Assembly (NCBI RefSeq): GCF_902364025.1
Contig: NZ_CABJCG010000012.1
Coordinates: 156,496-220,495, forward strand
Origin: Enterocloster lavalensis
GTDB taxonomy: Bacteria > Bacillota > Clostridia > Lachnospirales > Lachnospiraceae
DNA length: 64,000 nt
Direction: 5' to 3'
Shown piece by piece: positions 1-64,000 of the stretch. The first letter of the stretch is position 1, and the number at the start of each line of letters is the position of its first letter. Both the position numbers and the translations under genes were made by a program. The notes beneath the pieces are model-generated. The model had not been told where the DNA came from, searched no databases, and saw only the letters and a list, made by a program, of their open reading frames with translations.

Positions 1-301
1 GATACGTGCTCGCCAGGGAAAGCAGCGCCGCTGCCAGCGGCCCGAACTGGGGATTACCGGTTCCTGCCAGCGGCAGAATGTAGTCGTCGATCAGCACCTG
101 CATAAACAGGATTCCCCGCTGGGTTGCCAGAGCTGCCCCCAAAATGCAGACAACAGCTGCCATAAAATGGAATTTATAAGATTTCAGCATATAAGCCAAC
201 ACCCGTTTCATCACCGGGAGTGGATTGGCCGCGCCTTTACCTCCTCCCGGAGCCGCCGCGCCTTTCGGCCCGCCTATGGTTTTCATCCTGCGCTCAGCCA
301 T
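1..301 (-). CDS. ABC exporter subunit, N-terminal part (cut by window edge)
   Basis: This is the first 100 codons of a membrane protein whose remainder lies beyond base 1. The ATG at 301 follows a GGAAGG site. After a Gly/Ala/Pro-rich cytoplasmic leader of about 28 residues comes the start of a transmembrane domain (KRVLAYMLKSYKFHF, then a long hydrophobic helix) typical of ABC-type multidrug exporters. Its start overlaps the end of the upstream exporter gene by 8 bases, so the two are translationally coupled and probably form a heterodimer. The ATP-binding domain is not in the window. Family call is by inference from the partner and the N-terminal pattern. Confidence 0.8.
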   Translation of the reverse strand, partial: MAERRMKTIGGPKGAAAPGGGKGAANPLPVMKRVLAYMLKSYKFHFMAAVVCILGAALATQRGILFMQVLIDDYILPLAGTGNPQFGPLAAALLSLASTY

Positions 302-2069
302 TTTCCTCGCCTTCCTTTCCAATTCCTCCGGGCTGGTCGAAATCGCCGCCGCCCTTCATCTGTGTCTCATAAATTTCCCGGTAAATGATATTACCCGACA
401 ACAGGTTTTCGTGGGTGTCAAATCCGCTTATGCGCCCTTCGTTCAGCACCAGAATGCGGTCCGCGTGTTCCACGCTGGAAACGCGCTGGGCGATGATGAT
501 CTTGGTGGTTCCGGGGATGTGCTCGGCAAATGCCGCGCGTATCCTGGCATCCGTTGCCGTGTCCACCGCGCTGGTGGAGTCGTCCAGAATCAATACCCTG
601 GGCTTTTTCAAAAGGGCTCTGGCGATGCACAGGCGCTGCTTCTGCCCGCCGGAGACGTTGGAGCCCCCCTGCTCGATGTGGGTGTCATATCCGTCGGGAA
701 GGCGACTTATGAACTCGTCTGCGCAGGCCAGACGGCAGACCTCCTCGCACTCCTGCCGGGTGGCCTGTTCATTTCCCCAGCGCAGATTGTCCAGGATGGT
801 GCCGGTGAACAGTACATTTTTCTGCAGCACCACGGCCACCTGGTCCCGGAGCGCCTCCATATCATAGCGGCGCACGTCGATTCCGCCCACCCGCACGCTG
901 CCCTGGGTCACGTCGTAGAGGCGGCTGATCAGGTTCACCAGGCTGGATTTGCCGCAGCCGGTTTGGCCAATCACACCCACGGTCTCGCCGGAGCGGATGT
1001 GCAGGTCGATGTCCGCCAGCGTTTCCTTGCCGCTGCCACCATGCTTGTAGGAAAAACTCACATGGTCGAAGTCGATGGACCCGTCGGGAATCTCCGTAAT
1101 TGGCCGGTCCGGGTTTACCAGGTCCGGCTGTTCCTCCAGAATTTCCGCAATCCGCCGCCCGCTGGCCGCGCTCATGGTCACCATCACGAAAATCATGGAG
1201 AGCATCATCAGCGACATCAGAATGCTCATGATGTAGCTGAACATGCTGGTCAGCTGGCCGGTGGTCATATCGCCTCCCACCACCAGGTGGGCGCCGAACC
1301 AGGACAGCGACAGCACGCAGCCGTAGATCACCAGCATCATAGTGGGGTTGTTGAAGGCCAGAATGGACTCGGCCTTCACGAACATTTGGTAAAGCTGCCC
1401 GGCCGCATCGGTAAATTTCCGGTTCTCGTGGTCCTCGCGGACAAATGCCTTCACCACGCGGATGGCGGACACATTTTCCTGCACGCTGGCGTTTAACGCG
1501 TCGTATTTGCGGAACACCACGTCGAAAATTTTCGTGGTGCACTTCACGATGAGAGCCAGCACGCAGCCCAGCACAATGATGGCGGCCACGAACACCAGGC
1601 TCAATCTGGCGTTGGTCGCAAAGCACATGGCCATGCTGCACAGCAGCATAAAGGGCGCGCGCACCGCGATCCTCAGAATCATCTGGTAGGAGTTCTGCAC
1701 GTTGGTCACATCCGTGGTCATGCGGGTCACCAGACCTGCGGTGCTGAATTTGTCAATGTTGGAAAATGAAAACCGCTGGATATTTTCGTACATCCCGTCC
1801 CGCAGATTGCAGGCAAAGCCCGAGGCTGCGCTGGCTGCAAAGGTCCCGGCCAGGGCGCCGCAGGCCAGGCTGCAAAACGCGATGGCGAGCATCAGGCCGC
1901 CGTACTGGAGCACCTTGGTCATATTTCCGGCTTCGATTCCTTGGTCGATCAGCGATGCGGTGATGAATGGGATCAGCACCTCCATCAGCACCTCCAGGGC
2001 GGTGAACACCGGGGTCAGGATGGAGTCTCTGCGGTACTGCTTCACCTGGCCCAGTAAGGTCATTATCAT
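294..2069 (-). CDS. ABC exporter, fused permease and ATPase subunit
   Basis: A 591-residue half-transporter of the multidrug/lipid exporter type. The N-terminal ~330 residues hold six membrane helices. The C-terminal ATPase has Walker A (GQTGCGKSS), signature (NVSGGQKQR) and Walker B (RVLILDDS). The residue after the Walker B aspartate is Asp rather than the catalytic Glu. This is the usual mark of the degenerate-site subunit of heterodimeric exporters (BmrC/D- or TM287/288-like), which fits the coupled second subunit downstream. Its ATG overlaps the MarR stop (ATGA), giving a marR-ABC-ABC operon. The substrate is unknown; drug or metabolite export is inferred. Confidence 0.92.
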   Translation of the reverse strand: MIMTLLGQVKQYRRDSILTPVFTALEVLMEVLIPFITASLIDQGIEAGNMTKVLQYGGLMLAIAFCSLACGALAGTFAASAASGFACNLRDGMYENIQRFSFSNIDKFSTAGLVTRMTTDVTNVQNSYQMILRIAVRAPFMLLCSMAMCFATNARLSLVFVAAIIVLGCVLALIVKCTTKIFDVVFRKYDALNASVQENVSAIRVVKAFVREDHENRKFTDAAGQLYQMFVKAESILAFNNPTMMLVIYGCVLSLSWFGAHLVVGGDMTTGQLTSMFSYIMSILMSLMMLSMIFVMVTMSAASGRRIAEILEEQPDLVNPDRPITEIPDGSIDFDHVSFSYKHGGSGKETLADIDLHIRSGETVGVIGQTGCGKSSLVNLISRLYDVTQGSVRVGGIDVRRYDMEALRDQVAVVLQKNVLFTGTILDNLRWGNEQATRQECEEVCRLACADEFISRLPDGYDTHIEQGGSNVSGGQKQRLCIARALLKKPRVLILDDSTSAVDTATDARIRAAFAEHIPGTTKIIIAQRVSSVEHADRILVLNEGRISGFDTHENLLSGNIIYREIYETQMKGGGDFDQPGGIGKEGEENG

Positions 2070-2524
2070 AAATCTGCCTCCTCTTTTATCATGGTTTGAA
2101 CGTTTTCATACATTCGCTGCAAAAGCCCGGTAAAGGCTTCTGCCTCATCCTCCGTGAAATCACGGTAAATCTGCCGCACCACGCGGTCCACCCTGCGCTC
2201 CATTTTCTGGTGGAGCAGGCCGGACCTGCCGGTGGGTTCTATGCGTTTTTGCCGGTCATCCGACGGTTCGGCGGTGAGGGTCACAAACCCCTTGGCCCTC
2301 AGCTTTTTGATCAGAGCGCAGACCGCGGCGCGGGAGACGCCTAAGTCCCGGTGGAGATCCGTGGAGTACACGGCCTTCCCCCTGTGCTCCTCCAGATAGC
2401 CCAGGACGTCGCACTGGGCCGCCGTCAGATCCATCTCAGCCATCCCCGCGTTGATTGAGGATTCCAGCCCCAGATTCACTTTTTTCAACAGGCGCAGAGC
2501 CCGCCGTCCTTCCATTTGATCCAT
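2066..2524 (-). CDS. MarR-family transcriptional regulator
   Basis: A 152-residue winged-helix protein. Residues about 35-100 carry the MarR DNA-binding domain (LTAAQCDVLGYLEEH, then STDLHRDLGVSRAAVCALIKKLRAKGFV), flanked by dimerisation helices. It is the first gene of the exporter operon and overlaps the ABC gene by 4 bases. By analogy with MarR-ABC operons it is expected to repress the operon and be released by a small ligand. The start ATG is preceded by AAGGAAGG. It is divergent from the LysR gene across about 230 bp of AT-rich DNA. Confidence 0.9.
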   Translation of the reverse strand: MDQMEGRRALRLLKKVNLGLESSINAGMAEMDLTAAQCDVLGYLEEHRGKAVYSTDLHRDLGVSRAAVCALIKKLRAKGFVTLTAEPSDDRQKRIEPTGRSGLLHQKMERRVDRVVRQIYRDFTEDEAEAFTGLLQRMYENVQTMIKEEADL

Positions 2525-2752
2525 TTGCCGCCTTCCTTTCTGTCCGGCAGAACCGGTTGGCCCGGCCGGATTGTTCGGATGTAAACAATTCGCACATGAA
2601 CTGTTTTACACCAAAGCTTCTTGAAAGTGAAATCAAAAAATGTTATTATTAATAAATAACTTTTATTAATGTTTATGAAGTTCTTTTATTATAAGGGATT
2701 TTGGCAGATTTGCCGTTGGAACATTGATTGGAAAAATATGGGAGGTATTGTC

Positions 2753-3649
2753 ATGAACACCACACAACTGGAGTGTTTTGTAACCGTGGCGGAGAACCTG
2801 AATTTCGCCCGGGCCGCATCCATTCTGCACATCACCCAGCCCGCGGTAACCCACCAGATCGTTTCCCTGGAGGGTGAGCTGGATGCAAAGCTCTTTATCC
2901 GCACCACCCGCTCCGTAAAACTGACCCCCGAGGGCTGGAGTTTTCTGGCAGATGCAAAGAACATCCTCAACATGACCTACGGGGCCAAGGCTAAGCTGGC
3001 CCACCAGGCCCGGGAGGAGGTGCGTTTTTTCGGCATCGGCTGCCACAGCGCCCTGGAGCTGGCCCTGCTTCCCCCTGTGCTGCAAAAGATGCGCGAACGA
3101 TATCCCCAGGTGCACCCGTACATCAATCTGATCCCCTTCAGCTCCCTGCAGAACCTGCTGGATGAGGAATCCATAAATGTGATGATGAGCTTTCAGGCGG
3201 AGCACGTAAAAAAGGAGCCGGGCACCTTTCTCGAACTGGCAAAGGTGCCTGTCTCCTGTGTGATCGCTCCCTCCCATCCCTTTGCAGGCCGCAGCCGCCT
3301 GTACCTGGAGGAACTGCGCCAGGGCGGAATGGTTTTGTGCGAGCCGGGCAAGAATCCGGCGGCCATCGCCCGGGTTCAGGGGCAGCTCATCGGTTACCAC
3401 CCGCCGGAGGAGCTGTATTTTACGGAAAATCCCGCCTGCGCCCTGACGTTAGTGGAGGCCGGCCTGGGCTTTACCCTGCTGCCGGACGTGGCCGCCATGC
3501 GCCACCCGCGCCTGATTTACGTCCCCGTGGAGGACGCCGGGGTGCTCTCCTACGGCCTGTATTATAAATCGCTGAAGGACCAGCCGGTGCTAAAGGACTT
3601 TATCAGCTTCATGCGCGGGCCCTTCTCCGCCAAGGCCGGAGACGCTTAA
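2753..3649 (+). CDS. LysR-family transcriptional regulator
   Basis: A 298-residue protein with the N-terminal LysR helix-turn-helix (TTQLECFVTVAENLNFARAA, then QPAVTHQI) and a C-terminal effector-binding domain. I chose the ATG at 2753 because GGAGGT lies just upstream and the family starts at this point; an in-frame ATG at 2669 would add an atypical tail. It is convergent with the SDR gene and the two stop codons share one TTAA palindrome at 3646-3649. Target genes are unknown; LysR proteins usually act on neighbours, so the SDR gene is a candidate. Confidence 0.92.
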   Translation: MNTTQLECFVTVAENLNFARAASILHITQPAVTHQIVSLEGELDAKLFIRTTRSVKLTPEGWSFLADAKNILNMTYGAKAKLAHQAREEVRFFGIGCHSALELALLPPVLQKMRERYPQVHPYINLIPFSSLQNLLDEESINVMMSFQAEHVKKEPGTFLELAKVPVSCVIAPSHPFAGRSRLYLEELRQGGMVLCEPGKNPAAIARVQGQLIGYHPPEELYFTENPACALTLVEAGLGFTLLPDVAAMRHPRLIYVPVEDAGVLSYGLYYKSLKDQPVLKDFISFMRGPFSAKAGDA

Positions 3650-4416
3650 GGCTTCATCCCCACGCCGCCCTGGATGAACAGCGTATCGCCGGTTATGTAC
3701 TTGGCGTCGTAACTGGCCAGGAACACGCAGACCTTGCCGATGTCCTTCTGGGCGTCGCCGTAACGGCCTAACGGAATCTCATCCAGATTCTTCCGGAACA
3801 TCTCCGGATTTTCCTGTCCCCACTGCGCCAGCTTGTCGGTCATCACCAACGGAAGCACCACGTTTACGTTGATATCGTAGGCGCCCCACTCGTTGGCGGC
3901 CACGCGGGAAAGGCCGCGGATGCCCTCCTTGGCTGCGGCGTAGGAGCTCTGTCCCGGTTTCCCGGAGATGCCCGCGCCGGAGGCGAAGTTGATCACCGAT
4001 CCCTTGGTCTCCTTGAGGAATGGGAAGGCGTATTTCATGTAGAAAAATGTGGCGTACAGGCCGGAGTAAATGGCCTTGTCAAAGTCGGCCTGGGTGTGCT
4101 CCACCAGGGTCAGCCCCGAGGCGGAGGTCTGGGCGCTGTTGATCAGCACATTCAGCTTGCCAAAATGGGCCGCGCCCTTTTCCACCGCTTCCTTTACCTC
4201 GTCCTCCTTGGAACCGTCCGCCACGCAGGTAAATACCTCGGTGCCGAAATCGTGTTCCAGCTCCGCCTTGGTCCGCTCCATTCCGCCCGGAAAAATATCC
4301 GTCAGTATCATCTTGGCGCCCTCATCCGCAAACGCCCGGGCCACGCCCCTGGCGATTCCGCCGCCGCCACCTGTCAAAAGTACAACCCGGTCTTCCATTC
4401 TTCTCAAATGCTGCAT
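3646..4416 (-). CDS. SDR-family NAD(P)-dependent oxidoreductase
   Basis: A 256-residue classical short-chain dehydrogenase. It shows the N-terminal cofactor motif (TGGGGGIARG), a catalytic Tyr-x-x-x-Lys (SSYAAAKEG), and the C-terminal region of the family (GDTLFIQGG). The usual NNAG motif is INSAQ here. The start at 4416 is set by AGGAGG just upstream; a longer frame exists but has no such site. The substrate cannot be read from sequence. Upstream lie three TTTTTAGTTT boxes that may be an operator. Confidence 0.9.
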   Translation of the reverse strand: MQHLRRMEDRVVLLTGGGGGIARGVARAFADEGAKMILTDIFPGGMERTKAELEHDFGTEVFTCVADGSKEDEVKEAVEKGAAHFGKLNVLINSAQTSASGLTLVEHTQADFDKAIYSGLYATFFYMKYAFPFLKETKGSVINFASGAGISGKPGQSSYAAAKEGIRGLSRVAANEWGAYDINVNVVLPLVMTDKLAQWGQENPEMFRKNLDEIPLGRYGDAQKDIGKVCVFLASYDAKYITGDTLFIQGGVGMKP

Positions 4417-4488
4417 AGCTGATCCTCCTTTTCTTTCTCTTCGTCCGGCCGCCCTGGGCAACCCGGACCGGTAACAATTCCCAATCAA

Positions 4489-4752
4489 TTTCTGTTTTCA
4501 TTATATCGGGTATAAATTTTTTGTCAATAACAGAATTTTTCGTTTGTTATTTATCTATCGCAGCGAAAAAGCGCATTGAATTCAGTGTTTTTTAGTTTTT
4601 CATGCATAATCGTGCGACGTTTTCTTGTGCAAATGGTCAAAAATATTTTTAGTTTCGAGTTTTAATTAACAATATTTTTTAGTTTTTGAGAGGGGGAAGG
4701 GGAGACTTTAGAGGCAAATCCTGGTTAGGGGAGGTTCTGCCCATCCGCGCAC
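4489..4752. other. AT-rich intergenic region with repeated TTTTTAGTTT boxes
   Basis: No gene is supported here. The stretch 4500-4690 is much richer in A/T than its surroundings and lies upstream of the minus-strand SDR gene. The 10-mer TTTTTAGTTT occurs at about 4590, 4646 and 4676. The last two are part of a longer direct repeat with a 30-bp period (about three helical turns). This resembles an operator or activator array; no regulator can be assigned. Confidence 0.4.
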
Positions 4753-4799
4753 AAAAAACGCCGGAGATTCCGCGCATCTGCGCGCCGAATCCGCCGGCG
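4753..4799 (-). terminator. Rho-independent terminator after the CarD-like gene
   Basis: On the minus strand a GC-rich hairpin (CGCCGG arms with an inner GATTC/GAATC pairing) is followed directly by TTTTTT. It lies about 30 bases past the stop of the CarD-like gene. Confidence 0.75.
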
Positions 4800-4830
4800 G
4801 TTCTTATTTCCATTTATTGTCAGTTTCTAT

Positions 4831-5337
4831 TCAAATCACAGCAGGGCGTTCCAGGCGTTCCCCGATATATGCGGGCATCTGGTCCGGGTGCATCCCCAAC
4901 GCCGCGGCCAGCTCCCCGTAGAGCAGCTTCTGCGCCCGCTTCATATTCTCCTCGTCCCGGACGGCCAGGCGGTTTCCCTTGCCCTTTCTGACCTGTCCCA
5001 CCTCAAAAATTCCCTTGATCATTGCGGCCAGCTCCCGGTGGTTCCCGGAAAGCAGAATCTGCTTGTATACCTGGGCTTTTTCCTTTTCGCCGATGTCCCT
5101 GCGCCCCTCAATGCCGGGAAGCTGTTCGATGAAGGCTTCCGCCTCCTCCCGGGTCATGATGGGCCTCATCTTCACCTTCTCATTGTCGACCGGCACATAG
5201 ATCACCGAGTCTTTTTCAAACACCGGAACAAGCGAATAATACACCCGGTCGTTTTTCAGGAACTCCAGCCGGGAAATCTCCTCGATCCTGCATACGCCTG
5301 CGGTTTCATAGAGAATCAAATCTCCTTTTTCAAACAT
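4831..5337 (-). CDS. CarD-like RNA polymerase-binding regulator
   Basis: A 168-residue protein. The N-terminus (FEKGDLILYETAGVCRIEEI, then YYSLVPV and IYVPVDN) is the Tudor-like CarD/Mfd RNA-polymerase interaction fold. The C-terminal half is helical, as in clostridial CarD_N proteins that modulate open-complex formation. The length fits the family. It stands alone, with its own terminator and an upstream element (5367-5427) related to the repeat found before the alarmone synthetase and a MATE gene. Confidence 0.88.
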   Translation of the reverse strand: MFEKGDLILYETAGVCRIEEISRLEFLKNDRVYYSLVPVFEKDSVIYVPVDNEKVKMRPIMTREEAEAFIEQLPGIEGRRDIGEKEKAQVYKQILLSGNHRELAAMIKGIFEVGQVRKGKGNRLAVRDEENMKRAQKLLYGELAAALGMHPDQMPAYIGERLERPAVI

Positions 5338-5366
5338 TTCATCACCTTTCCAATCTTACGCCGCTC

Positions 5367-5427
5367 TTGTGACCATCGGTTACCGCTTCCATTCGATAAG
5401 GGATGCGTTCCCTTATAAATTATACCA
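5367..5427 (-). repeat. Single diverged copy of the TATAAT/hairpin repeat upstream of the CarD-like gene
   Basis: Read on the minus strand this begins with TATAAT, continues with AAGGGAACGCATCCCTTATC (a self-complementary hairpin), and ends with a CACAAG tail. It matches the order and much of the sequence of the units at 23138-23376 and 49457-49560. It sits immediately upstream of the CarD-like start, in the same orientation as the gene. The middle section is diverged, so homology is inferred from the two ends. Confidence 0.5.
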
Positions 5428-5521
5428 GATTCCAAACCTCCCTGTAATAGGCGGTTTTTCACGAAATTCCCCAGGCTGGGCGTTGTGCACAATCACAGTG
5501 CCCGGGCCGGTTCTCCGCCTT

Positions 5522-5575
5522 CAAACGTCAAAAAGCCGCCGTACAGAACTCTGTGCGGCAGCTTTTTGACGTTTG
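5522..5575 (-). terminator. Long perfect hairpin terminator after the HD-domain gene
   Basis: Perfect 15-base arms (CAAACGTCAAAAAGC and its complement) enclose a further 10-bp stem, giving a stem of about 25 bp. The T runs are inside the arms, so it could work in both directions. It lies just after the stop of the HD gene at 5586. Confidence 0.7.
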
Positions 5576-5585
5576 TCTTACATGG

Positions 5586-6080
5586 TCAGGCAGGCACCAC
5601 GGTTACGCGTCCGCGTCTGGCCAGCGCGATGGCAATATGGCAGCCCTCCATCGTGGCGCAGACTTTGTCCGCCAGCGTGATGATCCATGCCTCCCGATTC
5701 CTTGGAAGAGGCCCCAGAGGGAACATGTGGCTCAAAATCGCTTCCCGCTCCCGGTCGCTGATGCCAAAGAGCGCTTCGCTGTTCTTTGCCGCGGCTTTGG
5801 GGTGGTAGTACGCCTGGGATTCTCCCGTGGGCGTCACCGCCTTAAAGTCGTAGGGGCAGAAGTCGTGCAGCAGGCCAGCCCTGGCGGCCGCCCGCGCATC
5901 ACAGCCCAGCTTCCCGGCAATCAGCCAGGACAGGTAGGATACGTTGAGACTGTGCATGAACCGGTTGGTCCAATGGTGATGGACGTACTGGCTCAGCCGC
6001 AAAAATTCGCTGTTTGTGAGGATGTTCCACACATCCTCCAAATACTCCGGGGCGATATCCTCCGACAATTCAATATCCAT
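5586..6080 (-). CDS. HD-domain protein (putative phosphohydrolase)
   Basis: A 164-residue protein with the metal ligands of the HD fold: His in RFMHSLNVS (about residue 43), His-Asp in LLHDF (about 72-73), and a late Asp in TLADKVCA. It resembles the YqeK/HDIG type of small hydrolases acting on nucleotides. There is no operon partner; the next gene upstream is ddh, about 130 bp away. The physiological substrate is not predictable. Confidence 0.8.
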   Translation of the reverse strand: MDIELSEDIAPEYLEDVWNILTNSEFLRLSQYVHHHWTNRFMHSLNVSYLSWLIAGKLGCDARAAARAGLLHDFCPYDFKAVTPTGESQAYYHPKAAAKNSEALFGISDREREAILSHMFPLGPLPRNREAWIITLADKVCATMEGCHIAIALARRGRVTVVPA

Positions 6081-6212
6081 CGGCTATCACTCGCTTTCAT
6101 TTTCTGATAATTCCATTATGAGGGATGTGCCGGGAAATTGCAAGGGGGTGTGCGGAATTTCGTGGAAACGCCAGAGATCCGGCGTTCCGGCGCAGGGAGG
6201 ACAGGCGCCGTG

Positions 6213-7199
6213 TCACAGCAGATGCTTTCTCAATTCCGCGCCGTCCATTGGGCTTAAATAGGCCGGGGCCACGTCGAACACGGTCTTGCAGCCCTTCTGT
6301 CCCTCCGCGGCCATGCGGTAAGCCGCACGGGCGTAAGCGACGATCACCGAGGCGGTGAACTCCGGGTTGGAATCCAGCTTCAGGCTGTACTCGATCACAT
6401 GGCTGTGCTCGCTGTCCCAGCCGGTATGCCCGCTGCGGATCACGAAACCGCCGTGGGGAATCCCGCTGTGGTCGCGCTGCAGCTCCTCCTCGCTGATAAA
6501 ATGCACCGTGGTGTCATAGTCCGCAAAGTAGTTGGGCATGTTCACGATCTCTTCCTCGATGCGCTTTAAGTCGGCTCCCTCCTCTGCCACCACGTAGCAG
6601 TCGCGGGTGTGCTTCTGGCGGGTGGTGAGCTCCGGGTTCTCCCCGGCCCGGACCGACGCTAAGGCGCTGTCCACGGGTACGGTGTACTGCCTGGCGTCCT
6701 TCACCCCCGGAATCCGGCGGATGGCGTCGGAATGCCCCTGGCTCACGCCCTTGCCCCAGAAGGTGTAGTCCCTGCCCTCCGGCAGCACCGCGCCCGCCAG
6801 CAGGCGGTTTAAGGAGAACATTCCCGGATCCCAGCCCACGGAAATGATGGCCACGTGGCCGCTCTCCCCGGCCGCCGCGTCCACAGCCTCGAAATGCTGC
6901 GGGATATTGGCGTGGGTGTCAAAGCTGTCCACCACGTTGAAGTGCCGGGCGAACCCGGGCGTCTGCACCGGCAGGTCGGTGGCGCTGCCGCCGCAGAGGA
7001 TCATCACGTCGATCTGGTCCTTCATTCCCACAGCCGCCTCCACCGGCAGCACCTTCACGCCGGGAGTGAGAATCTTCACGCCCGCCGGATCGCGCCGGGT
7101 AAACACCGCCGCCAGCTCCATGTCCGGATTGTGCTTCACCGCGCACTCCACGCCTTTTCCCAGATTACCATAGCCTAAAATTCCGATTCTGATTGTCAC
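6213..7199 (-). CDS. ddh: meso-diaminopimelate D-dehydrogenase
   Basis: A 328-residue NADPH-dependent enzyme that makes meso-diaminopimelate directly from tetrahydrodipicolinate, for lysine and peptidoglycan synthesis. It shows the Rossmann start (IGILGYGNLGKGVE), the family stretches DTHANIP, SVGWDPGMFSLNR, GKGVSQGHSDAIRR, and a C-terminal GFVIRSGHTGWDSEHSHVIE region. Length matches the family (about 326). It has its own consensus-like promoter at 7308-7337 and stands alone. Confidence 0.96.
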   Translation of the reverse strand: MTIRIGILGYGNLGKGVECAVKHNPDMELAAVFTRRDPAGVKILTPGVKVLPVEAAVGMKDQIDVMILCGGSATDLPVQTPGFARHFNVVDSFDTHANIPQHFEAVDAAAGESGHVAIISVGWDPGMFSLNRLLAGAVLPEGRDYTFWGKGVSQGHSDAIRRIPGVKDARQYTVPVDSALASVRAGENPELTTRQKHTRDCYVVAEEGADLKRIEEEIVNMPNYFADYDTTVHFISEEELQRDHSGIPHGGFVIRSGHTGWDSEHSHVIEYSLKLDSNPEFTASVIVAYARAAYRMAAEGQKGCKTVFDVAPAYLSPMDGAELRKHLL

Positions 7200-7307
7200 G
7201 TCTCATCTTCCCTTTCTTGTGCGTTTCCTTTTGGCAAAAATTCGTAACAGCTCAGGCAGCCGATGTGAAGTTTCCCACCATCTGAACTGTTGCAAAAATT
7301 TAAAAAC

Positions 7308-7337
7308 AGTATAACACTGTAATGCGGTAAATTACAA
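7308..7337 (-). promoter_or_regulatory. Promoter of ddh
   Basis: On the minus strand, TTGTAA and TATACT are separated by 18 bases, about 110 bases upstream of the ddh start. Confidence 0.6.
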
Positions 7338-7380
7338 TGGGCGAAATGGAAAATTTTTGTGAACTGTTTTCAAACGCTTC

Positions 7381-8349
7381 TCAGAGGGCAGCCCGGTATC
7401 CCGCCCGCGGATCCGGCTCCCGCTCCCGAAGCAGCGCGGCCACCGCAGCCTCGTACTCTCCCGCCGACTTCGCTTTCTTGATCTTCTTTCCGTACCGGTC
7501 CGCCTCCGGGAACATACAGATCAGATAGGTCCACATTTCCTTCATTTTGAACAGCACATTGCGTTCCTCCGGGATCGCACGGCAATAGCCCTCGTACAAT
7601 GCCTGGTGGAAAGCCGCCAGACGGGAGGAGGTCAGGGGCGCTTCTTCCACGCCTCTTATCCGCTCCGCCAGGGCCGGGTTGGCCAGAAGCCCGCGGCCCA
7701 GCATAACGCTTCCCACAGACGGGAACCGGGCCGCCGCGCTGCGAAATGCCTCTGCGGTGAAGACGTCCCCATTGTAGCACAGGGGCGCCCTGCTCTCCTT
7801 CACCGCGTACCCGAAGGACTCCCAGTCCGGAGTATTTTTGTAAAAATCCGTCCGCAGCCTGGGGTGCACGGTCAGCTCGCGGATGGGATAGCGGTTGAAA
7901 ATCTCCATCAGCTCGGGAAATTCCTCCGGCACGGCGATACCGATCCGGGTCTTGACGGAGATTTCCAGGTCCACCTCCTGAAAAATCTGGTCCAGAAAGC
8001 GGTTTAACGCCTCCTGCCTGGCCAGAAATCCGGCCCCCTTGTACTTGGAGACCACGGTGCCGGAGGGGCAGCCCAGGTTTAAGTTCACCTCCCGGTAGCC
8101 TCTGGCCTTCATCTCGCCTGCGGCCCAGATAAAGTCCTCAGCGCGGTTGGTAAGAATCTGGGGCACCAGGGGAATCCCCTGGTTGTGCTCCGGCAGAACG
8201 TCCTTCTCCTCTTTCGCAGTAAATTTGTGGTTCTGATTGGGCGACAAAAAGGGAGTGAAATATTTGTCCACTCCGCCGAAGCAGGCGCGGTGGGCGTTCC
8301 GGTACACGTATCCTGTCAGCCCCTCCATGGGGGCAAAATATAGGTTCAT
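7381..8349 (-). CDS. tRNA-dihydrouridine synthase family protein
   Basis: A 322-residue flavin TIM-barrel enzyme that reduces uridines in the tRNA D-loop. It has the N-terminal APMEGLTGYVYR, the active-site region NLNLGCPSGTVVSKYKGAGF (catalytic Cys), SVKTRIG, and LTVHPRLR followed by YNGDVFT and MLGRGLLANP. I placed the start at the ATG at 8349 because GGAG lies 8 bases upstream and that GGAG is itself part of the alternative TTG-started extension. It follows the XRE gene closely and may be co-transcribed. Confidence 0.92.
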   Translation of the reverse strand: MNLYFAPMEGLTGYVYRNAHRACFGGVDKYFTPFLSPNQNHKFTAKEEKDVLPEHNQGIPLVPQILTNRAEDFIWAAGEMKARGYREVNLNLGCPSGTVVSKYKGAGFLARQEALNRFLDQIFQEVDLEISVKTRIGIAVPEEFPELMEIFNRYPIRELTVHPRLRTDFYKNTPDWESFGYAVKESRAPLCYNGDVFTAEAFRSAAARFPSVGSVMLGRGLLANPALAERIRGVEEAPLTSSRLAAFHQALYEGYCRAIPEERNVLFKMKEMWTYLICMFPEADRYGKKIKKAKSAGEYEAAVAALLREREPDPRAGYRAAL

Positions 8350-8371
8350 AGCGTTTTTCTCCAAACGATTG

Positions 8372-8923
8372 TCAGGGATTGTAAATGATCATGTGCAGCA
8401 ACACCGGTTCCGCTCCGATATTTTTATAGGAATGGACCGCGTCGGCCTTAAACCGTATGCTTTCCCCTTTCTCCACCTGAAAGCTCCGGCCTCCGGTGCA
8501 GATTTCAATTTTTCCTGAAAATATGGTAATAAACTCCGCGGCCCCTTTCAGATGCGGTTCCGACTCCCAATAGCTCCCCTCCTCCAATTCCAGATAATAC
8601 ACCGCGAACCTGCGGTTTTCATCATCCGGAAAAATGGAGTAATTTTTCACCTTTCCCCCGTCCTCCAGCAGCGGCTGCAGGTCCGATGTTTTAACCAGTT
8701 CATACGGGCTTTTGGGGCGCACGGTGAGCGCGTCGAAGGGCACCTTCATTCCATTTGAAATCTTCCACAGGGTGGATATGGTCGGATTGCCGCCGCCCCG
8801 CTCAATCTGCGCAAGCATGCTTTTGCTGACGCCGCTCAGCTTCGATAGCTCGTCCATGCTCAGCTTTCTCTCTTCCCGAAGCCTTTTTATATTTTTAGCG
8901 ACGATTTGATTCATCTGATCCAA
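8372..8923 (-). CDS. XRE-family regulator with C-terminal cupin domain
   Basis: A 183-residue protein. An N-terminal XRE helix-turn-helix (NIKRLREERKLSMDELSKLS, then SKSMLAQIERGGGNPTISTL) is followed by a cupin sensor (EGSYWESEPHLKGAAEFITI, then GESIRFKADAVHSYKN). The likely start is TTG at 8923: AGGAG lies 7 bases upstream, whereas upstream ATGs at 8947 and 8959 lack an SD. It is divergent from the LysE gene and a palindrome lies between the two transcription starts, so autoregulation plus control of the exporter is likely. PuuR-like regulators share this layout. Confidence 0.88.
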   Translation of the reverse strand: MDQMNQIVAKNIKRLREERKLSMDELSKLSGVSKSMLAQIERGGGNPTISTLWKISNGMKVPFDALTVRPKSPYELVKTSDLQPLLEDGGKVKNYSIFPDDENRRFAVYYLELEEGSYWESEPHLKGAAEFITIFSGKIEICTGGRSFQVEKGESIRFKADAVHSYKNIGAEPVLLHMIIYNP

Positions 8924-8940
8924 AAAAGCACTCCTCTCTA

Positions 8941-8969
8941 TTGACATTATATTGCACATATTGTATTAT
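8941..8969 (+). promoter_or_regulatory. Promoter of the LysE-family gene
   Basis: TTGACA at 8941-8946 and TATTAT at 8964-8969 are separated by 17 bases. The start point, near 8977, falls inside the palindrome at 8968-8993. Confidence 0.65.
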
Positions 8970-8993
8970 TATATCGTGCATGTGCGATATAAT
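8968..8993. promoter_or_regulatory. Palindromic operator shared by two divergent genes
   Basis: A 26-bp near-palindrome with perfect 9-base outer arms (ATTATATCG and CGATATAAT). It lies between the predicted start points of the leftward XRE gene and the rightward LysE gene. The XRE protein is the obvious candidate binder. Confidence 0.65.
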
Positions 8994-9007
8994 ATTCTTT
9001 TTGTACC

Positions 9008-9036
9008 ATTATACAATTTCAAATCCTATTTGTAAA
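9008..9036 (-). promoter_or_regulatory. Promoter of the XRE-cupin gene
   Basis: On the minus strand TTTACA and TATAAT are separated by 17 bases. It faces the LysE promoter, so the two 5' ends overlap and both transcripts cross the operator. Confidence 0.6.
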
Positions 9037-9089
9037 GGGAAACCGCGTAAGGAATGCGCGTCCATGAACTCATCAGAAAGGGGTCAGAT

Positions 9090-9671
9090 ATGTTTCATTT
9101 ATACGATTTTTTAATTTACTGTTTTATCACCGCCTACACGCCGGGAGCGAATAACCTCCTCGCGATGAGCAATGCCATCCGGCTGGGTTTCCGGCGGAGC
9201 CTCCGCTTTCTCTTTGGGATTGTGGCCGGTTTTACAGCGGTTATGTTCCTCTGCACGGCCTTCAGCGCAACGCTCTATTCGCTGCTTCCGAAAGTGAAAC
9301 TCGTCATGCAGATACTGGGCGCGGCCTACATGCTGTATCTGGCCCGGAAAGTCTGGAAAAGCTCCGCCGACCTGGAGACCGGAGGCGGAAAGGAAACCGG
9401 CTTCCTCTCGGGTATGGTGCTCCAGTTCGCGAATCCTAAAATCTATATCTATGCAATCACGGCGATGTCCCTGTACATACTGCCCGTATACCAAACAACG
9501 CTGTCCTTGGCCGGGTTCGCCGTCATACTCTCTCTGATCGGAGCCTCCGGTTGTTTTATATGGGCAATGTTTGGCGCCACGTTCTGTAAATTCTTTTCCA
9601 GGCACGCCAAACCGGTCAATACCGTGATGGCCCTTCTTCTGGTCTACTGCGCCGTTGCGCTCTTTCATTAG
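9090..9671 (+). CDS. LysE-family amino-acid/metabolite exporter
   Basis: A 193-residue membrane protein with about six helices and the LysE/RhtB signature at its N-terminus (YTPGANNLLAMSNA), followed by GFRRSLRFLFGIVAGF and FANPKIYIYAITA. The start at 9090 follows GAAAGGGG; an upstream in-frame ATG at 9054 would add an atypical hydrophilic tail. The gene is divergent from a cupin-type regulator, suggesting ligand-controlled export of an amino acid or polyamine-like compound. Confidence 0.88.
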   Translation: MFHLYDFLIYCFITAYTPGANNLLAMSNAIRLGFRRSLRFLFGIVAGFTAVMFLCTAFSATLYSLLPKVKLVMQILGAAYMLYLARKVWKSSADLETGGGKETGFLSGMVLQFANPKIYIYAITAMSLYILPVYQTTLSLAGFAVILSLIGASGCFIWAMFGATFCKFFSRHAKPVNTVMALLLVYCAVALFH

Positions 9672-9679
9672 CATCGCAA

Positions 9680-9720
9680 TTTGCCCGCCTGCTTTTCACG
9701 GCAGACGGGCAAACATTTTT
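9680..9720 (+). terminator. Terminator of the LysE-family gene
   Basis: Arms TTTGCCCG-CTGC and GCAG-CGGGCAAA are followed by CATTTTT, just after the LysE stop and before the convergent TRAP operon end. Confidence 0.75.
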
Positions 9721-9729
9721 CATGGATGA

Positions 9730-11034
9730 TTATTTGATCAGCCCGGCCATGGTCGGAAGCGCCATGCTGACCGCCGGTATGTAGGTCACTAACACCAGGC
9801 CCACCAGGATGGAGGCGTAGTACATCAACATATAGGGCATCACCTTGGCCAGGGAGGTTTTTCCCACCTTGATGGCCACGAACAGGGTGTTGCCCACCGG
9901 GGGCGTGATGTTTCCGATGCACAGGTTGTACACCAGGATCAGGCCGAACTGCACGGGGTGCATGCCAAAGGTCCTGACGATGGGCAGAAACAGCGGGGTG
10001 AAGATCAGGATGGCGGGCGTCACGTCCATAAAGGTGCCCGCGATCAGCAGGATCACGTTCATGATCAGCAGGATGATCACCGGGCTGTTGGTCATGCCCA
10101 GGAGCGCCGCGCTGATGGCCTGGGGAATCTGGGTGAAGGCCATCACCCATCCCAGGATATTGGACACGCCGATGAGGAACACGATCATTCCGCTCATCTT
10201 GGCGCTGTCTACCAGAATTTTCCAAAAGCTCTTCCAGGTAATGTTCCGGTAGCAGATGCCCAGAACCAGGGCGTAGACCACGGCGATGGCCGAGCCCTCG
10301 GTGGCGGTAAACACTCCTGCGATGATTCCGCCGATAACCACCACGATCAGGGACAGGGCGGGGATCGCCTTTAAGGTGGCGATTCCCAGCTGCTTCCAGT
10401 CAAATTTCCCCGGAGTGCCCGCATACCCCTTCTTGCGGGCAATGATCACCGCCACCACCACGCAGCAGATGGCCCAGAGAATTCCCGGGATGTACCCGGC
10501 CAGAAACAGGGCGGCCACGGAGGTTCCCCCGGAAACCAGGGAGTAGGTGATGAGCGCGTTGCTGGGCGGGATCAGAAGGCCCGATGGGGCGCTTGATCCG
10601 TTGGTTGCGGCGCAGACGGCCCGCTCATAACCCTGTTTGTCCTCCCCCTCCTGGACCATGCTGCCCACGGCGGCCGCGGCTGCGGAGGCGGAACCGGAGA
10701 TCGCGCCAAACAGCGCGTTGGCGCCCACGTTGGTGACCAGCAGGGCACCGGGAAGCTTGCCTAAGATGGCCAGCACAAAGTCCACCAGCCGTTTGGCGAT
10801 GCCGCCCTGGTTCATCAGGTTGCCCGCCAGTACGAAAAAGGGGATGGCCGTCAGGCTGAATTTGCTCATGCCCACAAAAGTTCTCTGGGCCGCGGTCAGC
10901 ACGGACACGTCCAGCGATACCATCTGTACGATGGCGGCCAGGGCGGAAATTCCGATCGCATAGGAGATCGGGACCCCTGCGATCAGCAGCACCGCCAACA
11001 CAAGTATAATGATTGCCAAAGACTCCATTGCCAT
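9730..11034 (-). CDS. dctM: TRAP transporter large permease (DctM type)
   Basis: A 434-residue membrane protein with about 12 helices. It shows the family stretches FVLAGNLMNQGGIAKRLVDF, SGSASAAAAAVGSM, PSNALITYSLVSGGTSVAAL and NITPPVGNTLFV. With DctQ and DctP it makes a Na+-coupled uptake system for an organic anion. It is the last gene of the dctP-Q-M operon, 3 bases after dctQ. TRAP substrates vary (C4-dicarboxylates, sugar acids, sialic acid) and cannot be fixed here. Confidence 0.94.
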   Translation of the reverse strand: MAMESLAIIILVLAVLLIAGVPISYAIGISALAAIVQMVSLDVSVLTAAQRTFVGMSKFSLTAIPFFVLAGNLMNQGGIAKRLVDFVLAILGKLPGALLVTNVGANALFGAISGSASAAAAAVGSMVQEGEDKQGYERAVCAATNGSSAPSGLLIPPSNALITYSLVSGGTSVAALFLAGYIPGILWAICCVVVAVIIARKKGYAGTPGKFDWKQLGIATLKAIPALSLIVVVIGGIIAGVFTATEGSAIAVVYALVLGICYRNITWKSFWKILVDSAKMSGMIVFLIGVSNILGWVMAFTQIPQAISAALLGMTNSPVIILLIMNVILLIAGTFMDVTPAILIFTPLFLPIVRTFGMHPVQFGLILVYNLCIGNITPPVGNTLFVAIKVGKTSLAKVMPYMLMYYASILVGLVLVTYIPAVSMALPTMAGLIK

Positions 11035-11037
11035 AAT

Positions 11038-11571
11038 TTACGCCTCCTCCTTTTTCAGATTGTCCACCAGGCTGTCCTCCTCGCTGGTGGGCAGAACGGG
11101 GATATTTCCCTTGACGATGTCGTAGATATTCATAGCCGTGTAAACCATGTTCAGCACTCCGCACAGCGGCAGTACGATGTAGAACACGCCGATGGCAACC
11201 CCGAGGGAGGAAGTCATCTGTCCCATGGCCAGGCTGGTGATCTGGACGCCGCCGAACACCAGGATGACGGCGGAGAAGGCGAAGGCCACCAACTCCGCAA
11301 AGATGGAAAATGCCATTTTAAGGCCGCCGGGCATCCGCTCCACGATGACCGGAATATTCATGTGTCCCCGCTCGCTGGTCACCAGGCTGGCTCCCAGCAG
11401 GGCCATCCAGGCGAACAGATAAGACACCAGTTCCTCGGACCAGGAGGAGGGATTTTGCAGCAGATACCGTGTGACAACCTGCCAACAGGTCAGAACGACC
11501 ATGGCCAAAAAGCTCAGACCCGCCAGACCGTTCAGTAAATGTGTCAATGCGTTTCGCAACTGTTTCATCAC
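11038..11571 (-). CDS. dctQ: TRAP transporter small permease (DctQ type)
   Basis: A 177-residue protein with four membrane helices and the typical small-subunit motif (CWQVVTRYLLQNPSSWSEEL, then LFAWMALLGAS). Its ATG overlaps the dctP stop (ATGA). It bridges the binding protein and the large permease. Confidence 0.92.
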   Translation of the reverse strand: MMKQLRNALTHLLNGLAGLSFLAMVVLTCWQVVTRYLLQNPSSWSEELVSYLFAWMALLGASLVTSERGHMNIPVIVERMPGGLKMAFSIFAELVAFAFSAVILVFGGVQITSLAMGQMTSSLGVAIGVFYIVLPLCGVLNMVYTAMNIYDIVKGNIPVLPTSEEDSLVDNLKKEEA

Positions 11572-12611
11572 TTGTCCCCCCCTGTCTTTGTATCCGCCGG
11601 ATACTGAAGATTGTAGACCTGAATCTGATCATAGATGGGCTGCAGCGCCGGATTGTTGCCGATCACGGTCTCGTGCAGCGGCCTGCACGCCTCCACAAAG
11701 GGCTGCTGGTCCGGGTACACAAACTGCACCTGCTGGTCGTTCTGCGCCCGCTCCTTGGCGTTCTCCACGGCCTTCACCCACTCTTCCCGCTCCACCTGGT
11801 TCACCAGCTTAAAGCCCTCCTCGAACACGGCCCGGTCCTCCTCGGACAGGCTTTCCATGAAGGCGTTGTTGCCGATCAGGATGTCCGGCACCATCTGGTG
11901 CATGTCGTAGGAATAGTATTTGCAGATATCGCCGTGGCCGTTGTCGGTCAGGGCCATCTCATTGTTCTCCGCCCCGTCGATGATCCCGGACTGAAGCGCC
12001 GTGTAGACGTCGCCGAAGCCCATGGGCGTGGCGGAACCGCCCAGCAGCCGCATCATCTCGATGTTGGTCGGGGACTGCTGCACGCGGATCTTAAGTCCCT
12101 TCAAGTCCCCGGGCTTCTCAATGGGTTTGTTGATGGTGTAAAAGTTCCGGGTGCCCGCGTCCAGCCAGGTCACGGCCGTGAAGCCCGCCTTCTTGGTGGA
12201 ATCGAAAATCGGCTCCGTCACGTCCGGGTCGTCCATGGCCTTGTGGTAGGCCTCCGGGCTGGCGAACAGATAGGGCAGATTAAAAATCTCATAGTTCTTG
12301 CTGAATGCCTCCAGTATGGCGTTGCTGGCCACACAGAAGTCGATGGCTCCGGTCTGTGTCAGCTGCACCATGTCCGTCTGGGACCCCAAAAGCTCGCTGG
12401 GGTACACCTCCACCACGTACTTGTCCCCCAGCTTTTCATTGATAAAATCCTGAAACGCCGTGAGTGCGAGGTGGGTCGGATGGTTGGTGGACTGGTTGTG
12501 ACCGATCCGGATGGTTCTCTTTTCCTGGGTGCTCCCGCAGCCGCTTAAGGTCAGACACGCAAGCGCAGCGCAGCAGGCCAGTGACAATACTTTTGTCAGT
12601 TTCCTCCTCAT
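11568..12611 (-). CDS. dctP: TRAP transporter substrate-binding lipoprotein (DctP type)
   Basis: A 347-residue extracytoplasmic binding protein with a lipoprotein signal (hydrophobic stretch, then LSGCGS, lipidated Cys about 25). The mature part has family marks: RIGHNQSTNHPTHLAL, LGSQTDMVQLTQTGAIDF, the carboxylate-binding region GLKIRVQQSPTNIEMMRLLG, and YTALQSGIIDGAENN. It is first in the operon, with a promoter about 70 bases upstream. No dedicated regulator is adjacent. Confidence 0.93.
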   Translation of the reverse strand: MRRKLTKVLSLACCAALACLTLSGCGSTQEKRTIRIGHNQSTNHPTHLALTAFQDFINEKLGDKYVVEVYPSELLGSQTDMVQLTQTGAIDFCVASNAILEAFSKNYEIFNLPYLFASPEAYHKAMDDPDVTEPIFDSTKKAGFTAVTWLDAGTRNFYTINKPIEKPGDLKGLKIRVQQSPTNIEMMRLLGGSATPMGFGDVYTALQSGIIDGAENNEMALTDNGHGDICKYYSYDMHQMVPDILIGNNAFMESLSEEDRAVFEEGFKLVNQVEREEWVKAVENAKERAQNDQQVQFVYPDQQPFVEACRPLHETVIGNNPALQPIYDQIQVYNLQYPADTKTGGDK

Positions 12612-12677
12612 AGTTTCATCCCTCCTGATGATTGCTTCTATCCTGTCCCGCTCCCCGGCGGAACCATTTCGATGGGG

Positions 12678-12706
12678 ATTCTAACACAGGAAAAACTCTT
12701 TGAAAA
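12678..12706 (-). promoter_or_regulatory. Probable promoter of the TRAP operon
   Basis: On the minus strand TTTTCA and TAGAAT are separated by 17 bases, about 70 bases before dctP. The -35 is a weak match. Confidence 0.4.
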
Positions 12707-12872
12707 CCCTTTAAAACAAAGCTTAGCAGCATTCTAGCATATCTGGTAAAGAATTAATTTTTGCCCCAAAAAGAGGACAAAATTTTCCACGTTGCGGGAT
12801 TGGGGAATGTAGATTTCCAGCATGAAATATGTTTGTTAAAAAAGGGAGGACGCGGTGAAATGATCCGGCAAC

Positions 12873-12912
12873 AAGCGCCCGCAGGCTGCTCCAGCGGCCC
12901 ATTGCGTTCAAA
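12873..12912. repeat. Dispersed GC-rich intergenic repeat, copy A
   Basis: This stretch (core GCAGGCTGCTCCAGCGGCCC followed by ATTGCGTTCAA) is closely matched at 61404-61446 and partly at 37031-37066. All copies are intergenic. The rest of the 12612-12913 gap holds the TRAP promoter and no gene I can support. Confidence 0.5.
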
Positions 12913-12958
12913 ATAAGCGCCGTCCGGCAGCTGGATTTCAGCTGCCGGACGGCGCTTA
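12910..12958 (-). terminator. Strong terminator after the SUFU-like gene
   Basis: A perfect 20-bp stem (arms at 12914-12933 and 12939-12958) with a 5-base loop, followed on the minus strand by TTTT. Confidence 0.8.
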
Positions 12959-12981
12959 AATTCTCTCGATTTACTTATATC

Positions 12982-14037
12982 CTAGATCAGGTTCCACCCT
13001 GCCGCCTCCCCGCCCTTTCGGGCGAGAATCCCCTCTTCTCCATGTTTCATCACGTCCTCATACTCCCCGGCCGTCAGCAGCATGACCCACAGCAGGTTCA
13101 CCGGCTCGCCCATAAAATCCGGGTAGGACGGTCCGCGGTCCACCGGGCACAGGGCGGGATTCAGCAACAGCACGGCGGCGTAACCCGGCGCGGCCTCGCA
13201 GGGAATCGTGTGCCCGTGCCCCAGCCATCCGATCTCCCGCCAGGGAAGGGCCGCCTGGGCTGCCACGTAGCTGAGCATGGCCCGCGCCCTGCCCTCGTCC
13301 GTGCCGGGCGGAAACGCGATCCCCAGCTCGAACCGGCGGTATTTCCACGAATCCTCCTGGAAATACTGCTCTATCTTCGGCTGGGACAACGCGCCGTTTC
13401 CCAGGGTGAAGGCGTAGCGGTTCCCGCCCTTCTCCCCGGTGACCAGCGCCCGGGGCGGGAACTGTCCGCCGTCGATGGCGAAATACTGCCGGTGGGGCCC
13501 GAAATAGTCTTCCAGCGCCGCCAGCTGTTCCCCCTGAAGCTCCTGGAAATAATCCCCCGCCATAGCCTCCCAGTAAGCGCGGCTGCGGTCTGCTCTCAAA
13601 GACAGCGCCGGAAGGGCCGTTTTCAGCTCCCAGGCAAAGGGGCCAACCCCCTTGGCAAACAGAGAGTACCCCGGGAACTTCTCTCCCGCCCAGCCTGGAA
13701 TCGCCGCAATCATCCGCTCGCCCTCGAAAAGAAAGGCAGCGTCCCCCTCCTCGAACCAGACGATGGACAGCCTGTCCCGATCCAGCTCTATGCCCCCGGG
13801 ATCGTGGTCCACGTATTCCAGCGGCATCCGGGGCGCTTCCCCGCTGTCCATGGCGGCGTAATCCATCTCTTCCATGGCAGGCCGGCGGTTGCACACCCAG
13901 CAGCTTCTGATCTCCGCCATCTCCGTGCCCGGATAGACCCAGAGATAGAAATAGACTGTGCTGTCATTGGCTTCCACAAACGCCTGCATGTTGCAGAGCG
14001 GGGACCATTGCTCCAACAATGTTTCCGTGTCGTTCAT
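12982..14037 (-). CDS. Protein with C-terminal suppressor-of-fused (SUFU)-like domain
   Basis: A 351-residue soluble protein. The last ~130 residues fit the bacterial SUFU superfamily (YRRFELGIAFPPG, then IGWLGHGHTIP, AAVLLLNPA, and a final VNLLWVMLLTAGEYEDVMKHG). The N-terminal ~200 residues are acidic and Trp-rich with no family I recognise. The start at 14037 follows AGGGAGG with 9-base spacing. SUFU-domain proteins are known as immunity proteins in polymorphic toxin loci, but no toxin gene is adjacent here. The gene has its own strong terminator. Confidence 0.65.
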   Translation of the reverse strand: MNDTETLLEQWSPLCNMQAFVEANDSTVYFYLWVYPGTEMAEIRSCWVCNRRPAMEEMDYAAMDSGEAPRMPLEYVDHDPGGIELDRDRLSIVWFEEGDAAFLFEGERMIAAIPGWAGEKFPGYSLFAKGVGPFAWELKTALPALSLRADRSRAYWEAMAGDYFQELQGEQLAALEDYFGPHRQYFAIDGGQFPPRALVTGEKGGNRYAFTLGNGALSQPKIEQYFQEDSWKYRRFELGIAFPPGTDEGRARAMLSYVAAQAALPWREIGWLGHGHTIPCEAAPGYAAVLLLNPALCPVDRGPSYPDFMGEPVNLLWVMLLTAGEYEDVMKHGEEGILARKGGEAAGWNLI

Positions 14038-14080
14038 GTGATACATCCTCCCTCTGTTTTACTGCGGGTTCCGGCCGCGG

Positions 14081-14890
14081 TCACAGGTCAAAAAGCTCCT
14101 GCAAAACGGCCAGAATCCCCTCGTGATCATTGTCCGGGGCTGTAAGGGCCACGCGCTCCCGCACTTCCGCGGGGGCGTTGGCCATGGCGTAGCCTCTTCC
14201 TGCGGCCTGGAGCATTCCCACGTCGTTTAAGCCGTCTCCAAAGGCGATGGATTCCTCAACCGGGATGCCCAGCTTGGAGCAGAGCATACGGATTCCGGCG
14301 GATTTCATCACGGTCCCGTCCATAACCTCCAGATACTCCGGCTTGGATGCGCCCAGAGACAGCTGGGGATATACCTGGTGAATGCGCTCCTGGGCGCTGC
14401 GGATTTCCTCCGGCTCCCCCATCAGTAGAAATTTGTGCACGCCGCCCATGGCTGCAAACCGCTCGGCCACAGTCCCCACGGACGCCTTCAGGCCGGTGAT
14501 GGCTTCCTCTCCCCGCACCCAGGGATTCCGGTCGTCATCCACCACCCACAAACTGCCCCCGTAAGTATTGCAGCAGAGCTGTGGAAATTCCCGGTCGAAC
14601 ATGTCCTTGAGCGCAACCGCAAGCTCCAGACCGATTTTTTTCTCCGAGAGCACATTTCCCTCTGCATCCTGTATCAGGCCGCCGCTGAAACTCACCATCG
14701 GCGCATGATTCCCCAGTTCCCGCTTAATCGGCTCCATCCCCTCCGGGCTGCGCGCCGAGATCAGCACAAACGGAATCCCCCGCTGTTCCAGCTCAAGGAT
14801 CGCTTCCCTGGTCTTTACCGGCACCCGGTTTTGGCTGTCCAGCAGCGTCCCGTCGATATCGCTGAATACGATTTTAAAATGTCCTGTCAT
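14081..14890 (-). CDS. HAD-superfamily Cof-type sugar/nucleotide phosphatase
   Basis: A 269-residue hydrolase with the HAD motifs: DxD in FSDIDGTLLDSQNR, motif II LISARSPE, the Lys of motif III, and motif IV GDGLNDVGML. A Cof-type (C2B) cap lies between motifs II and III. The start at 14890 follows AAGGAGG; a longer frame to 15013 would add a tail without an SD. These enzymes dephosphorylate sugar phosphates or flavin/pyridoxal phosphates. It lies about 40 bp downstream of the SUFU-like gene in the map and upstream of it in transcription, so the two could form an operon. Confidence 0.9.
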   Translation of the reverse strand: MTGHFKIVFSDIDGTLLDSQNRVPVKTREAILELEQRGIPFVLISARSPEGMEPIKRELGNHAPMVSFSGGLIQDAEGNVLSEKKIGLELAVALKDMFDREFPQLCCNTYGGSLWVVDDDRNPWVRGEEAITGLKASVGTVAERFAAMGGVHKFLLMGEPEEIRSAQERIHQVYPQLSLGASKPEYLEVMDGTVMKSAGIRMLCSKLGIPVEESIAFGDGLNDVGMLQAAGRGYAMANAPAEVRERVALTAPDNDHEGILAVLQELFDL

Positions 14891-15103
14891 CACCTGTCCT
14901 CCTTCTGCCCGTCGCGTTTGTCCCCCGCTCCGGACATGTGTCCTATCTATCTTACCATCACTGCGGTGTTTTGCAAAGTAAAAAGTGGTATCTGCGCGCT
15001 CCACGCTCTTCAAAAAACAGATTGCAGTTTCTCCCCGCAGCTTCTATAATAAACCTATGTAACCGTGCGGTTCCCTCACCGCCACGAAACGAGACGTTAG
15101 AAA

Positions 15104-16060
15104 ATGGAGAATTCACAGATGAGCAGCTTTCTAGTGGCGGTAAACGCCGTCGTCCCCTTCCTGATCTACATTTCCTTCGGCTACGGAGTCCGGCGCAGCG
15201 GCCTGGCCGACGAGACCTTCCTCGGCCGGTTGAACCAGCTGGTATTTAAGGCATTTTTTCCGATCCTGATGTTCAACAATCTGTACAAAATCGAGACCGG
15301 TTTTACGTTAAACCCCAAGCTGGTGGTATTTGCCGTCGCCGGTATTCTGATCCTGCAGGTTGTCCTGCTCCTTACCGTCCCCCGGCTGGTCCGGGAAAAT
15401 CCCAAACGCGGTGTGATTATCCAGGCCATCTACCGCAGCAACTTCGTGCTCTTTGGCATTCCCCTGACCGCCAGCATCTACGGCGCGGGAGGCACCACCC
15501 TGGCGTCCATGATGATCGCCATCGTCATTCCCATCTACAACGTGACCGCAGTGTTCATTTTGGAGCTCTTCCGCGGCGGAAAGCCACGCCCGGCGGTTCT
15601 GCTGAAAAATGTGTGCACAAACCCGCTGATTCTGGGCGCTGCCGCGGGATTTGTGGCCTTTATTCTGGGGCTGCGCCTGCCCGCCTGTGTGGAGAAGCCC
15701 GTGGGGCAGTTTGCGGACCTGACCACCCCCTTAGCCCTCTTCGTGCTGGGCGGCACCATGCATTTTTCCTCCATCCGCGGCAATGCCAGGTATCTGGTGC
15801 CTGCGCTGGCGGTCAAACTGGTGCTGCTGCCCGCCGTGATCTTCGCCCTGGCGCTGGCTTTGGGCTTTGACAGCCTGGAGCGCTTCGTCCTCTTCACCAT
15901 GTTCGCCACCCCCATCGCCGCCTCCTCCTACTCCATGGCGGAGAATATGGGCGGAGACGGCGAGCTGGCCGGCGAGTTCGTGGTTTTGAGCACCGCGGTA
16001 TCCGTGATCACAATCTTTTTGTGGGTGTTTGTTCTCAGGGAAATGGGACTGGTCGGCTGA
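15104..16060 (+). CDS. AEC-family transporter (auxin efflux carrier type)
   Basis: A 318-residue membrane protein of about ten helices. It has the family's N-terminal pattern (PFLIYISFGYGVRRSGL, then KAFFPILMFNNLYKI) and the second half repeat (LILGAAAGFVAFIL, GQFADLTTPLALFVLGGTM). AEC carriers move organic acids such as malate or malonate. It stands alone between a HAD phosphatase and a convergent CDF exporter, and the substrate is unknown. Confidence 0.88.
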   Translation: MENSQMSSFLVAVNAVVPFLIYISFGYGVRRSGLADETFLGRLNQLVFKAFFPILMFNNLYKIETGFTLNPKLVVFAVAGILILQVVLLLTVPRLVRENPKRGVIIQAIYRSNFVLFGIPLTASIYGAGGTTLASMMIAIVIPIYNVTAVFILELFRGGKPRPAVLLKNVCTNPLILGAAAGFVAFILGLRLPACVEKPVGQFADLTTPLALFVLGGTMHFSSIRGNARYLVPALAVKLVLLPAVIFALALALGFDSLERFVLFTMFATPIAASSYSMAENMGGDGELAGEFVVLSTAVSVITIFLWVFVLREMGLVG

Positions 16061-16071
16061 CCGGTCCTTTT

Positions 16072-16998
16072 TTAAGTTTCCCCCTCCTCCAGCTCCCCGG
16101 CATAGGGGTTCACATGGACCATGCAGTGTTTGACCTGGGGAAATTCCGCCTCGATGGCGTCGTGCACCTGGTGGGCGATGCCGTGGGCCTGGTCCAAACG
16201 CAGGGACGGGTCCGCGGAAATCTCAATGTCCACATAAACCCGCGGCCCGAACATGCGGGTGCGGATATCGTCGACGCCCAGAACCGGTTCCGTCTCCAGC
16301 GCCACCCTGCGCATGGCCTCCACCGTCCCGTCATCGCAGGATTTATCCACCATCCGGTCCACCGCGTCCCGGAAAATCCCCGCCGCTGCCTTCACAATAA
16401 AGATGCAGATCACCAGGCTGGCCACCGGGTCCAACACCGCGATCCCCATCCTGGCCCCGGCGATTCCCACCAGGGCGCCCACGGAGGAGAGGGCGTCCGA
16501 GCGATGATGCCAGGCGTCCGCCATCAGCGCCTGGGAATCGATCTTCCTGGCCGCAGCCCTGGTATACCAGTACATCCACTCTTTCACCACAATGGATACC
16601 ACCGCCGCAATCAATGCCAGCCGGCCCGGAACCGCCAGACCGCCCGCGCTCTGGACCACAACGGTTTTCACCGCCTCGATGCCCACTCCCGCCCCGGTGG
16701 CAAACAGCACCGCGGCCAGCAGGACGGCGGCCACACATTCCATTCGCTCGTGGCCGTAGGGGTGTTCCTTGTCGGACTGGCGGTCCGCCATCGCCACCCC
16801 GGCCATCACAATCAGGGTGCTGAGCACATCCGAAGCCGTGTGAATCCCGTCGGAAATCATGGCTCCGGAATGCGCGGCCACGCCCGCGAACAGCTTAAAC
16901 GCGGACAGCACAAGATTGATCGCTATGCTGACCCGCGACACATACATGGCAGTCTGCCTTCCGCTTCGAATTTTCCGTTTCCTTCCAATTAAGTTCAT
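16072..16998 (-). CDS. Cation diffusion facilitator (divalent metal exporter)
   Basis: A 308-residue CDF protein with six membrane helices and a C-terminal ferredoxin-like metal-sensing domain. The paired metal sites are visible: HTASD in helix 2 (after MISDGI) and HHRSD in helix 5. The HPYGHERME loop and the terminal CMVHVNPYAG also fit. It exports Zn/Co/Ni/Fe or Mn type ions. The leader just upstream (17060-17182) looks like a NiCo riboswitch with an intrinsic terminator, pointing to cobalt or nickel as the inducer. Confidence 0.92.
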   Translation of the reverse strand: MNLIGRKRKIRSGRQTAMYVSRVSIAINLVLSAFKLFAGVAAHSGAMISDGIHTASDVLSTLIVMAGVAMADRQSDKEHPYGHERMECVAAVLLAAVLFATGAGVGIEAVKTVVVQSAGGLAVPGRLALIAAVVSIVVKEWMYWYTRAAARKIDSQALMADAWHHRSDALSSVGALVGIAGARMGIAVLDPVASLVICIFIVKAAAGIFRDAVDRMVDKSCDDGTVEAMRRVALETEPVLGVDDIRTRMFGPRVYVDIEISADPSLRLDQAHGIAHQVHDAIEAEFPQVKHCMVHVNPYAGELEEGET

Positions 16999-17059
16999 CC
17001 AATCTCCCTCCCAACGTCAAGTTCCGCCGCTTTTTCGCAGAAATACAGCAGTTTACAGG

Positions 17060-17182
17060 TGCAAAAAGGCATCCGCGGAACAATCAAAAAAACCATTGTC
17101 CCGCAGATGCCGCCTGATCCACCTGCTGCCGCTTATGCGGCCCGGCCCGCGCGCTGCCGCCCGCGGCCTGTTTCCTTTATAC
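17060..17182 (-). ncRNA. Candidate NiCo (czcD-type) riboswitch in the CDF leader
   Basis: Reading the minus strand, the leader has AACAGGC, GGCGGCAGC, a GCCGC-AUAA-GCGGC hairpin, GCAGCAGG, AUCAGGCGGCA and GCGGGACAAUG. This string of CAGG/GGCAG/GGGACA elements is what I recall for NiCo riboswitches. A closing helix can form between AAGGAAAC and the U-rich stretch after GGGACAAUG. Overlapping it, the minus-strand arms GCATC-GCGG-ACAAT pair to form a terminator (17069-17110) followed by CTTTTTG. Aptamer and terminator exclude each other, as expected for an ON switch of a metal efflux gene. Confirmation needs a covariance search. Confidence 0.62.
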
Positions 17183-17280
17183 CATTACGATTCCTCAGCG
17201 CGCCGGCTGATTCTGTAATTCATTCTATGACGGAAAGGCGCGTCCGGTTCCAGCCCGGAGCTCCATTTTGCAAAAATCGC

Positions 17281-17323
17281 AAAAAACGCGTTGTCCGAGC
17301 GTTTTGTATGCTCAGACAACGCG
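17281..17323 (-). terminator. Terminator of the PTS/GH1 operon
   Basis: On the minus strand CGCGTTGTC-GAGC arms form a 13-bp hairpin followed by TTTTTT, just past the GH1 stop. Confidence 0.85.
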
Positions 17324-17340
17324 TGGTTGCAGCCAATCGT

Positions 17341-18777
17341 TCACAGTCCGTTGTTGCGGATTACATTCTGGTACCAGTAAAAGCTGTCCTTGGGAATCCT
17401 GCGCAGGTCCCGCAGTTCCCGGTCGTCGCGGTTCACATAGATCAGGCCGTAACGCTTTTTGAAGCCCTGGTGGGAGCTCAAAAGGTCCATGACGGACCAG
17501 GGACAGTATCCGAAGAGCTCCACCCCGTCCGCGATGGCGTCCGCGCAGGCATTTATATGGCTCTTCAAATAGGCGATCCGGCCGGGATCGTGCACCTGTC
17601 CGTCCGCGCTCAGCACGTCGGCGGCTCCCAGACCGTTTTCCGTGATGATCATGGGCAGGCGGTATTTCCGGTAATACTCGTTGAGCACTAGACGCAGCCC
17701 CATGGGATCGATCTGCGCGCCGTACTCGCTGGCCTCCAGAAAGGGATTTCGCTCGTCCCGGAAATATCCGAACTGGTCGAAATCCACCTCGTTGCCCCGA
17801 AACTGCCGTTGCCCCGCCGGGTGGGACGGATCGGCCGGAAGGTAGGAGGCGCACAGGGTCCGGTAGTAGTTTACCCCCAGATAGTCGATCCTTGCGCCTG
17901 CAAGCAGCGCCCCGTCCCCGGACCTGGTCTCCGGCATGATATTCCGCTCCTGGAGATAGCGCAGGTAATAACCCGGATAACGCCCGGCCGTGTACATTTC
18001 CAGGGCATACTCCGTCTTGAACCGGTCGTTGCTGCGGGCGGCCCACACATCCCTGGGATCCGGGGTGGCGGGGTAGGTGCAGGTGGAGGATATGGCCGGA
18101 CCCACAAACGCGCCGGGCGCCAGCTCCCGGCAGGCCCGGACGGCCAGGGCGTGGGCCAAAAACATGTGGTAGTCCATCTGCGCCCGCTGCCGGTCCGCCT
18201 CCCAGGGATCCTCTGCCCGGATATTCATGCGCTCGTCCACCCGGATCATCAGATTCTGCTCATTGTGCACCTGCCAGTATTTCACCCGGTTCCCGTAACG
18301 CGCAAAACAGATTCTCGCGTACCGCTCAAAGGCGTGGACGCATTCCCGGCTCTCCCAGCCATTGTATTGCTCCACCAGGCGGTAGGGAAGGTCAAAATGG
18401 TACAACGTCACAAGCGGTTCGATGCCGTGATATTTCAGCCGGTCGATGACCTGGTCGTAGAATTCCAGTCCGGCCTCATTGACCGGGCCGTCCCCGTCGG
18501 GAATAATCCTGGCCCAGGACAGGGAAAACCGGTACGCCTTCAGCCCCAGCCGGGCGAATAGCTCAATATCCTCCTGAAACCGGTGGTAAAAGTCGCTGGC
18601 CACCCGGGTGTCCGCCTGGAGATGGGCGCGCTTTGCGGCATTGACATCCGCCACCGTGGGCCCCTTGCCATCCTCCTCCGCCGCGCCTTCGATCTGAAAG
18701 GCCGAGGAGGACGCGCCCCACAAGAAATGTTCCGGAAATTTTCGTACCTTATATTCTGTCACCATCTGCCCTCTCAT
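17341..18777 (-). CDS. Glycoside hydrolase family 1 (6-phospho-beta-glucosidase type)
   Basis: A 478-residue GH1 TIM-barrel enzyme. It has the N-terminal signature FLWGASSSAFQIEGA, the acid/base Glu in QVHNEQN, and the nucleophile Glu in MIITENGLG. The ATG overlaps the stop of the PTS gene (ATGA), so uptake and hydrolysis are coupled: the PTS imports and phosphorylates a beta-glucoside and this enzyme cleaves it. Phospho-substrate preference is inferred from that context, not proved by residues. Confidence 0.92.
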   Translation of the reverse strand: MRGQMVTEYKVRKFPEHFLWGASSSAFQIEGAAEEDGKGPTVADVNAAKRAHLQADTRVASDFYHRFQEDIELFARLGLKAYRFSLSWARIIPDGDGPVNEAGLEFYDQVIDRLKYHGIEPLVTLYHFDLPYRLVEQYNGWESRECVHAFERYARICFARYGNRVKYWQVHNEQNLMIRVDERMNIRAEDPWEADRQRAQMDYHMFLAHALAVRACRELAPGAFVGPAISSTCTYPATPDPRDVWAARSNDRFKTEYALEMYTAGRYPGYYLRYLQERNIMPETRSGDGALLAGARIDYLGVNYYRTLCASYLPADPSHPAGQRQFRGNEVDFDQFGYFRDERNPFLEASEYGAQIDPMGLRLVLNEYYRKYRLPMIITENGLGAADVLSADGQVHDPGRIAYLKSHINACADAIADGVELFGYCPWSVMDLLSSHQGFKKRYGLIYVNRDDRELRDLRRIPKDSFYWYQNVIRNNGL

Positions 18778-20417
18778 TCTCCATTTTGTTCCCGGTCTGA
18801 GGCCGGCAGTTCCTCAAATCCCACCAGGTAGGTGAGCGCTGCCGCCCCGAAAAAGGCCGCTCCGATGCCCGCCAGGTAAAAAGCGAACCTCGTCATGCCA
18901 TAGGCCGCGTAGGTAAAGACCGTCAGCACGCCGTTGTTGGCAAAAGCGTCGCCGTAGACATTTCCGATTCCCATGACCGCGCCGCCCACCGCCCCGCAGA
19001 TCACCGCGCAGACCATGGGCTTTTTTAACCGCAGGTTGCAGCCGTAGATCGCAGGCTCGGTCACGCCCACCACCGAGGCGGTCAGGGCGGCGGAGGCTGC
19101 GATCTGTCTCAGCTCCCGGTTTCCGGTTTTCAGGCACACCCCCAGGGCAGCCCCGCCCTGGGCGAAATTGGCCGCACCGGCAAACGCCAGCAGGTTCTGC
19201 CGCCCGTTCACTGCCACATCGTTGAGCCCGATGGGAAGCAGCGCCCGGTGCGCTCCGAAAATGACGCAGACGCCCCAGAGCCCGCCCACCAGCGCGCCGC
19301 CCAGAACCGTGCTGAAGCCCATCATCGTGTCGTAGAGATACTGGATCCCGTTGCCCACGTAAATTCCCACAGGTCCCAAAACCACCAGGGTGAGCGGCAG
19401 GATCACAAGCAGCTCCAGCCCGGGCACCGCAATCAGCCGGACGATCTCCGGGATGACGCGGGTGAGCCACCGCTCCAGAACCGCCATACACAAAATGGCA
19501 AGGATGATGGGGATAACGGACTCCGTGTAGGAGAACACCTTGACCGAGGAACCGATCTGCCAGGCGTTTTTCAGCACCGGCAGGCCGAAAATGGTGGTGG
19601 CCTGCTCCGTGTTCTGGATCAGCACATCCATCTGTGGATACACCAGCGAGGCGCCCACCACCATGGCCATCACCCGGTTGCAGCGGAAAGCCTTTGCACA
19701 GGTCATTGCCAAAAAAATGGGCATAAAATAGAAAATCACCTGGCTGGCCGCGTTCAAAATCACGTAGGTGTCCGTGGCCGCCAGATCGATGCCGTAGCGC
19801 TCCAGCAAAAGCCGCGCCGCAGTCAGCAGCCCTTTGATCAGCCCCGACGCCGCGATGGCCGGGATCAGGGGAGTGAAAATTTCCGCCACTTTCTGCAGAA
19901 TCAGATCTCCGATGGGGCGCCGGGGGGAAGTGGGGGCTGCACCCGGGGCCGGAGTGGGGGCTGCGCCCGGGGCCGGAGTGGGGGCTGCGCCCGGGGCCGG
20001 AGCGTGGGACGCGCCCGGGGCCGGAGCGGGGGACGCGCCCGAGGTCGGAGCGGGGGACGCGCCTGGAGTCGGAGCGGAGGACGCGCCCGGGGTCGGAGCG
20101 GGGGACGCGCCCGGCAATGGAGTGGGGGTAGCGCCCGACGGCGCCCCGCCTCCACTGCTCTTCTCCTTCAATATATCTTCCAATTCCTGGTAAATCCCCT
20201 GCACCTTTGTGCCGCAGACCACCTGGTACTGACCGCCCGCTCTGACCACGGAAATGACGCCCTCCGCCCGGCTCACCTCCTCGTCCCTTGGAATGCGTTC
20301 ATCCTTCAGGACAAAGCGCAGGCGCGTAAAACAATGGGTGACCTCCTTAACATTGTCCGCGCCTCCCACAAGGTTTAAAATTGTCTCTGCCACTCTTCTC
20401 TTATCCATATCGGACAT
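18774..20417 (-). CDS. PTS beta-glucoside-type EIIBC with long Pro/Ala/Gly repeat linker
   Basis: A 547-residue permease. EIIB is N-terminal with the phosphorylated Cys in THCFTRLRF (about residue 29-30). EIIC (residues about 170-535) has the family stretches LIPAIAASGLIKGLL, ASQVIFYFMPIFLAM and GVTEPAIYGCNLRLKKP. The EIIB-EIIC linker (about residues 92-166) is built from 8-residue repeats of the GASPAPTP/GAAPTPAP type. No EIIA domain is fused and no BglG-type antiterminator is adjacent, so EIIA must come from elsewhere. The start is ATG 20417, though MDKRRV three codons later is possible. Confidence 0.9.
   Translation of the reverse strand: MSDMDKRRVAETILNLVGGADNVKEVTHCFTRLRFVLKDERIPRDEEVSRAEGVISVVRAGGQYQVVCGTKVQGIYQELEDILKEKSSGGGAPSGATPTPLPGASPAPTPGASSAPTPGASPAPTSGASPAPAPGASHAPAPGAAPTPAPGAAPTPAPGAAPTSPRRPIGDLILQKVAEIFTPLIPAIAASGLIKGLLTAARLLLERYGIDLAATDTYVILNAASQVIFYFMPIFLAMTCAKAFRCNRVMAMVVGASLVYPQMDVLIQNTEQATTIFGLPVLKNAWQIGSSVKVFSYTESVIPIILAILCMAVLERWLTRVIPEIVRLIAVPGLELLVILPLTLVVLGPVGIYVGNGIQYLYDTMMGFSTVLGGALVGGLWGVCVIFGAHRALLPIGLNDVAVNGRQNLLAFAGAANFAQGGAALGVCLKTGNRELRQIAASAALTASVVGVTEPAIYGCNLRLKKPMVCAVICGAVGGAVMGIGNVYGDAFANNGVLTVFTYAAYGMTRFAFYLAGIGAAFFGAAALTYLVGFEELPASDREQNGE
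19926..20135 (-). repeat. 24-bp coding minisatellite in the PTS linker
   Basis: About nine imperfect 24-bp units encode 8-residue Pro/Ala/Gly/Ser/Thr repeats. The high identity between units at DNA level suggests recent slippage and probable length variation between strains. Confidence 0.75.
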
Positions 20418-20467
20418 CACCTGACCTTTTGCATATCATGCCGTTCGTATTGTGGACGTTGCCCCTT

Positions 20468-20839
20468 TTATTCCGCCAGGGCCCGAACCGGGGTTCCCAG
20501 GTCCATGCTGACCATCAGCGCCCGGTTGACGCGCAGCAGATCGGAGAAATCCAAATGACCTATGTAGTCCCGCAGTCTGCTTTTATCAATGGTGCGCACC
20601 TGTTCCAGCAGGATCATGGAATCCTTCTGCAGCCCGTACCGGCTCTGCTCGATCAGCACGTGGGTTGGCAGGTTGTGCTTGTCCATACGGCTGGTAATCG
20701 CCGCCACAATCACGGTGGGGCTGAATTTGTTGCCCACATTGTTCTGAATCACCAGAACGGGCCGCACGCCTCCCTGTTCGCTTCCCACCACCGGGGAGAG
20801 GTCTGCAAAATAAATGTCGCCTTTATATAATAATTTCAT
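20468..20839 (-). CDS. mazF: MazF/PemK-family endoribonuclease toxin (NdoA type)
   Basis: A 123-residue protein matching Firmicute MazF/NdoA: KGDIYFADLSPVVGSEQGGV, RPVLVIQNNVGNKFSPTVIV, AAITSR, LPTHV, and the C-terminal EQVRTIDKSRL. These enzymes cut mRNA at short motifs. The start at 20839 follows GGAGGAATATTC. No MazE-like gene lies upstream: the 200 bases before it contain only a broken 9-codon frame. The antitoxin is therefore lost, distant or unrecognised. The PTS gene starts 47 bases downstream. Confidence 0.92.
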   Translation of the reverse strand: MKLLYKGDIYFADLSPVVGSEQGGVRPVLVIQNNVGNKFSPTVIVAAITSRMDKHNLPTHVLIEQSRYGLQKDSMILLEQVRTIDKSRLRDYIGHLDFSDLLRVNRALMVSMDLGTPVRALAE

Positions 20840-20990
20840 GAATATTCCTCCTCCTGCACCGCGCGCCCGGGCCAACGCCTGCCTGCGCGCCTGCAATCAA
20901 TTCCTATCCATGATTCTCTCCGGCTTTTTCCATTTTATTCAGGCCCGGGCGATTCTTTTTTGCGGCGGCGCTCGTGGCGGGGCGGCATCC

Positions 20991-21020
20991 AAAAAAGCCG
21001 CCGATGTCTCCATCAGCGGC
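20991..21020 (-). terminator. Terminator of the GGDEF gene
   Basis: The minus strand reads a GCCGC-GATG hairpin then TTTTTT, 25 bases past the GGDEF stop. Confidence 0.8.
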
Positions 21021-21045
21021 TCGTCCAACGTCTGAACCCTTTTCC

Positions 21046-22959
21046 TTATTCTTCCAACTCTCTATGTTTCCGTTCCCGCTTCACCTTGTACATCGCCGTG
21101 TCCGCGCACTTAAGCAGGCTCGCGTAGTCCTCCCCGTCCTCGGGGTAAAAGGCGCAGCCCGCGGAAAAACGCACCGGAATGGGCTCCCCGCCGGTCAGTT
21201 CCGCCGTCTCCACATTCATCACATTGCGAAGCCGTTCGATCAGCGCTTCCAGCTCCTCCCGGTTGGCGCAGCCGTACAGGAACGCGGCAAATTCGTCCCC
21301 GCTTAGGCGGGCCAGAACGCTCTTCTCGCTGCAGACGGACCGGAAAATCCTCGCCACGCCCTGCAGATAGCGGTCCCCGTTCTGGTGCCCGAACCGGTCG
21401 TTGACCTGCTTGAGATTGTCCGCATCCGCCATGAGCATCGCACAGGCCCCCAGCTCGTTGGGGTTGCCGAACAGCTCCTCCATGCGCCGGTAAAACGCAC
21501 GCCGGTTGTACAGGCCGGTGAGCAGATCGATGTCCCGCTCCTGCTCGATCCGCCTGCGCTCCCGGATATCCTCCGTCACATCCACGATCAGTCCCAAAAC
21601 GCTGTACTCCCGGAAATACGTCTCCAGGCGGACAAACCGCTCCGGCTCTCCGGGCAGGACGTACACACCCTTCTCCTCGTTCAGCGGGTTCTGCCGTATG
21701 GCTTCCAGATGTTCCTCAAACAGAGCGTGATCGGCAAACAGCTGTGTTGCCTCATCCCCGGCCAGCCCCAGGATTCCGGCCACCCTGCTGGTGACCATCA
21801 CCCGCCTCATCCTCTGGTTGTATTCATAAACTCCGATGGGCACCTGGGCCACGTCCAGAATCTGCGACAGCTTGTTGGTATTGTCCCGAATACTGCGCAC
21901 CATCAGATTGATGCGCCCGCTGAGCTCCGAGAACTCCGGCGTGCTGTCCTCCTCCACCGTGGTTTCCAGATTGCCGACGGTGATCTCCGTCAGCTTCCGG
22001 TTGATGGAGGAAATCCCGTCCACAATGTATCGGTCAATGTAGTTGGAGATGGAGACGATCATCAGCAGCGCCACCAGCACCAGATACAGTGCCACCAGGG
22101 CGGTACTCCGGTTTACCCCGCGGTACAGCGAAACGCTGCTCCGCGCCATCCCCAAAATCACCGAGCCGGACGGCGCGAACACGCAGTAGCTGTCCACCCC
22201 GTCAAGCTCCGCCCGCAATCCCTTTCGGCTGCTCAGAACCTGTTCCGGTCCAAGACCCACATCCTCTAATTCTTTTCCCACAAGCGCATCCTGGGTGGCT
22301 CCCAGAATCCGAAAATTCTCCGGGTCCACGGCAAAAATCACAGACCCGTTCTCCACTGTCACCAAAGAGAAAATGTAGGACAGCTCGTTCTTCTTCATGG
22401 CCTCCAGCACGCGGGTGGGCTCCAGGCCGATCTGCACGATCCCCTGCCCGTCCGGCCTCCAAACCGCCGCGTACTGCATGAGCTTGCTCTCCGCGGTGTT
22501 GGGCGTGATATCCTGGCACAGCTCCAGGCTGCGGTCCGTCAGCATGGGCAGGAAAAAGCGCATCTGCTCGCCGGAATTGAAATTGTAGCCATAATACTTT
22601 GGCTCGGAACCCGCGTACAGATTACCCTGGGTGTCAAAGAGGTGCAGTTCGTCCACCTGCAGCAGGCCGGCGATCTTCTTCATCTCCGCCTGATCCGGGA
22701 TCACCTCCGGGTGGCTCTGTAAAATGTAGGCCGCCGCCTTGGCCCTTATAAAGCAGTCCTGCTTCAACTCCTGCCTGGCCCTGGCCGTATCCTGCTCGTT
22801 CTGGTCCAGAATCCGCTCAATCTGCTTAAAATTGTCCAGCGCTTCCTCATGCATTCCCCTCCGGGCGCTCTGAATCTGCACAAAATAATTTAGGAACAGG
22901 GTCAGCAGCATGGCGGTCAGAATCACCATACACAGCCGTCTGCGAATCATCCGCTTCAT
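21046..22959 (-). CDS. Membrane-bound diguanylate cyclase (GGDEF)
   Basis: A 637-residue signalling protein. It has an N-terminal membrane helix (about 10-30), a ~250-residue extracytoplasmic sensor, a second helix (about 290-315), a HAMP-like linker, a PAS-like domain, then GGDEF. The active site reads RLSGDEFAAFLYG, an accepted SGDEF variant, and DLLTGLYNRRAFYRR is intact, so cyclase activity is plausible. The RxxD inhibitory site is absent (SEKS instead). The start at 22959 follows AAAGGGGG. It makes c-di-GMP in response to an unknown external signal. Confidence 0.9.
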   Translation of the reverse strand: MKRMIRRRLCMVILTAMLLTLFLNYFVQIQSARRGMHEEALDNFKQIERILDQNEQDTARARQELKQDCFIRAKAAAYILQSHPEVIPDQAEMKKIAGLLQVDELHLFDTQGNLYAGSEPKYYGYNFNSGEQMRFFLPMLTDRSLELCQDITPNTAESKLMQYAAVWRPDGQGIVQIGLEPTRVLEAMKKNELSYIFSLVTVENGSVIFAVDPENFRILGATQDALVGKELEDVGLGPEQVLSSRKGLRAELDGVDSYCVFAPSGSVILGMARSSVSLYRGVNRSTALVALYLVLVALLMIVSISNYIDRYIVDGISSINRKLTEITVGNLETTVEEDSTPEFSELSGRINLMVRSIRDNTNKLSQILDVAQVPIGVYEYNQRMRRVMVTSRVAGILGLAGDEATQLFADHALFEEHLEAIRQNPLNEEKGVYVLPGEPERFVRLETYFREYSVLGLIVDVTEDIRERRRIEQERDIDLLTGLYNRRAFYRRMEELFGNPNELGACAMLMADADNLKQVNDRFGHQNGDRYLQGVARIFRSVCSEKSVLARLSGDEFAAFLYGCANREELEALIERLRNVMNVETAELTGGEPIPVRFSAGCAFYPEDGEDYASLLKCADTAMYKVKRERKHRELEE

Positions 22960-23137
22960 CCCGCTTCCCCCTTTCGCTCCGCCCAGCCGCTGCCGGCGGA
23001 ATTTTCCCAAATTCCCGCCGCTCACCGTCGGCTGTTCTGTCTCTATTATAAATGTCCCACAGCTCAAAGGGAAGGAAAAATTTCCCTCTTTCGAAAATCT
23101 TATGGATTCTGCGGATGACGGGCGGGCAAAAATGCGT

Positions 23138-23376
23138 TATAATCAAGGAAACGTATCTCTTATCGACAGCCTACGGCTGACGACAAGGTATAATCAAGGA
23201 AACGCATCTCTTATCGACAGCCTGCGGCTGACGACAAGGTATAATCAAGGAAACGTATCTCTTATCGACAGCCTACGGCTGACGACAAGGTATAATCAAG
23301 GAAACGTATCTCTTATCGACAGCCTGCGGCTGACGACAAGGTATAATCAAGGAAACGCATCTCTGAGAAAACAGAG
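23138..23376 (+). repeat. Tandem 51-bp repeat, four full units and one partial
   Basis: Units begin at 23138, 23189, 23240, 23291 and 23342, an exact 51-bp period. Each starts TATAATCAAGGAAACG, continues TATCTCTTATCGACAGCC, and contains CAGCC-TAC/TGC-GGCTG, a small hairpin. Units differ at only one or two positions. The last is partial and leads into the alarmone-synthetase gene 35 bases later. Each unit supplies a potential -10 box. The rest of 22960-23137 holds no gene. Confidence 0.9.
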
Positions 23377-23411
23377 ACAGACTTAAATAACAATATTGAC
23401 GGGGAATAGCC

Positions 23412-24653
23412 ATGGATTTAATCAATCAATTTATTGAAAATTATAAACGAAAACTGAATTTTTATGAGGCAGCGGGACGGCTTGCGGCGAAACAGCTGGA
23501 GGCTTCCCTTCAGTCCGCCGGTATCCGGGCCATGGTGACCTCCCGGCCCAAGGCGCCCGGCCGCCTCAAAAGCAAGGTTCTGATCCGGAATTCCAGAAGA
23601 GCCGTGCCCTATAAAAATATGCGTGAGATATATGAGGATATCGCCGACCTCTCCGGTGTCCGCGTGTCCCTGTATTTCCCGGGCGACCGCGACAAGACGG
23701 ACAGTCTGGTCTGCGACCTGTTCACGATCCTGGAGACCAAACAGTTCCCGGAGCAGTCCAAGCCGCCCACCTACAACAAACGCTTTTCCGGTTACTGGGC
23801 CAACCACTATCGCGCCCGCATGCGGGAGGACTCCCTTGAACCCTCCCAGAAAAAGTACGCCGAGGCGCGCATCGAGATTCAGGTGGCTTCCGTTCTCATG
23901 CACGCCTGGTCCGAGGTGGAGCACGACCTGGTGTACAAGCCCCTTCAGGGTACTCTCTCCGACGAGGAGCTGGCGATCCTGGACGAGCTGAACGGCCTGG
24001 TGCTGGCCGGAGAGATCGCCCTGGAACGCCTTCAGAGCGCAGGCAACGAACGGGTGCGCAACAAAAACGCCGCCTTTTCCAGCCAGTATGAGCTGGCCTC
24101 CTACCTGTACAATTATCTGAGCAACAATTTCCGACCCGAGGACATCGAGCTGCGCATGGGGAACATCGAGCTGCTGTTCCGCCTGATCAGCCGCCTCAAG
24201 ATGAACACGGTCAAGGAGATCCAGCCCGTCCTCAAATCCGTGAAATTTGAGAAAGACCGCCGCAACATTTCCCAGCAGATCGTCGATCAGATCATCACGG
24301 GAAATGAAAAGCGCTACGCCATTTACCAGGAACTGCGGGACGGCCGGGAGGGCGGAGGCGAGGACAGCCGCCAGGCCGCCAGCTATTTCTTCAGCCAGTG
24401 GGTGCCTTTGGAGCGCATGCTCAACCGCATCTCCAACCGGAATTCCCAGAAGCTGCGGGGCGCCTTCAACATCAACACCTTGAACCGGATGAACGTGCTG
24501 GACAAGGACTGCCTAAACCGTATCGTTTCCCTGCGCAAGAGCCGCAACATGCTGATCCACGACATCGAGGTGCCGGAGGCCGACTTCATCACCAAACAGG
24601 GGGACGAGGCCAGGGAGCTGCTGGAAAAGCTGGGGGAACAATTCCCCTCCTGA
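23412..24653 (+). CDS. RelA/SpoT-type alarmone synthetase-like protein with extended C-terminus
   Basis: A 413-residue protein. Residues about 40-190 match the RelA/SpoT nucleotidyltransferase domain: KSKVLIRNSRR, DIADLSGVRVSLYFPGD, GYWANHYRAR, and EIQVASVLMHAWSEVEHDLV with the catalytic Glu. There is no HD hydrolase domain. The C-terminal ~220 residues are not those of ordinary small alarmone synthetases (about 210-260 aa in total). Near the end, RNMLIHD fits the R-x4-H signature of HEPN domains. It could be a ppGpp/pppGpp synthetase or a toxic SAS-like enzyme that modifies nucleotides or tRNA. It stands alone behind the 51-bp repeat. Confidence 0.85.
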   Translation: MDLINQFIENYKRKLNFYEAAGRLAAKQLEASLQSAGIRAMVTSRPKAPGRLKSKVLIRNSRRAVPYKNMREIYEDIADLSGVRVSLYFPGDRDKTDSLVCDLFTILETKQFPEQSKPPTYNKRFSGYWANHYRARMREDSLEPSQKKYAEARIEIQVASVLMHAWSEVEHDLVYKPLQGTLSDEELAILDELNGLVLAGEIALERLQSAGNERVRNKNAAFSSQYELASYLYNYLSNNFRPEDIELRMGNIELLFRLISRLKMNTVKEIQPVLKSVKFEKDRRNISQQIVDQIITGNEKRYAIYQELRDGREGGGEDSRQAASYFFSQWVPLERMLNRISNRNSQKLRGAFNINTLNRMNVLDKDCLNRIVSLRKSRNMLIHDIEVPEADFITKQGDEARELLEKLGEQFPS

Positions 24654-24686
24654 GACTGAATTCCAATACCGCATAACCAAAGAAAC

Positions 24687-24715
24687 GGCTGGGCACATGG
24701 ATCGTGTGCCCAGCC
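24687..24715. terminator. Hairpin between convergent genes
   Basis: An 11-bp stem (GGCTGGGCACA and its complement) overlaps the stop of the minus-strand metal-binding protein gene and lies 34 bases after the alarmone-synthetase gene. T runs are short, so termination strength is uncertain. Confidence 0.55.
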
Positions 24716-25086
24716 TACACCGTCTTTTCCACCCGGTAAACCGTGTACCCCGCGGTTTTCACCGCCGCCTTTAACTCCTGCTCGCCGTACTCCTGTTTCA
24801 TGCGCACATCGGCCTGCTCTTCCCCCAAATCCACCTGGGCCCACACGCCCTCCAGTGCATTTAAGGCGTTCTCCACCCGGGCCGCGCAGCTGCCGCAGGA
24901 CATTCCATCCACTTTCAGCAACACCCGGTAAGGGTAGTGGGACTTGTCCCGGTCCTTCACCCGTTTGAGCTTTACCCCCGGCCGGGCGGAAACGCCGCAG
25001 CAGCCGGAGGTGAGGCGCTTTAAATAGCTCCTCAGTCCGAACACAATCATGATAATGAGCAGTAAACACAGAATCGCAGTTGACAT
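24715..25086 (-). CDS. Membrane-anchored heavy-metal-associated (HMA) domain protein
   Basis: A 123-residue protein. One N-terminal membrane helix is followed by a Cys-rich SGCCG stretch, reminiscent of FeoB-associated small proteins. A C-terminal HMA domain has the metal-binding GMSCGSCAARVEN. It probably binds Cu, Zn or Fe at the membrane. The start at 25086 follows AGGAGG. Its promoter overlaps an AGGTTA/TAACCT inverted repeat resembling DtxR/IdeR-type iron boxes. No ATPase or Feo gene is adjacent. Confidence 0.8.
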   Translation of the reverse strand: MSTAILCLLLIIMIVFGLRSYLKRLTSGCCGVSARPGVKLKRVKDRDKSHYPYRVLLKVDGMSCGSCAARVENALNALEGVWAQVDLGEEQADVRMKQEYGEQELKAAVKTAGYTVYRVEKTV

Positions 25087-25271
25087 TGAGATCCTCCTTT
25101 TCACATATAGGCGCCGTGTGACAGCGGCAATGTATTTCCGGATAAAACTTGCGGATTGCTGGCCGGAATGGATTGGCAGACGGCGGCCCGGTTTCGTTAG
25201 GAAAAGCTAACCTCTGCCGATAAAAAAAGCGGCAGGGGATTTTATTGGCCGGCTCTCCCGGTTCTGTTTTC

Positions 25272-25300
25272 AGGTTAGCATTGATTAACCTGATTGTCAA
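25272..25300 (-). promoter_or_regulatory. Promoter with inverted AGGTTA/TAACCT operator
   Basis: Minus-strand TTGACA and TAACCT are separated by 17 bases. AGGTTA (spacer side) and TAACCT (-10 itself) form a perfect inverted repeat with an 8-base gap, so a bound repressor would cover the -10. A further TAACCT half-site lies near 25208. The remaining DNA up to 25437 holds a GC-rich hairpin near 25372-25405 and no gene. Confidence 0.5.
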
Positions 25301-25437
25301 TCGCTTTTTCCGATCCATGGATGGAACTTCTGTCGAAATATCGATACCGGGTGGGGTGTACAGATTGGAAGGGGCCGCCGCATTGCGCAACGCCCCCTCC
25401 CATCCATACGATCCCGCTCAACCGTCAACGTTTTTAT

Positions 25438-26109
25438 CTACGCCTCATCTTCCGGAATCCGCTCAAACACGGACGCCGGCTGTTTGCATCTCGGGCAGGT
25501 AAAATCCTCAGGTAGCGGCCCTTCGTGTATGTAACCACACACCGTACAGCGCCAGCGCTCCGGCCGGGCCTCAGGCTCCCCGTCCCTGGAGGACTCTGTC
25601 TCCGGCTCCTCCTCGTTGGCGGGCAGCAGCTCCAGCAGGCGTTTGACTGCCTCCACGGGAACATCGGCGTAGTCCGGGTGATTCAGCATAGACCGCAGGA
25701 AACGGTTGGCGTTTCCGCTCTGAGGCAGCATGTATCCCGCCTCCCGCAGAATGTCCTCGGCCATCAGCCGGTTGGATTTCTCCAGAGCCCGGGCCAACTG
25801 GTCCAGCGCCGGGTTGTGGGTGGATTGTCCCAGTTCCCGGGCTACGGCCTCCTGGGCCGTCTTGCTGCCGGAAAGCGCGTTCAGTTTGTTTAAAACCGCG
25901 GCTTCCTTGGGCTGCTGAGGCGGCATATCCACCGGAACCATGGAGATCGCCTTGGAGGGACAGGACTCGGCGCAGGCGCCGCAGCCGATGCATTTCTCAC
26001 GGTCAATGATGCTGTTCTCCGTGTCCGCAGCCCCTGTGGGGCAGACATACAGGCACAGGCAGTCCTTGGTACAAAGGCGCAGGTTGCGCATGGCAAATTT
26101 CTTCATCAT
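25438..26109 (-). CDS. 2[4Fe-4S] ferredoxin with C-terminal rubredoxin-like domain
   Basis: A 223-residue iron-sulfur protein. N-terminal cysteines appear in LCTKDCLCLYVCP and KCIGCGACAESCP, enough for two clusters (the first is unusually arranged). A helical middle (about 70-165) of unknown function follows. The C-terminus is rubredoxin-like (RCTVCGYIHEG, then CPRCKQP). It sits 1 base after the rubredoxin/rubrerythrin-like gene, so the two form an operon for electron transfer, probably in peroxide or oxygen detoxification. Confidence 0.85.
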   Translation of the reverse strand: MMKKFAMRNLRLCTKDCLCLYVCPTGAADTENSIIDREKCIGCGACAESCPSKAISMVPVDMPPQQPKEAAVLNKLNALSGSKTAQEAVARELGQSTHNPALDQLARALEKSNRLMAEDILREAGYMLPQSGNANRFLRSMLNHPDYADVPVEAVKRLLELLPANEEEPETESSRDGEPEARPERWRCTVCGYIHEGPLPEDFTCPRCKQPASVFERIPEDEA

Positions 26110-26110
26110 T

Positions 26111-26839
26111 TTATGCCCTCCTTTCGATCTGACTGAACTTCCAGCCCGGAACCTTACACACAGGGCAGAGCTCCGGCGGATTGTCGCCTACATAGACGAA
26201 GCCGCAGATATCGCACACATAGAGATTGGTGTGCTCCAGCATGGCTTCCCCCTCTTTCTCCCAGCGCTTCAAAAGGGCATCCAGAATCCTTGTGACCTTC
26301 CCGCTCCACACCAGCGCCCGCTGCGCGCCCCGGTCCCCATTTTCCTTTGCCGCGGCCTCAGCCTGTGGAAAGCCCACGTTTAAATCCCGGCCGACCCGCT
26401 CTAAAAGTCCGGAGAGCTCCGCGCTCTCAGGCACGGGCGTCTTTGCCTTGAAGTAATCCGCCAGCTGCGTGAACAACGCTGACTCCTCCGCCCGGTACTG
26501 CTTCTCACAGCCCCTGGCCAGATTGGAACACAGCGCCGACAGCTCCCCGGCGGAGAGCTCCCGCAGCTCCTCGTCCCCGCTGCCATCCTCCGGCCCACGC
26601 GCCTCTTCTCCGCCGTCCCGTTCTCTCACCGTTTCCGGCCCCGCCGCCTTCACAGTCCCATTTTCCGGCCTTTTTTGCGGCTCCACCGGATTGAACAGAT
26701 CTTTGGAAGCGCCGCAGAGCGGACAGACCCATCCCTCCGGCAAATCCTCCCACCGGGTTCCCGGCCCGATTCCCGCCGCCGGTATTCCCGCCGCCTCATC
26801 GTAGACATATCCGCAAATCGAACAGACATACTTTTTCAC
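26111..26839 (-). CDS. Rubredoxin fused to a rubrerythrin-like protein
   Basis: A 242-residue protein. The N-terminal rubredoxin ([13 protein letters not shown], then [13 protein letters not shown]) binds one Fe. An acidic linker leads to a helical region with a degenerate ferritin-like look ([19 protein letters not shown]). A second rubredoxin-type zinc/iron ribbon closes the protein ([12 protein letters not shown], then [11 protein letters not shown]). I chose the GTG at 26839 because GGAGG lies 8 bases upstream. Diiron ligands of true rubrerythrins are not clearly kept, so peroxidase activity is uncertain. Confidence 0.82.
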
Positions 26840-26913
26840 CTTGTGACCTCCTTCATGCAAAATGTACCGCTCCATCAGTTGCTTATGGGAGAAGTATAGC
26901 AGAAGCAGACAAA

Positions 26914-27078
26914 ATGTTCTGTAACTTGGTCACAAAATTAATAATAATTACTATTTCTATTTATACCGGCATCTCCTACGCGATGAACGCCTCCGGCATT
27001 TTCTCTGTATTCCAGCTCTGGGCGTATGGCCCGATGGCCTCTGGAGCGGCCGCGGTGTTAATCAAACGCTTCATCTGA
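26914..27078 (+). pseudogene. Short membrane ORF, possible remnant of a CPBP-family protein
   Basis: A 54-codon frame with no SD. It encodes one hydrophobic segment, then VFQLWAYGPMASGAAAVLIKRF, a pattern like the first helices of CPBP (CAAX protease/bacteriocin-processing) proteins. The rest of such a protein is absent. The same DNA carries the extended -10 (TGCTATACT, minus strand) of the neighbouring redox operon. It may be a relic or chance. Confidence 0.3.
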
Positions 27079-27098
27079 ATCCACCTCTGCCCAGAGCC

Positions 27099-28550
27099 CT
27101 ATTTGCCCTCTATTTTTTTAACCGTAAATCCCGTCTTTGCGTAAATCAAATCGATGACCGGCGTGATATAATTCAAAAAACAGTACGGTATAAACGCAAG
27201 CGGAGACACGCCCAGCATCTGGGACGCATAGATGGCGTTGGAATTCCATGGAATCAGCACAGCCCCGAAGGTGCCCGCGTCCTCCAGCGTCCGGGAAAGG
27301 TTCTCCGGCGCGATCCGGTTCGCCACAAAAATGTCCTTCATCAAAGTCGCGGTCACGATGGAGGCGAACAGCATGGAGGAGCCGATGGCGTTGGTCACGT
27401 AGGTGAGCGCCGCCGTGCAGGCGATGATTTTGAAGGTGGAATTGCCGCATTTTTTGATCAGCGGATTCACCAGCACGCTGAGCACGCCCGTCTTGTCCAG
27501 CATTCCCGAGATACAGAGCGCCAGGAAAATCGCCAGAAATGCGCTCATCATGCTCATAATACCGCCCCGGTTCAGCAGGATGTCCACAAACTCGCTTCCC
27601 GTGCTGATCACAAAGCCGTTTACCATAAAATCCAGCAGCGTTTTAAGCGCCACCTGCTGGTGAAACACCGCCACGAACATGCCGGAAATGGTTCCGATCA
27701 ACAGCGCGATAATGCTCGGCGTATTTTTCACCAGCAGAATCAGCACGATTCCGATGGGCAGAAACTCCAGCCAGGTAAAATTGTAAAACTGGGTAAATGT
27801 GGCCATGATCTGGTTCGCGGTGCTGGTGTCATAGACCCCGGAAATGTTGCGCAGGCCCAGAATCACGAACAGTACCGCCGTGATGGCGTAGGCCGGCACC
27901 GTGGTCCAGAGCATGTGCTTCACGTGGGTCATCACGTCCGTTCCCGACACCGACGCAGCCAAAATGGTGCTGTCCGACAATGGAGACATTTTATCCCCAA
28001 AGTATGCGCCGCAGATGATAGCGCCCGCCGTCATGGGCGATGGAATACCCATGGCATTTCCAATCCCGATCAGCGCCAGGCCCACGGTCCCCAGGGTTCC
28101 CCAGGAGGTGCCGGTGGCCAGGGAGGTGAAGGACGCCAGAATCAGCGCCGACAACAGGAATATTTTCGGGGAAATGAACTTGAGCCCCAGATAGATGATC
28201 ATGGGGATGGTTCCGCTGGCGATCCACACCGCGATCATGGCTCCGATCACGATGAGCACCACATTGGGCTCAAAGGATGCCACGGCCATATCCCAGGCCA
28301 TATCCTGCAATTCCCCGTATTTGTAACCCAGACGCATGAGCAGCGGAACCACCACGATCCAGGAAAGTAAAAACATCAGTTCCAGCGGGGCCTCGAAAAA
28401 AATCAGGCCGAACGCCACAAATCCGAACACGCATCCCGTTACCAGTGCAGCGTATCCGATCGACACCGGATACTTGAAATTCTTTGACAGGAGCTTATCG
28501 CTCTGTGCCTGCTCCTCCGCCTCGGAAATCTTAATATCTCGATCTACCAT
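27099..28550 (-). CDS. nhaC: NhaC-family Na+/H+ antiporter
   Basis: A 483-residue membrane protein of about 12 helices. Family marks are VIGAMIAVWIASGTIPMIIY, SLATGTSWGTLGTVGLALIG, GAYFGDKMSPLSDSTILAAS and the second-half LIPWNSNAIYASQML. NhaC-type proteins exchange Na+ for H+, and some relatives exchange malate/lactate or amino-acid products. It is the last gene of a sigma-54-dependent operon with an MFS carrier and a PLP lyase, suggesting a role in export or pH balance during catabolism. Confidence 0.92.
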   Translation of the reverse strand: MVDRDIKISEAEEQAQSDKLLSKNFKYPVSIGYAALVTGCVFGFVAFGLIFFEAPLELMFLLSWIVVVPLLMRLGYKYGELQDMAWDMAVASFEPNVVLIVIGAMIAVWIASGTIPMIIYLGLKFISPKIFLLSALILASFTSLATGTSWGTLGTVGLALIGIGNAMGIPSPMTAGAIICGAYFGDKMSPLSDSTILAASVSGTDVMTHVKHMLWTTVPAYAITAVLFVILGLRNISGVYDTSTANQIMATFTQFYNFTWLEFLPIGIVLILLVKNTPSIIALLIGTISGMFVAVFHQQVALKTLLDFMVNGFVISTGSEFVDILLNRGGIMSMMSAFLAIFLALCISGMLDKTGVLSVLVNPLIKKCGNSTFKIIACTAALTYVTNAIGSSMLFASIVTATLMKDIFVANRIAPENLSRTLEDAGTFGAVLIPWNSNAIYASQMLGVSPLAFIPYCFLNYITPVIDLIYAKTGFTVKKIEGK

Positions 28551-28630
28551 TACCCTTCTCCTTTTCCGCCGGGCAGGCTCCCATTGTCCCGCCCGGTGGC
28601 TGTCACGTATTTTGTATCTGTGGACGGCTC

Positions 28631-29809
28631 TTATTTAGGCCGCTTTTCGCTGGCTTTCTTCATGCACTCCAGCGCCTTCTCCAGAACCGCGGTCTGGGTG
28701 GCGACGTTCAGGCGGATAAATCCCATACCGGGCTTCCCGTAGTTGGCCCCGTTGTTCAGCTTCACGCCCGCGTCCTGGAACAGGTGCACCAGCTCAAAGG
28801 GCGTCAGGTTCCAGGCCCTGAAATCGATCCACAGAAGGTAGCTGGCCTCCGGCTCGATCACCTTCACCTCAGGCATGTTCTTTGCGATAAAGGATTTCAC
28901 CAGTTCAATATTGTTCCTGAAATACTCGTTCTGCTGGTCCACATAGTATTCGCACTCGTTGTACGCCGTGATCAGGGCCTCGATGCCCACGTAGTTGTAG
29001 TCGAAATGATAGTCGTCGTACACCACGTTATACTGATCTCTGAGCGCCTTGTTTTTGATCACCACGTAGGCGGAGTAGAAGCAGGCCAGATTGAAGGTCT
29101 TGCTGGGGGAGCCCATGACGATCACGTTGTCCCCGATCTCCTCCGACAAGGAAAAATAGGGGATGTGTCTGTGGGGCGCGTACACGATATCGCCGTGAAT
29201 CTCATCGCTGACGATCAGGGTGTTGTTCTTCTTACAAATCTCGTACATGCGCATAAGCTCGTCCCTGGTCCACACGCGTCCCACGGGGTTTGCGGGGTTA
29301 CACACCAGCAGGATGCGCACCCGGGGATCGGAGGTTTTCTTCTCCAAATCTTCAAAATCAATCTCATATCGCCCGTCCTTCAAGATCAGGTCGTTGGTCT
29401 CCACAAAACGGCCCGCGCCCTGAATGACCACGTTGAAGGTGTTGTAAACCGGGGGCTGCAGGAGGATCTTGTCGCCAGGCCGGGTGTAAGCGTTTAAAAT
29501 CATCCAGAGCGCGCCGGTCATCAGGCCCTGGGAGTGACGGACCGCCTCCGGCTCCAGGGCGATGCCGTAGCGCTTCCGATACCAGCCGCAGACCGCGTCC
29601 GCAAAACGGCGCTGGGGCAGGTAGCCGTAGGCGAACACGCCGAAGTCCACCCGCTCGCGCACCGCGTCGATCACTTCCCGGGGCGCTTTGAAATCGGTGT
29701 CCGCAACGCCCAGGGGAATGTATTTCCCGCTCTCGCCCTCGTAGTCCCACTTGAAGGAATCGGTGTTGACGCGGTTGATTGGTTCGTCAAAATTATGTAC
29801 ACAGCTCAT
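28631..29809 (-). CDS. PLP-dependent aminotransferase of the MalY/PatB C-S lyase type
   Basis: A 392-residue fold-type I enzyme. The PLP lysine is in MGSPSKTFNLA, the cofactor aspartate in SDEIHGDIVY, and NPANPVGRVW and the C-terminal MGFIRLNVA fit MalY/PatB. These enzymes are usually cystathionine beta-lyases (L-Cys S-conjugates to pyruvate, ammonia and thiol) rather than transaminases. It sits between an MFS carrier and NhaC in a sigma-54 operon, so amino-acid catabolism is likely. Confidence 0.9.
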   Translation of the reverse strand: MSCVHNFDEPINRVNTDSFKWDYEGESGKYIPLGVADTDFKAPREVIDAVRERVDFGVFAYGYLPQRRFADAVCGWYRKRYGIALEPEAVRHSQGLMTGALWMILNAYTRPGDKILLQPPVYNTFNVVIQGAGRFVETNDLILKDGRYEIDFEDLEKKTSDPRVRILLVCNPANPVGRVWTRDELMRMYEICKKNNTLIVSDEIHGDIVYAPHRHIPYFSLSEEIGDNVIVMGSPSKTFNLACFYSAYVVIKNKALRDQYNVVYDDYHFDYNYVGIEALITAYNECEYYVDQQNEYFRNNIELVKSFIAKNMPEVKVIEPEASYLLWIDFRAWNLTPFELVHLFQDAGVKLNNGANYGKPGMGFIRLNVATQTAVLEKALECMKKASEKRPK

Positions 29810-29846
29810 GTTATTTACCTTCTCTTTCTATAATCTATTTTCAGTT

Positions 29847-31070
29847 TTATTTAATTTTCTTTTTCATGTGGGCCAGCAGGAAACAGCAGCCCACTCCAAG
29901 CACCGCGAATACCATCATGGCGATGAAAATATAGCGGTAGCCCTGGATGCCCGGATACGCGTCCATAAAGTAGCCGTACAGGGTGAAAATGAACAGGTCG
30001 GGGGTATTTCCCACGATGGAAAGAATACCCGCGGCCGCGCCGGACATCACGATGGGGATCTGGATCTCGTCGGTGGTGGCGTAATAGGTTCCGCGGATGG
30101 TCATCATAACCGCCGCCAGCACCAGCATAAGTCCCACTACCACCACGATTCCCATGGTTGTGGGGATCACCAGGTAAATTCCGGTCAGGATCGTGCCCAG
30201 GGTCAGGGCGATCTTTAAATAGTTGATGGAGGATCCCATCTTGTCGGCGATCATACCGCCGATCGGAGCCGCGATAAAGGCGATCAGGTACTGGCGGACG
30301 ATGTTTACCGCAACGCCCATGCTGACGGACATGCCGCAAATCTCGGTCAGATAGGATGAAAAATAGCTCAGGCCGTTGTAGAAGGAATACCCGAAGAATA
30401 CGATTCCGCCCGCAACCCACACTCTGGGAAGCTTGGCCACGTGCACCAGTCCATCCAGAGCCTCCTTGGCGTTTACCTTGCCCTCCACGTCATTTTTCTC
30501 GATCAGGAAAAAGCAGACGACGCCCAGGCCGCACAACGCGATGGCATAGAAAATCATGGTGGCGCGCAGGCCCATTCTGCCCTCGCCGAAGTTGGTGAAC
30601 ATCCACAGCGCTGCGAAGGAAATGATGGTGGCGAACAGTCCGCGGCCGCCTTCCAGCAGTCCGAACATCCGCCCCTGTTCCTCAGCGGTTCCGATCATAC
30701 GGGTGCCCTTGATCATGGCTTCCCAGAACAATAGCGTTATGGTGATTCCCATGACCGCCTGTATGATCAGCACGCTGGTAAACGGCGGATAAGCGGCCAG
30801 CCAGAAGCCGCACAGGCCGGTGGAAATCAGGGATACCGGTATCAGATATTTTACGGGGACAAGGTCCGTGATCCATCCGCCCGGCAGGTACGCGATAAAC
30901 TGGGTCACCGCAAAGGCCGTCATCATCAGGCCGAACTGGGTGTTGGTGAAACCGAATGCCTCCTGCATCGCTACATAGAACACATCGCGCAAATAGGCCA
31001 GCTTGAATATGGTACCCCCCGCCATGCAGATTGCGATCAGCGTAGCCCATTGCTTAAAACTTTTTTTCAT
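29847..31070 (-). CDS. MFS transporter
   Basis: A 407-residue carrier with 12 predicted helices (WATLIAICMAGGTIFKLAY at the start, then TNTQFGLMMTAFAVTQFIAY and PGGWITDLV). It resembles the organic-anion/hexose-phosphate symporter branch. The start at 31070 follows GGAGT; the upstream in-frame ATG at 31157 precedes the promoter and is not used. It is the first gene after a clear -24/-12 promoter. Confidence 0.9.
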   Translation of the reverse strand: MKKSFKQWATLIAICMAGGTIFKLAYLRDVFYVAMQEAFGFTNTQFGLMMTAFAVTQFIAYLPGGWITDLVPVKYLIPVSLISTGLCGFWLAAYPPFTSVLIIQAVMGITITLLFWEAMIKGTRMIGTAEEQGRMFGLLEGGRGLFATIISFAALWMFTNFGEGRMGLRATMIFYAIALCGLGVVCFFLIEKNDVEGKVNAKEALDGLVHVAKLPRVWVAGGIVFFGYSFYNGLSYFSSYLTEICGMSVSMGVAVNIVRQYLIAFIAAPIGGMIADKMGSSINYLKIALTLGTILTGIYLVIPTTMGIVVVVGLMLVLAAVMMTIRGTYYATTDEIQIPIVMSGAAAGILSIVGNTPDLFIFTLYGYFMDAYPGIQGYRYIFIAMMVFAVLGVGCCFLLAHMKKKIK

Positions 31071-31133
31071 ACTTGACTCCTTCCATCTGTTGCGTATAAA
31101 TTTTTGTATTGTACATGTACGCTTATATAACAA

Positions 31134-31148
31134 GCAAATATCATGCCA
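31134..31148 (-). promoter_or_regulatory. Sigma-54 (-24/-12) promoter of the MFS-lyase-NhaC operon
   Basis: The minus strand reads TGGCATGATATTTGC, with the invariant GG and GC in exact register with the TGGCAC-N5-TTGC consensus. It lies about 64 bases upstream of the MFS start codon and directly downstream of a sigma-54 activator gene. Confidence 0.88.
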
Positions 31149-31204
31149 AAAATTCAAATACGCCTAAACAGAAGGTTTTACCGATTTTCCAAATCTCCGC
31201 GCGC

Positions 31205-31261
31205 AAAAAGTGACAATTTTTTTGGCGCCAAATTATTTTACACTGCCAAAAAAATTGTCAC
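31205..31261 (-). terminator. 17-bp inverted repeat: terminator of the activator gene and/or upstream activating site
   Basis: Perfect arms GTGACAATTTTTTTGGC (31210-31226) and its complement (31245-31261) are followed on the minus strand by TTTTTG, right after the activator stop. The position, about 60-110 bases upstream of the -24 box, also suits an enhancer site for the activator. Confidence 0.7.
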
Positions 31262-31268
31262 TATGCAA

Positions 31269-33080
31269 TCAAAGTCCGTACTTTTTGATTTTATGCTGCA
31301 AGGCCTGCCGGGTGATCATAAGCTCTCTGGCCGCCGCGGACACATTTCCGCCCAGGCGCGCCAATGTAGCGGCGAGGATGGATTTCTCGTAGGCGTCCAT
31401 GGCCTCCTTTAGGGGGATGGGCGGGAGCTCCGGTGATTGGCCGGGGCTGCCTGGGAAACCGCCGGGCCGATGGGCGGTCGGTTCTCCCGGCAGGGCGCGG
31501 AAATCCCCCAGAACGGCCGGAATGGTTGTTGGGAAATCCATGGGATCCGTAGAGCCTGCGGCTGAGGAAATCGGAGAATCCAAAGGCTGCGAAGCGGCCG
31601 GGGCCGCCGCCATGGAAGCTGCTGCATCCACCGTACCCGCCGCTATGGGAGCCGCTGCGGCCCCCGCTGCACCCGCTGCACCCGGCCCCGCCGTACCAGC
31701 CGTACCTGCCGCCACGGGAACCGCTGATCCCGTGGGCCCCGGCTCCGCTGTACCAGCCGTACCCGCCGCCACGGGGGCCGCTGCCCCCGCCGCCCCCGGC
31801 TCCGCGAAGAAACTGCGGTAATAAGGCGAGATATGTTCCAGGCGGAGCACATCCAGATTCTGTTCGGAAACAGAATAGGCGCTCTCGACCACATGCTGGA
31901 GCTCCCGCACATTTCCCGGCCACTGGTAGCGGAGAAAGCGCTCCATCAGCCCGGAGTCAATCCGCCGGATGTGCTGGCCGTACTCCCGGTTGAAGCGGGT
32001 GATAAAGCAGCCGCACAAGAGCGGAATGTCGCTCTTGCGGCTGCGCAGGGGCGGGATGTGTAAAATGCAGGAGGACAGGCGGTAATACAGGTCCCGCCGC
32101 AGCTTGCCGTTCTCGATGCACTCCAGCGGGTCCTCGTTGAGGGCGCAGAGGATGCGGCAGTTGATAGCCAGCTCCTTCTCCGAGCCGATGCGCCGGACGG
32201 TCTTGTTCTCAATCACCTTTAAAAGCTTGGCCTGGAGCGCGATGTCCATGCTGTTGATCTCATCCAGAAACAGGGTGCCGTTCTCCGCCTGCTCGAACAG
32301 CCCGGCCATGTTGTTGGCCCCGGTGTAGGACCCCTTCACCGTGCCGAAAAACATGCTCTCCAGCAGAGTGGCCGGGATTGCGGCGCAGTTCACGGAGATA
32401 AACGGCCCGTTCTGAAACACGCTGTAGTTGTGAATGCTTTGGGCGAACAGCTCTTTGCCCGTGCCCGTCTCCCCGTAAATCAGCACGTTGGTCTGGTTCT
32501 GGGCCACGTGCTTGGCGTTGGAAATGGCCTCCACGAAGTTGATATCGTTGCCCAGAATGCTGCTGAAGGTGTACTTGGTGCCGTTGCGCGGCTTCTCCTC
32601 CTCAAAATGGGTGTACAGCTCCAGGCTCTGCTCCATGGTCTTTTTCATCACAGGCAGGTTCTTGATCAGGGAGTACACGGCCACGGTGCGGTTTTTGTAA
32701 TTCACCGGAAACATCCGCTCAATAACGTTTAAAACCTTGTGGCTCTCCTTCACCACATACTGGTTGAAATATTCGTTGGCCGCGATCCCCGTGTTCAGCA
32801 CAATGGCGTGGCGGCTGTGTTTCGGCGTGTTCTCCGTGGGACAGTAAAGCTCCTCCATGCTCTTGTGCAGGGACTTCTTCGCGTCCACGCCCTCGATCAC
32901 CTCGGCCGCCCGGTTGATGAAGATCACCTTGTTCTCGTCGTCCGAGATCACCACCGCCTCCTCCACCTGGTTCAGCACCGCCTCATAAATCCGGTTCATC
33001 ATCTCCGGGGTATATTCCATCCCGCTCCCAACCCGGTCTACCTCCCGCTCCCCGGCCCTGGCTTCCGTCTCATTCTGCAT
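31269..33080 (-). CDS. Sigma-54-dependent enhancer-binding activator (PAS-AAA+-Fis)
   Basis: A 603-residue activator. PAS domain about 30-130; AAA+ about 170-400 with Walker A GETGTGKE (203-210), a GSYTGA sigma-54 contact loop (250-255, a variant of GAFTGA), Walker B GTLFLDEI and RRDLYYRLS. A Fis-type helix-turn-helix ends the protein (NVSAAARELMITRQALQHKI). Between AAA+ and HTH is an abnormal ~125-residue Ala/Gly/Pro/Thr-rich linker. It overlaps ackA by 11 bases and lies upstream of the -24/-12 promoter it presumably activates. Confidence 0.93.
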   Translation of the reverse strand: MQNETEARAGEREVDRVGSGMEYTPEMMNRIYEAVLNQVEEAVVISDDENKVIFINRAAEVIEGVDAKKSLHKSMEELYCPTENTPKHSRHAIVLNTGIAANEYFNQYVVKESHKVLNVIERMFPVNYKNRTVAVYSLIKNLPVMKKTMEQSLELYTHFEEEKPRNGTKYTFSSILGNDINFVEAISNAKHVAQNQTNVLIYGETGTGKELFAQSIHNYSVFQNGPFISVNCAAIPATLLESMFFGTVKGSYTGANNMAGLFEQAENGTLFLDEINSMDIALQAKLLKVIENKTVRRIGSEKELAINCRILCALNEDPLECIENGKLRRDLYYRLSSCILHIPPLRSRKSDIPLLCGCFITRFNREYGQHIRRIDSGLMERFLRYQWPGNVRELQHVVESAYSVSEQNLDVLRLEHISPYYRSFFAEPGAAGAAAPVAAGTAGTAEPGPTGSAVPVAAGTAGTAGPGAAGAAGAAAAPIAAGTVDAAASMAAAPAASQPLDSPISSAAGSTDPMDFPTTIPAVLGDFRALPGEPTAHRPGGFPGSPGQSPELPPIPLKEAMDAYEKSILAATLARLGGNVSAAARELMITRQALQHKIKKYGL

Positions 33081-34317
33081 GATGAGCTGCCCCTTTCGCC
33101 TTTGTCTCCCTGTTTTCCTTAACCTGGGCGGCCACCGCGGCAGCCTCCCTTGCGATCTCCAGTTCCTCGTTGGTCTTGACCACCAGCACGTTGACCCTGG
33201 AAGCGCCGTCGGAGATACGCACCGCCTCCCCCTGTTCCCGGTTCTTCACCTCGTCGATGGCGATGCCCAGAAATTCCAGATACTCGCAAATCTGTTCCCG
33301 GATATCAGAGTCATTCTCCCCTACCCCGGCGGTGAACACGATGTTGTCCACCCCGTTCATGGCCGCCGCGTAGCTGCCGATATATTTGGCCACCCGGTAC
33401 ACGAAAATCTCCCGGGCCAGGGCCGCCTTGTCATTGTATTTGATCTCCGCATCCTTCAGCTCCCTAAAATCGCTGGAAAAATTGCTGGAAATTCCCAGCA
33501 CCCCCGACTCCTGATTCAAAATGGTCATGATCTGCTGGAAATCCAGATTTTCCTTCTTCGCCAGGTATTCCAGCGCTCCGGCGTCCACGTCCCCACAGCG
33601 GGTGCCCATCACCAGGCCCTCCAAAGGCGTGAAGCCCATGGAGTTGTCCACCACCTGGCCGTATTTCACCGCGCAGATGCTGGCGCCGTTGCCCAGATGG
33701 CAGACGATGGTCTTTACGCGCCTGTAATCCTGGCCCATGAACTCCGCCGCCCGGCGGGACACGTATTTGTGGCTGATGCCGTGGAAGCCGTAACGGCGTA
33801 TTTTCAGTTTCTCATAAAAACGATAGGGAAGGCCGTAGAGAAATGCCTTTGGCTCCATGGTCTGGTTGAACGCGGTGTCGAACACCCCCACCATCAGAAT
33901 GTCCGGCATCAGCTCCCGGCATGCCGCCACGCCCACCAGATTAGCCGGGTTGTGCAGGGGCGCCAGGTCGTTGCACTCGGTCATAGCCTGGATCACCTCC
34001 TCGGTGATAACCACGGAACCGGTAAATTTCTCGCCCCCGTGGACCAGCCGGTGTCCCACCACGTCGATCTCCGAAAAATCCTTCAGCACGCCGCGCTCCG
34101 GGTCCACCAGCATCCTTAACAACACTCCCACCGCAGCCTTGTGGTCCGGCATTGCCACCGGCTCCTTCAGGGAAATTCCCCCGTCCGTCCGGTAATTAAA
34201 AATCCCGTCGATTCCGATCCGCTCGCAAACGCCCTTTGCCAGAGCCTTCTCGTTTTCCGGGTCCACCACCTGGAATTTTAACGACGAGCTGCCGCTGTTG
34301 ATCACCAAAATCTTCAT
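33070..34317 (-). CDS. ackA: Acetate kinase
   Basis: A 415-residue enzyme that makes ATP and acetate from acetyl phosphate. Hallmarks are MKILVINSGSSSLKFQ at the start, DVVGHRLVHGGEKF, DTAFNQTM, RRYGFHGISHKYVSRRA, VCHLGNGASICAV, DNSMGFTPLEGLVMGTRCGD and FTAGVGEND. Length is slightly above the usual ~400 owing to a basic C-terminal tail. It overlaps the sigma-54 activator gene. No phosphotransacetylase gene is in the window. Confidence 0.97.
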   Translation of the reverse strand: MKILVINSGSSSLKFQVVDPENEKALAKGVCERIGIDGIFNYRTDGGISLKEPVAMPDHKAAVGVLLRMLVDPERGVLKDFSEIDVVGHRLVHGGEKFTGSVVITEEVIQAMTECNDLAPLHNPANLVGVAACRELMPDILMVGVFDTAFNQTMEPKAFLYGLPYRFYEKLKIRRYGFHGISHKYVSRRAAEFMGQDYRRVKTIVCHLGNGASICAVKYGQVVDNSMGFTPLEGLVMGTRCGDVDAGALEYLAKKENLDFQQIMTILNQESGVLGISSNFSSDFRELKDAEIKYNDKAALAREIFVYRVAKYIGSYAAAMNGVDNIVFTAGVGENDSDIREQICEYLEFLGIAIDEVKNREQGEAVRISDGASRVNVLVVKTNEELEIAREAAAVAAQVKENRETKAKGAAHHAE

Positions 34318-34539
34318 ATGTTTGCCCTCCCTCGCGCTGCGGCGGCGTTGGCCTCAACGGGCCGGACCGCATTTTGTTTTATTTTAGCATTGGGTGCCTG
34401 GTATTTGCAATAAGAAATGAGGCCGCTTGAATAAAACGGTGCGCAGTACCTGCTATGATTTTGCCAGATTGTCTGGTATAATCAAAAGGATGTAAGGCCC
34501 TATCAGTTCAATTCTAAGAAATAGACGGTGCGCAAAGTA

Positions 34540-34671
34540 ATGACATTCTCTATGTACATGAGAAAGCAGCGGGCTGGGCGACTTCTACATGGCATCCAAA
34601 AATACCAATGGCTGATCAACGAAAACCATGAGGAGATCGCTTCCTTTTTGGAAAACGGCCTGATTTTATAA
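34540..34671 (+). CDS. Small ORF, 43 codons, unknown (possible gene remnant)
   Basis: The frame encodes a basic-then-acidic peptide (RKQRAGRLLHGIQKYQWL, then NHEEIASFLENG). It begins 18 bases after an in-frame stop, has no clear SD, and ends 20 bases before the membrane protein gene. An extended -10 (TGGTATAAT, 34475-34482) lies upstream. It could be a remnant or a leader of the next gene. The rest of 34318-34539 shows nothing else. Confidence 0.3.
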   Translation: MTFSMYMRKQRAGRLLHGIQKYQWLINENHEEIASFLENGLIL

Positions 34672-34691
34672 TCTTTTGGAGGTGATCCGGC

Positions 34692-35435
34692 ATGACAATT
34701 CCTGAAATCCTGCTTGCAATTCTGGTACTGGCCCTTTTCTTTCTGGGCCTTGCGGCCATGGTCATTTTTCCGATAGCGGCCATTGTGCTGGCCGTTGTGT
34801 TCGTCGTGCGCAGAAAAAAGGGCGGTTTGAAACTGATGTGGGTGCCCGGGCTTCTGCTGCTCATCAGCCTGGCCGCCTGGAACCTGGACAGTCTGTTCGT
34901 CAACGGTCCCGGCTACTATTTCCACCACGACCCGGGCTCCAAGGTTTACAACGAGGGATATATCATCCCCCACTACGAGGACATGTACGGGGAGACCCTG
35001 GAGCTGGTAGAAAAAGAGGTCATCGACTCCTGCAACGCCGTCTACACCCTGAAATCCGGTCTCACCGGAGATACCTTCACCGCAGAAAGCCGCTATTACG
35101 ACACCTGTTCCGGGAGCTTCGACATGCTGCATCTGACGGAAAACTACGGTGAAATCCTGGGCAAGCGCCTGGCCGGCGGAGAGACGGTGAGCCTGCCCTT
35201 TGACGAAGGCTACTCCGTGAAAATGCCGGACGGGAAATACGCCTGGTTCATGATCTTTAAGTCGCGGGATGGTTACCGTTTCACCATCGATGCAGAGAAA
35301 AAGCGCCGGGAAGAAGCGTTCGACCAGCCCGTTTCTGGAGACCGTTTTTCTCTGGATATGGAAGCCGGGGGGCTGGTTTTGAAGGTGGCGCTGATGGACG
35401 GAAGCGTGGCGGAGCACTGGATTTTCAAAAACTGA
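34692..35435 (+). CDS. Membrane protein of unknown function
   Basis: A 247-residue protein with two N-terminal membrane helices (about 4-38 and 46-63) and a ~180-residue extracytoplasmic domain rich in Tyr, Asp and Gly. The start follows GGAGGTGATC. I do not recognise the soluble domain. A long opposite-strand frame covers this gene but reads like its antisense and is rejected. Flanking DNA contains gene fragments, so this may be a locally rearranged region. Confidence 0.7.
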   Translation: MTIPEILLAILVLALFFLGLAAMVIFPIAAIVLAVVFVVRRKKGGLKLMWVPGLLLLISLAAWNLDSLFVNGPGYYFHHDPGSKVYNEGYIIPHYEDMYGETLELVEKEVIDSCNAVYTLKSGLTGDTFTAESRYYDTCSGSFDMLHLTENYGEILGKRLAGGETVSLPFDEGYSVKMPDGKYAWFMIFKSRDGYRFTIDAEKKRREEAFDQPVSGDRFSLDMEAGGLVLKVALMDGSVAEHWIFKN

Positions 35436-35560
35436 AATCCGCGGCCCCGCCTCCTCTCTCATCCCCGCAATCGTTTCCCGGATCACGTCTTCCATCTGCA
35501 TCCCCAGCATCTCACAGCCGTTGCGGATCGTATCGCAGTTGACGCCAGCAGCAATGGACC
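35436..35560 (-). pseudogene. 3' fragment of an HD-superfamily hydrolase gene
   Basis: The minus strand encodes about 40 residues, SIAAGVNCDTIRNGCEMLG followed by MEDVIRETIAGMREEAG, which resembles the C-terminal tail of clostridial HDIG hydrolases. There is no upstream HD domain and no proper stop before it runs into the antisense of the membrane protein gene. A 17-bp perfect inverted repeat (35562-35607) abuts the break. Family assignment is from memory of the tail motif. Confidence 0.4.
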
Positions 35561-35561
35561 G

Positions 35562-35607
35562 AAGATAAGACGCCGGAAGTCACAAGCGGTTTCCGGCGTC
35601 TTATCTT
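35562..35607. repeat. Perfect 17-bp inverted repeat
   Basis: Arms AAGATAAGACGCCGGAA (35562-35578) and its complement (35591-35607) with a 12-base loop. There is no following T run, so a classical terminator is unlikely. It lies between two gene fragments. Confidence 0.6.
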
Positions 35608-35649
35608 GTATACAGTATTCTTTTTATCTGTCCTGATCTCATCCCAGGA

Positions 35650-36290
35650 TCACAAAACTTCCAATATAACCCGTCCCAATCTACCTTCCTCACCGGCCTC
35701 CACGCTCCCCTTAAACCGCTTTCCGGCGAGCTCATCAACTGGAATTCCGGTCTGCACCATCATCGGCGCGCCGAAGGCCCTGGCCAGAATCGCTGCATGT
35801 GAAAATTCTGATCCGGACGTCAGCGGAATTTCATCCCAATTCTGCTTGATCCGAAGATGCATGGCGTAATAGATCACCTCGTCGTCCGGGATCACAAAGT
35901 CGTAGGCCTCCTCCATGGCCTCGGTCAGCCGCTTGGCTGCGGTGTACTCCACCGCGTCACGGTATTCCGCCTGGAGGGCCTTGTCGGCCTCGATAAAGCT
36001 GTAAAACCGGTACCGGGTCAAAGCGATAAACACGCGGATCACCAGGTTGGACAGGGAGACGTCCAACAGCACGATGGAAAACTCCCGGCAGACCAGCCGC
36101 AAAATGATTCTAATTCCCTCCACCTCCTGGCGGTTTAAGCCGTCCCGTAACACGTTCTCCTTCTTGCCGAAGTGCTTTTCATTGTCGAAAAAGAACTCGG
36201 AGATGGCCAGCCGCTTGTTTCACTCGCTGCTCTCCAGGCGGACGTTCCCCTTCTTCTCCATCACCAGCTTCAATTTTCTCAGATTACTAT
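35650..36290 (-). pseudogene. Broken PRD regulator (BglG/MtlR type) joined to a PtsI-like swivel fragment
   Basis: The minus strand reads a BglG-type helix region and PRD (NKRLAISEFFFDNEKHFGKK, LVCREFSIVLLDVSLSN, then DDEVIYYAMHLRIKQN). An in-frame TGA at 36220-36222 interrupts LESSE*NKRLAI. The RNA-binding N-terminus is missing. After the PRD the frame continues into GSEFSHAAILARAFGAPMMV and GEEGRLGRVILE, the phosphohistidine swivel of PtsI/PEP-utilising enzymes. Such a fusion is not one I know, so it is probably a deletion junction between two PTS-related genes. Confidence 0.65.
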
Positions 36291-36467
36291 AACATTTTTT
36301 TGCGGAAAAGGACAGTGTTTCCGAAGGCGGCGGAGGCGGGTACAAAATCAGTAACAAAATTGACGCACTGCTCCGTTTGTGCTAAACTCATTACAAATTC
36401 ATGTTTCAGACTGCCGACGGGCAGGAAGATAACAGGCATTCATTATGATTTAAAAGGAGAATTCCAC

Positions 36468-36968
36468 ATGTTCAGAGAAATGAGAAGAAAACGCCAGCTG
36501 CTGCCCCAGGAACAGGCCCTGGAGATTCTGGAGAACGGCACCTCCGGCGTGCTGGCCCTGTCCGGCGACGGCGGCTACCCCTACGCAGTGCCCATGAGCT
36601 ACGTCTACAACGACGGAAAGATTTATTTTCACTGTGCAAAGGCGGGACACAAGATCGACGCCATCCGCAGCTGCGACAAGGCCTCCTTCTGCGTGACCGG
36701 CCAGGACAACGTGGTTCCCGGCGAATACACCACCTATTTCCGAAGCGCCATCGCCTTCGGCAGAATCCGGGTGATTGAGGACGACGCCGAAAAGCGCAGC
36801 GCCATCGAGTGTCTGGCCGCCAAGTACACGCCGGACGACGAGAAGGGCCGTATGGAGGAGATCGACAAAGAGTACCGCGCCCTCTGCATGCTGGAGTTTG
36901 TCATCGAACACCTGACCGGCAAGGAAGCCATCGAGCTGGTCAGAAAACGCGAGGCCGATACGCAGTAA
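36468..36968 (+). CDS. Pyridoxamine 5'-phosphate oxidase-like flavin-binding protein (NimA type)
   Basis: A 166-residue split-barrel protein. It has the family pattern ILENGTSGVLALSGDGGYPYAV, MSYVYNDGKIYFHCAKAGHK, and SFCVTGQDNVVPGEYTTYF with SAIAFGRIRVI. Members bind FMN or F420-like cofactors and include 5-nitroimidazole resistance (Nim) proteins. The start at 36468 follows AAAAGGAG. It is a single gene with a bidirectional terminator downstream. Confidence 0.88.
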   Translation: MFREMRRKRQLLPQEQALEILENGTSGVLALSGDGGYPYAVPMSYVYNDGKIYFHCAKAGHKIDAIRSCDKASFCVTGQDNVVPGEYTTYFRSAIAFGRIRVIEDDAEKRSAIECLAAKYTPDDEKGRMEEIDKEYRALCMLEFVIEHLTGKEAIELVRKREADTQ

Positions 36969-37030
36969 ATGCGGCCCGCCCTGCGAAAAATATTCACATC
37001 TCAGACGTACGCCCCATTGGCGTATCACGG

Positions 37031-37066
37031 CAATGGACCGCAGGCTGCGCCAGCAGTCCCTTTGAT
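37031..37066. repeat. Dispersed GC-rich intergenic repeat, partial copy C
   Basis: GACCGCAGGCTGCGCCAGCA matches the core of the copies at 12873 and 61404; the right-hand part has diverged. Confidence 0.35.
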
Positions 37067-37070
37067 TCGG

Positions 37071-37115
37071 AAAAGGAGCCCAGCGCTGAAATAAATCGCG
37101 CCGGACTCCTTTTTA
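37071..37115. terminator. Bidirectional terminator between convergent genes
   Basis: Arms AAAAGGAG-CC-GCGC and GCGC-GG-CTCCTTTTT form a hairpin flanked by T runs on both strands, serving the flavoprotein gene and the alpha/beta hydrolase gene. Confidence 0.8.
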
Positions 37116-37142
37116 CAGTTCCACGATGGCATCACAGTTCCC

Positions 37143-37973
37143 CTACGGCAGCCGGTTCAAAAATTCCTCCAGCAGTCCGTTCCATCTCTCCGGGTACTCA
37201 TAGAACATCAGATGGCCGCCCATGACCTGAATCTCATAGCCGGACAGCTGCTGTTCCACAAAGGGCCTTGCCACATCGGCCCAGTGCTCCGCGATGAACA
37301 TCAGACTGGGCATACCAGCGCCCACCTCCCTGGCGGTTTCCAGGAAATTGGAAAAGATGGCGTCGCAGAACAGGGCTTTGCAGACCCAGTAAGGCGTCCG
37401 CCCGGAGATATCCAGCAGATATTCCAGCTCCGCGGGTTCCATCTCATGCTGAATCATCACGCCGGTGGCGTAATCGCTGAAAAACGCTCTGGAATCCTCG
37501 GGGCTTGTCAGGTACTGGGTCGCCACCTCGGACAGCTCCTCCATGGTCCCCTCGGTCCACCATGTGGGATCAGCGGACAGGGGCAGCGGAGACATGTCGA
37601 TGGTCACCGCGCCCCTCAGCTTCTCCTTCCCAAACTGGCGGATGTAGCTCCACACCTCCAGATTTCCCGTGCTCCAGCCCACTAACACGGCTCCGTCTAA
37701 CCCAAGGCCGTCTATCAGCGAGGCCAGATCCCGCCCGTGGGTCATATAATCGTTGCCGTCCACCGTCTTGGCCGACAGGCCCTGCCCCCGCGGGTCGATG
37801 GCGATCACCCGGTAATTACCGGAAAAATACTCCAGCTGGGCCTTAAAAATTTCCCCCGAAAAGGTCAGCCCCGGAATGAACACCAGCGGCCTTCCCTCCC
37901 CCTTCTCCAGATAGTGCAGCTCGATCCCCGGCGACACGCAGAAATACTTGCTCTCAATGCGATCCTTTGCCAT
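37143..37973 (-). CDS. Alpha/beta-fold hydrolase
   Basis: A 276-residue hydrolase. It has a nucleophile elbow VGWSTGN (Ser), an oxyanion region FIPGLTFSG, DPRGQGLS, and a late His in QVMGGHLMFYEYPE. The cap domain is helical and Trp-rich. This is the haloperoxidase/esterase branch; the substrate is not predictable. It is a single gene. Confidence 0.88.
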   Translation of the reverse strand: MAKDRIESKYFCVSPGIELHYLEKGEGRPLVFIPGLTFSGEIFKAQLEYFSGNYRVIAIDPRGQGLSAKTVDGNDYMTHGRDLASLIDGLGLDGAVLVGWSTGNLEVWSYIRQFGKEKLRGAVTIDMSPLPLSADPTWWTEGTMEELSEVATQYLTSPEDSRAFFSDYATGVMIQHEMEPAELEYLLDISGRTPYWVCKALFCDAIFSNFLETAREVGAGMPSLMFIAEHWADVARPFVEQQLSGYEIQVMGGHLMFYEYPERWNGLLEEFLNRLP

Positions 37974-38067
37974 ATGTCCCCCTCCTTAACCTTTAGAATA
38001 TACCTCTATTCTATCATGTTGCGGGGGCGGCCTCAAGGAAATCCTTACAGACTTGATCCATTTCCCC

Positions 38068-39441
38068 TCACTTCTTCCCCGGAGCGCCGCCGATCAGCTT
38101 TTTAGCCGTCCATTTCCCGCGCAGGAAATAAACGGCCCCCACAACCGCGGGCAGAACCGGCGACACGGCCTGGCCGATATACACCCCGGCAAATCCCATC
38201 TGAAGGGGAAATGCCAGCAGCCAGCACACCGGGAGGCGCAGGATCATGGCGTCTAAAAACGCGTTGCACATGGCGATATTGGCGGACCCGACGCCGATGG
38301 CAAAAGAATCGAAGGTGTACATGACGGCATAGACCAGACTGTTTACGCTGCAGCAGATCCGAAGGTAAAGCACCCCGTCCCTGACCACATCCGCGCTGGA
38401 CGGATCGAACAGCATGATCAAATGTTCGGAACCGATCTGAACCGCGGCCACCGCCGCGAATGTCACGGCCAGGTTCAAAATCAGGCCGCTCTTTGCGGTT
38501 TTCTTCACCCGGTCCACATTCTGAGCGCCCATATTCTGCCCCGCCATGGTGGTGATCGCCTGCCCGATGGCCCAGCAGGGCATCCCTGCCATAGTGTTGA
38601 TCTTCAGCCCGATGCCGGAGGCCGCGGCCACTGAGACGCCGAATGTATTTAACATCCCCGTGATGAGCAGGTAGGAAATGTTCACCACCGCCATCTGGAC
38701 CGCGGTGGGCAGTCCCACCTTTAAAATGACAGCCAGCTTTTCTTTTCGGACAGCGAAGCTTTTCAGTTTAAAGTCGAACAGGAACTCTTTCCGCCTCAGA
38801 TAGACGACGGATATGACCAGGGATACCCCCTGGGAAAAAATAGTAGCGTATGCGGCGCCCTCTGTCCCCATCCTCAGAGGTCCCACCAGCAGCAGGTCGA
38901 GACAGATATTGACCGCCGCGGCCACCGCCACAAAATACAGCGGGCTTTTCGAGTCCCCCAGCCCCTTCATCAGGGCGCAGACCGCATTGTAACCGAACAC
39001 AAACACGGTCCCGGCGCAGAGAATCCGCATGTACCCGCAGGCGTCCTCCATGGCCTCCGCGGGCACGCGGAGGAGCGCAAACACCGGCTCATAGAGGAGC
39101 AGACCGGCGGCCGTGACAAGAATTGCCGCGATAAAGGACACGCTGAACAGAGTCCCCACCGTCTCCCTCTGCCCCTGCTCGTCACCGGCCCCCTTGTATT
39201 GGGCCGCCAAAACCGTTCCGCCCATGGTCAGGCCGATGCAGATGGAATTGATGATAAAGCCGATCATGGAGGCATTGCTGATCGCGGCAAGGCCGGTCTT
39301 TCCCACAAAACGCCCCACCACAACCATATCGGCGATGCTGTAAAGCGATTGCAGCAGATTCGCCCCAAACAGCGGCAGCGCAAAACGCAGCAGCTTCCCG
39401 GGAACATTTCCCGACGTTAAATCCTGATTTCTATGTTCCAT
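38068..39441 (-). CDS. MATE-family efflux transporter
   Basis: A 457-residue, 12-helix Na+ or H+-coupled multidrug/metabolite exporter of the DinF/NorM-like branch (ALPLFGANLLQSLYSIADMV, GRFVGKTGLAAISNA, and second-half LKINTMAGMPCWAIGQAI). The start at 39441 follows AAAGGATT; the longer frame to 39522 has no SD. It has a consensus promoter about 310 bases upstream and a long structured leader with a terminator, so attenuation is likely. Confidence 0.9.
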   Translation of the reverse strand: MEHRNQDLTSGNVPGKLLRFALPLFGANLLQSLYSIADMVVVGRFVGKTGLAAISNASMIGFIINSICIGLTMGGTVLAAQYKGAGDEQGQRETVGTLFSVSFIAAILVTAAGLLLYEPVFALLRVPAEAMEDACGYMRILCAGTVFVFGYNAVCALMKGLGDSKSPLYFVAVAAAVNICLDLLLVGPLRMGTEGAAYATIFSQGVSLVISVVYLRRKEFLFDFKLKSFAVRKEKLAVILKVGLPTAVQMAVVNISYLLITGMLNTFGVSVAAASGIGLKINTMAGMPCWAIGQAITTMAGQNMGAQNVDRVKKTAKSGLILNLAVTFAAVAAVQIGSEHLIMLFDPSSADVVRDGVLYLRICCSVNSLVYAVMYTFDSFAIGVGSANIAMCNAFLDAMILRLPVCWLLAFPLQMGFAGVYIGQAVSPVLPAVVGAVYFLRGKWTAKKLIGGAPGKK

Positions 39442-39444
39442 TTC

Positions 39445-39743
39445 AAATAATCCTTTCAGAGTATGATTCGGCGCAATGGGGCGCAGGCGCCTCATTGCGG
39501 GGAGCAAAAAAACCGCAGACAAAACACTGTCCGCGGCCTTTGATCCAACCCTTTTCGATTATCTGAACGGCAACACAAATAAGGCTCTTAAATCCGTTAA
39601 CTCCGGTTTAAACAGCCCCGCCTCTCAAAAAACATCTCAATCCGGTCGGGCTCCACACAATGTTCTGTCTGATTGAATTGTGCAGAGCCGGATACAATAC
39701 AAAATTTTCCAAATAACACTGTGTTCACCCCTCTCTCATTCTT
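39445..39743 (-). ncRNA. Structured leader RNA of the MATE gene with intrinsic terminator
   Basis: From a consensus promoter, transcription would give a ~300-base leader. It contains a 13-bp stem (39649-39689, arms GGCTC-GCACAAT and ATTGTG-GGAGCC), an outer CCGG/CCGG pairing, a 12-codon frame (MFFERRGCLNRS), and a terminator at 39506-39536 (CCGC-GACA hairpin then T7). This is the layout of a riboswitch or peptide attenuator, but I do not recognise a known class. Confidence 0.5.
39506..39536 (-). terminator. Terminator/attenuator inside the MATE leader
   Basis: Minus strand CCGC-GACA hairpin arms with TGTC-GCGG, followed by seven T. It lies 65 bases before the MATE start codon. Confidence 0.75.
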
Positions 39744-39749
39744 TGTTTC

Positions 39750-39778
39750 ATTATAAAAATATTTCCCGCTATTGTCAA
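39750..39778 (-). promoter_or_regulatory. Consensus promoter of the MATE leader
   Basis: Minus-strand TTGACA and TATAAT, 17-base spacer: a full consensus match. Confidence 0.85.
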
Positions 39779-39791
39779 CCGTGCCGCACCG

Positions 39792-40490
39792 TCAATCCAG
39801 AATCCGCTCCGGCCGGAATTTCAGGTAATCGGAGGAGACCAGGCGGTACTCCACGCCCTCCACCTCGCCCATAAGACTGTCCTGATACCGGGCCTGGCCG
39901 TGGCAGTGGGAGTAGACCACCTGCTCTGCCCCGTACTCCTCCGCCATCCGCGTGAAGCCGCTCTCCATCTCCCCGATGCTGGTGGGCGGGTAATGCAGGA
40001 ACATGATAAACCGCAAAAATCCCTCCGCTGCCGCCATCTCAAAGGACATACGCAGCCGCTCCAATTCCCGGTTCACCAGCTTCTCAAAATGCTCCGGCGT
40101 GTCCCGCCCCTCGTCGCAGTACCCCTTCGTGCCCACCAGGGCGCAGTCCTCATAGGCGTAAAAGTTGTTCTGCAAAAAACACAGCCGCCCGGCGTACTGT
40201 TCGTTCAGCCGGTATGTCTTTTTGGCGTCCCAGAACATATCGTGGTTGCCCCGCAGCAGAATCTTCCTCCCCGGCAGGGCGGCGATAAATTCCAGGTCCG
40301 CAGCGCACTCCTCCAGGTTTCTCCCCCAGGAATGATCCCCGGTCACCACCACCGTGTCCTCAGGGGCCACGCGCTTTTTCCAGTGCTTCTCAATCCTCGC
40401 CACATGGTTTTTCCACTCTGCCCCAAATACTTCCATGGGTTTATTCACAGTAAACGACAGATGCAGATCGCCGATTGCGTACAATGCCAT
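39792..40490 (-). CDS. Metallophosphoesterase
   Basis: A 232-residue calcineurin-like phosphoesterase. The metal ligands appear in order: YAIGDLHLS (Asp, His), TGDHSWGRNLEE (Asp), LLRGNHDMFW (Asn, His), FLHYPPTS and YSHCHGQ. Similar stand-alone proteins hydrolyse phosphodiesters of unknown identity. It lies about 70 bases downstream of the YccF-like gene and may be co-transcribed. Confidence 0.9.
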   Translation of the reverse strand: MALYAIGDLHLSFTVNKPMEVFGAEWKNHVARIEKHWKKRVAPEDTVVVTGDHSWGRNLEECAADLEFIAALPGRKILLRGNHDMFWDAKKTYRLNEQYAGRLCFLQNNFYAYEDCALVGTKGYCDEGRDTPEHFEKLVNRELERLRMSFEMAAAEGFLRFIMFLHYPPTSIGEMESGFTRMAEEYGAEQVVYSHCHGQARYQDSLMGEVEGVEYRLVSSDYLKFRPERILD

Positions 40491-40561
40491 TTGACAGTCC
40501 TCTTTTCTTACAGTCCTCTCTCCCCGCCAAGCGGGCCGGTGGAGCGGACGTCTCCCACTCC

Positions 40562-40921
40562 TTAGACAATCTCCGCCCCAAAGGGCATAAGCGCCAGCTT
40601 TGCCAGCTTAAACTGCTGCAGCCCAAAGGGAATCCCGATCACCGTGACGCAGAGGACCAGCCCCAACGCCAGGTGCTCCAGAGCCAGCGGAAGGCCGGAC
40701 ACCAGCAGCCAGATCACGTTCAGCAGAAAGGACACCGCTCCGCCTCCGTAGCGCACCTCCTTGCCGAAGGGGAAGAAACTTAAAGACGCCAGCTTAAAGC
40801 ACTGCATCCCCACCGGAATCCCCACAATCGTGATACACCACAGGCAGCCCGCCAGACACCAGCTGAGTCCGCTGATGGCTCCGCCGAATATAAACCAAAG
40901 TAAATTTCCCAGACAACCCAT
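40562..40921 (-). CDS. YccF-family membrane protein
   Basis: A 119-residue protein with two copies of the family unit: a hydrophobic helix then CLWCITIVGIPVGMQCFKLA and LVLCVTVIGIPFGLQQFKLA, each followed by a PFG turn. This internal duplication is characteristic of YccF (DUF307). Function unknown; located in the cytoplasmic membrane. Confidence 0.9.
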   Translation of the reverse strand: MGCLGNLLWFIFGGAISGLSWCLAGCLWCITIVGIPVGMQCFKLASLSFFPFGKEVRYGGGAVSFLLNVIWLLVSGLPLALEHLALGLVLCVTVIGIPFGLQQFKLAKLALMPFGAEIV

Positions 40922-40934
40922 TAAAAGCCTCCTT

Positions 40935-41207
40935 TCAGGCCGGACGCTCCAGACAGAAGAGTTTCTTTCCCCCGGTGCCGCACTGCACCACCCGGAAATT
41001 AAACAGATTTCCGTCCGTCCAAAGCTCCATTGCGTCCAGAATCCTTGTGACCGTGGACCGGTTCATCACCCGGTCCTTGTCAAACGCGAAGGCCGCAAAC
41101 TCCCGGTTCACAAAATCCGTGATCTCCGTGATCGTCAGCGGGTGCTCCCTGGTCGCATGATTTTCGAGTATATTCATAATCAGAAGTGGAAACATGGTCT
41201 GATGCAT
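40935..41207 (-). CDS. Small winged-helix-like protein
   Basis: A 90-residue protein whose pattern (LLIMNILENHATREHPLTIT, then EITDFVNREFA and RSTVTRILDAMELW) resembles the N-terminal HTH of WYL-type regulators, but the WYL domain is absent. It may be a stand-alone DNA-binding protein or a truncated gene. It lies 13 bases before the YccF-like gene and just after the peptide-gene terminator. Confidence 0.55.
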   Translation of the reverse strand: MHQTMFPLLIMNILENHATREHPLTITEITDFVNREFAAFAFDKDRVMNRSTVTRILDAMELWTDGNLFNFRVVQCGTGGKKLFCLERPA

Positions 41208-41233
41208 AGCTGGTCTACCTCACTCTCCGCATC

Positions 41234-41254
41234 AAAAAAGGGCCGCCGGGCCCC
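41234..41254 (-). terminator. Terminator of the 43-residue peptide gene
   Basis: A GC-only hairpin (GGGCC/GGCCC) followed on the minus strand by TTTTTT, about 20 bases past the peptide stop. Confidence 0.8.
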
Positions 41255-41272
41255 CGTGTTTCCAACAATCGG

Positions 41273-41404
41273 TCAGAGGGCGCCCTGGCAGTGATGAAAA
41301 GTTACGCCAATACGTCCGCTGCCGCAATACGATCCATAGGACCGACTGACGGCACCGGACTGTCCATAACTCGCCCTGTTTGCCTTGCATAATTTGACGA
41401 TCAT
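41273..41404 (-). CDS. 43-residue Cys-containing peptide of unknown function
   Basis: A compact gene with all its own signals: promoter (41438-41467), AAAGGAG about 10 bases before the ATG, and a strong terminator. The peptide is basic and Ser/Gly/Tyr-rich with three Cys (positions 6, 27, 39): it begins MIVKLCKANR, has SRSYGSYCGSG in the middle, and ends GVTFHHCQGAL. It has no signal peptide and no membrane helix. It could be a small zinc-binding or RiPP-like peptide, but no modifying enzyme is nearby. It lies directly after two tRNA genes. A purely non-coding transcript is the alternative. Confidence 0.55.
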   Translation of the reverse strand: MIVKLCKANRASYGQSGAVSRSYGSYCGSGRIGVTFHHCQGAL

Positions 41405-41437
41405 CACAAACGCTCTCCTTTCCGATTTCTTGCTCAT

Positions 41438-41467
41438 AGTATACACAAAAACTGCCTTCCTTGTCAA
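41438..41467 (-). promoter_or_regulatory. Promoter of the 43-residue peptide gene
   Basis: Minus-strand TTGACA and TATACT, 18-base spacer, starting 4 bases after the tRNA-Ser end. Confidence 0.75.
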
Positions 41468-41470
41468 TCA

Positions 41471-41558
41471 CGCAGATGGAAGGATTCGAACCTTCGGACC
41501 GGTTACCCGGTCAACTCCTTAGCGGGGAGCCGCAATCGGCCATCTCTGCCACATCTGC
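41471..41558 (-). tRNA. tRNA-Ser (GCU)
   Basis: The minus strand folds as a class II tRNA. Acceptor arms GCAGATG/CATCTGC, anticodon stem CTCC/GGAG around CCGCTAA (anticodon GCT), a long variable arm, and T-loop GGTTCGAATCC. CCA is not encoded. It lies 4 bases after tRNA-Tyr, in one transcript. Confidence 0.95.
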
Positions 41559-41562
41559 CCAG

Positions 41563-41646
41563 TGGAGAGGGGCGGACTTGAACCGCCAGAGTCCGTAGAC
41601 ACCAGATTTACAGTCTGGCCCGCTTCCAGTTACGGTTTACCTCTCC
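41563..41646 (-). tRNA. tRNA-Tyr (GUA)
   Basis: Acceptor arms GGAGAGG/CCTCTCC, anticodon arm CAGACTGTAAATCTG (anticodon GTA), long variable arm, T-arm GCGGTTCAAGTCCGC, discriminator A. CCA is not encoded. Confidence 0.95.
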
Positions 41647-41814
41647 GTTTTGCCTTGCATGTGTTTGTCATGAACGTAATATAGCATGGGGAGGTGTGCA
41701 GATTTGCGCTATTTTTAATTATTTTTAAAAAATATTCCGATTTGACAGACGTGAGACAACGGATTAAACTGAAGATATTACATTATGAATCGTTCACAAG
41801 GGAGGCTCTTGAAA

Positions 41815-42243
41815 ATGGTAAACGTAAATTTTTATGAAACAGTAAATGATCCGCTATTTAAGTTCGCGGTCATTATCGCCAAAACCGGTGGAAAATGGGT
41901 ACTCTGCAAACACCGTGCCAGAACCACCTACGAGTTTCCGGGCGGACACAGAGAGCCCGGCGAACGTATTTTGGATACCGCCAAACGGGAATTATATGAA
42001 GAAACCGGGGCAACCGACTTTGGGATCACTCCGGTATGCGCATATTCCGTGACGGACGGGGATCCTTTGAACGCCCGGGAAATCTTCGGAATGCTGTACT
42101 ATGCCGACATAAAAACCTTTGAGGCGGAGCTCCACAGTGAAATTGAATCCATCCTCATCACAGAACATCTGGCCGATCATTGGACCTATCCGCTGATACA
42201 GCCGGAGCTGCTGGCGGAGGCTAAACGCAGAGGTTATCTATAA
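41815..42243 (+). CDS. NUDIX hydrolase
   Basis: A 142-residue enzyme with a canonical Nudix box (GHREPGERILDTAKRELYEE then TGA), which coordinates Mg2+ for pyrophosphate-bond hydrolysis. It resembles 8-oxo-dGTP-type sanitising enzymes, though substrate is open. The start at 41815 follows GGGAGG; an upstream ATG at 41785 precedes that site. It is a single gene. Confidence 0.9.
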   Translation: MVNVNFYETVNDPLFKFAVIIAKTGGKWVLCKHRARTTYEFPGGHREPGERILDTAKRELYEETGATDFGITPVCAYSVTDGDPLNAREIFGMLYYADIKTFEAELHSEIESILITEHLADHWTYPLIQPELLAEAKRRGYL

Positions 42244-42352
42244 TTCTGCCGCGTGTTCCATATCCGCCTGCAAAATTCCCGTTCCAACCAACTGCCCAGG
42301 TCCGTTTTCCATCTTCCGCTCCCTCCCCACAGCTGCTAAAATAAGTCGAATC

Positions 42353-42763
42353 CTACGAACACTTCACCGTCAACAAAACCTGTATATCCTCGAACTGTTC
42401 CGGCCCGGCGACCCGGTAGTGGATCCAGCCGCCGTCGCCGCAGGGATATTTGTGGTCGATCAGCTCCCGGGTATCGGCCCGGAGCTGCTCGTAGACGGAT
42501 TTGTACTGCTGGTCCGAAAGGCGCAGCATCACAGTGAATCCGTTGTCCTCCGCAAACACATTGCACAAAAGTTTCCGCTTCTTCCGGTACGCCACGCCCC
42601 ATCCATACTGGTTCCCATAAGGGAATACAATCTGCTGCTCCGTTTCAAAGGTTTTCCCCAGCCATTGATTCAGCAAAATAAACCGTTCGCCATTTTCGCC
42701 GCAATAATCCGCCATCGCTTCCAGGCTCGGCTTGATCTGTTTGTCGAGCATTCTCTCATACAT
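42353..42763 (-). CDS. DUF3788-family protein
   Basis: A 136-residue protein with the family's recognisable pattern: ERMLDKQIKPSLEAM, FPYGNQYGWGVAYRKKRKLL, then KYPCGDGGWIHYRV. The function is unknown. It stands alone. Confidence 0.8.
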   Translation of the reverse strand: MYERMLDKQIKPSLEAMADYCGENGERFILLNQWLGKTFETEQQIVFPYGNQYGWGVAYRKKRKLLCNVFAEDNGFTVMLRLSDQQYKSVYEQLRADTRELIDHKYPCGDGGWIHYRVAGPEQFEDIQVLLTVKCS

Positions 42764-42863
42764 CGCTTCTCCTCCTCTGCGGGTTTCGTCCTCATGAGCC
42801 CCAAAATCCCCGGCTTATGCCCTATTTTATCACAGAGACGCGTTCTGATTAAGCGTTTTATTT

Positions 42864-42930
42864 ATGAACGCGTTCATTTAATATTGACAAAACATCCTTC
42901 CGCGCATATACTATACATGAACACGTTCAT
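42864..42930 (+). promoter_or_regulatory. TetR promoter bracketed by two palindromic operators
   Basis: TTGACA (42884-42889) and TATACT (42907-42912), 17-base spacer, are flanked by ATGAACGCGTTCAT (42864-42877, perfect palindrome) and ATGAACACGTTCAT (42917-42930, one mismatch pair). These 14-mers are almost certainly the binding sites of the TetR protein encoded next, so the operon is autorepressed. Confidence 0.85.
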
Positions 42931-42953
42931 TTATCAAATAAGAAGGTGATAGG

Positions 42954-43502
42954 ATGAGAAAAAAAGACGACACCTTGCGCGATACCCTGCTGGACTGCGC
43001 GCGCTGTGTGGCGGACGCCGAGGGCATCGAGGCGGTCAATATCCGCTCCATCGCCCGGAAGGCCGGGATTGCAACCGGAACCGTTTACAATTACTTTGCA
43101 AATAAAGACGAAATCCTTCTGGCGCTCACGGAAGCTTACTGGAAACAGGCGCTGGCCGAGCTGGGGGACGCCGTCACCTCCGATTCCTTCTGCGGCCAGC
43201 TGGAAGAAATATTCGCCTTTTTGAGGGACCGGATCGACCGCTCCGCCGGGCGGCTCATGGGCAGCCTGGTCAATGTGGAGGCGGCGGGCCTGGGCCGTAT
43301 GGAATCCATGCAGGCGGCTCTGGAACAATCGCTGGTCCGGCGGATGGAGCTGGACGGGCGGGTTCGAAGGGACGTCTGGAACGAAACCTTCACCAGGGAA
43401 CAGTTCGCCCGATTTCTGATGATGAATCTGACCATGCTCCTGAGGATTCGGGCGCAGAATATTGATTTTTTAATAGAACTCGTCAAACGGACGCTTTATT
43501 AA
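42954..43502 (+). CDS. TetR-family transcriptional regulator
   Basis: A 182-residue repressor with an N-terminal TetR HTH (AVNIRSIARKAGIATGTVYN, then YFANKDEIL) and a helical ligand-binding domain. It heads a three-gene operon with two membrane proteins and controls its own promoter through two operators. The ligand is unknown. Confidence 0.92.
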   Translation: MRKKDDTLRDTLLDCARCVADAEGIEAVNIRSIARKAGIATGTVYNYFANKDEILLALTEAYWKQALAELGDAVTSDSFCGQLEEIFAFLRDRIDRSAGRLMGSLVNVEAAGLGRMESMQAALEQSLVRRMELDGRVRRDVWNETFTREQFARFLMMNLTMLLRIRAQNIDFLIELVKRTLY

Positions 43503-43516
43503 AGGAAGGTGAATTC

Positions 43517-44200
43517 ATGACCGCACAGGCAATCGCCGAAACTGTTTTTGACATTCTGTATCTCAGCTTCGCACTATTTTCAGGGCTTACCATGGCGGCA
43601 AAAGGCAGAAGCCCCATGGTGAGACGGGCGGGATGGATGGCCGCGCTTCTGGGCGCGGGCGACTCCTTCCATCTCGTGCCCCGCTCCTACGCCCTCTGGA
43701 CCAACGGTTTGGAAGCAAACGCCGCAGCGTTGGGCTTTGGGAAATTTGTCACCTCCATCACCATGACCGTCTTTTACCTGATTCTTTATTATATCTGGCG
43801 GGACCGATACCAGATCCGTGGGCGGCGGGGCCTCACGGGAACCATGTGGCTGCTTTCCGCCCTGCGCATCGCCCTCTGCCTGCTCCCGCAAAACCAGTGG
43901 CTGGCCTACCGCCCGCCTCTTCTCCCGGGAATTTTGCGCAATGTCCCCTTTGCAATCATGGGGATCCTTGTGATCGTCATGTTTGCCCGGGAAGCCAAGG
44001 AACACAGCGACCCCGTTTTCCGTTTTATGCCCCTGGCCGTTGGTCTCTCCTTCGGCTTCTACCTGCCGGTGGTACTGTTCAGCGGAATCGTGCCGGTTGT
44101 GGGCGTGCTGATGATCCCAAAAACGCTGGCCTACGTCTGGATCGTCCGGATGTGTTGGCAGCTCTACCGGCAGCCCAACGGACGGCCGGCAACCATATGA
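43517..44200 (+). CDS. Integral membrane protein, uncharacterised
   Basis: A 227-residue protein with about seven hydrophobic helices and a His-rich turn (AGDSFHLVPRSYALW). The start follows GGAAGGTG, 14 bases after tetR. I do not recognise the family. It is co-transcribed with tetR and the DUF2871-like gene (its TGA overlaps an ATG), so the two membrane proteins probably work together under TetR control. Confidence 0.75.
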   Translation: MTAQAIAETVFDILYLSFALFSGLTMAAKGRSPMVRRAGWMAALLGAGDSFHLVPRSYALWTNGLEANAAALGFGKFVTSITMTVFYLILYYIWRDRYQIRGRRGLTGTMWLLSALRIALCLLPQNQWLAYRPPLLPGILRNVPFAIMGILVIVMFAREAKEHSDPVFRFMPLAVGLSFGFYLPVVLFSGIVPVVGVLMIPKTLAYVWIVRMCWQLYRQPNGRPATI

Positions 44201-44214
44201 AAGGAAAAACCACA

Positions 44215-44628
44215 ATGATAAAACGCTATCTGAACACTGCTATACTGTACGCGATTCTCGCCATGATCTTCGGAGTCTTTTACCGGGAATTCACGAAATT
44301 TAACCATTTTACGGGCAAGACCAATCTGTCCGTCATGCACACCCATTACTTTCTCCTCGGCATGTTTTTCTTCCTGTTTTTGATGCTGCTGGAACAAAAC
44401 TTCGGCTTTTCCAGCCAGCCGAACACCGGTAAGCTCTTGGTCACCTACCAACTCGGCCTGAATATCACAGCCCTCGGCTTTTTGATGAGAGGGCTGACCC
44501 AGGTATGGGGAACCGCCCTAAGCCGCACAATGGACGCCTCGATCTCAGGAATCGCGGGGATCGGGCACATTCTCATGGGAGTGAGTTTGATCCTACTGCT
44601 GCTGAAAATCAAAAAACAAGTATCTTAA
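44215..44628 (+). CDS. DUF2871-family membrane protein
   Basis: A 137-residue protein with four helices and the family pattern KRYLNTAILYAILAMIFGVF, YREFTKFNHFTGKT, VMHTHYFLLGMFFF and SGIAGIGHILMGVSLILLLL. The conserved His residues in helix 2 could bind metal or heme. An SD-like AAAGGA precedes the ATG at 44215; an alternative ATG at 44197 overlaps the previous stop. Function unknown. Confidence 0.82.
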   Translation: MIKRYLNTAILYAILAMIFGVFYREFTKFNHFTGKTNLSVMHTHYFLLGMFFFLFLMLLEQNFGFSSQPNTGKLLVTYQLGLNITALGFLMRGLTQVWGTALSRTMDASISGIAGIGHILMGVSLILLLLKIKKQVS

Positions 44629-44637
44629 CAACAGACT

Positions 44638-44690
44638 GCAGGCCCTAATCCGGTCCCACAAAATGGTCACCGGATCAGGGCCTGCTTTTA
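44638..44690 (+). terminator. Terminator of the TetR operon
   Basis: A 17-bp stem (GCAGGCCCT-ATCCGGT arms) followed by TTTTATTTTA. Confidence 0.9.
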
Positions 44691-44700
44691 TTTTACCCGC

Positions 44701-45171
44701 TTATCCAATCAAATTTCCGTCCCACGCTCTCACCATAACGTCCTCGCCGTGGATATCCTTCTCCCCGATAAACCGGAAGCCGTACTGTTCATACAGCCGG
44801 GTGGCCACATCATTTCCCTCGATCACACTGAGATAGACGTCTTTTTCCGGATACTCCCGGGAGAGGCGTTCCAGCAGCGCTTCCAGCGCCGCCCTGCCGT
44901 ATCCCCGGCCCTGAAACCGGGCGTCGATCAGCAGACGGTCCAGCCAGAGCCGCCCCTCGGGCGGGTACTCCTCCCGGAAAAATCCGTACATGGAAAATCC
45001 CACCGGCAGGTCCCCGTCATAGATTCCCACCGGCCGCCATCCGCCGTACTCCCCGGCTTCCTCCATACACTGGGCTACGGTCTCAATGTAGCCCTTCTGG
45101 CCGGGCAGCACGCCCAGACGCAGTATTTCCTCCCGATTTTGCGCTGTCACAGGTTCCAAATGCAGTCTCAT
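44701..45171 (-). CDS. GNAT-family N-acetyltransferase
   Basis: A 156-residue acetyltransferase resembling PaiA/BltD polyamine-type enzymes: DRLLIDARFQGRGYGRAALE (acetyl-CoA binding RGYGRA) and LYEQYGFRFIGEK. A TTG three bases upstream of the ATG is also a possible start given the SD spacing. It follows prfH by about 50 bases and may be in the rtcB operon. Confidence 0.88.
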   Translation of the reverse strand: MRLHLEPVTAQNREEILRLGVLPGQKGYIETVAQCMEEAGEYGGWRPVGIYDGDLPVGFSMYGFFREEYPPEGRLWLDRLLIDARFQGRGYGRAALEALLERLSREYPEKDVYLSVIEGNDVATRLYEQYGFRFIGEKDIHGEDVMVRAWDGNLIG

Positions 45172-45220
45172 CAATGATCGTCTCCTTTTCCGATTCCATT
45201 TTCAATTCTGTTTCCCGGCC

Positions 45221-45808
45221 TCACCGCCGCCTCACAAACTCCCTGCCCTCGTAAATCCGCACCGGATTCCCCCGCTCCAGCCGGTTGTGCTCCATCCAGG
45301 CCAGCTCCTTCTCTCTGCGGGCGCACTGCAGGTCGCGGTCCGCCAGGATGTCGCACAGCCGGTTCAATGCAATCTGCTTATTCATGTGCTGGCTCCTGGC
45401 TTCCGTGGACACCACCGCGATGCCGGTAGGAATATGCACTACCCGCACGCCGGTCTCCACCTTGTTGACATTCTGGCCGCCCTTTCCGCCGCTGCGGAAG
45501 GTCTCGAAGCGCACCTGCATCTCCTTGCTGGTTCTGGGAACTTCTTCCATAATGCTGACGTCGATGTACCAATTTTTCCGTTTATGCTCCGGCCGGAGCG
45601 GGCTTTTGCACACCCAAAGCACGCTGCCCTCCAGCCCGGACAAGTCCGCCTCCGCCTCCAGCACGACAGAGGAGAATCCTCCCCTGCGCCCTTTGACGCC
45701 GCTTATCATCTGAATACCTTCCACCTCCCGCCGCAGCGCCTGATAAAACAGCCCCACGGCCAGCTCGCACTCCTCCGGCCCCTGGCCGGAACTAATCTGT
45801 ATTCTCAT
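45221..45808 (-). CDS. prfH: Peptide chain release factor-like protein PrfH
   Basis: A 195-residue RF-H. It has the catalytic GGQ loop in FRSGGKGGQNVNKVETGVRV but lacks the stop-codon-recognition domain of RF1/RF2. The ATG at 45808 follows AGGTGG. It lies directly after rtcB. PrfH-RtcB pairs are described as a ribosome rescue and repair system: PrfH releases peptide from ribosomes whose 16S decoding-centre rRNA has been cut, and RtcB then religates the RNA. Confidence 0.94.
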   Translation of the reverse strand: MRIQISSGQGPEECELAVGLFYQALRREVEGIQMISGVKGRRGGFSSVVLEAEADLSGLEGSVLWVCKSPLRPEHKRKNWYIDVSIMEEVPRTSKEMQVRFETFRSGGKGGQNVNKVETGVRVVHIPTGIAVVSTEARSQHMNKQIALNRLCDILADRDLQCARREKELAWMEHNRLERGNPVRIYEGREFVRRR

Positions 45809-45817
45809 ATCCGCCAC

Positions 45818-46891
45818 CTACCCTTTGAACGTAATCAGCGGACGCAGGGTGGCGACCACGCGGATGAGGCCGTATTCCAGCAGGGAATCGATCACCTGCT
45901 CCACGTTTTTGTATGCCTCGGGCGCTTCCGCAAACAGCAGGTTGGTGTCGTGACAGACCACATGGCTCTTATATTTGGTGCTGCGGATGGAATTGCGGTC
46001 GTATTTCTGGTCGATACGGCTTTTGCAAATGCTTCTGGCCCATTTCCGGCCCGCGCCGTGGGAGACGGAGTCCAGGGAAAACGCCGTGTCCTCCCCGGGC
46101 ATGCAGACATAGGTCAGGCTGCCCCGGGACCCGGGGATCACCACCGGCCCCTGTTTGGTGGACACGCTGCCCTTGCGGTGAAGCCAGCCCTCGGGCCGCC
46201 GCTCCACGTAATTGTGGCAGCTCTGAACCACCGGTACCACGGTGTCGTCCACCCCCAGATAATCCAGCAGCTTTTCAGCCACCGCCAGCCGGTTCCGGTC
46301 CGCCCACAAAAGGGCCCGGTCGTGCTCCGAACGATAAGCCAGAGCCTGCTCAGAGTCTTCCCGGATCCCCCCGGGATTATAAAACCGGGAGAGAATATCC
46401 TGGCCGTAGCCCCGGGAGCCGGAGTGCACCAGAAGGAATACCTGGCCGTCCATCAGCCCCAGCGCCTGGGCCATTTCCGGGTCCGGGGCATTTTCCAGGC
46501 ACTGAAACTCCGCAAAGTGATTGCCGGAACCTATGGTGCCGAAGTCCCGGATCGGGCACTCCTCCCCGTAGGGATTCCCGCTGGGGATATCGGACAGCTC
46601 CCGGATGGAATTCAGCCGGGTCACGCACCGCTCCACCTTGAAGCGTCCCCGGCGGACGCCGGTGGAAAACAGGCTCATGCCGCAGCCGATGTCGTTTCCA
46701 ATCAGGTGGGGATAAAACAGGCCCTGGCTCAAAACCGCCATGCCCACCGGGGTTTTTCCAGGATGGAGGTCCGGCAGGCCCACGGTTTTCACCACTCCGG
46801 GGAGGCGGCTCACGCCCGCCAGCTGGTCCTTGGCCGCCTGCTCCACCCAGTTTTTATGGTTGCTGATCAATATTAAATTTTCTTTCTCCAA
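45818..46891 (-). CDS. rtcB: RNA-splicing ligase RtcB (PrfH-associated type)
   Basis: A 357-residue ligase that joins 2',3'-cyclic phosphate (or 3'-P) and 5'-OH RNA ends with GTP and Mn2+. Motifs are LPDLHPGKTPVGMAVL, NDIGCGMSLF (Cys, metal), GTIGSGNHFAEFQ, LLVHSGSRGYG, VVQSCHNYVE, and SVSHGAGRKWAR with the guanylylated His. It is shorter than E. coli RtcB, as in the PrfH-linked clade. I prefer the TTG at 46891 because AAGGAG lies 7-8 bases upstream; the frame extends further but through leader sequence. Confidence 0.94.
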   Translation of the reverse strand: MEKENLILISNHKNWVEQAAKDQLAGVSRLPGVVKTVGLPDLHPGKTPVGMAVLSQGLFYPHLIGNDIGCGMSLFSTGVRRGRFKVERCVTRLNSIRELSDIPSGNPYGEECPIRDFGTIGSGNHFAEFQCLENAPDPEMAQALGLMDGQVFLLVHSGSRGYGQDILSRFYNPGGIREDSEQALAYRSEHDRALLWADRNRLAVAEKLLDYLGVDDTVVPVVQSCHNYVERRPEGWLHRKGSVSTKQGPVVIPGSRGSLTYVCMPGEDTAFSLDSVSHGAGRKWARSICKSRIDQKYDRNSIRSTKYKSHVVCHDTNLLFAEAPEAYKNVEQVIDSLLEYGLIRVVATLRPLITFKG

Positions 46892-47103
46892 ATCAAGTTC
46901 TCCTTCATAAGTCTCAGGGCCAGGTCCATTTCCCGAAAAAAAGGGTACAAAAAAACACGACAACGAGCCGTGTGCGAAAAAAGCCTTCTACACCTGTCCC
47001 TGTCAAAATTTACGTGGTTATTGAATTTTTACCTCTCTTTTACCGTTTGCCAACATAACAACCACTCCTTTTCTTATGAAGGACTCGGGTCCTTCTTGAT
47101 CTA
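46892..47103 (-). promoter_or_regulatory. rtcB leader with mutually exclusive pairings (translational attenuator-like)
   Basis: Three minus-strand segments can pair in two ways. Segment 1 (GAAGGAC, 47089-47095) and segment 2 (GTCCTTCATAAG, 47073-47084) form a 7-bp hairpin with a 4-base loop. Segment 2 also has an 11-base perfect match (TCCTTCATAAG) with segment 3 (CTTATGAAGGA, about 46901-46911), which contains the rtcB SD. A 12-codon upstream ORF with its own SD starts right after segment 2. Between them lies a short stem followed by T7 (about 46950-46970). Confidence 0.6.
47018..47056 (-). CDS. 12-codon upstream ORF in the rtcB leader
   Basis: ATG to TAA encoding MLANGKREVKIQ, with AAGGAG 8 bases upstream of the ATG. 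It lies 47 bases after the predicted transcription start and about 126 bases before the rtcB start. Its SD directly abuts the segment that can sequester the rtcB SD, so ribosome occupancy here should influence rtcB translation. Leader-peptide function is inferred from position. Confidence 0.55.
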   Translation of the reverse strand: MLANGKREVKIQ

Positions 47104-47109
47104 CGGTTT

Positions 47110-47138
47110 ACTATATACGGAAAATGGGGAAATGTCAA
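47110..47138 (-). promoter_or_regulatory. Promoter of the rtcB-prfH operon
   Basis: Minus-strand TTGACA and TATAGT, 17-base spacer. This is a sigma-70/A-type promoter; no -24/-12 element was found, unlike the sigma-54-driven rtcBA of E. coli. Confidence 0.8.
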
Positions 47139-47272
47139 TCCTTAAATTGCTTGAGTATGGTGAATTTGGGCAAAGGCGCGCAGCAGCTTCGCTTGCGGAG
47201 CATTATTTTCAGGGCGGCAACAGCGGCCCTTGCCCGGGATTGCGTGCAGCGTTGTTATTCCTGTTGATACGG

Positions 47273-47968
47273 TCAGCTCTGTAATATTCCATAAAGATAT
47301 TCCAGCAACTCTCCCTTTTTCAAAGGTTCTGTATGGCTTAAAACACAAAACTCGCAATTTGTATCCTCTATCATCATTATTAGTTTTTTTAACTTACGAT
47401 GATCCATAAATCCCCCATTGAAAAAATCCTCGCTTGTCGAATCTCCTAAAAAGAGAACCTTTTCTTCCGGCACATAAATACATACCGCATCTTCTGAATG
47501 AGGGGATACTGTTTGAAATATTTTAGCAGTCAATCCGCCCAGATTTAATATAATCTCCTCCCTGAATTCGATGTCTGATAAAACAATATTCAACGATTGC
47601 TTATTATGATATTCCCTTTTAAAACAGGGATCCGCCGTTTTCAGTTTATCTATATACTGCAAATCAACTGCTTTTTGTTGCTCCTTTCGCAAAAATTCAT
47701 TTGTCCGGCAGCAGGCTATACTCGCGCCTTGAATCTGGTGCATTCCAAATGTATGGTCATAATGCCAATGGGTAATCGCTGTAAAGTCAGGCTTTTTTAA
47801 TCCCGATTGGTTTAAATGTTCATAAAAATCATTCACATGATTGTCAGAATATCCGGCATCAATGGCTAATGACATCCTGCTTCCTTTTAAGTACGCAAGC
47901 ATCGGACGATCCACTTCCGGTTGATGTGGGTCATAATAAATGTTATCGGTTAATTTTTTTAATCTCAT
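47273..47968 (-). CDS. MBL-fold metallo-hydrolase
   Basis: A 231-residue metallo-beta-lactamase-fold protein with the zinc motif ITHWHYDHTFG, then SPHSEDAVCIYV, LFLGDSTSEDF and the late SHTEPL. Its composition is clearly more A/T-rich than flanking genes, with Lys/Asn/Ile-rich codons, suggesting acquisition from a lower-GC Firmicute. Substrate unknown. Confidence 0.88.
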   Translation of the reverse strand: MRLKKLTDNIYYDPHQPEVDRPMLAYLKGSRMSLAIDAGYSDNHVNDFYEHLNQSGLKKPDFTAITHWHYDHTFGMHQIQGASIACCRTNEFLRKEQQKAVDLQYIDKLKTADPCFKREYHNKQSLNIVLSDIEFREEIILNLGGLTAKIFQTVSPHSEDAVCIYVPEEKVLFLGDSTSEDFFNGGFMDHRKLKKLIMMIEDTNCEFCVLSHTEPLKKGELLEYLYGILQS

Positions 47969-48005
47969 TCTTTATACCTTTCATAAATTGTGCGTTTCGT
48001 TCTCA

Positions 48006-49334
48006 CTATTTCTGCCAGGCAAGCACATGCCGCTTCCGCATCATCCTTCCAACATACAACATCAACATAACGCCCCAGGACGCCGCCTCCGCGTATGCGA
48101 TGATCATATTCCCGCAGGACGCCGCAAACCAGTAGGAAAACAGGATGCGCGAGATCAGGGCCAGAATTCCCGCCAGACTGGAATACACCACGTCCCCGAT
48201 CCCTTCCAGATACCCGCGGATGGACATGCAGAACCCATACACCACGTAAAAACTCGCGATCCGCTGGAAAAAGTTCCGACCGATTTCCGTGACCGCGGCG
48301 CTCACGCCGAACATGGCGATCAGGGGGCCGCCGGCCCGGATGACCAGAAATGTCAGGGCCAGTGAAACCGCCGTCATCATGACTGTGCCCGCCAGGACAA
48401 CCCTGGGAATCTGCCGGTGTTTTCCCGCCCCGTAGTTCTGGGCCACAATAGTGGAGATGCCGGAGCCAATGTTGATCATTGGCAGAAAAATGATGGTGTC
48501 CACTCGGTACGCCGTGGTAATTGCGGCCACCGTCTGGGTGCCGAATCCGTTCATGAAATTCTGCAAAATCAGATTTCCGAAGGCGTTGACGCAGGACTGG
48601 ACCATGGGCGGAAGCCCCAGATGAATCCCTGCCTTCACAGCCGCCCGGTCCACCGGGCAGCGGAAAGGATGAATCCGCAGGAATTCGTATTTTCTGCTGT
48701 AATAGATGATATACCCCGTCATGGCGGCCTGGGAGACAACCGTGGCGATGGCCGCGCCCTTCACACCCATCTGGCAGAATGCCACCAGGATCACGTCCAG
48801 AATCACATTCACAACGGACGAGCACAGGATCGAGAAAAACGGCGCCCGGCTGTTGCCTGCCCCGCGCAGGGCGGCGGCGTAGACGTTGTACACCGCCATG
48901 ACCGGGACTCCGGCCAGAATAATCTGCAGGTAATCCTCCGCCATAACGATGGTGTCCGGGGTAGTGTTCAGCAGGCGAAGCAGGGGATACGCGCACAGGA
49001 TTCCGATCCCCGCCAGCACCAGGAACACCGCGCCCAAAATCACGGAAAAGGAGGACAGCGTATTCCGGATCTCCTCCAGCCTGCCACTGCCATAGCGCTG
49101 GGCAAACAGCACCGCCAGCCCCAGGGTGAAGCCGTTGACGGCCAGCAAAAACAGGCCGCTCACCGTGCCCGTGGCTCCGATTGCCGCCAGCGCCTCCTCA
49201 CCGGCCACATTTCCCACAATAAAGGCGTCCACCCAGTTGTAAAGCTGCTGCAGGATTCCGCTGAGGATCAGGGGAACGCAGAATTTTACCAGTGTGGCGA
49301 TGATATTTTCCTGTGTTGTCTCCTTATGGCGCAT
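48006..49334 (-). CDS. MATE-family efflux transporter
   Basis: A 442-residue 12-helix exporter (VPLILSGILQQLYNWVDAFI, GNVAGEEALAAIGATG; second half GLPPMVQSCVNAFGNLILQN and AQNYGAGKH). The start follows GAGGAGG. It is preceded by a structured hairpin ending in TTTTT and by two copies of the TATAAT/hairpin repeat in the same orientation. Substrate unknown. Confidence 0.9.
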   Translation of the reverse strand: MRHKETTQENIIATLVKFCVPLILSGILQQLYNWVDAFIVGNVAGEEALAAIGATGTVSGLFLLAVNGFTLGLAVLFAQRYGSGRLEEIRNTLSSFSVILGAVFLVLAGIGILCAYPLLRLLNTTPDTIVMAEDYLQIILAGVPVMAVYNVYAAALRGAGNSRAPFFSILCSSVVNVILDVILVAFCQMGVKGAAIATVVSQAAMTGYIIYYSRKYEFLRIHPFRCPVDRAAVKAGIHLGLPPMVQSCVNAFGNLILQNFMNGFGTQTVAAITTAYRVDTIIFLPMINIGSGISTIVAQNYGAGKHRQIPRVVLAGTVMMTAVSLALTFLVIRAGGPLIAMFGVSAAVTEIGRNFFQRIASFYVVYGFCMSIRGYLEGIGDVVYSSLAGILALISRILFSYWFAASCGNMIIAYAEAASWGVMLMLYVGRMMRKRHVLAWQK

Positions 49335-49352
49335 GAATGTCCGTTCCTCCTC

Positions 49353-49425
49353 AAAAACAGAGGCGTTCTTTCGCTACCATACGGCCTGGATAGCCGTACC
49401 ACAGGGGGTAACTTTCGAACGCCTC
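49353..49425 (-). ncRNA. Structured leader hairpin of the MATE gene ending in a T tract
   Basis: On the minus strand a long nested stem forms: GAGGCGTTC with GAACGCCTC, a symmetric GAAA/GAAA internal loop, GTTACC with GGTAGC, and TACGGC with GCCGTA, followed by TGTTTTTG and then the MATE SD. It can act as a terminator or a ligand-controlled attenuator. I do not recognise a known riboswitch class. Confidence 0.55.
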
Positions 49426-49456
49426 GCTACTTTTCAGATCAATTTTTAATTATTTT

Positions 49457-49560
49457 ACTTTGTCAGCAGCCGCCAGGCTGATGATAAGGAATGCCTTTTC
49501 TTATTATACTTTGTCACCAGCCGCCAGGCTGATGATAAGGGATGCGTTTCCTTATTATAA
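49457..49560 (-). repeat. Two tandem copies (52 bp) of the TATAAT/hairpin repeat
   Basis: On the minus strand units start TATAATAAGGAAACGCATCC or a close variant, then TTATCATCAGCC, a GGCGGCTG hairpin and a TGACAAAG tail. Order and sequence match the 51-bp units at 23138-23376. They lie upstream of the MATE gene in its orientation. The region 49561-49643 holds nothing further. Confidence 0.75.
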
Positions 49561-49643
49561 CAATGAATACCGCTGAAGTCAACAATACAGCCCAGCCTCC
49601 GCTCCCCCAGCGCCGCCCTCAAAATCAGCCGTCCTGCTGCCTG

Positions 49644-50564
49644 CTATACGGTATCCCCGTCCCTGCCGTCTCTCTTCATCATGCGCCGGAAAAATCCGCA
49701 CTCCTCATCATTGCACAGCTGTCCCTCCGCCTCCTGCACGGTCAGGTGAAATACGTGGTAGAGCGGGTGCTCCTGATCCCCGTAAAGCTTATACTCACAG
49801 TACACGCCAGCCTCTTTCAGCTTTTCCCTGAGCCTGGGCGCCTGATCCATACAGAAATCTCCCACTGCAGTCATGAGGTACACCGGCGGGAAACTGCTGT
49901 TTACGTGATCTGTCACATTGATCAAACGGCGCTCCCGCGGGGAGCCCTTCTCCGGCAGCAGATCCCCCATGAGTTCCAAATTCATAACCCCGCCCTCATG
50001 TTCCTCCTCTGTCAACGGCTCATACGCGCCGCAGTTCAGCCCAATCGCCCTGGGGATAAATCCCTGAGGCGCCTTGAACGGATACCCGGCTGCGTACTCC
50101 GGAGAGGTGCAGATGGCGGTATACAGCCCCAGCAGGTGCGCCCCGGCAGAATCCCCCACCATGAAAATATTGTCCATATCAAATCCGTAGGTTTCACAAT
50201 TCGCATAAACCCACTCCATCACTCGGTTGGTGTCCTCCAGCTGCGCGGGAAATTTGGATTCCGGCGCCAGCCGGTACGAGAAATTCACCACCGCAAATCC
50301 CCTCCCGGCCAGCGACATGCAATAAAACTGGTACAGCTCCTTGTCCCCGTATACCCAGCCGCCGCCGTGGATGCTCACAATCACCGGAAGCCGGTTTCCC
50401 CGCTCACTTATGGGGCGGTAAACATCCAGACGGTTCCAGACCAGATCCGGCCCGTAGGCAAGACCGTCGAACCGCTCAACTGTTTCCGGTGTGGTAAGCC
50501 CCACGTCCCGCTTCGCATCGTTAACGCTCCATTCCGCTCTCATTCGCTTACTTAATTCTGACAT
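49644..50564 (-). CDS. Alpha/beta hydrolase, HSL-like esterase
   Basis: A 306-residue esterase with the oxyanion motif VSIHGGGWVYGD, nucleophile elbow VGDSAGAHL, and a late His (GDQEHPLYHVF). It is the last gene of the sugar ABC/YesMN operon; its ATG overlaps the response-regulator stop (TAATG). A role in removing acyl groups from an imported glycan is plausible but not shown. Confidence 0.9.
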   Translation of the reverse strand: MSELSKRMRAEWSVNDAKRDVGLTTPETVERFDGLAYGPDLVWNRLDVYRPISERGNRLPVIVSIHGGGWVYGDKELYQFYCMSLAGRGFAVVNFSYRLAPESKFPAQLEDTNRVMEWVYANCETYGFDMDNIFMVGDSAGAHLLGLYTAICTSPEYAAGYPFKAPQGFIPRAIGLNCGAYEPLTEEEHEGGVMNLELMGDLLPEKGSPRERRLINVTDHVNSSFPPVYLMTAVGDFCMDQAPRLREKLKEAGVYCEYKLYGDQEHPLYHVFHLTVQEAEGQLCNDEECGFFRRMMKRDGRDGDTV

Positions 50565-51811
50565 TATGTTCCCCTCTCTGATTCTGTTCTGAGCAATTCC
50601 TGCCTGTATGCCCCAATGGTTTTTCCCACGTTACGCTTGAACACCTTGCAGAAATACGTGGTATTGATATACCCGCAGCGGTCTGAAATATCCTTGACGG
50701 TGAGATTCTGATTCCGGCACAGCTCCTTCGCCCGGTCCATTCGCACCGCCGTCAGGTACTCCACAAATGTTCTTCCCGTCTTTTCTTTAAAAATATGGCT
50801 CAGGTAATAGGGACTGATGCCCACACTCTCCGCGCAGGCCATCAGGGAAATGTCCCGGATAAAATTGCTCTCAATATAGTGTTTGGCTGTTTCCACATAA
50901 TCTTTTATCTTATCGGCATTATCCGCCGGCAAATCCGGTCGGTCCTTGTGGTCTTCCCTGAGTTTTGCGATACTCTCCCGGTAGGAGCGCGGCATATCGG
51001 AAAAGGACGGGTAGACAGTTCCCACCCCATAGAGGCATTCCGATCCCGTGCGCTCCATAAGCGCCCGGGCGATGAGCTCCGCCAGCCCCGCGCACCAGCT
51101 TCTCTGCTCCTCACGATCTGAACGATCGGGAGCAAAGAGCAGCACAACGATTCCGTCGGATGTGACGGTGGCCAGAAAGCCACAGATACCGTCCAGTATA
51201 TTTCCTAACTCCCTATTCAGTTCCCTGGCCCCCATCCGGCCCGGCCTTTTGATGAGAAATGTCGCGATACATCCTCCGGAAAAAATCAGCCCATTGATGT
51301 CCAGGTAAACCTTAAAATGTTCCTCATCGCATTTTTCCGAAAATATCGACATCAAAATTTCACTGCCCAGATAAGGGTTCACCACTTGCAGCGCCGAATC
51401 CAGATTGCTCTGTCTGCTGTTTTTCTTCCGCTCAGCCTCCACAGCCCTGCACAGCTCCGAAATCGCCCGGATCTTCTCGTCCTGTTTGCCTGGTTTCAGG
51501 ATATATCCGTCGGTTTTCAGGTCAAGCGCTTTCTTCACATACTCAAAATCGCTGAACGCCGTATTGATGATAAAACGGGTTTTACAGCCCTTGCTGCGCA
51601 TAAGCTCAATCACCTCGATCCCGGACAATCCCGGCATCCGTATGTCCACCACTGCCAGGTCCGGCTCCAGACGTTCCAACAATTCCTTCAGCTCCACACC
51701 GTTTTCAGCCAGCCCGGTCACCTGGATGTGCGGAAAATTCTTTGCCACCAGCATCTCCAGGCTTTTGAGCACCAACGGCTCGTCGTCTGCAATCACCATT
51801 GTAAAATTCAT
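50564..51811 (-). CDS. AraC-type response regulator (YesN-like)
   Basis: A 415-residue regulator. The receiver domain has the phospho-acceptor Asp at about residue 56 (DLAVVDIRMPGLSG) and the late Lys (YILKPGKQ). A ~170-residue middle domain follows, then two AraC helix-turn-helix motifs (ISLMACAESVGISPYYLSHI, VKDISDRCGYINTTYFCKVF). It is paired with the histidine kinase 3 bases upstream and probably activates this operon. Confidence 0.94.
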   Translation of the reverse strand: MNFTMVIADDEPLVLKSLEMLVAKNFPHIQVTGLAENGVELKELLERLEPDLAVVDIRMPGLSGIEVIELMRSKGCKTRFIINTAFSDFEYVKKALDLKTDGYILKPGKQDEKIRAISELCRAVEAERKKNSRQSNLDSALQVVNPYLGSEILMSIFSEKCDEEHFKVYLDINGLIFSGGCIATFLIKRPGRMGARELNRELGNILDGICGFLATVTSDGIVVLLFAPDRSDREEQRSWCAGLAELIARALMERTGSECLYGVGTVYPSFSDMPRSYRESIAKLREDHKDRPDLPADNADKIKDYVETAKHYIESNFIRDISLMACAESVGISPYYLSHIFKEKTGRTFVEYLTAVRMDRAKELCRNQNLTVKDISDRCGYINTTYFCKVFKRNVGKTIGAYRQELLRTESERGT

Positions 51812-51814
51812 AGG

Positions 51815-53308
51815 TCACCCTTCCCGCTGAAGCAAAATCACAATTTTCAGTCCCGGATCCATCGTCTCTATTTCAAATTTTGCATGCCCGTTGTAAAACA
51901 GCTGGATTCTGTGATAAATATTCCGCAGCCCGATGTGCATGCCGGAGGATCCGTTATTTTCAAAATCCTCGTAGATCCGGCGGATCTGCTGGGGCGTCAT
52001 GCCCACTCCGTTGTCCCTTACCTCCATGCAGATATGATCTTCGGTCTGGAACACCCGGATCCACACGCAGCCGCCGCTCATTTTCATGGCAATCCCGTGC
52101 TGGATGGCGTTTTCCACAAGAGGCTGGAGAATCATGCAGGGCATCTTAAAATCAAGGCAGCGTTCGTCCACATCAAAGAAATAAGAGTACCTTCCTCCAT
52201 ACCGATATTCCTGAATGGCAACATAGTCCTTCAGATTTTCCATCTCTTTTTGCAGCGTCACGGTCTTGGAAATATTGTCCAGGTTATACCGCAAAAACGT
52301 GGCTGTGATCTCCATTAACTCCGCGCACTGGTCTGCATTTTCGATGCGCGCCAGGGAGGAAATCATATTCAGGGTATTGAACAGGAAATGGGGGTTAATT
52401 CTGGACTGCAGAAAATTCAGATGGCTTTTCTGAAGCTCGCTGTAAATGCGCAGGTTTTCAATCTCCAGGGCAGCCAGGCGCTCCTTAATATCGGCGTTTT
52501 CCTCAATCTTTCGCATCTGATCCCGGATAATCTCAATCATGTGGTTGAACGCCCCCGCAAACTCGTCGAACTCGTCATTGCTGCCCACCTGAATCGGTTC
52601 CGCCAGGGAAATATTCTCCCGCATGGAATTCACACCCGCCATCATTTTCCGGATGGAACCGGACACCTCACGGATCACCTTATACAGGTAAACACTGCAG
52701 ATGAGTCCCATCATAGCCATCAGCGCCAGCTGAAACGCAGCGGTGTATCTCTGCAGCCGGTCCAGGCGCGCTTCCATCGCTCTCAGAGTACCCAGCTTTG
52801 CTGTATAGGTATTTTGAAACCGCAGATTGACATAGCCGTACACCTCCTGCAGCTCACCGTACTGCTGTTCCAGAGAGGTGTAATCCGCGTCCCTGCGTTT
52901 CTGACCGTTTAAATATTCTCCCAGATTCTCCATCAAGCTTTCACTTTTTTCGATGTACGTCTTGACGGTGTTGCAGGCATCGGACAGCTCCCGTTCAAAG
53001 CGCTGCTCAAGCTGAGCCTCGATCCCGGTTATCTCCTCCCGGACATTACCCGTTCCCCTGTCATAGGCTTTCGCTCCATCCGCGGAGAGGTACAGGTAAG
53101 CCAGGTTGACGCTGTCATTGAGATCGTTGACCGCGGTTTCCAAACGGTTGACCGCCACCAGCTCCGAGGTGGCCCGGGAGTACCGGCTGGAAACATAAAA
53201 ATTTTCAAACAGACCGGACACCAGGAACACCAGCACGAAAAATCCCATAATGATATATCCCATGGCGTATTTTTTCGCCACCGTATTAAATAAGACGGAT
53301 TTTTTCAT
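51815..53308 (-). CDS. Sensor histidine kinase (YesM-like, HisKA_7TM-independent LytS/YesM type)
   Basis: A 497-residue membrane kinase. One helix at about 15-40, an extracytoplasmic coiled-coil-rich region (about 45-190), a second helix (about 195-215), HAMP, then the His_kinase domain with INPHFLFNTLNMIS (phospho-His) and an HATPase with DNGVGMT and LRNIYHRIQLFY. The start at 53308 overlaps the binding-protein stop (ATGA). It likely receives its signal from the adjacent lipoprotein. Confidence 0.94.
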   Translation of the reverse strand: MKKSVLFNTVAKKYAMGYIIMGFFVLVFLVSGLFENFYVSSRYSRATSELVAVNRLETAVNDLNDSVNLAYLYLSADGAKAYDRGTGNVREEITGIEAQLEQRFERELSDACNTVKTYIEKSESLMENLGEYLNGQKRRDADYTSLEQQYGELQEVYGYVNLRFQNTYTAKLGTLRAMEARLDRLQRYTAAFQLALMAMMGLICSVYLYKVIREVSGSIRKMMAGVNSMRENISLAEPIQVGSNDEFDEFAGAFNHMIEIIRDQMRKIEENADIKERLAALEIENLRIYSELQKSHLNFLQSRINPHFLFNTLNMISSLARIENADQCAELMEITATFLRYNLDNISKTVTLQKEMENLKDYVAIQEYRYGGRYSYFFDVDERCLDFKMPCMILQPLVENAIQHGIAMKMSGGCVWIRVFQTEDHICMEVRDNGVGMTPQQIRRIYEDFENNGSSGMHIGLRNIYHRIQLFYNGHAKFEIETMDPGLKIVILLQREG

Positions 53309-54261
53309 CGGCTGACCTCGTCGTAATGATCGGCGGACAGCCAATGGCAGTCCGTATAGATAACGCCGCCCGTGTAGCTGCCCTCCGATACATAATTTGC
53401 AATCTCCTCCACGATGCGGCGGCCCATCTGGTTCGTATCCTGTTTTACCACTCCCGCAAGCACACGGCTTTCCACCCCAGTGTACGCATCAAAGCCAACC
53501 ACAAAACGGTACTCCGTATCCGGCCCTGTGAAGGCATGGCTCAGCGTCTGTCCGCCTGTGCCTTCCAGGCACACCAGAATATCCGCCTCATCGGACAGGC
53601 TGTGGTACTGATTCATAAAGGTAAGCCCGTCGTAATGGCTGTAGTTCACGCTGGTGATCTCTATGCCGGGATACCCGGCGATCACATCCCGGAATCCCTC
53701 CAAACGCTGCTCCAGGTTTAAATAGCCGGGTTCCCCCGTCACCACCGCAGCCCTTGCCGTTCCGCCTGCCAGCCGGGCCAGGTTCTCGCCCAGCATTCTT
53801 CCGGCCTCATAATTGTCGGTTCCAATATACAAGTTGCAAGGAAAATCCCGAATCGCCGTATCCACGCAGATGATCTGAATTCCCTGGTTCTGCGCCTCCA
53901 GAAGCACCTGGCGGAAGGTTTCGTCCTCATTTCCCTGGATCACAATCACATCCACCCTGGCGGCCACCTGCTGCTTCAGGATATCCGTCATCTGGCTGAT
54001 ATTGTAATTGAGCTGGGGAATGCTGATCTGGATATCAATATTGTAAGATTCTCCCAGCTCTGCTTCCGCCTCCTCAATTCCCTCCCGGATCAGACTCCAG
54101 TATCCGTCGTCATTGTGGGGAAGAATAACCGATACCCTTGTGACCGGATACAGGGCTTCCTCCCTCCCGCCACAGCCCGAGAGCAAAATCGCCGCAAGGA
54201 GGAACGTCAGCGTCAAAAGCCCCAATGGACCGCCGCTGCCTCTTCTGTAATCTCTAAACAT
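53305..54261 (-). CDS. Periplasmic-binding-protein-like lipoprotein, signal partner of the kinase
   Basis: A 318-residue type I sugar-binding-fold protein. The signal peptide ends in ILLSGCGG (lipid-Cys about 30). The body (VSVILPHNDDGYWSLIREGI, VDVIVIQGNEDETFRQ, ICVDTAIRDF, IGTDNYEAGRMLGE) is LacI/RbsB-like. It lies between the ABC permease and the kinase, and a separate main binding protein exists. A signal-input role for YesM, as in similar three-component systems, is inferred. Confidence 0.88.
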   Translation of the reverse strand: MFRDYRRGSGGPLGLLTLTFLLAAILLSGCGGREEALYPVTRVSVILPHNDDGYWSLIREGIEEAEAELGESYNIDIQISIPQLNYNISQMTDILKQQVAARVDVIVIQGNEDETFRQVLLEAQNQGIQIICVDTAIRDFPCNLYIGTDNYEAGRMLGENLARLAGGTARAAVVTGEPGYLNLEQRLEGFRDVIAGYPGIEITSVNYSHYDGLTFMNQYHSLSDEADILVCLEGTGGQTLSHAFTGPDTEYRFVVGFDAYTGVESRVLAGVVKQDTNQMGRRIVEEIANYVSEGSYTGGVIYTDCHWLSADHYDEVSR

Positions 54262-54264
54262 TTC

Positions 54265-55260
54265 CTATTTTTTGGCGGAATACTTGCGCATATCCAGGGC
54301 CACCGCGACAATAATAATCAGCCCTTTTACGATAAACTGCCAGTAGGAACTCAGTCCCACAAAGGTAAGGCCATAGTTGATAACGCTGAAGATGATGACG
54401 CCGAGAAATGCGCCCGGCACATTTCCGATCCCTCCGGCGAAGGAGGCGCCTCCAATGATACAGCTTGCGATCGCGTCCATCTCATACCCCTCCGCAAACG
54501 CCGCGTTTGCGCTTCCGGTGCGGGCCGCCAGCATACAGCCTGCGAAGGCCGCCAAGGCGCCGGAGAGCATATAAACGAACATATCGATCTTAAACGCGTT
54601 GATACCTGCTACCTTTGCCGCCTCTCTGTTACCTCCGATCGCGTAGATATTTTTGCCGAGCGTTGTCATATTTAACAGCACGAATACAAATATCATAACA
54701 AGTAACGCTACAATTATCAAGTAAGAGATCCCCATAAAGGAGCCGGTTCCGAACTGTACAAAGGACTGCTTGTAGCCTGCCAACGGCTGGGAATTGTTCG
54801 GCGCTTTCTTCAAAAACAGCAGATTTCCTCCGTAGATAATCAACTGCATTCCCAATCCGGCGAGAAAGGCCGGAACCCGGAATTTTGAGATGATAATACC
54901 AGTGACTGCACCCACCATCAGGCCGGCTGCGACCGACACAAGCATGGGAACGATGATCGGCAGCTCCCCAAGCCCGGGCCAGAACTTCAGGTAATAGTCG
55001 GCCTGCTGCGCCAGCGTGCCTGCGATCACCGCACCCAGGCCGGCCAGACGGCCCACGGTCATATCCATACCGCCTGCAATGATCACCACCAGCATCCCCA
55101 TAGCCAGCAAAATCTTGGGCGCGCTCTGGATCAGCACATCGCTCAGCACCCTGGCTGACAGAAAGGACGGCGAGATAACCGCAATTATGACAATCATAAT
55201 CAACAGACAGATATATAAAATATTGTTAATCAAGAATTTTGAAATGTTTTCCGATTTCAT
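54265..55260 (-). CDS. Sugar ABC transporter permease (RbsC/MglC type)
   Basis: A 331-residue permease of about ten helices with the family stretches LAMGMLVVIIAGGMDMTVGR, FRVPAFLAGLGMQLI, NIYAIGGNREAAKVAGIN, and CIIGGASFAGGIGNVPGAFL. It overlaps the ATPase gene by 4 bases. It imports a monosaccharide or small glycoside. Confidence 0.94.
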   Translation of the reverse strand: MKSENISKFLINNILYICLLIMIVIIAVISPSFLSARVLSDVLIQSAPKILLAMGMLVVIIAGGMDMTVGRLAGLGAVIAGTLAQQADYYLKFWPGLGELPIIVPMLVSVAAGLMVGAVTGIIISKFRVPAFLAGLGMQLIIYGGNLLFLKKAPNNSQPLAGYKQSFVQFGTGSFMGISYLIIVALLVMIFVFVLLNMTTLGKNIYAIGGNREAAKVAGINAFKIDMFVYMLSGALAAFAGCMLAARTGSANAAFAEGYEMDAIASCIIGGASFAGGIGNVPGAFLGVIIFSVINYGLTFVGLSSYWQFIVKGLIIIVAVALDMRKYSAKK

Positions 55261-56816
55261 GGTTTCTCCTTTACATCTTCCGCGGTATAGGTGCTGGCCA
55301 GCAGCATGATTTTTTCATCCGATATCTCAGAGTGCTCGATGATTCCCGACATATGGCCCTCACACATCACCATAATCCGGTCCGACATGCCCATCAGCTC
55401 CGGCATCTCCGAGCTGATCATGATCACGCACTTCCCGTCCCGGGCCATTTCCTCCATCAATTCATAAATCTCATACTTTGCCCCCACATCGATTCCCCGG
55501 GTCGGTTCGTCCAGAATCAGGATATCCGGCTCCGACAACAGCCAGCGTCCCAGAAGCACCTTCTGCTGCGTCCCTCCGGACAGCGATTCCATGGACGTTT
55601 TCAGGGTTGGGGTCTTGACGGAGAGCATATCCACAAACCGTTTTGCCTCCCGTCCGCGCTTTTTCTTGTCCAGGAACAGGCCGTTTTTCCGGTATCGCCC
55701 GGGATTTACGTTCTGATCCACCACCAGCATGTTATCCACCACGGAGGCGCAGCCGATATTTCCCGTCTTTCTCCTGTCCTCTGTCAGCAGGGCCATTTTA
55801 TGTTTTATGGCATCCGCCGGGCAATGGTTGTAAACTTGTGTTCCATTTATGTAGAGTTTTCCGCTCTTGATTTCACCCAGACCAAAAATAGCTTCCATGA
55901 GTTCGCTTCTCTGGGAGCCCACCAGGCCACCGATCCCGAATATTTCTCCCCTGCGCACCGAAAAGCTCACATTCTGGAAGGAATGGGGACTTATGCTGGT
56001 CAGCCCCTCGACTCTCAAATAATCTTCGCTCCCGGGCTTGTGCGTCTTGGGCGGAAAGCGGTTATTCATCTCCCGGCCCACCATCCGGCTCACAATCGTA
56101 TCTGTAGTCATTTCCTTTGCCGGCCAGGTTCCCACCAGCTTTCCGTCTCTCATAATGGTAATTTCATCGGAAATCTGAAGAATCTCATCAATTTTGTGGG
56201 AGATGTAAATCACTGCGGCGCGCTCCTCTTTAAGCTGCCGGATGATTTTAAATAATATTTCCGTCTCCGTCTCGGTCAGGGAGGATGTGGGCTCATCCAT
56301 GATGATCACCTTGGCTCCGATGGACACCGCCCGGGCGATCTCCAACAGTTGGCAGTAGGAGGTGGAGAGTTCCGAGACCTTCTGTTTCGGGTCGATTTTG
56401 ATGCCGATCCGCTCAAATACCTCCTGTGTATCCCGGACCAGCCGCTCCCGGTCCACCCAGCGCACCCCCGCCCGCTTCTTGTAGGGCAGGCGGCCGAGAA
56501 AAATATTTTCACTGACATTCTGGGTCCGCACCGGATGCAGCTCCTGGTGGATCATGGATATTCCCAGATCCATGGCATTTCTGGGGTTTTCTATCTCCAC
56601 CTTCTCGCCACTTATCCTGATGGCCCCCGCATCCGGGGAATAGATTCCGTAAATGCACTTCATAAGAGTGGATTTACCTGCACCGTTCTCCCCCATAAGG
56701 GCGTGTACGGTGCCGGGCTTCACGCGCAGCGAAACGCCGTCCAGGGCCTTTACGCCGGGAAAGGTTTTCGTAATATCAACCGCTTCCAAAACATATTCCG
56801 CATTACTCATGTTCAT
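55257..56816 (-). CDS. Sugar ABC transporter ATPase with two NBDs (RbsA/MglA type)
   Basis: A 519-residue duplicated ATPase. NBD1: Walker A GENGAGKSTLMK, signature-like LSTSYCQLLEIARA, Walker B VIIMDEPTSSLTE. NBD2: degenerate Walker A (GGLVGSQRSELMEA), signature LSGGTQQKVLLGRWL, Walker B LILDEPTRGIDVGAK. This asymmetric layout is standard for the family. Confidence 0.95.
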   Translation of the reverse strand: MNMSNAEYVLEAVDITKTFPGVKALDGVSLRVKPGTVHALMGENGAGKSTLMKCIYGIYSPDAGAIRISGEKVEIENPRNAMDLGISMIHQELHPVRTQNVSENIFLGRLPYKKRAGVRWVDRERLVRDTQEVFERIGIKIDPKQKVSELSTSYCQLLEIARAVSIGAKVIIMDEPTSSLTETETEILFKIIRQLKEERAAVIYISHKIDEILQISDEITIMRDGKLVGTWPAKEMTTDTIVSRMVGREMNNRFPPKTHKPGSEDYLRVEGLTSISPHSFQNVSFSVRRGEIFGIGGLVGSQRSELMEAIFGLGEIKSGKLYINGTQVYNHCPADAIKHKMALLTEDRRKTGNIGCASVVDNMLVVDQNVNPGRYRKNGLFLDKKKRGREAKRFVDMLSVKTPTLKTSMESLSGGTQQKVLLGRWLLSEPDILILDEPTRGIDVGAKYEIYELMEEMARDGKCVIMISSEMPELMGMSDRIMVMCEGHMSGIIEHSEISDEKIMLLASTYTAEDVKEKP

Positions 56817-56829
56817 TTTCTCCTCTTAT

Positions 56830-56866
56830 CATAAAAGATCAGGCATAAGGAACCTGATCTTTTATG
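56830..56866 (-). terminator. Intercistronic hairpin between binding-protein and ATPase genes
   Basis: A perfect 14-bp stem (CATAAAAGATCAGG and its complement, 9-base loop) lies between the binding protein stop and the ATPase start. It probably lowers downstream expression or protects the upstream mRNA, giving excess binding protein. Confidence 0.7.
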
Positions 56867-56901
56867 GTTCATTGCCTCAGAACACAAACTGCCTGCAATT
56901 A

Positions 56902-58110
56902 TCAGAAGCTGGTATCGTTGATATCATAGCTTGCCTCTTCCACATTGTCCTTAGTGATGGAAATATAGTCGATCAGGATTTTGTGCCCTTCCACATGGAC
57001 TCCGTCTAATCCAATGCTCTCCGTAGTGACCGCCTCGCCCTTCTCCAGCAGGTACATCAGCTTGTAAATGGATTTGGCAAGCTTGACCGGATTGTTCAGG
57101 CTGGTCTCCAGAAGTGTTCCGTTCTTAATACTCTCGCAGCCGGCCACTGTGGCGTCCACGCCCACCACCGGAATGGTGTTGCTCTCATCTGTGAAATATC
57201 CATGGGCCTGAAGCGCCGCGATTGCGCCCAGAGCTTCATCGTCGTTATCCGCAAGAATGCAGTCGATATCGTCGCCGTAATTGGCAATCAGTGCCTCCAC
57301 GTTCGTCTGCGCCTCGGAACGGGAGAAATTGCATAGTACGCCGTTGATGGAATCCCCGCCTTTCACGCCCGTCACGTCGTCTCCGCCGATGTTTTTGCCC
57401 AGCTCATATCCCGCGCCCTCGATGGCGGCCAGACTGTAGGAGGAGCGGTTAATGGTATCGCTGAAGGTCTGCATTCCCTGAAGGAGTATGAAATCCACCT
57501 TACCGTTGCCGTTCCGGTCCCAATTCTCATGGGTATTAAAATACTCTACAATCGCATTTCCCATATTTTCGCCCGACTGGGTAGATACAGACGAGACGTA
57601 CCACAGATTTTCATTCTGGGCAAAGGCGTCGTCGCTGGGGCTTGTGGTATTTGCAAAAATAGCCACGATACCATTGTCCGTACAGGTCTTTGCAATAGAA
57701 TCGGCAGCCGGATTGTTAATGTTATTGATTACAAGATATTTGGGCTTCTGGGTCAAAAAATTGTTAAAATTGTTATCCTGGACCGTAATGTCATTCTGGC
57801 TGTCTGCGTCGCTGATTTTAATGGTTCCGTCGGCTGCCGCAACGTTGCCCAGACACTGGCGGGCATTGGCGATAAAGGTATCCGCAAAATTGTACCAGAT
57901 CACACCTGCCGTAGCCCCGCCCGCAGACTCCGTACCTGCCGCTGCCTCAGCGCCCCCTGACGTGCCGGCCGGGGACTCGGCTCCTGCGGTTCCGGCCGAC
58001 TCCGCTGTTTTCGCCGCTTCCGTAGCCGCCGTGTTGGAGGAGCCGCAGCCCGCGATCAATGCGGAAACCAGCCCCGCTGCCATCAGTGCCCCAAACATTC
58101 TTCGTTTCAT
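56902..58110 (-). CDS. Sugar ABC transporter substrate-binding lipoprotein
   Basis: A 402-residue type I binding protein. The lipoprotein signal ends LIAGCGSS (Cys about 20), followed by an Ala/Glu/Thr/Gly-rich low-complexity tether of about 45 residues. The fold shows VIWYNFADTFIANARQCLG, LVINNINNPAADSIAK, ILADNDDEALGAIAALQAHG and VPVVGVDATVAGCESI, as in galactose/xylose-type proteins. The start at 58110 follows GGGAGG. It is first in the seven-gene operon. Confidence 0.94.
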   Translation of the reverse strand: MKRRMFGALMAAGLVSALIAGCGSSNTAATEAAKTAESAGTAGAESPAGTSGGAEAAAGTESAGGATAGVIWYNFADTFIANARQCLGNVAAADGTIKISDADSQNDITVQDNNFNNFLTQKPKYLVINNINNPAADSIAKTCTDNGIVAIFANTTSPSDDAFAQNENLWYVSSVSTQSGENMGNAIVEYFNTHENWDRNGNGKVDFILLQGMQTFSDTINRSSYSLAAIEGAGYELGKNIGGDDVTGVKGGDSINGVLCNFSRSEAQTNVEALIANYGDDIDCILADNDDEALGAIAALQAHGYFTDESNTIPVVGVDATVAGCESIKNGTLLETSLNNPVKLAKSIYKLMYLLEKGEAVTTESIGLDGVHVEGHKILIDYISITKDNVEEASYDINDTSF

Positions 58111-58239
58111 TTTGTTACCTCCCTTTTGAGTGCTTGTTTTTATAATCTGAAAAAAGTATAGCACAGCGGGGTTGGGGCTTAAATTCAAGATACTTGCAGA
58201 CGGGGTTAAAATAATTGCGGTGAAGTCGGTGAAGGAATG

Positions 58240-58281
58240 AAACAAAAATGCACTTTTTTGCGAAACGCAAAAAAGTGCATT
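58240..58281 (-). terminator. Hairpin terminator upstream of the sugar operon
   Basis: Perfect 16-bp arms (AATGCACTTTTTTGCG and complement) with an AAA loop, followed on the minus strand by TTTTTGTTT. It would end transcripts from the minus-strand genes to its right and insulate the sugar operon. The sugar operon promoter probably lies in 58130-58200 (TGCTATACT near 58153), without a clear -35. Confidence 0.7.
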
Positions 58282-58425
58282 GAAAAGGGGTGTTGCAGCA
58301 CTAGATGGATGATCTTTACCGGAGCAACAACGCAGACCAGCCTTGGAATTTTTATATGCCGAAGAACAATTTATGAAATGCTTATCTATTGCGTCTAAAA
58401 CATTTTCGTCCGTTTCAAGAACCAT
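58282..58425 (-). pseudogene. Short ORF fragment, unrecognised
   Basis: The minus strand encodes MVLETDENVLDAIDKHFINC and about 28 further plausible residues, then runs into the terminator hairpin. There is no SD and no recognised domain. It looks like the start of a degraded gene. The remaining bases to 58520 are AT-rich with no other feature. Confidence 0.3.
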
Positions 58426-58520
58426 ATTTTAAAAAATGAAGGATGATAAAACCCGTTTATTTCATTCAATTCCATGACCATTTCCTACCTACGCTTCTCA
58501 AAAAAATTCTTATTAAAATA

Positions 58521-59216
58521 TCAAAAGCAAAACTCCTCCGTATTCTCAAACATTATCTCCACCCTGTCAACTTTCTTCACTGTATGATAATGCCCACAAT
58601 ACCACTTCTGGTAATCCAACCTGTCCTCAATCCCATCCAGCCACTCTTCCGTAGACTTATCCACCCTACTCTGATCAATCCCCTTCAGGAACACCTCCAC
58701 TGGCTCATATTTCAACGGCGTGGTATGGCTCAGCACAACATCCACCTTCCATCTCAGTTCATCCAGTTTCCGCTCCACATCCCTTTTAATTTCTTCCGAA
58801 GGCTGCTCATCCGGCCACCACCCATACCCATACATGAGCCGTATCATCTTATCCACACTATAAGCCCCGCCTATCACAATGGCTTTCTTCCCATCAAGTT
58901 CAAACACTTCCCCGTCCTTCGCAAACAGCAACTCCGGGTACTCTTCCTCATAATACACCTTACCACCGTGCCACATCTTTTCCTTATATGTCTCAATGGT
59001 ATACGGCCTCTGCTCATGATTTCCATGGATTGCAAATATTGTAATCGGCAACGATTCCAGCAGTTCCTTCTTCCTCAGGTCACGCCACCCACCACTAAAA
59101 TTTATCCCTGCATCTCCAAGTATGATCAATATATCCTCACGGCTTGTCCCAAACCGCTCGCAGAACCGCTCCACCCGTTCAAACCGCCCATGTGTATCCC
59201 CTGTTATGTATATCAC
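58521..59216 (-). CDS. Metallophosphoesterase
   Basis: A 231-residue calcineurin-like phosphoesterase: YITGDTHGRF (Asp, His), ILGDAGINF (Asp), AIHGNHEQRP (Asn, His), VVLSHTTP and WYCGHYHTVK. I place the start at GTG 59216, just before the first strand, with AAAGGA about 10 bases upstream; the frame extends to 59267. This is a phage- and mobile-element-common type. Lower GC than the core genes. Confidence 0.82.
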   Translation of the reverse strand: MIYITGDTHGRFERVERFCERFGTSREDILIILGDAGINFSGGWRDLRKKELLESLPITIFAIHGNHEQRPYTIETYKEKMWHGGKVYYEEEYPELLFAKDGEVFELDGKKAIVIGGAYSVDKMIRLMYGYGWWPDEQPSEEIKRDVERKLDELRWKVDVVLSHTTPLKYEPVEVFLKGIDQSRVDKSTEEWLDGIEDRLDYQKWYCGHYHTVKKVDRVEIMFENTEEFCF

Positions 59217-59297
59217 AATCCTTCTATCCTTTCCAGGTGCCACCCCTCTGGCAGACAGCCATACCATACGATCCCTGCTTTCTTCCGCATTACAGAC

Positions 59298-59915
59298 CTA
59301 CTCAATATCTTTATATGTCACTTTATAGTGAGCAATGAATTTTCCTCCTGCAATATTTTCCATCTCAGGGTGCAAATTTATTAACCATTCATAATTCTCA
59401 TCATCTTTATCTTTTAATTGATTCAAAAAAGCCTGATACTCACTTGGCTCTTTTCCAATAAATGTTGCACCTAATTTTTGAAACAATCCCAAACTTGGTT
59501 CATTATTTGAATAAATTCGCGCCAGAAAATAATCTATCTTGCTTATACTAGATACTTGACGCATAAATAATCGCAAAGCATCATATGCCACCCCCTGTCT
59601 CTGATATCTTCGAACAACGTCACACCCTAGTTCCGGAGTCTTGGAATTGAGTTCACGCAATGTAATATTTCCTACATAGGCACCGTCTTCCCTCAATATA
59701 ATTGAAACACGAATAGCGTCTTCATTTTGTTCTTCCACCCATATCTTTTCAAAATATTTTCTGAACATGTTCTCTTCCATCCGACCCTTTATTATAGATA
59801 TTTCAGAAAATAGATTATAATAAACTTCTTTGTCCTCCGAAAGTTGTTTTCTCAACAGATATTGCTCGTTTTCTGCAAGTACATTTTTGTCATTAAAATA
59901 ATATGATTTATCCAT
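59298..59915 (-). CDS. GNAT-family N-acetyltransferase
   Basis: A 205-residue acetyltransferase of the RimJ/RimL-like branch: YVGNITLRELNSKTPELGCD, VVRRYQRQGVAYDALRLF (acetyl-CoA site), and IYSNNEPSLGLFQKLGATF. It is strongly AT-rich with Lys/Asn/Ile codons, unlike its neighbours, and is a likely recent acquisition. Confidence 0.85.
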   Translation of the reverse strand: MDKSYYFNDKNVLAENEQYLLRKQLSEDKEVYYNLFSEISIIKGRMEENMFRKYFEKIWVEEQNEDAIRVSIILREDGAYVGNITLRELNSKTPELGCDVVRRYQRQGVAYDALRLFMRQVSSISKIDYFLARIYSNNEPSLGLFQKLGATFIGKEPSEYQAFLNQLKDKDDENYEWLINLHPEMENIAGGKFIAHYKVTYKDIE

Positions 59916-59987
59916 AACTCTCCCCCTTCTGCTTCTCTACTCTGTACATACTAAACTATTTTACCATACCAAAACAAATGTTTACAA

Positions 59988-60019
59988 CGCAAAAGACGCC
60001 CACTTTCGGAGCGTCTTTT
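59988..60019 (-). terminator. Terminator of the purine operon
   Basis: Arms AAAAGACGC and GCGTCTTTT, 11-base loop, T run on the minus strand, about 50 bases past purD. Confidence 0.75.
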
Positions 60020-60068
60020 AAGGCTTTTACTATATGACATTATTTGTCCTGACTGACACAACTTGACA

Positions 60069-61352
60069 TTATTTGGCAATCGCCTCATCAATCGCCTTCC
60101 CAATATCCCCCCTCATATACTTATTCCCAAATTCCACCCACTCCACCGCCTTATACGCATTGGCCCTGGCTTCCTTCAGATCCTTCCCCTTCGCCGTCAC
60201 GCCCAGCACCCGGCCGCCATTTGTCACGATATTTCCCTCTGTGTCAAACTTACTTCCCGCATGGAACACATAATACCCATCCTGATCCTTAAACTTCTCC
60301 AAGCCCTCGATCTTATACCCCTTCTCATAGTGCTCCGGGTACCCGGCCGAGGCCAGCACCACGCAGACCGCCGCGTTGTCCTCAAAATCCAGCTCTACCT
60401 GATCCAAAGTGCCGTCCACGCACGCCTCAAACACGTCCACAATATCGTTCTTCATCCGCGGCAGCACCACCTGGGTCTCCGGGTCGCCGAACCGGGCGTT
60501 GTACTCCAGCACCTTGGGACCGCCCGCAGTCAGCATAAGCCCAAAGAAAATAATCCCCTTGAACTCCCGCCCCTCCGCCGCCATGGCGTCCACCGTTGGC
60601 TGGTAAATGCGCTCCCGGCAGAACCGATCCACCTCGGGCGTATAGAACGGACTGGGCGAAAACGTCCCCATACCGCCGGTATTCAGTCCCTGGTCGCCGT
60701 CCTTAGCCCGCTTGTGGTCCTGGGCGGAGGTCATGATGCGGATGGTCTTACCGTCCACAAACGCCAACACGGACACTTCCCGGCCGGTCATAAACTCCTC
60801 CACCACGATGCGATCCCCGGCGGAACCGAACTGCTTGTCCAGCATCAGGGTCTTCACGCCCTCCCTGGCCTCCTCCCGGGTATTGCAGATCAGCACGCCC
60901 TTGCCCAGGGCCAGGCCATCCGCCTTCAGCACCACGGGAACCGGCGCAGTTTCCAGATACTCCAAAGCCGCCTCCGGCGTGTCAAAGGTCTCATAGGCCG
61001 CTGTGGGAATCCCGTATTTCTTCATCAAATCCTTGGAAAATGCCTTGGAGCCCTCCAGAATAGCCGCGTTCTTTCTCGGCCCAAAGGCTCTCAGCCCCGC
61101 TGCCTCCAGCGCGTCCACCAGACCCGCTGCCAGGGGATCGTCCGGCCCCACCACCACCAGGTCAAAGGCTTCCTTTTTGGCAAACTCTGTCATTTTCTCA
61201 AAATCCATCACACCGATGTCCACGCACCTGGCAATCTCCGCGATTCCCGCATTTCCCGGCGCGCAGTAAAGCTCCTTCACCTTGGGGCTCTGGGCCAGCT
61301 TCCAGCAAATCGCATGTTCGCGGCCACCGCCGCCGATAACCAATACTTTCAT
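60069..61352 (-). CDS. purD: Phosphoribosylamine-glycine ligase
   Basis: A 427-residue ATP-grasp enzyme, second step of purine synthesis. Marks: KVLVIGGGGREHAICWKLAQ, VGPDDPLAAGLVD, VVLKADGLALGKGV, FNTGGMGTFSP-type stretch (GLNTGGMGTFSPSPF), and EYNARFGDPETQVVLPRM. The ATG at 61352 follows AAAGGA; the GTG at 61370 is less likely. Last gene of purE-M-N-D. Confidence 0.96.
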   Translation of the reverse strand: MKVLVIGGGGREHAICWKLAQSPKVKELYCAPGNAGIAEIARCVDIGVMDFEKMTEFAKKEAFDLVVVGPDDPLAAGLVDALEAAGLRAFGPRKNAAILEGSKAFSKDLMKKYGIPTAAYETFDTPEAALEYLETAPVPVVLKADGLALGKGVLICNTREEAREGVKTLMLDKQFGSAGDRIVVEEFMTGREVSVLAFVDGKTIRIMTSAQDHKRAKDGDQGLNTGGMGTFSPSPFYTPEVDRFCRERIYQPTVDAMAAEGREFKGIIFFGLMLTAGGPKVLEYNARFGDPETQVVLPRMKNDIVDVFEACVDGTLDQVELDFEDNAAVCVVLASAGYPEHYEKGYKIEGLEKFKDQDGYYVFHAGSKFDTEGNIVTNGGRVLGVTAKGKDLKEARANAYKAVEWVEFGNKYMRGDIGKAIDEAIAK

Positions 61353-61403
61353 CCCGTCCGTCCTTTCCACTGCCTCTCACAGTCCAATCCCGATTGCATT
61401 CAA

Positions 61404-61446
61404 TCAATCGCCCGCCGGCTGCGCCAGCGACCCATTGCATTCAACC
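61404..61446. repeat. Dispersed GC-rich intergenic repeat, copy B
   Basis: GCCGGCTGCGCCAGCGACCC followed by ATTGCATTCAA, closely matching the copy at 12873-12912. It lies in the purN-purD spacer, inside the operon. Confidence 0.5.
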
Positions 61447-61488
61447 AAAATCCGCCCGCCGGTCTTTCCTCCGGCGGGCTTCCAACTG

Positions 61489-62085
61489 TCACTCAATTCG
61501 CCCGTTGGCGATCCTGTCGATGGCCTCCGGCAGAATCACCCACTCCGCCTGCTCCATCACCCGCCGCTGCAATACCTCCGGCGTGTCACCCGGCAGCACC
61601 TCCACGGCTTTCTGTAAAATAATGGGGCCCGAGTCCATTCCCTCGTCCACAAAATGCACGGTGGCGCCGGTGATCTTCACCCCCCGGGCCAGGGCCGCCT
61701 CATGGACCTTCAGTCCATAGTAGCCCACTCCGCAGAAGGAGGGGATCAGGGACGGGTGCACGTTGATGATCCGGTTCCGGTATTTTGCGATCATGGCCGC
61801 CGGAATGGTCACCAGAAATCCCGCCAGCACGATCAGGTCCAGCTCATATTCGTCCACCTTTGCCAGAAACGCCTCGTTAAACGTCTCACGGCTCTCAAAG
61901 CTCTTGGGGGACATGCAAACCGCCTGGATGCCGCGGCTCCTGGCCCGCTCCAGGGCGTAAGCCCCCGGATTGTTGCTGATCACCACCGCGATCTCAGCGC
62001 CCGTGATCTTCCCGCAGTCCAACGCGTCCAGAATCGCCTGCAAATTGGTGCCGCCGCCGGACACCATCACGCCGACTCTCAGCAT
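61489..62085 (-). CDS. purN: Phosphoribosylglycinamide formyltransferase
   Basis: A 198-residue enzyme using 10-formyl-THF. Marks: [50 protein letters not shown], the catalytic [12 protein letters not shown] (Asn, His), and [13 protein letters not shown] (Asp). It overlaps purM by 7 bases. Confidence 0.97.
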
Positions 62086-63113
62086 ACGTCCACACCTTTC
62101 TCGCCGTCCACGATCCGTCCCACCACATAGGGGGATTCCCCGGCTGCTTTCATGGCTTCCACGGTCTTCTCCACGTCAGCGGGGTCCACCGCCACGATCA
62201 TACCCAGGCCCATGTTGTAGGTGTTGTACATCATTTTCTCCTCAATCTGTCCCTTTTCAGCCAGCAGCCCGAAAATCGGGGGGATGGGGTAGCTGTCCTT
62301 CTCCACCACCGCGCGCACGCCGTCCTTCAGCATGCGGGGAATATTCTCATAGAAGCCGCCGCCGGTGATGTGGCTGCACGCCTTCACGGTCACGCCCGCC
62401 TCCTTCACGCTCTTTAACGCCTTCACGTAAATCTTGGTGGGCGCGATCAGCGCCTCGCCCAGAGTCGTACCCAGCTCCTCATAATAGGTATTTAAGCCCT
62501 CTTTGGTCAATTCCTTCTCAAACACCTTGCGCACCAGGGAAAAGCCGTTGCTGTGCACGCCGGAGGAGGCCATGCCGATGAGCACGTCGTTTGCCGCCAG
62601 GCTCTCGCCGGTGATCAGATCCTTTTTGTCCACAATCCCCACCGCGAAGCCGGCCAGATCGTACTCATCCTCTGGATAAAATCCCGGCATCTCGGCGGTC
62701 TCGCCGCCCACCAAAGCCGCGCCGGACTGCTTGCAGCCCTCTGCCACGCCCTTCACGATGGTGGCGATCTTCTCCGGAACATTCTTGCCACAGGCAATAT
62801 AATCCAGGAAGAACAGGGGCTCGCCGCCCGCGCATGCCACGTCGTTCACGCACATGGCCACGCAGTCGATGCCCACGGTGTCGTGCTTGTCCATAAGGAA
62901 AGCCAGCTTCAGCTTGGTCCCCACGCCGTCCGTACCGGAGAGCAGTGTGGGCTCCTCCATCCCCTTGAAAGCAGACATGGAAAATGCCCCCGAAAAGCCG
63001 CCCAGGCCGCCCAACACCTCGGGCCGCATGGTTCCCTTCACATACTGTTTCATCAGCTCCACCGACTTGTAACCGGCCTCAATGTCAACTCCGGCGTTCT
63101 TGTAATCCATCAT
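62079..63113 (-). CDS. purM: Phosphoribosylformylglycinamidine cyclo-ligase
   Basis: A 344-residue AIR synthetase. Marks: [85 protein letters not shown], and [15 protein letters not shown]. Start at one of two adjacent ATGs (63113/63110) after GGAGGAC. Confidence 0.97.
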
Positions 63114-63228
63114 CGTAATTTGTCCTCCGCTTTGTTTTCCACTAAAATGCGCCTGACTGGGGCGGAAACACACCCGCGCCCTGCCTGCCGGGAACTCCCC
63201 GGCCACCGCTCATACGCCACCGCACGCC

Positions 63229-63744
63229 TTATTTCATCTGCGCCAGATATTCCTTATAACCGATGCTCTCCAGCTTCTCGGCCTTCTTCACCACGTCATT
63301 TTTCAGGCTCTCGGAGTAATTCTTAAGCTTACCCAGCAATTCCCCGTCGGAAGCCGCCAGAATCTTCGCCGCCAGAATGCCCGCGTTCTGCCCGCCATTG
63401 ATGGCCACCGTAGCCACCGGGATGCCGCTAGGCATCTGCACGATGGAATACAGGGAGTCCACGCCGCCTAAGTCGGAGGTCTTCATGGGGATACCGATCA
63501 CCGGCAGGGGGAAGATCGCCGCGCACATGCCCGGCAGATGGGCCGCTTTGCCCGCGCCCGCGATAATCACCTTAAATCCCTTCTCCTCGGCGCTCTTCGC
63601 CCAGTCGAAAAATACGTCCGGCTCCCGGTGCGCGGAAATAATCGTCATCTCGTAATCGATCCCGAACTTGTCCAGAATCTCCGCCGCCTTGGCCATAACC
63701 GGCATATCCGAGTCGCTGCCCATCACAATTCCTACTTTTGCCAT
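63229..63744 (-). CDS. purE: N5-carboxyaminoimidazole ribonucleotide mutase
   Basis: A 171-residue PurE. Marks: VGIVMGSDSDMPVMAKAAEI, SAHREPDVFFDWAKSA, IAGAGKAAHLPGM, and LDSLYSIVQMPSGIPVATVA-like stretch (GGVDSLYSIVQMPSGIPVAT). First gene of purE-M-N-D, with SD AAAGGAG. No purK is adjacent, so it may be the carboxylase-type PurE. Confidence 0.95.
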   Translation of the reverse strand: MAKVGIVMGSDSDMPVMAKAAEILDKFGIDYEMTIISAHREPDVFFDWAKSAEEKGFKVIIAGAGKAAHLPGMCAAIFPLPVIGIPMKTSDLGGVDSLYSIVQMPSGIPVATVAINGGQNAGILAAKILAASDGELLGKLKNYSESLKNDVVKKAEKLESIGYKEYLAQMK

Positions 63745-63840
63745 TGTTCATTCTCCTTTTCAGTGGTCATTATCCTGACAAATAATTATTATTAGTAAAT
63801 CTAATATATATCTTTATGCATTTCTCATTTACTTATAATT

Positions 63841-63869
63841 ATAATACTAGGATTTTCCCGCTCCGTCAA
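63841..63869 (-). promoter_or_regulatory. Promoter of the purine operon
   Basis: Minus-strand TTGACG and TATTAT, 17-base spacer, about 100 bases before purE. The AT-rich leader does not show a purine-riboswitch core. Confidence 0.65.
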
Positions 63870-63949
63870 TAGGCAAGTGCACGAAAAGGGCGCAAATATC
63901 CCGTCGTTTCCCAAACACCTTGCAGCAGCCCCGCGAAAAAAGCGCAGAA

Positions 63950-63999
63950 TCATGACCACCCGTCAAACGGGTGGTTTGCTCGCCCCTATCAGGGGCAGT
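63950..63999. repeat. Two adjacent hairpins at the window edge
   Basis: CCACCCG-TCAAA-CGGGTGG and GCCCC-TATCA-GGGGC form neighbouring perfect hairpins. They may belong to the end of an IS200/IS605-like element or to a small RNA whose remainder lies outside. Nothing else is visible in 63870-63950. Confidence 0.35.
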
Positions 64000-64000
64000 T

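Follow-up and report, generated by a model that had tools for sequence, protein, structure and literature searches.

What turns on a ribosome-repair operon? RtcB2-PrfH protects Escherichia coli against the rRNA-cutting toxin colicin E3, according to the available text of PMC9223846. The question is raised here by an rtcB-prfH operon of Enterocloster lavalensis, which lies behind a short leader ORF in the window (the whole 64-kb stretch of DNA that was analysed). No trigger for RtcB2-PrfH operons in Clostridia and Enterobacteria was found in the literature searched nor, mostly at the level of search results, was leader control of rtcB-prfH in these groups; the words "leader" and "attenuat-" are absent from the available text of PMC1586002 and PMC9223846.

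The operon and its leader

Promoter, leader ORF, P1 helix, terminator, rtcB and prfH are all on the minus strand of the window, and a PRK09588 RtcB-like gene is followed there by prfH. The rtcB gene (45818..46891, RtcB2 type) has a likely TTG start at 46891, and its product, of the RNA ligase RtcB family (PRK09588/TIGR03073), scores above both curated cut-offs; prfH, for peptide chain release factor H, occupies 45221..45817 (TIGR03072, 182 bits versus a cut-off of 166.65). The closest named relative is [Clostridium] asparagiforme, with an RtcB that is 97% identical. Closely 3' of prfH is a GNAT acetyltransferase gene (45174-44701, minus strand), and in E. coli the GNAT gene yafP precedes rtcB2. 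Elsewhere in the window there is a NiCo riboswitch (17185-17094, minus strand, 57 bits).

A consensus promoter and a 12-codon upstream ORF with a strong Shine-Dalgarno sequence (SD) had been claimed in the earlier note on this DNA, and both were found as described. The sigma-70 promoter, TTGACA-N17-TATAGT (47110..47138), matches the pattern exactly; allowing one mismatch, the pattern occurs seven times in 64 kb versus 0.30 expected. The transcript is expected to start near 47104-47101. The leader ORF, MLANGKREVKIQ, runs from an ATG at 47056 to a stop at 47018 (47018..47056, 12 codons plus stop, conserved) and is preceded by the SD AAGGAG (47070-47065), which is also seen in the alignment of the near leaders, i.e. 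the Enterocloster/Hungatella-type group (n = 11 including the window). Control by RtcR and sigma-54 was rejected, there being no sigma-54 promoter-like site upstream of the operon: with at most one mismatch the pattern occurs at five places in 64 kb versus 9.4 expected, and the nearest (41920-41905, minus strand) is downstream of the operon, ~5 kb from the leader.

Several segments of the leader are able to pair in alternative ways. Immediately 5' of the leader SD, all 11 nt of UCCUUCAUAAG (47083-47073) are complementary to CUUAUGAAGGA (46911-46901), in which the rtcB SD lies; this helix, P1, was followed in the sequence, in the alignment and by duplex tests. Alternatively, GUCCUUC can pair with GAAGGAC (47095-47089) in a 5' hairpin, GAAGGAC-CCGA-GUCCUUC (47078..47095), seen in the sequence and the 11-leader alignment. 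At codons -5/-4 before the leader stop is a GAGGUA element (47030..47035; GAGGUG or GAGGUA in most relatives), and a candidate hairpin present in the MFE structure joins GUGGUUG (47065-47059) to the post-stop AACCAC (47019-47014), spanning 47014..47065. Downstream follow the P3 5' strand GACAGGG (46998..47004, from the 11-leader alignment), whose CAGGG can pair in the window with CCCUG at 46919-46915 to enclose the terminator, and a candidate antiterminator, CAGGUGUA:CGCACaCGG (46968..46996; CUGGCGUA:UACGCaCGG in relatives), which is weak in the window and overlaps the terminator 5' arm. The predicted intrinsic terminator itself, ACACGGC-UCGUU-GUCGUGU followed by a U tract (46949..46973), came from terminator prediction and the alignment. 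A known RNA family was rejected as the identity of the leader: in Rfam the window leader gave no match up to E = 10, and the loci of 20 relatives gave none at gathering scores.

Conservation of the leader across rtcB2 loci

Relatives were taken from a scan of 84,980 species genomes, in which the best 80 of 555 confirmed were kept, and from three whole-genome searches. The resulting sample comprised 88 rtcB2 loci (numbered with the prefix L), window counted in; nine loci, all with an identical 600-nt core, were left out as copies. Operons were few in class- and family-level searches (7 of 391 and 3 of 397 genomes), and few rtcB2 loci were present in viral and phage collections (3, 1 and 1).

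By a pattern rule, a leader ORF with an SD and a downstream U tract was found at 36 of the 88 loci, the ORF having 10 (n = 2), 11 (n = 12), 12 (n = 18) or 14 codons (n = 4). With L055 included, a 10-14-codon leader ORF and a terminator precede rtcB at 37 of the 88; among the first 35 named loci (L031-L065) the leader is present in 29, 28 by the rule plus L055. In L055 the leader, MFVKIRISIEVLAP, lies ~660 nt upstream of rtcB together with terminator-like hairpins, and the ORF inserted between them (2691-2990, 99 residues) looks helix-turn-helix-like by eye. The alphaproteobacterial L078, with an 8-codon ORF, was picked up by the mechanical rule and excluded from the count as unlike the others. 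Carriers of the leader include [Clostridium] citroniae, [Clostridium] symbiosum, Hungatella, C. difficile, Formimonas, Petroclostridium, Faecalispora, C. neonatale, Anaerobacterium, Ruminiclostridium, Acetivibrio and Pseudobacteroides; the rows are not independent, 11 belonging to the near group and five being C. difficile-type. At 51 of the 88 loci, most of them outside the Clostridia (Proteobacteria, Myxococcota and other phyla), no such leader ORF was found by the criteria used.

Among 71 genomes the leader-ORF motif matched in seven, once in each and always at the rtcB2 locus from the whole-genome search, and the terminator motif matched in five, at five of these seven loci. The idea that the leader serves other genes was rejected, since in these 71 genomes both motifs match rtcB2 loci only. 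In L009 and L062 rtcB is interrupted and the leader still intact. The C. difficile-type loci (L040, L041, L042, L051 and L114) keep rtcB2 and the leader, with no prfH match within 1.5-3 kb downstream. The comparison with related Clostridia that had been suggested earlier was favourable to the idea of a leader, both the short ORF and the pairings being conserved.

Competing helices and the position of the ribosome

Pairing of one segment either with GAAGGAC or, over 11 perfect bases, with the rtcB SD had also been claimed, and was confirmed. The 11-mer alone is weak, with two places within one mismatch in 64 kb, a number reached by 19 of 100 shuffles, and the overall folding energy of the leader is ordinary (z -0.77 and -0.70). 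Tested against 500 shuffles as a local duplex between the stretch 5' of the leader SD and the rtcB start region, P1 gave p = 0.004 in the window and p values of 0.002-0.032 in all 11 near leaders. It is through this local duplex test and the comparison of leaders that the 11-mer becomes significant.

In the alignment of the 11 near leaders P1 is 99.2% paired. Two of its pairs are compensated, a C-G replaced by U-A and an A-U by G-C, perhaps in one event because both are in two Hungatella rows; pair counts here overstate independence because the near rows are related. The terminator stem is paired in 100% of counted cells, the 5' hairpin in 84.4%, the candidate antiterminator in 87.5% and P3 in 83.3%, with one compensated pair in each of the last three. 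For the 5' hairpin and antiterminator taken together the number of compensated pairs was not above that in shuffles (297 of 500 reach it), and two rows, which we take to be those of the window and the relative nearest to it, depart from the P3 register that was counted. A hairpin beside the U tract was found by scan in 34 of the 36 leaders; outside the scan, that of L048 was taken by eye, and the window terminator came from a separate prediction, the scan having given a larger surrounding hairpin.

Among the 25 other leaders the P1 duplex reached p < 0.05 in three only (L001, L046 and L057). In distant leaders a post-stop segment is the partner of the stretch at or just 5' of the leader SD, with p = 0.002 in the five C. 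difficile-type leaders and L037, and p < 0.05 in L001, L043, L054, L056, L057, L064, L115 and L116. This pairing was borderline in L061 (0.044 and 0.054 in two runs) and not significant in L038, L039 (0.068), L045, L046, L047, L048, L058, L059, L060 and L112, nor, as segment-1:segment-2 pairing, in the near group (p 0.13-0.75; window p = 0.132). Antiterminator duplexes were weaker, with p values of 0.012-0.068 in C. difficile-type leaders, 0.026 in L039, 0.046 in L037 (second terminator), 0.058-0.82 in other leaders and 0.651 in the window. Combined over 12 chosen representatives, post-stop pairing and antiterminator duplexes gave p = 7e-6 and 0.009, respectively, the cluster representatives for this and the other combined value below having been picked after the single values were known. 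Two candidate pairings were dropped: the covariation in L112, where the partner is the 3' arm of the terminator and not the 5' arm, and CACCUG:GAGGUG inside the ORF, because in those leaders CACCUG pairs better with CAGGUG, 5' of the leader SD.

For simulation of a stalled ribosome, the nucleotides that it would cover on the leader AUG were kept unpaired, the openness of the rtcB SD or the formation of the antiterminator was computed, and the upstream stretch was shuffled for comparison; the model takes no account of transcription kinetics, and a ribosome is represented in it simply by unpaired bases. The RNA was folded only up to before the terminator 3' arm, equilibrium folding with the whole terminator having failed to separate the states. 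In the window, openness of the rtcB SD rose from 0.20 to 0.70 with a ribosome at the leader AUG (p = 0.010, the minimum possible with 100 shuffles). The SD also opened in near leaders L032, L034 and L035 (p = 0.010), L031 (0.020) and L036 (0.050) and, short of significance, in L050 (0.069); in four of the 11 (L033, L062, L005 and L009) it did not. Of 20 other leaders tested, eight switched to the antiterminator with p < 0.05, namely L001, L037, L048, L057 and the C. difficile-type L040, L042, L051 and L114, and 12 showed no significant switch (L038, L039, L043, L045, L046, L054, L056, L060, L061, L064, L112 and L115). The five left out of the 25 were L041, L047, L058, L059 and L116; in unmasked, unshuffled folds, pairing at the AUG rises little or falls in L047, L054, L058, L059 and L116, and it rises in L041. 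Over 11 cluster representatives, chosen as described above, the stall simulation gave a combined p = 2e-4.

The ribosome was then placed at successive codons in 15 of the 36 leaders, all with a prior rise at the AUG. Opening of P1 was limited to codon 1 in six of seven near leaders (L034 also at 3-5), and antiterminators formed with the ribosome at codons 1 to 3-5, were nearly gone by 6 and were absent at ~6-9, that of L057 returning at codons 10-11. What opens the SD in the model is a ribosome held at the leader start; failed translation of the leader, the signal in one form of the earlier claim, would leave the SD of the window buried (0.20 open when no ribosome is placed).

A pure transcription attenuator as in Pseudomonas armZ, in which the terminator is the sole switch and P1 a by-product of the conserved rtcB SD and 5' stretch, would explain the hairpin and U tract of these leaders, the completely paired stem in the near group and the lack of significance of P1 in 22 of 25 distant leaders; the published PA5471.1 model, in the part available, likewise has segments 3:4 as a terminator. 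Against it, P1 beats the shuffles in every near leader and is 99.2% paired there with two compensated pairs, loss of P1 in shuffles removes the opening of the SD (p = 0.010), and the window antiterminator is weak (p = 0.651), and we consider this explanation unlikely. Of the translational attenuator proposed earlier, attenuation by a leader ORF with alternative pairings is supported; the conserved predicted terminator (46973-46949) had been overlooked.

The leader peptides are highly variable in sequence, and what is conserved is the nucleotide run NNGGT. Of the 36 leader ORFs, all but L038 and L039 have NNG-GTG, NNG-GTA or NNG-GCG at codons -5/-4; 34 have G as the third base of codon -5, and 32 have Val at codon -4. 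Glu at codon -5 is always encoded by GAG (25 of 25, and also in L055); the GAG share of Glu codons is 0-35% in low-GC rtcB genes of the same loci and 35-86% in the near group, and with one factor per cluster (7 clusters) the product of mean fractions is 1.6e-4. GAGGUGA is complementary to the 16S anti-SD region, and it sits 8 nt from the P-site codon when the stop codon occupies the A site. Because 8 nt is a usual SD distance, GAGGUG may tether the terminating ribosome.

These data also bear on erm-type peptide-specific stalling, whereby the nascent leader peptide together with a drug would arrest the ribosome at a fixed codon near the end of the ORF. A short ORF and the frequent Val at codon -4 would suit such arrest, and a helix hiding a downstream SD with an alternative partner, an erm-type feature, is present as P1 and the 5' hairpin. 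However, an arrest peptide conserved at the amino-acid level, the other such feature, is absent, the RNA run being conserved instead, and the simulated switches require a ribosome at codons 1 to 5 (only L057 also at 10-11). Peptide-specific stalling is accordingly thought improbable.

Leaders of other designs occur at the same gene. In L095, L096 and L104 (Clostridia) and L091 (whose record reads Lutibacter sp. B2, a Bacteroidota name), the end of an 11-14-codon ORF mimics the rtcB SD (GAGAGAA), and an intervening segment, UUCUCUC, is able to pair with the ORF end or the rtcB SD (2:3 pairing, p 0.007-0.064; 3:4 pairing, p 0.005-0.063). In simulations of L091 and L096 the rtcB SD was open when free or with a ribosome at the AUG and closed with a ribosome at the stop, behaviour that L095 did not show. 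No prfH match was found in ~2.4-3 kb downstream of these four SD-mimic loci. Enterobacterial leader ORFs of 13-15 codons are present in E. coli (L121, 1306-1350), a Klebsiella IncC plasmid (L122, 1022-1060) and Proteus (L123, 1047-1091), and rtcB2 loci on viral contigs (L118 and L119) have the same leader type, with erm-like competing pairings. Over these five loci (L125, nearly a copy of L121, was not counted) the combined p values were 3e-6 for 1:2 (ORF SD with its own coding part), 2e-4 for 2:3 (coding part with downstream segment) and 0.007, mainly from L118, for 3:4 (that segment with the rtcB start); the simulated effect of a stall on the rtcB SD was small or absent in all five. The rtcB-prfH genes of L122 are on a conjugative plasmid and adjoin sul1, and both E. 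coli chromosomal copies examined (L126 and L127) carry pseudogene flags. Constitutive expression, in which the terminator would leak, the ORF would be no more than a spacer or a leftover that is still translated, and P1 would damp expression to a fixed degree, would be compatible with the ordinary folding energy and with the 51 loci that have no such leader ORF, but is very improbable given that distant Clostridia keep the ORF, the terminator and the pairings and that Enterobacteria have other leader ORFs at this gene.

Proposed mechanism and known systems

On the sequence and model evidence, the leader is probably an attenuator that senses the position of the ribosome and thereby controls the rtcB-prfH ribosome-repair operon. 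In the basal state, ribosomes would traverse the 12-codon leader ORF and depart, and the terminator would form; in transcripts that read through, P1 would bury the rtcB SD, giving low expression. Under inducing conditions, a ribosome able to initiate but not to elongate, such as one whose 16S decoding centre has been cleaved by colicin E3, would halt on the first codon or codons, and its footprint would cover the leader-SD stretch, blocking P1 and opening the rtcB SD. In part of the relatives, the same ribosome position would free the post-ORF segment for pairing with the terminator 5' arm, so that transcription would pass. Transcription attenuation is probably the older output, because the terminator is kept in distant leaders and P1 is significant in only three of 25. 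Sequence and folding analyses show the parts, their conservation, covariation in some helices and a flip of the window fold on masking of the start codon; the direction of switching, ribosome damage as its signal and a part for GAGGUG are inferences.

Colicin-E3-cut ribosomes are described in the available text of PMC2615495 as little affected in initiation and impaired in A-site binding: dipeptide formation is 15 times slower, pentapeptide reaches about 15%, and by the authors' extrapolation essentially nothing is made beyond ~8 residues. Older reports cited in the same paper conflict over initiation by such ribosomes. On our model, the repair genes would be induced by the very ribosomes that cannot get beyond the first codons; a ribosome making a few peptide bonds would escape the P1 group, because the model switches there mainly at codon 1.

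A wider reading, which we offer tentatively and would not call likely, is that leader ORFs of this kind measure whether a ribosome is intact, like a ruler: expression would be ON as long as it is caught within codons 1 to 5 and OFF after it has moved on, the 10-15 codons of the ORFs exceeding the ~8-residue limit of E3-cut ribosomes. Clostridia (by the terminator design and the SD-mimic design) and Enterobacteria would have reached such a ruler several times, rRNA-repair operons without sigma-54 control would commonly be induced by the damaged ribosome, the terminating ribosome would be retained by pairing of its anti-SD with GAGGUG, and induction of Pseudomonas armZ would be this response redirected towards drug efflux. 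Should the mechanism proposed above hold, the signal would be the damaged ribosome itself, without a protein sensor, drug induction of Pseudomonas ArmZ and ribosome repair would be linked as one response, and the leader would provide a reporter, easy to test, for damage to ribosomes in gut Clostridia and E. coli.

Known systems share some of these features. In erm-type translational attenuators there is a short ORF, and an SD is concealed or exposed by alternative pairings. The window leader resembles these in its short ORF and in the alternative pairings at the SD, and differs from them in having a terminator and in giving no evidence for a drug-specific arrest peptide. The uORFC-6-1 motif of Bacillales, as described in the available text of PMC8632094, is a structured leader ORF 5' of hflX (stalled-ribosome rescue) for which a response to stalling was proposed; it precedes a different gene, and its leader contains a motif known from antibiotic-resistance leader peptides. 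In E. coli toiL-topAI, tetracycline stalls the ribosome on the start codon of the leader (the same is proposed for retapamulin), and the stalled ribosome breaks a hairpin hiding the downstream ribosome-binding site (PMC12121999, available in part). Here too there is a leader ORF, and in the window a start-codon stall is modelled to free a downstream SD, whereas toiL-topAI is a toxin-antitoxin operon with Rho-dependent termination.

The closest counterpart is in Pseudomonas aeruginosa. PA5471 (ArmZ) is RtcB-like (cluster PRK09588) and shares one message with the release-factor gene prfH (PA5470), and E. coli ykfJ, a truncated PA5471 homologue, is induced by 4-azaleucine (available parts of PMC3516279, PMC12057347, PMC13041342, PMC3884212 and PMC3575510). 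The 13-residue leader ORF PA5471.1 lies ~250 bp upstream of armZ; its full translation leads to the terminator, and armZ is expressed when drugs that target the ribosome cause stalling or when cca or suhB is lost (available parts of PMC3516279, PMC12057347 and PMC13041342). The earlier note, which knew of no described leader control for this operon outside sigma-54/RtcR, is corrected by this. Like PA5471.1-armZ-prfH, the window has a PRK09588 RtcB gene with prfH and a short leader ORF with an SD, a predicted intrinsic terminator lying between leader ORF and rtcB; unlike it, as judged from the published description of the Pseudomonas leader, the window has clostridial leader sequences and pairings and an extra helix, P1, that buries the rtcB SD. 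Leader control of an rtcB-prfH operon is therefore already known from Pseudomonas PA5471.1, and it is the clostridial version that is new.
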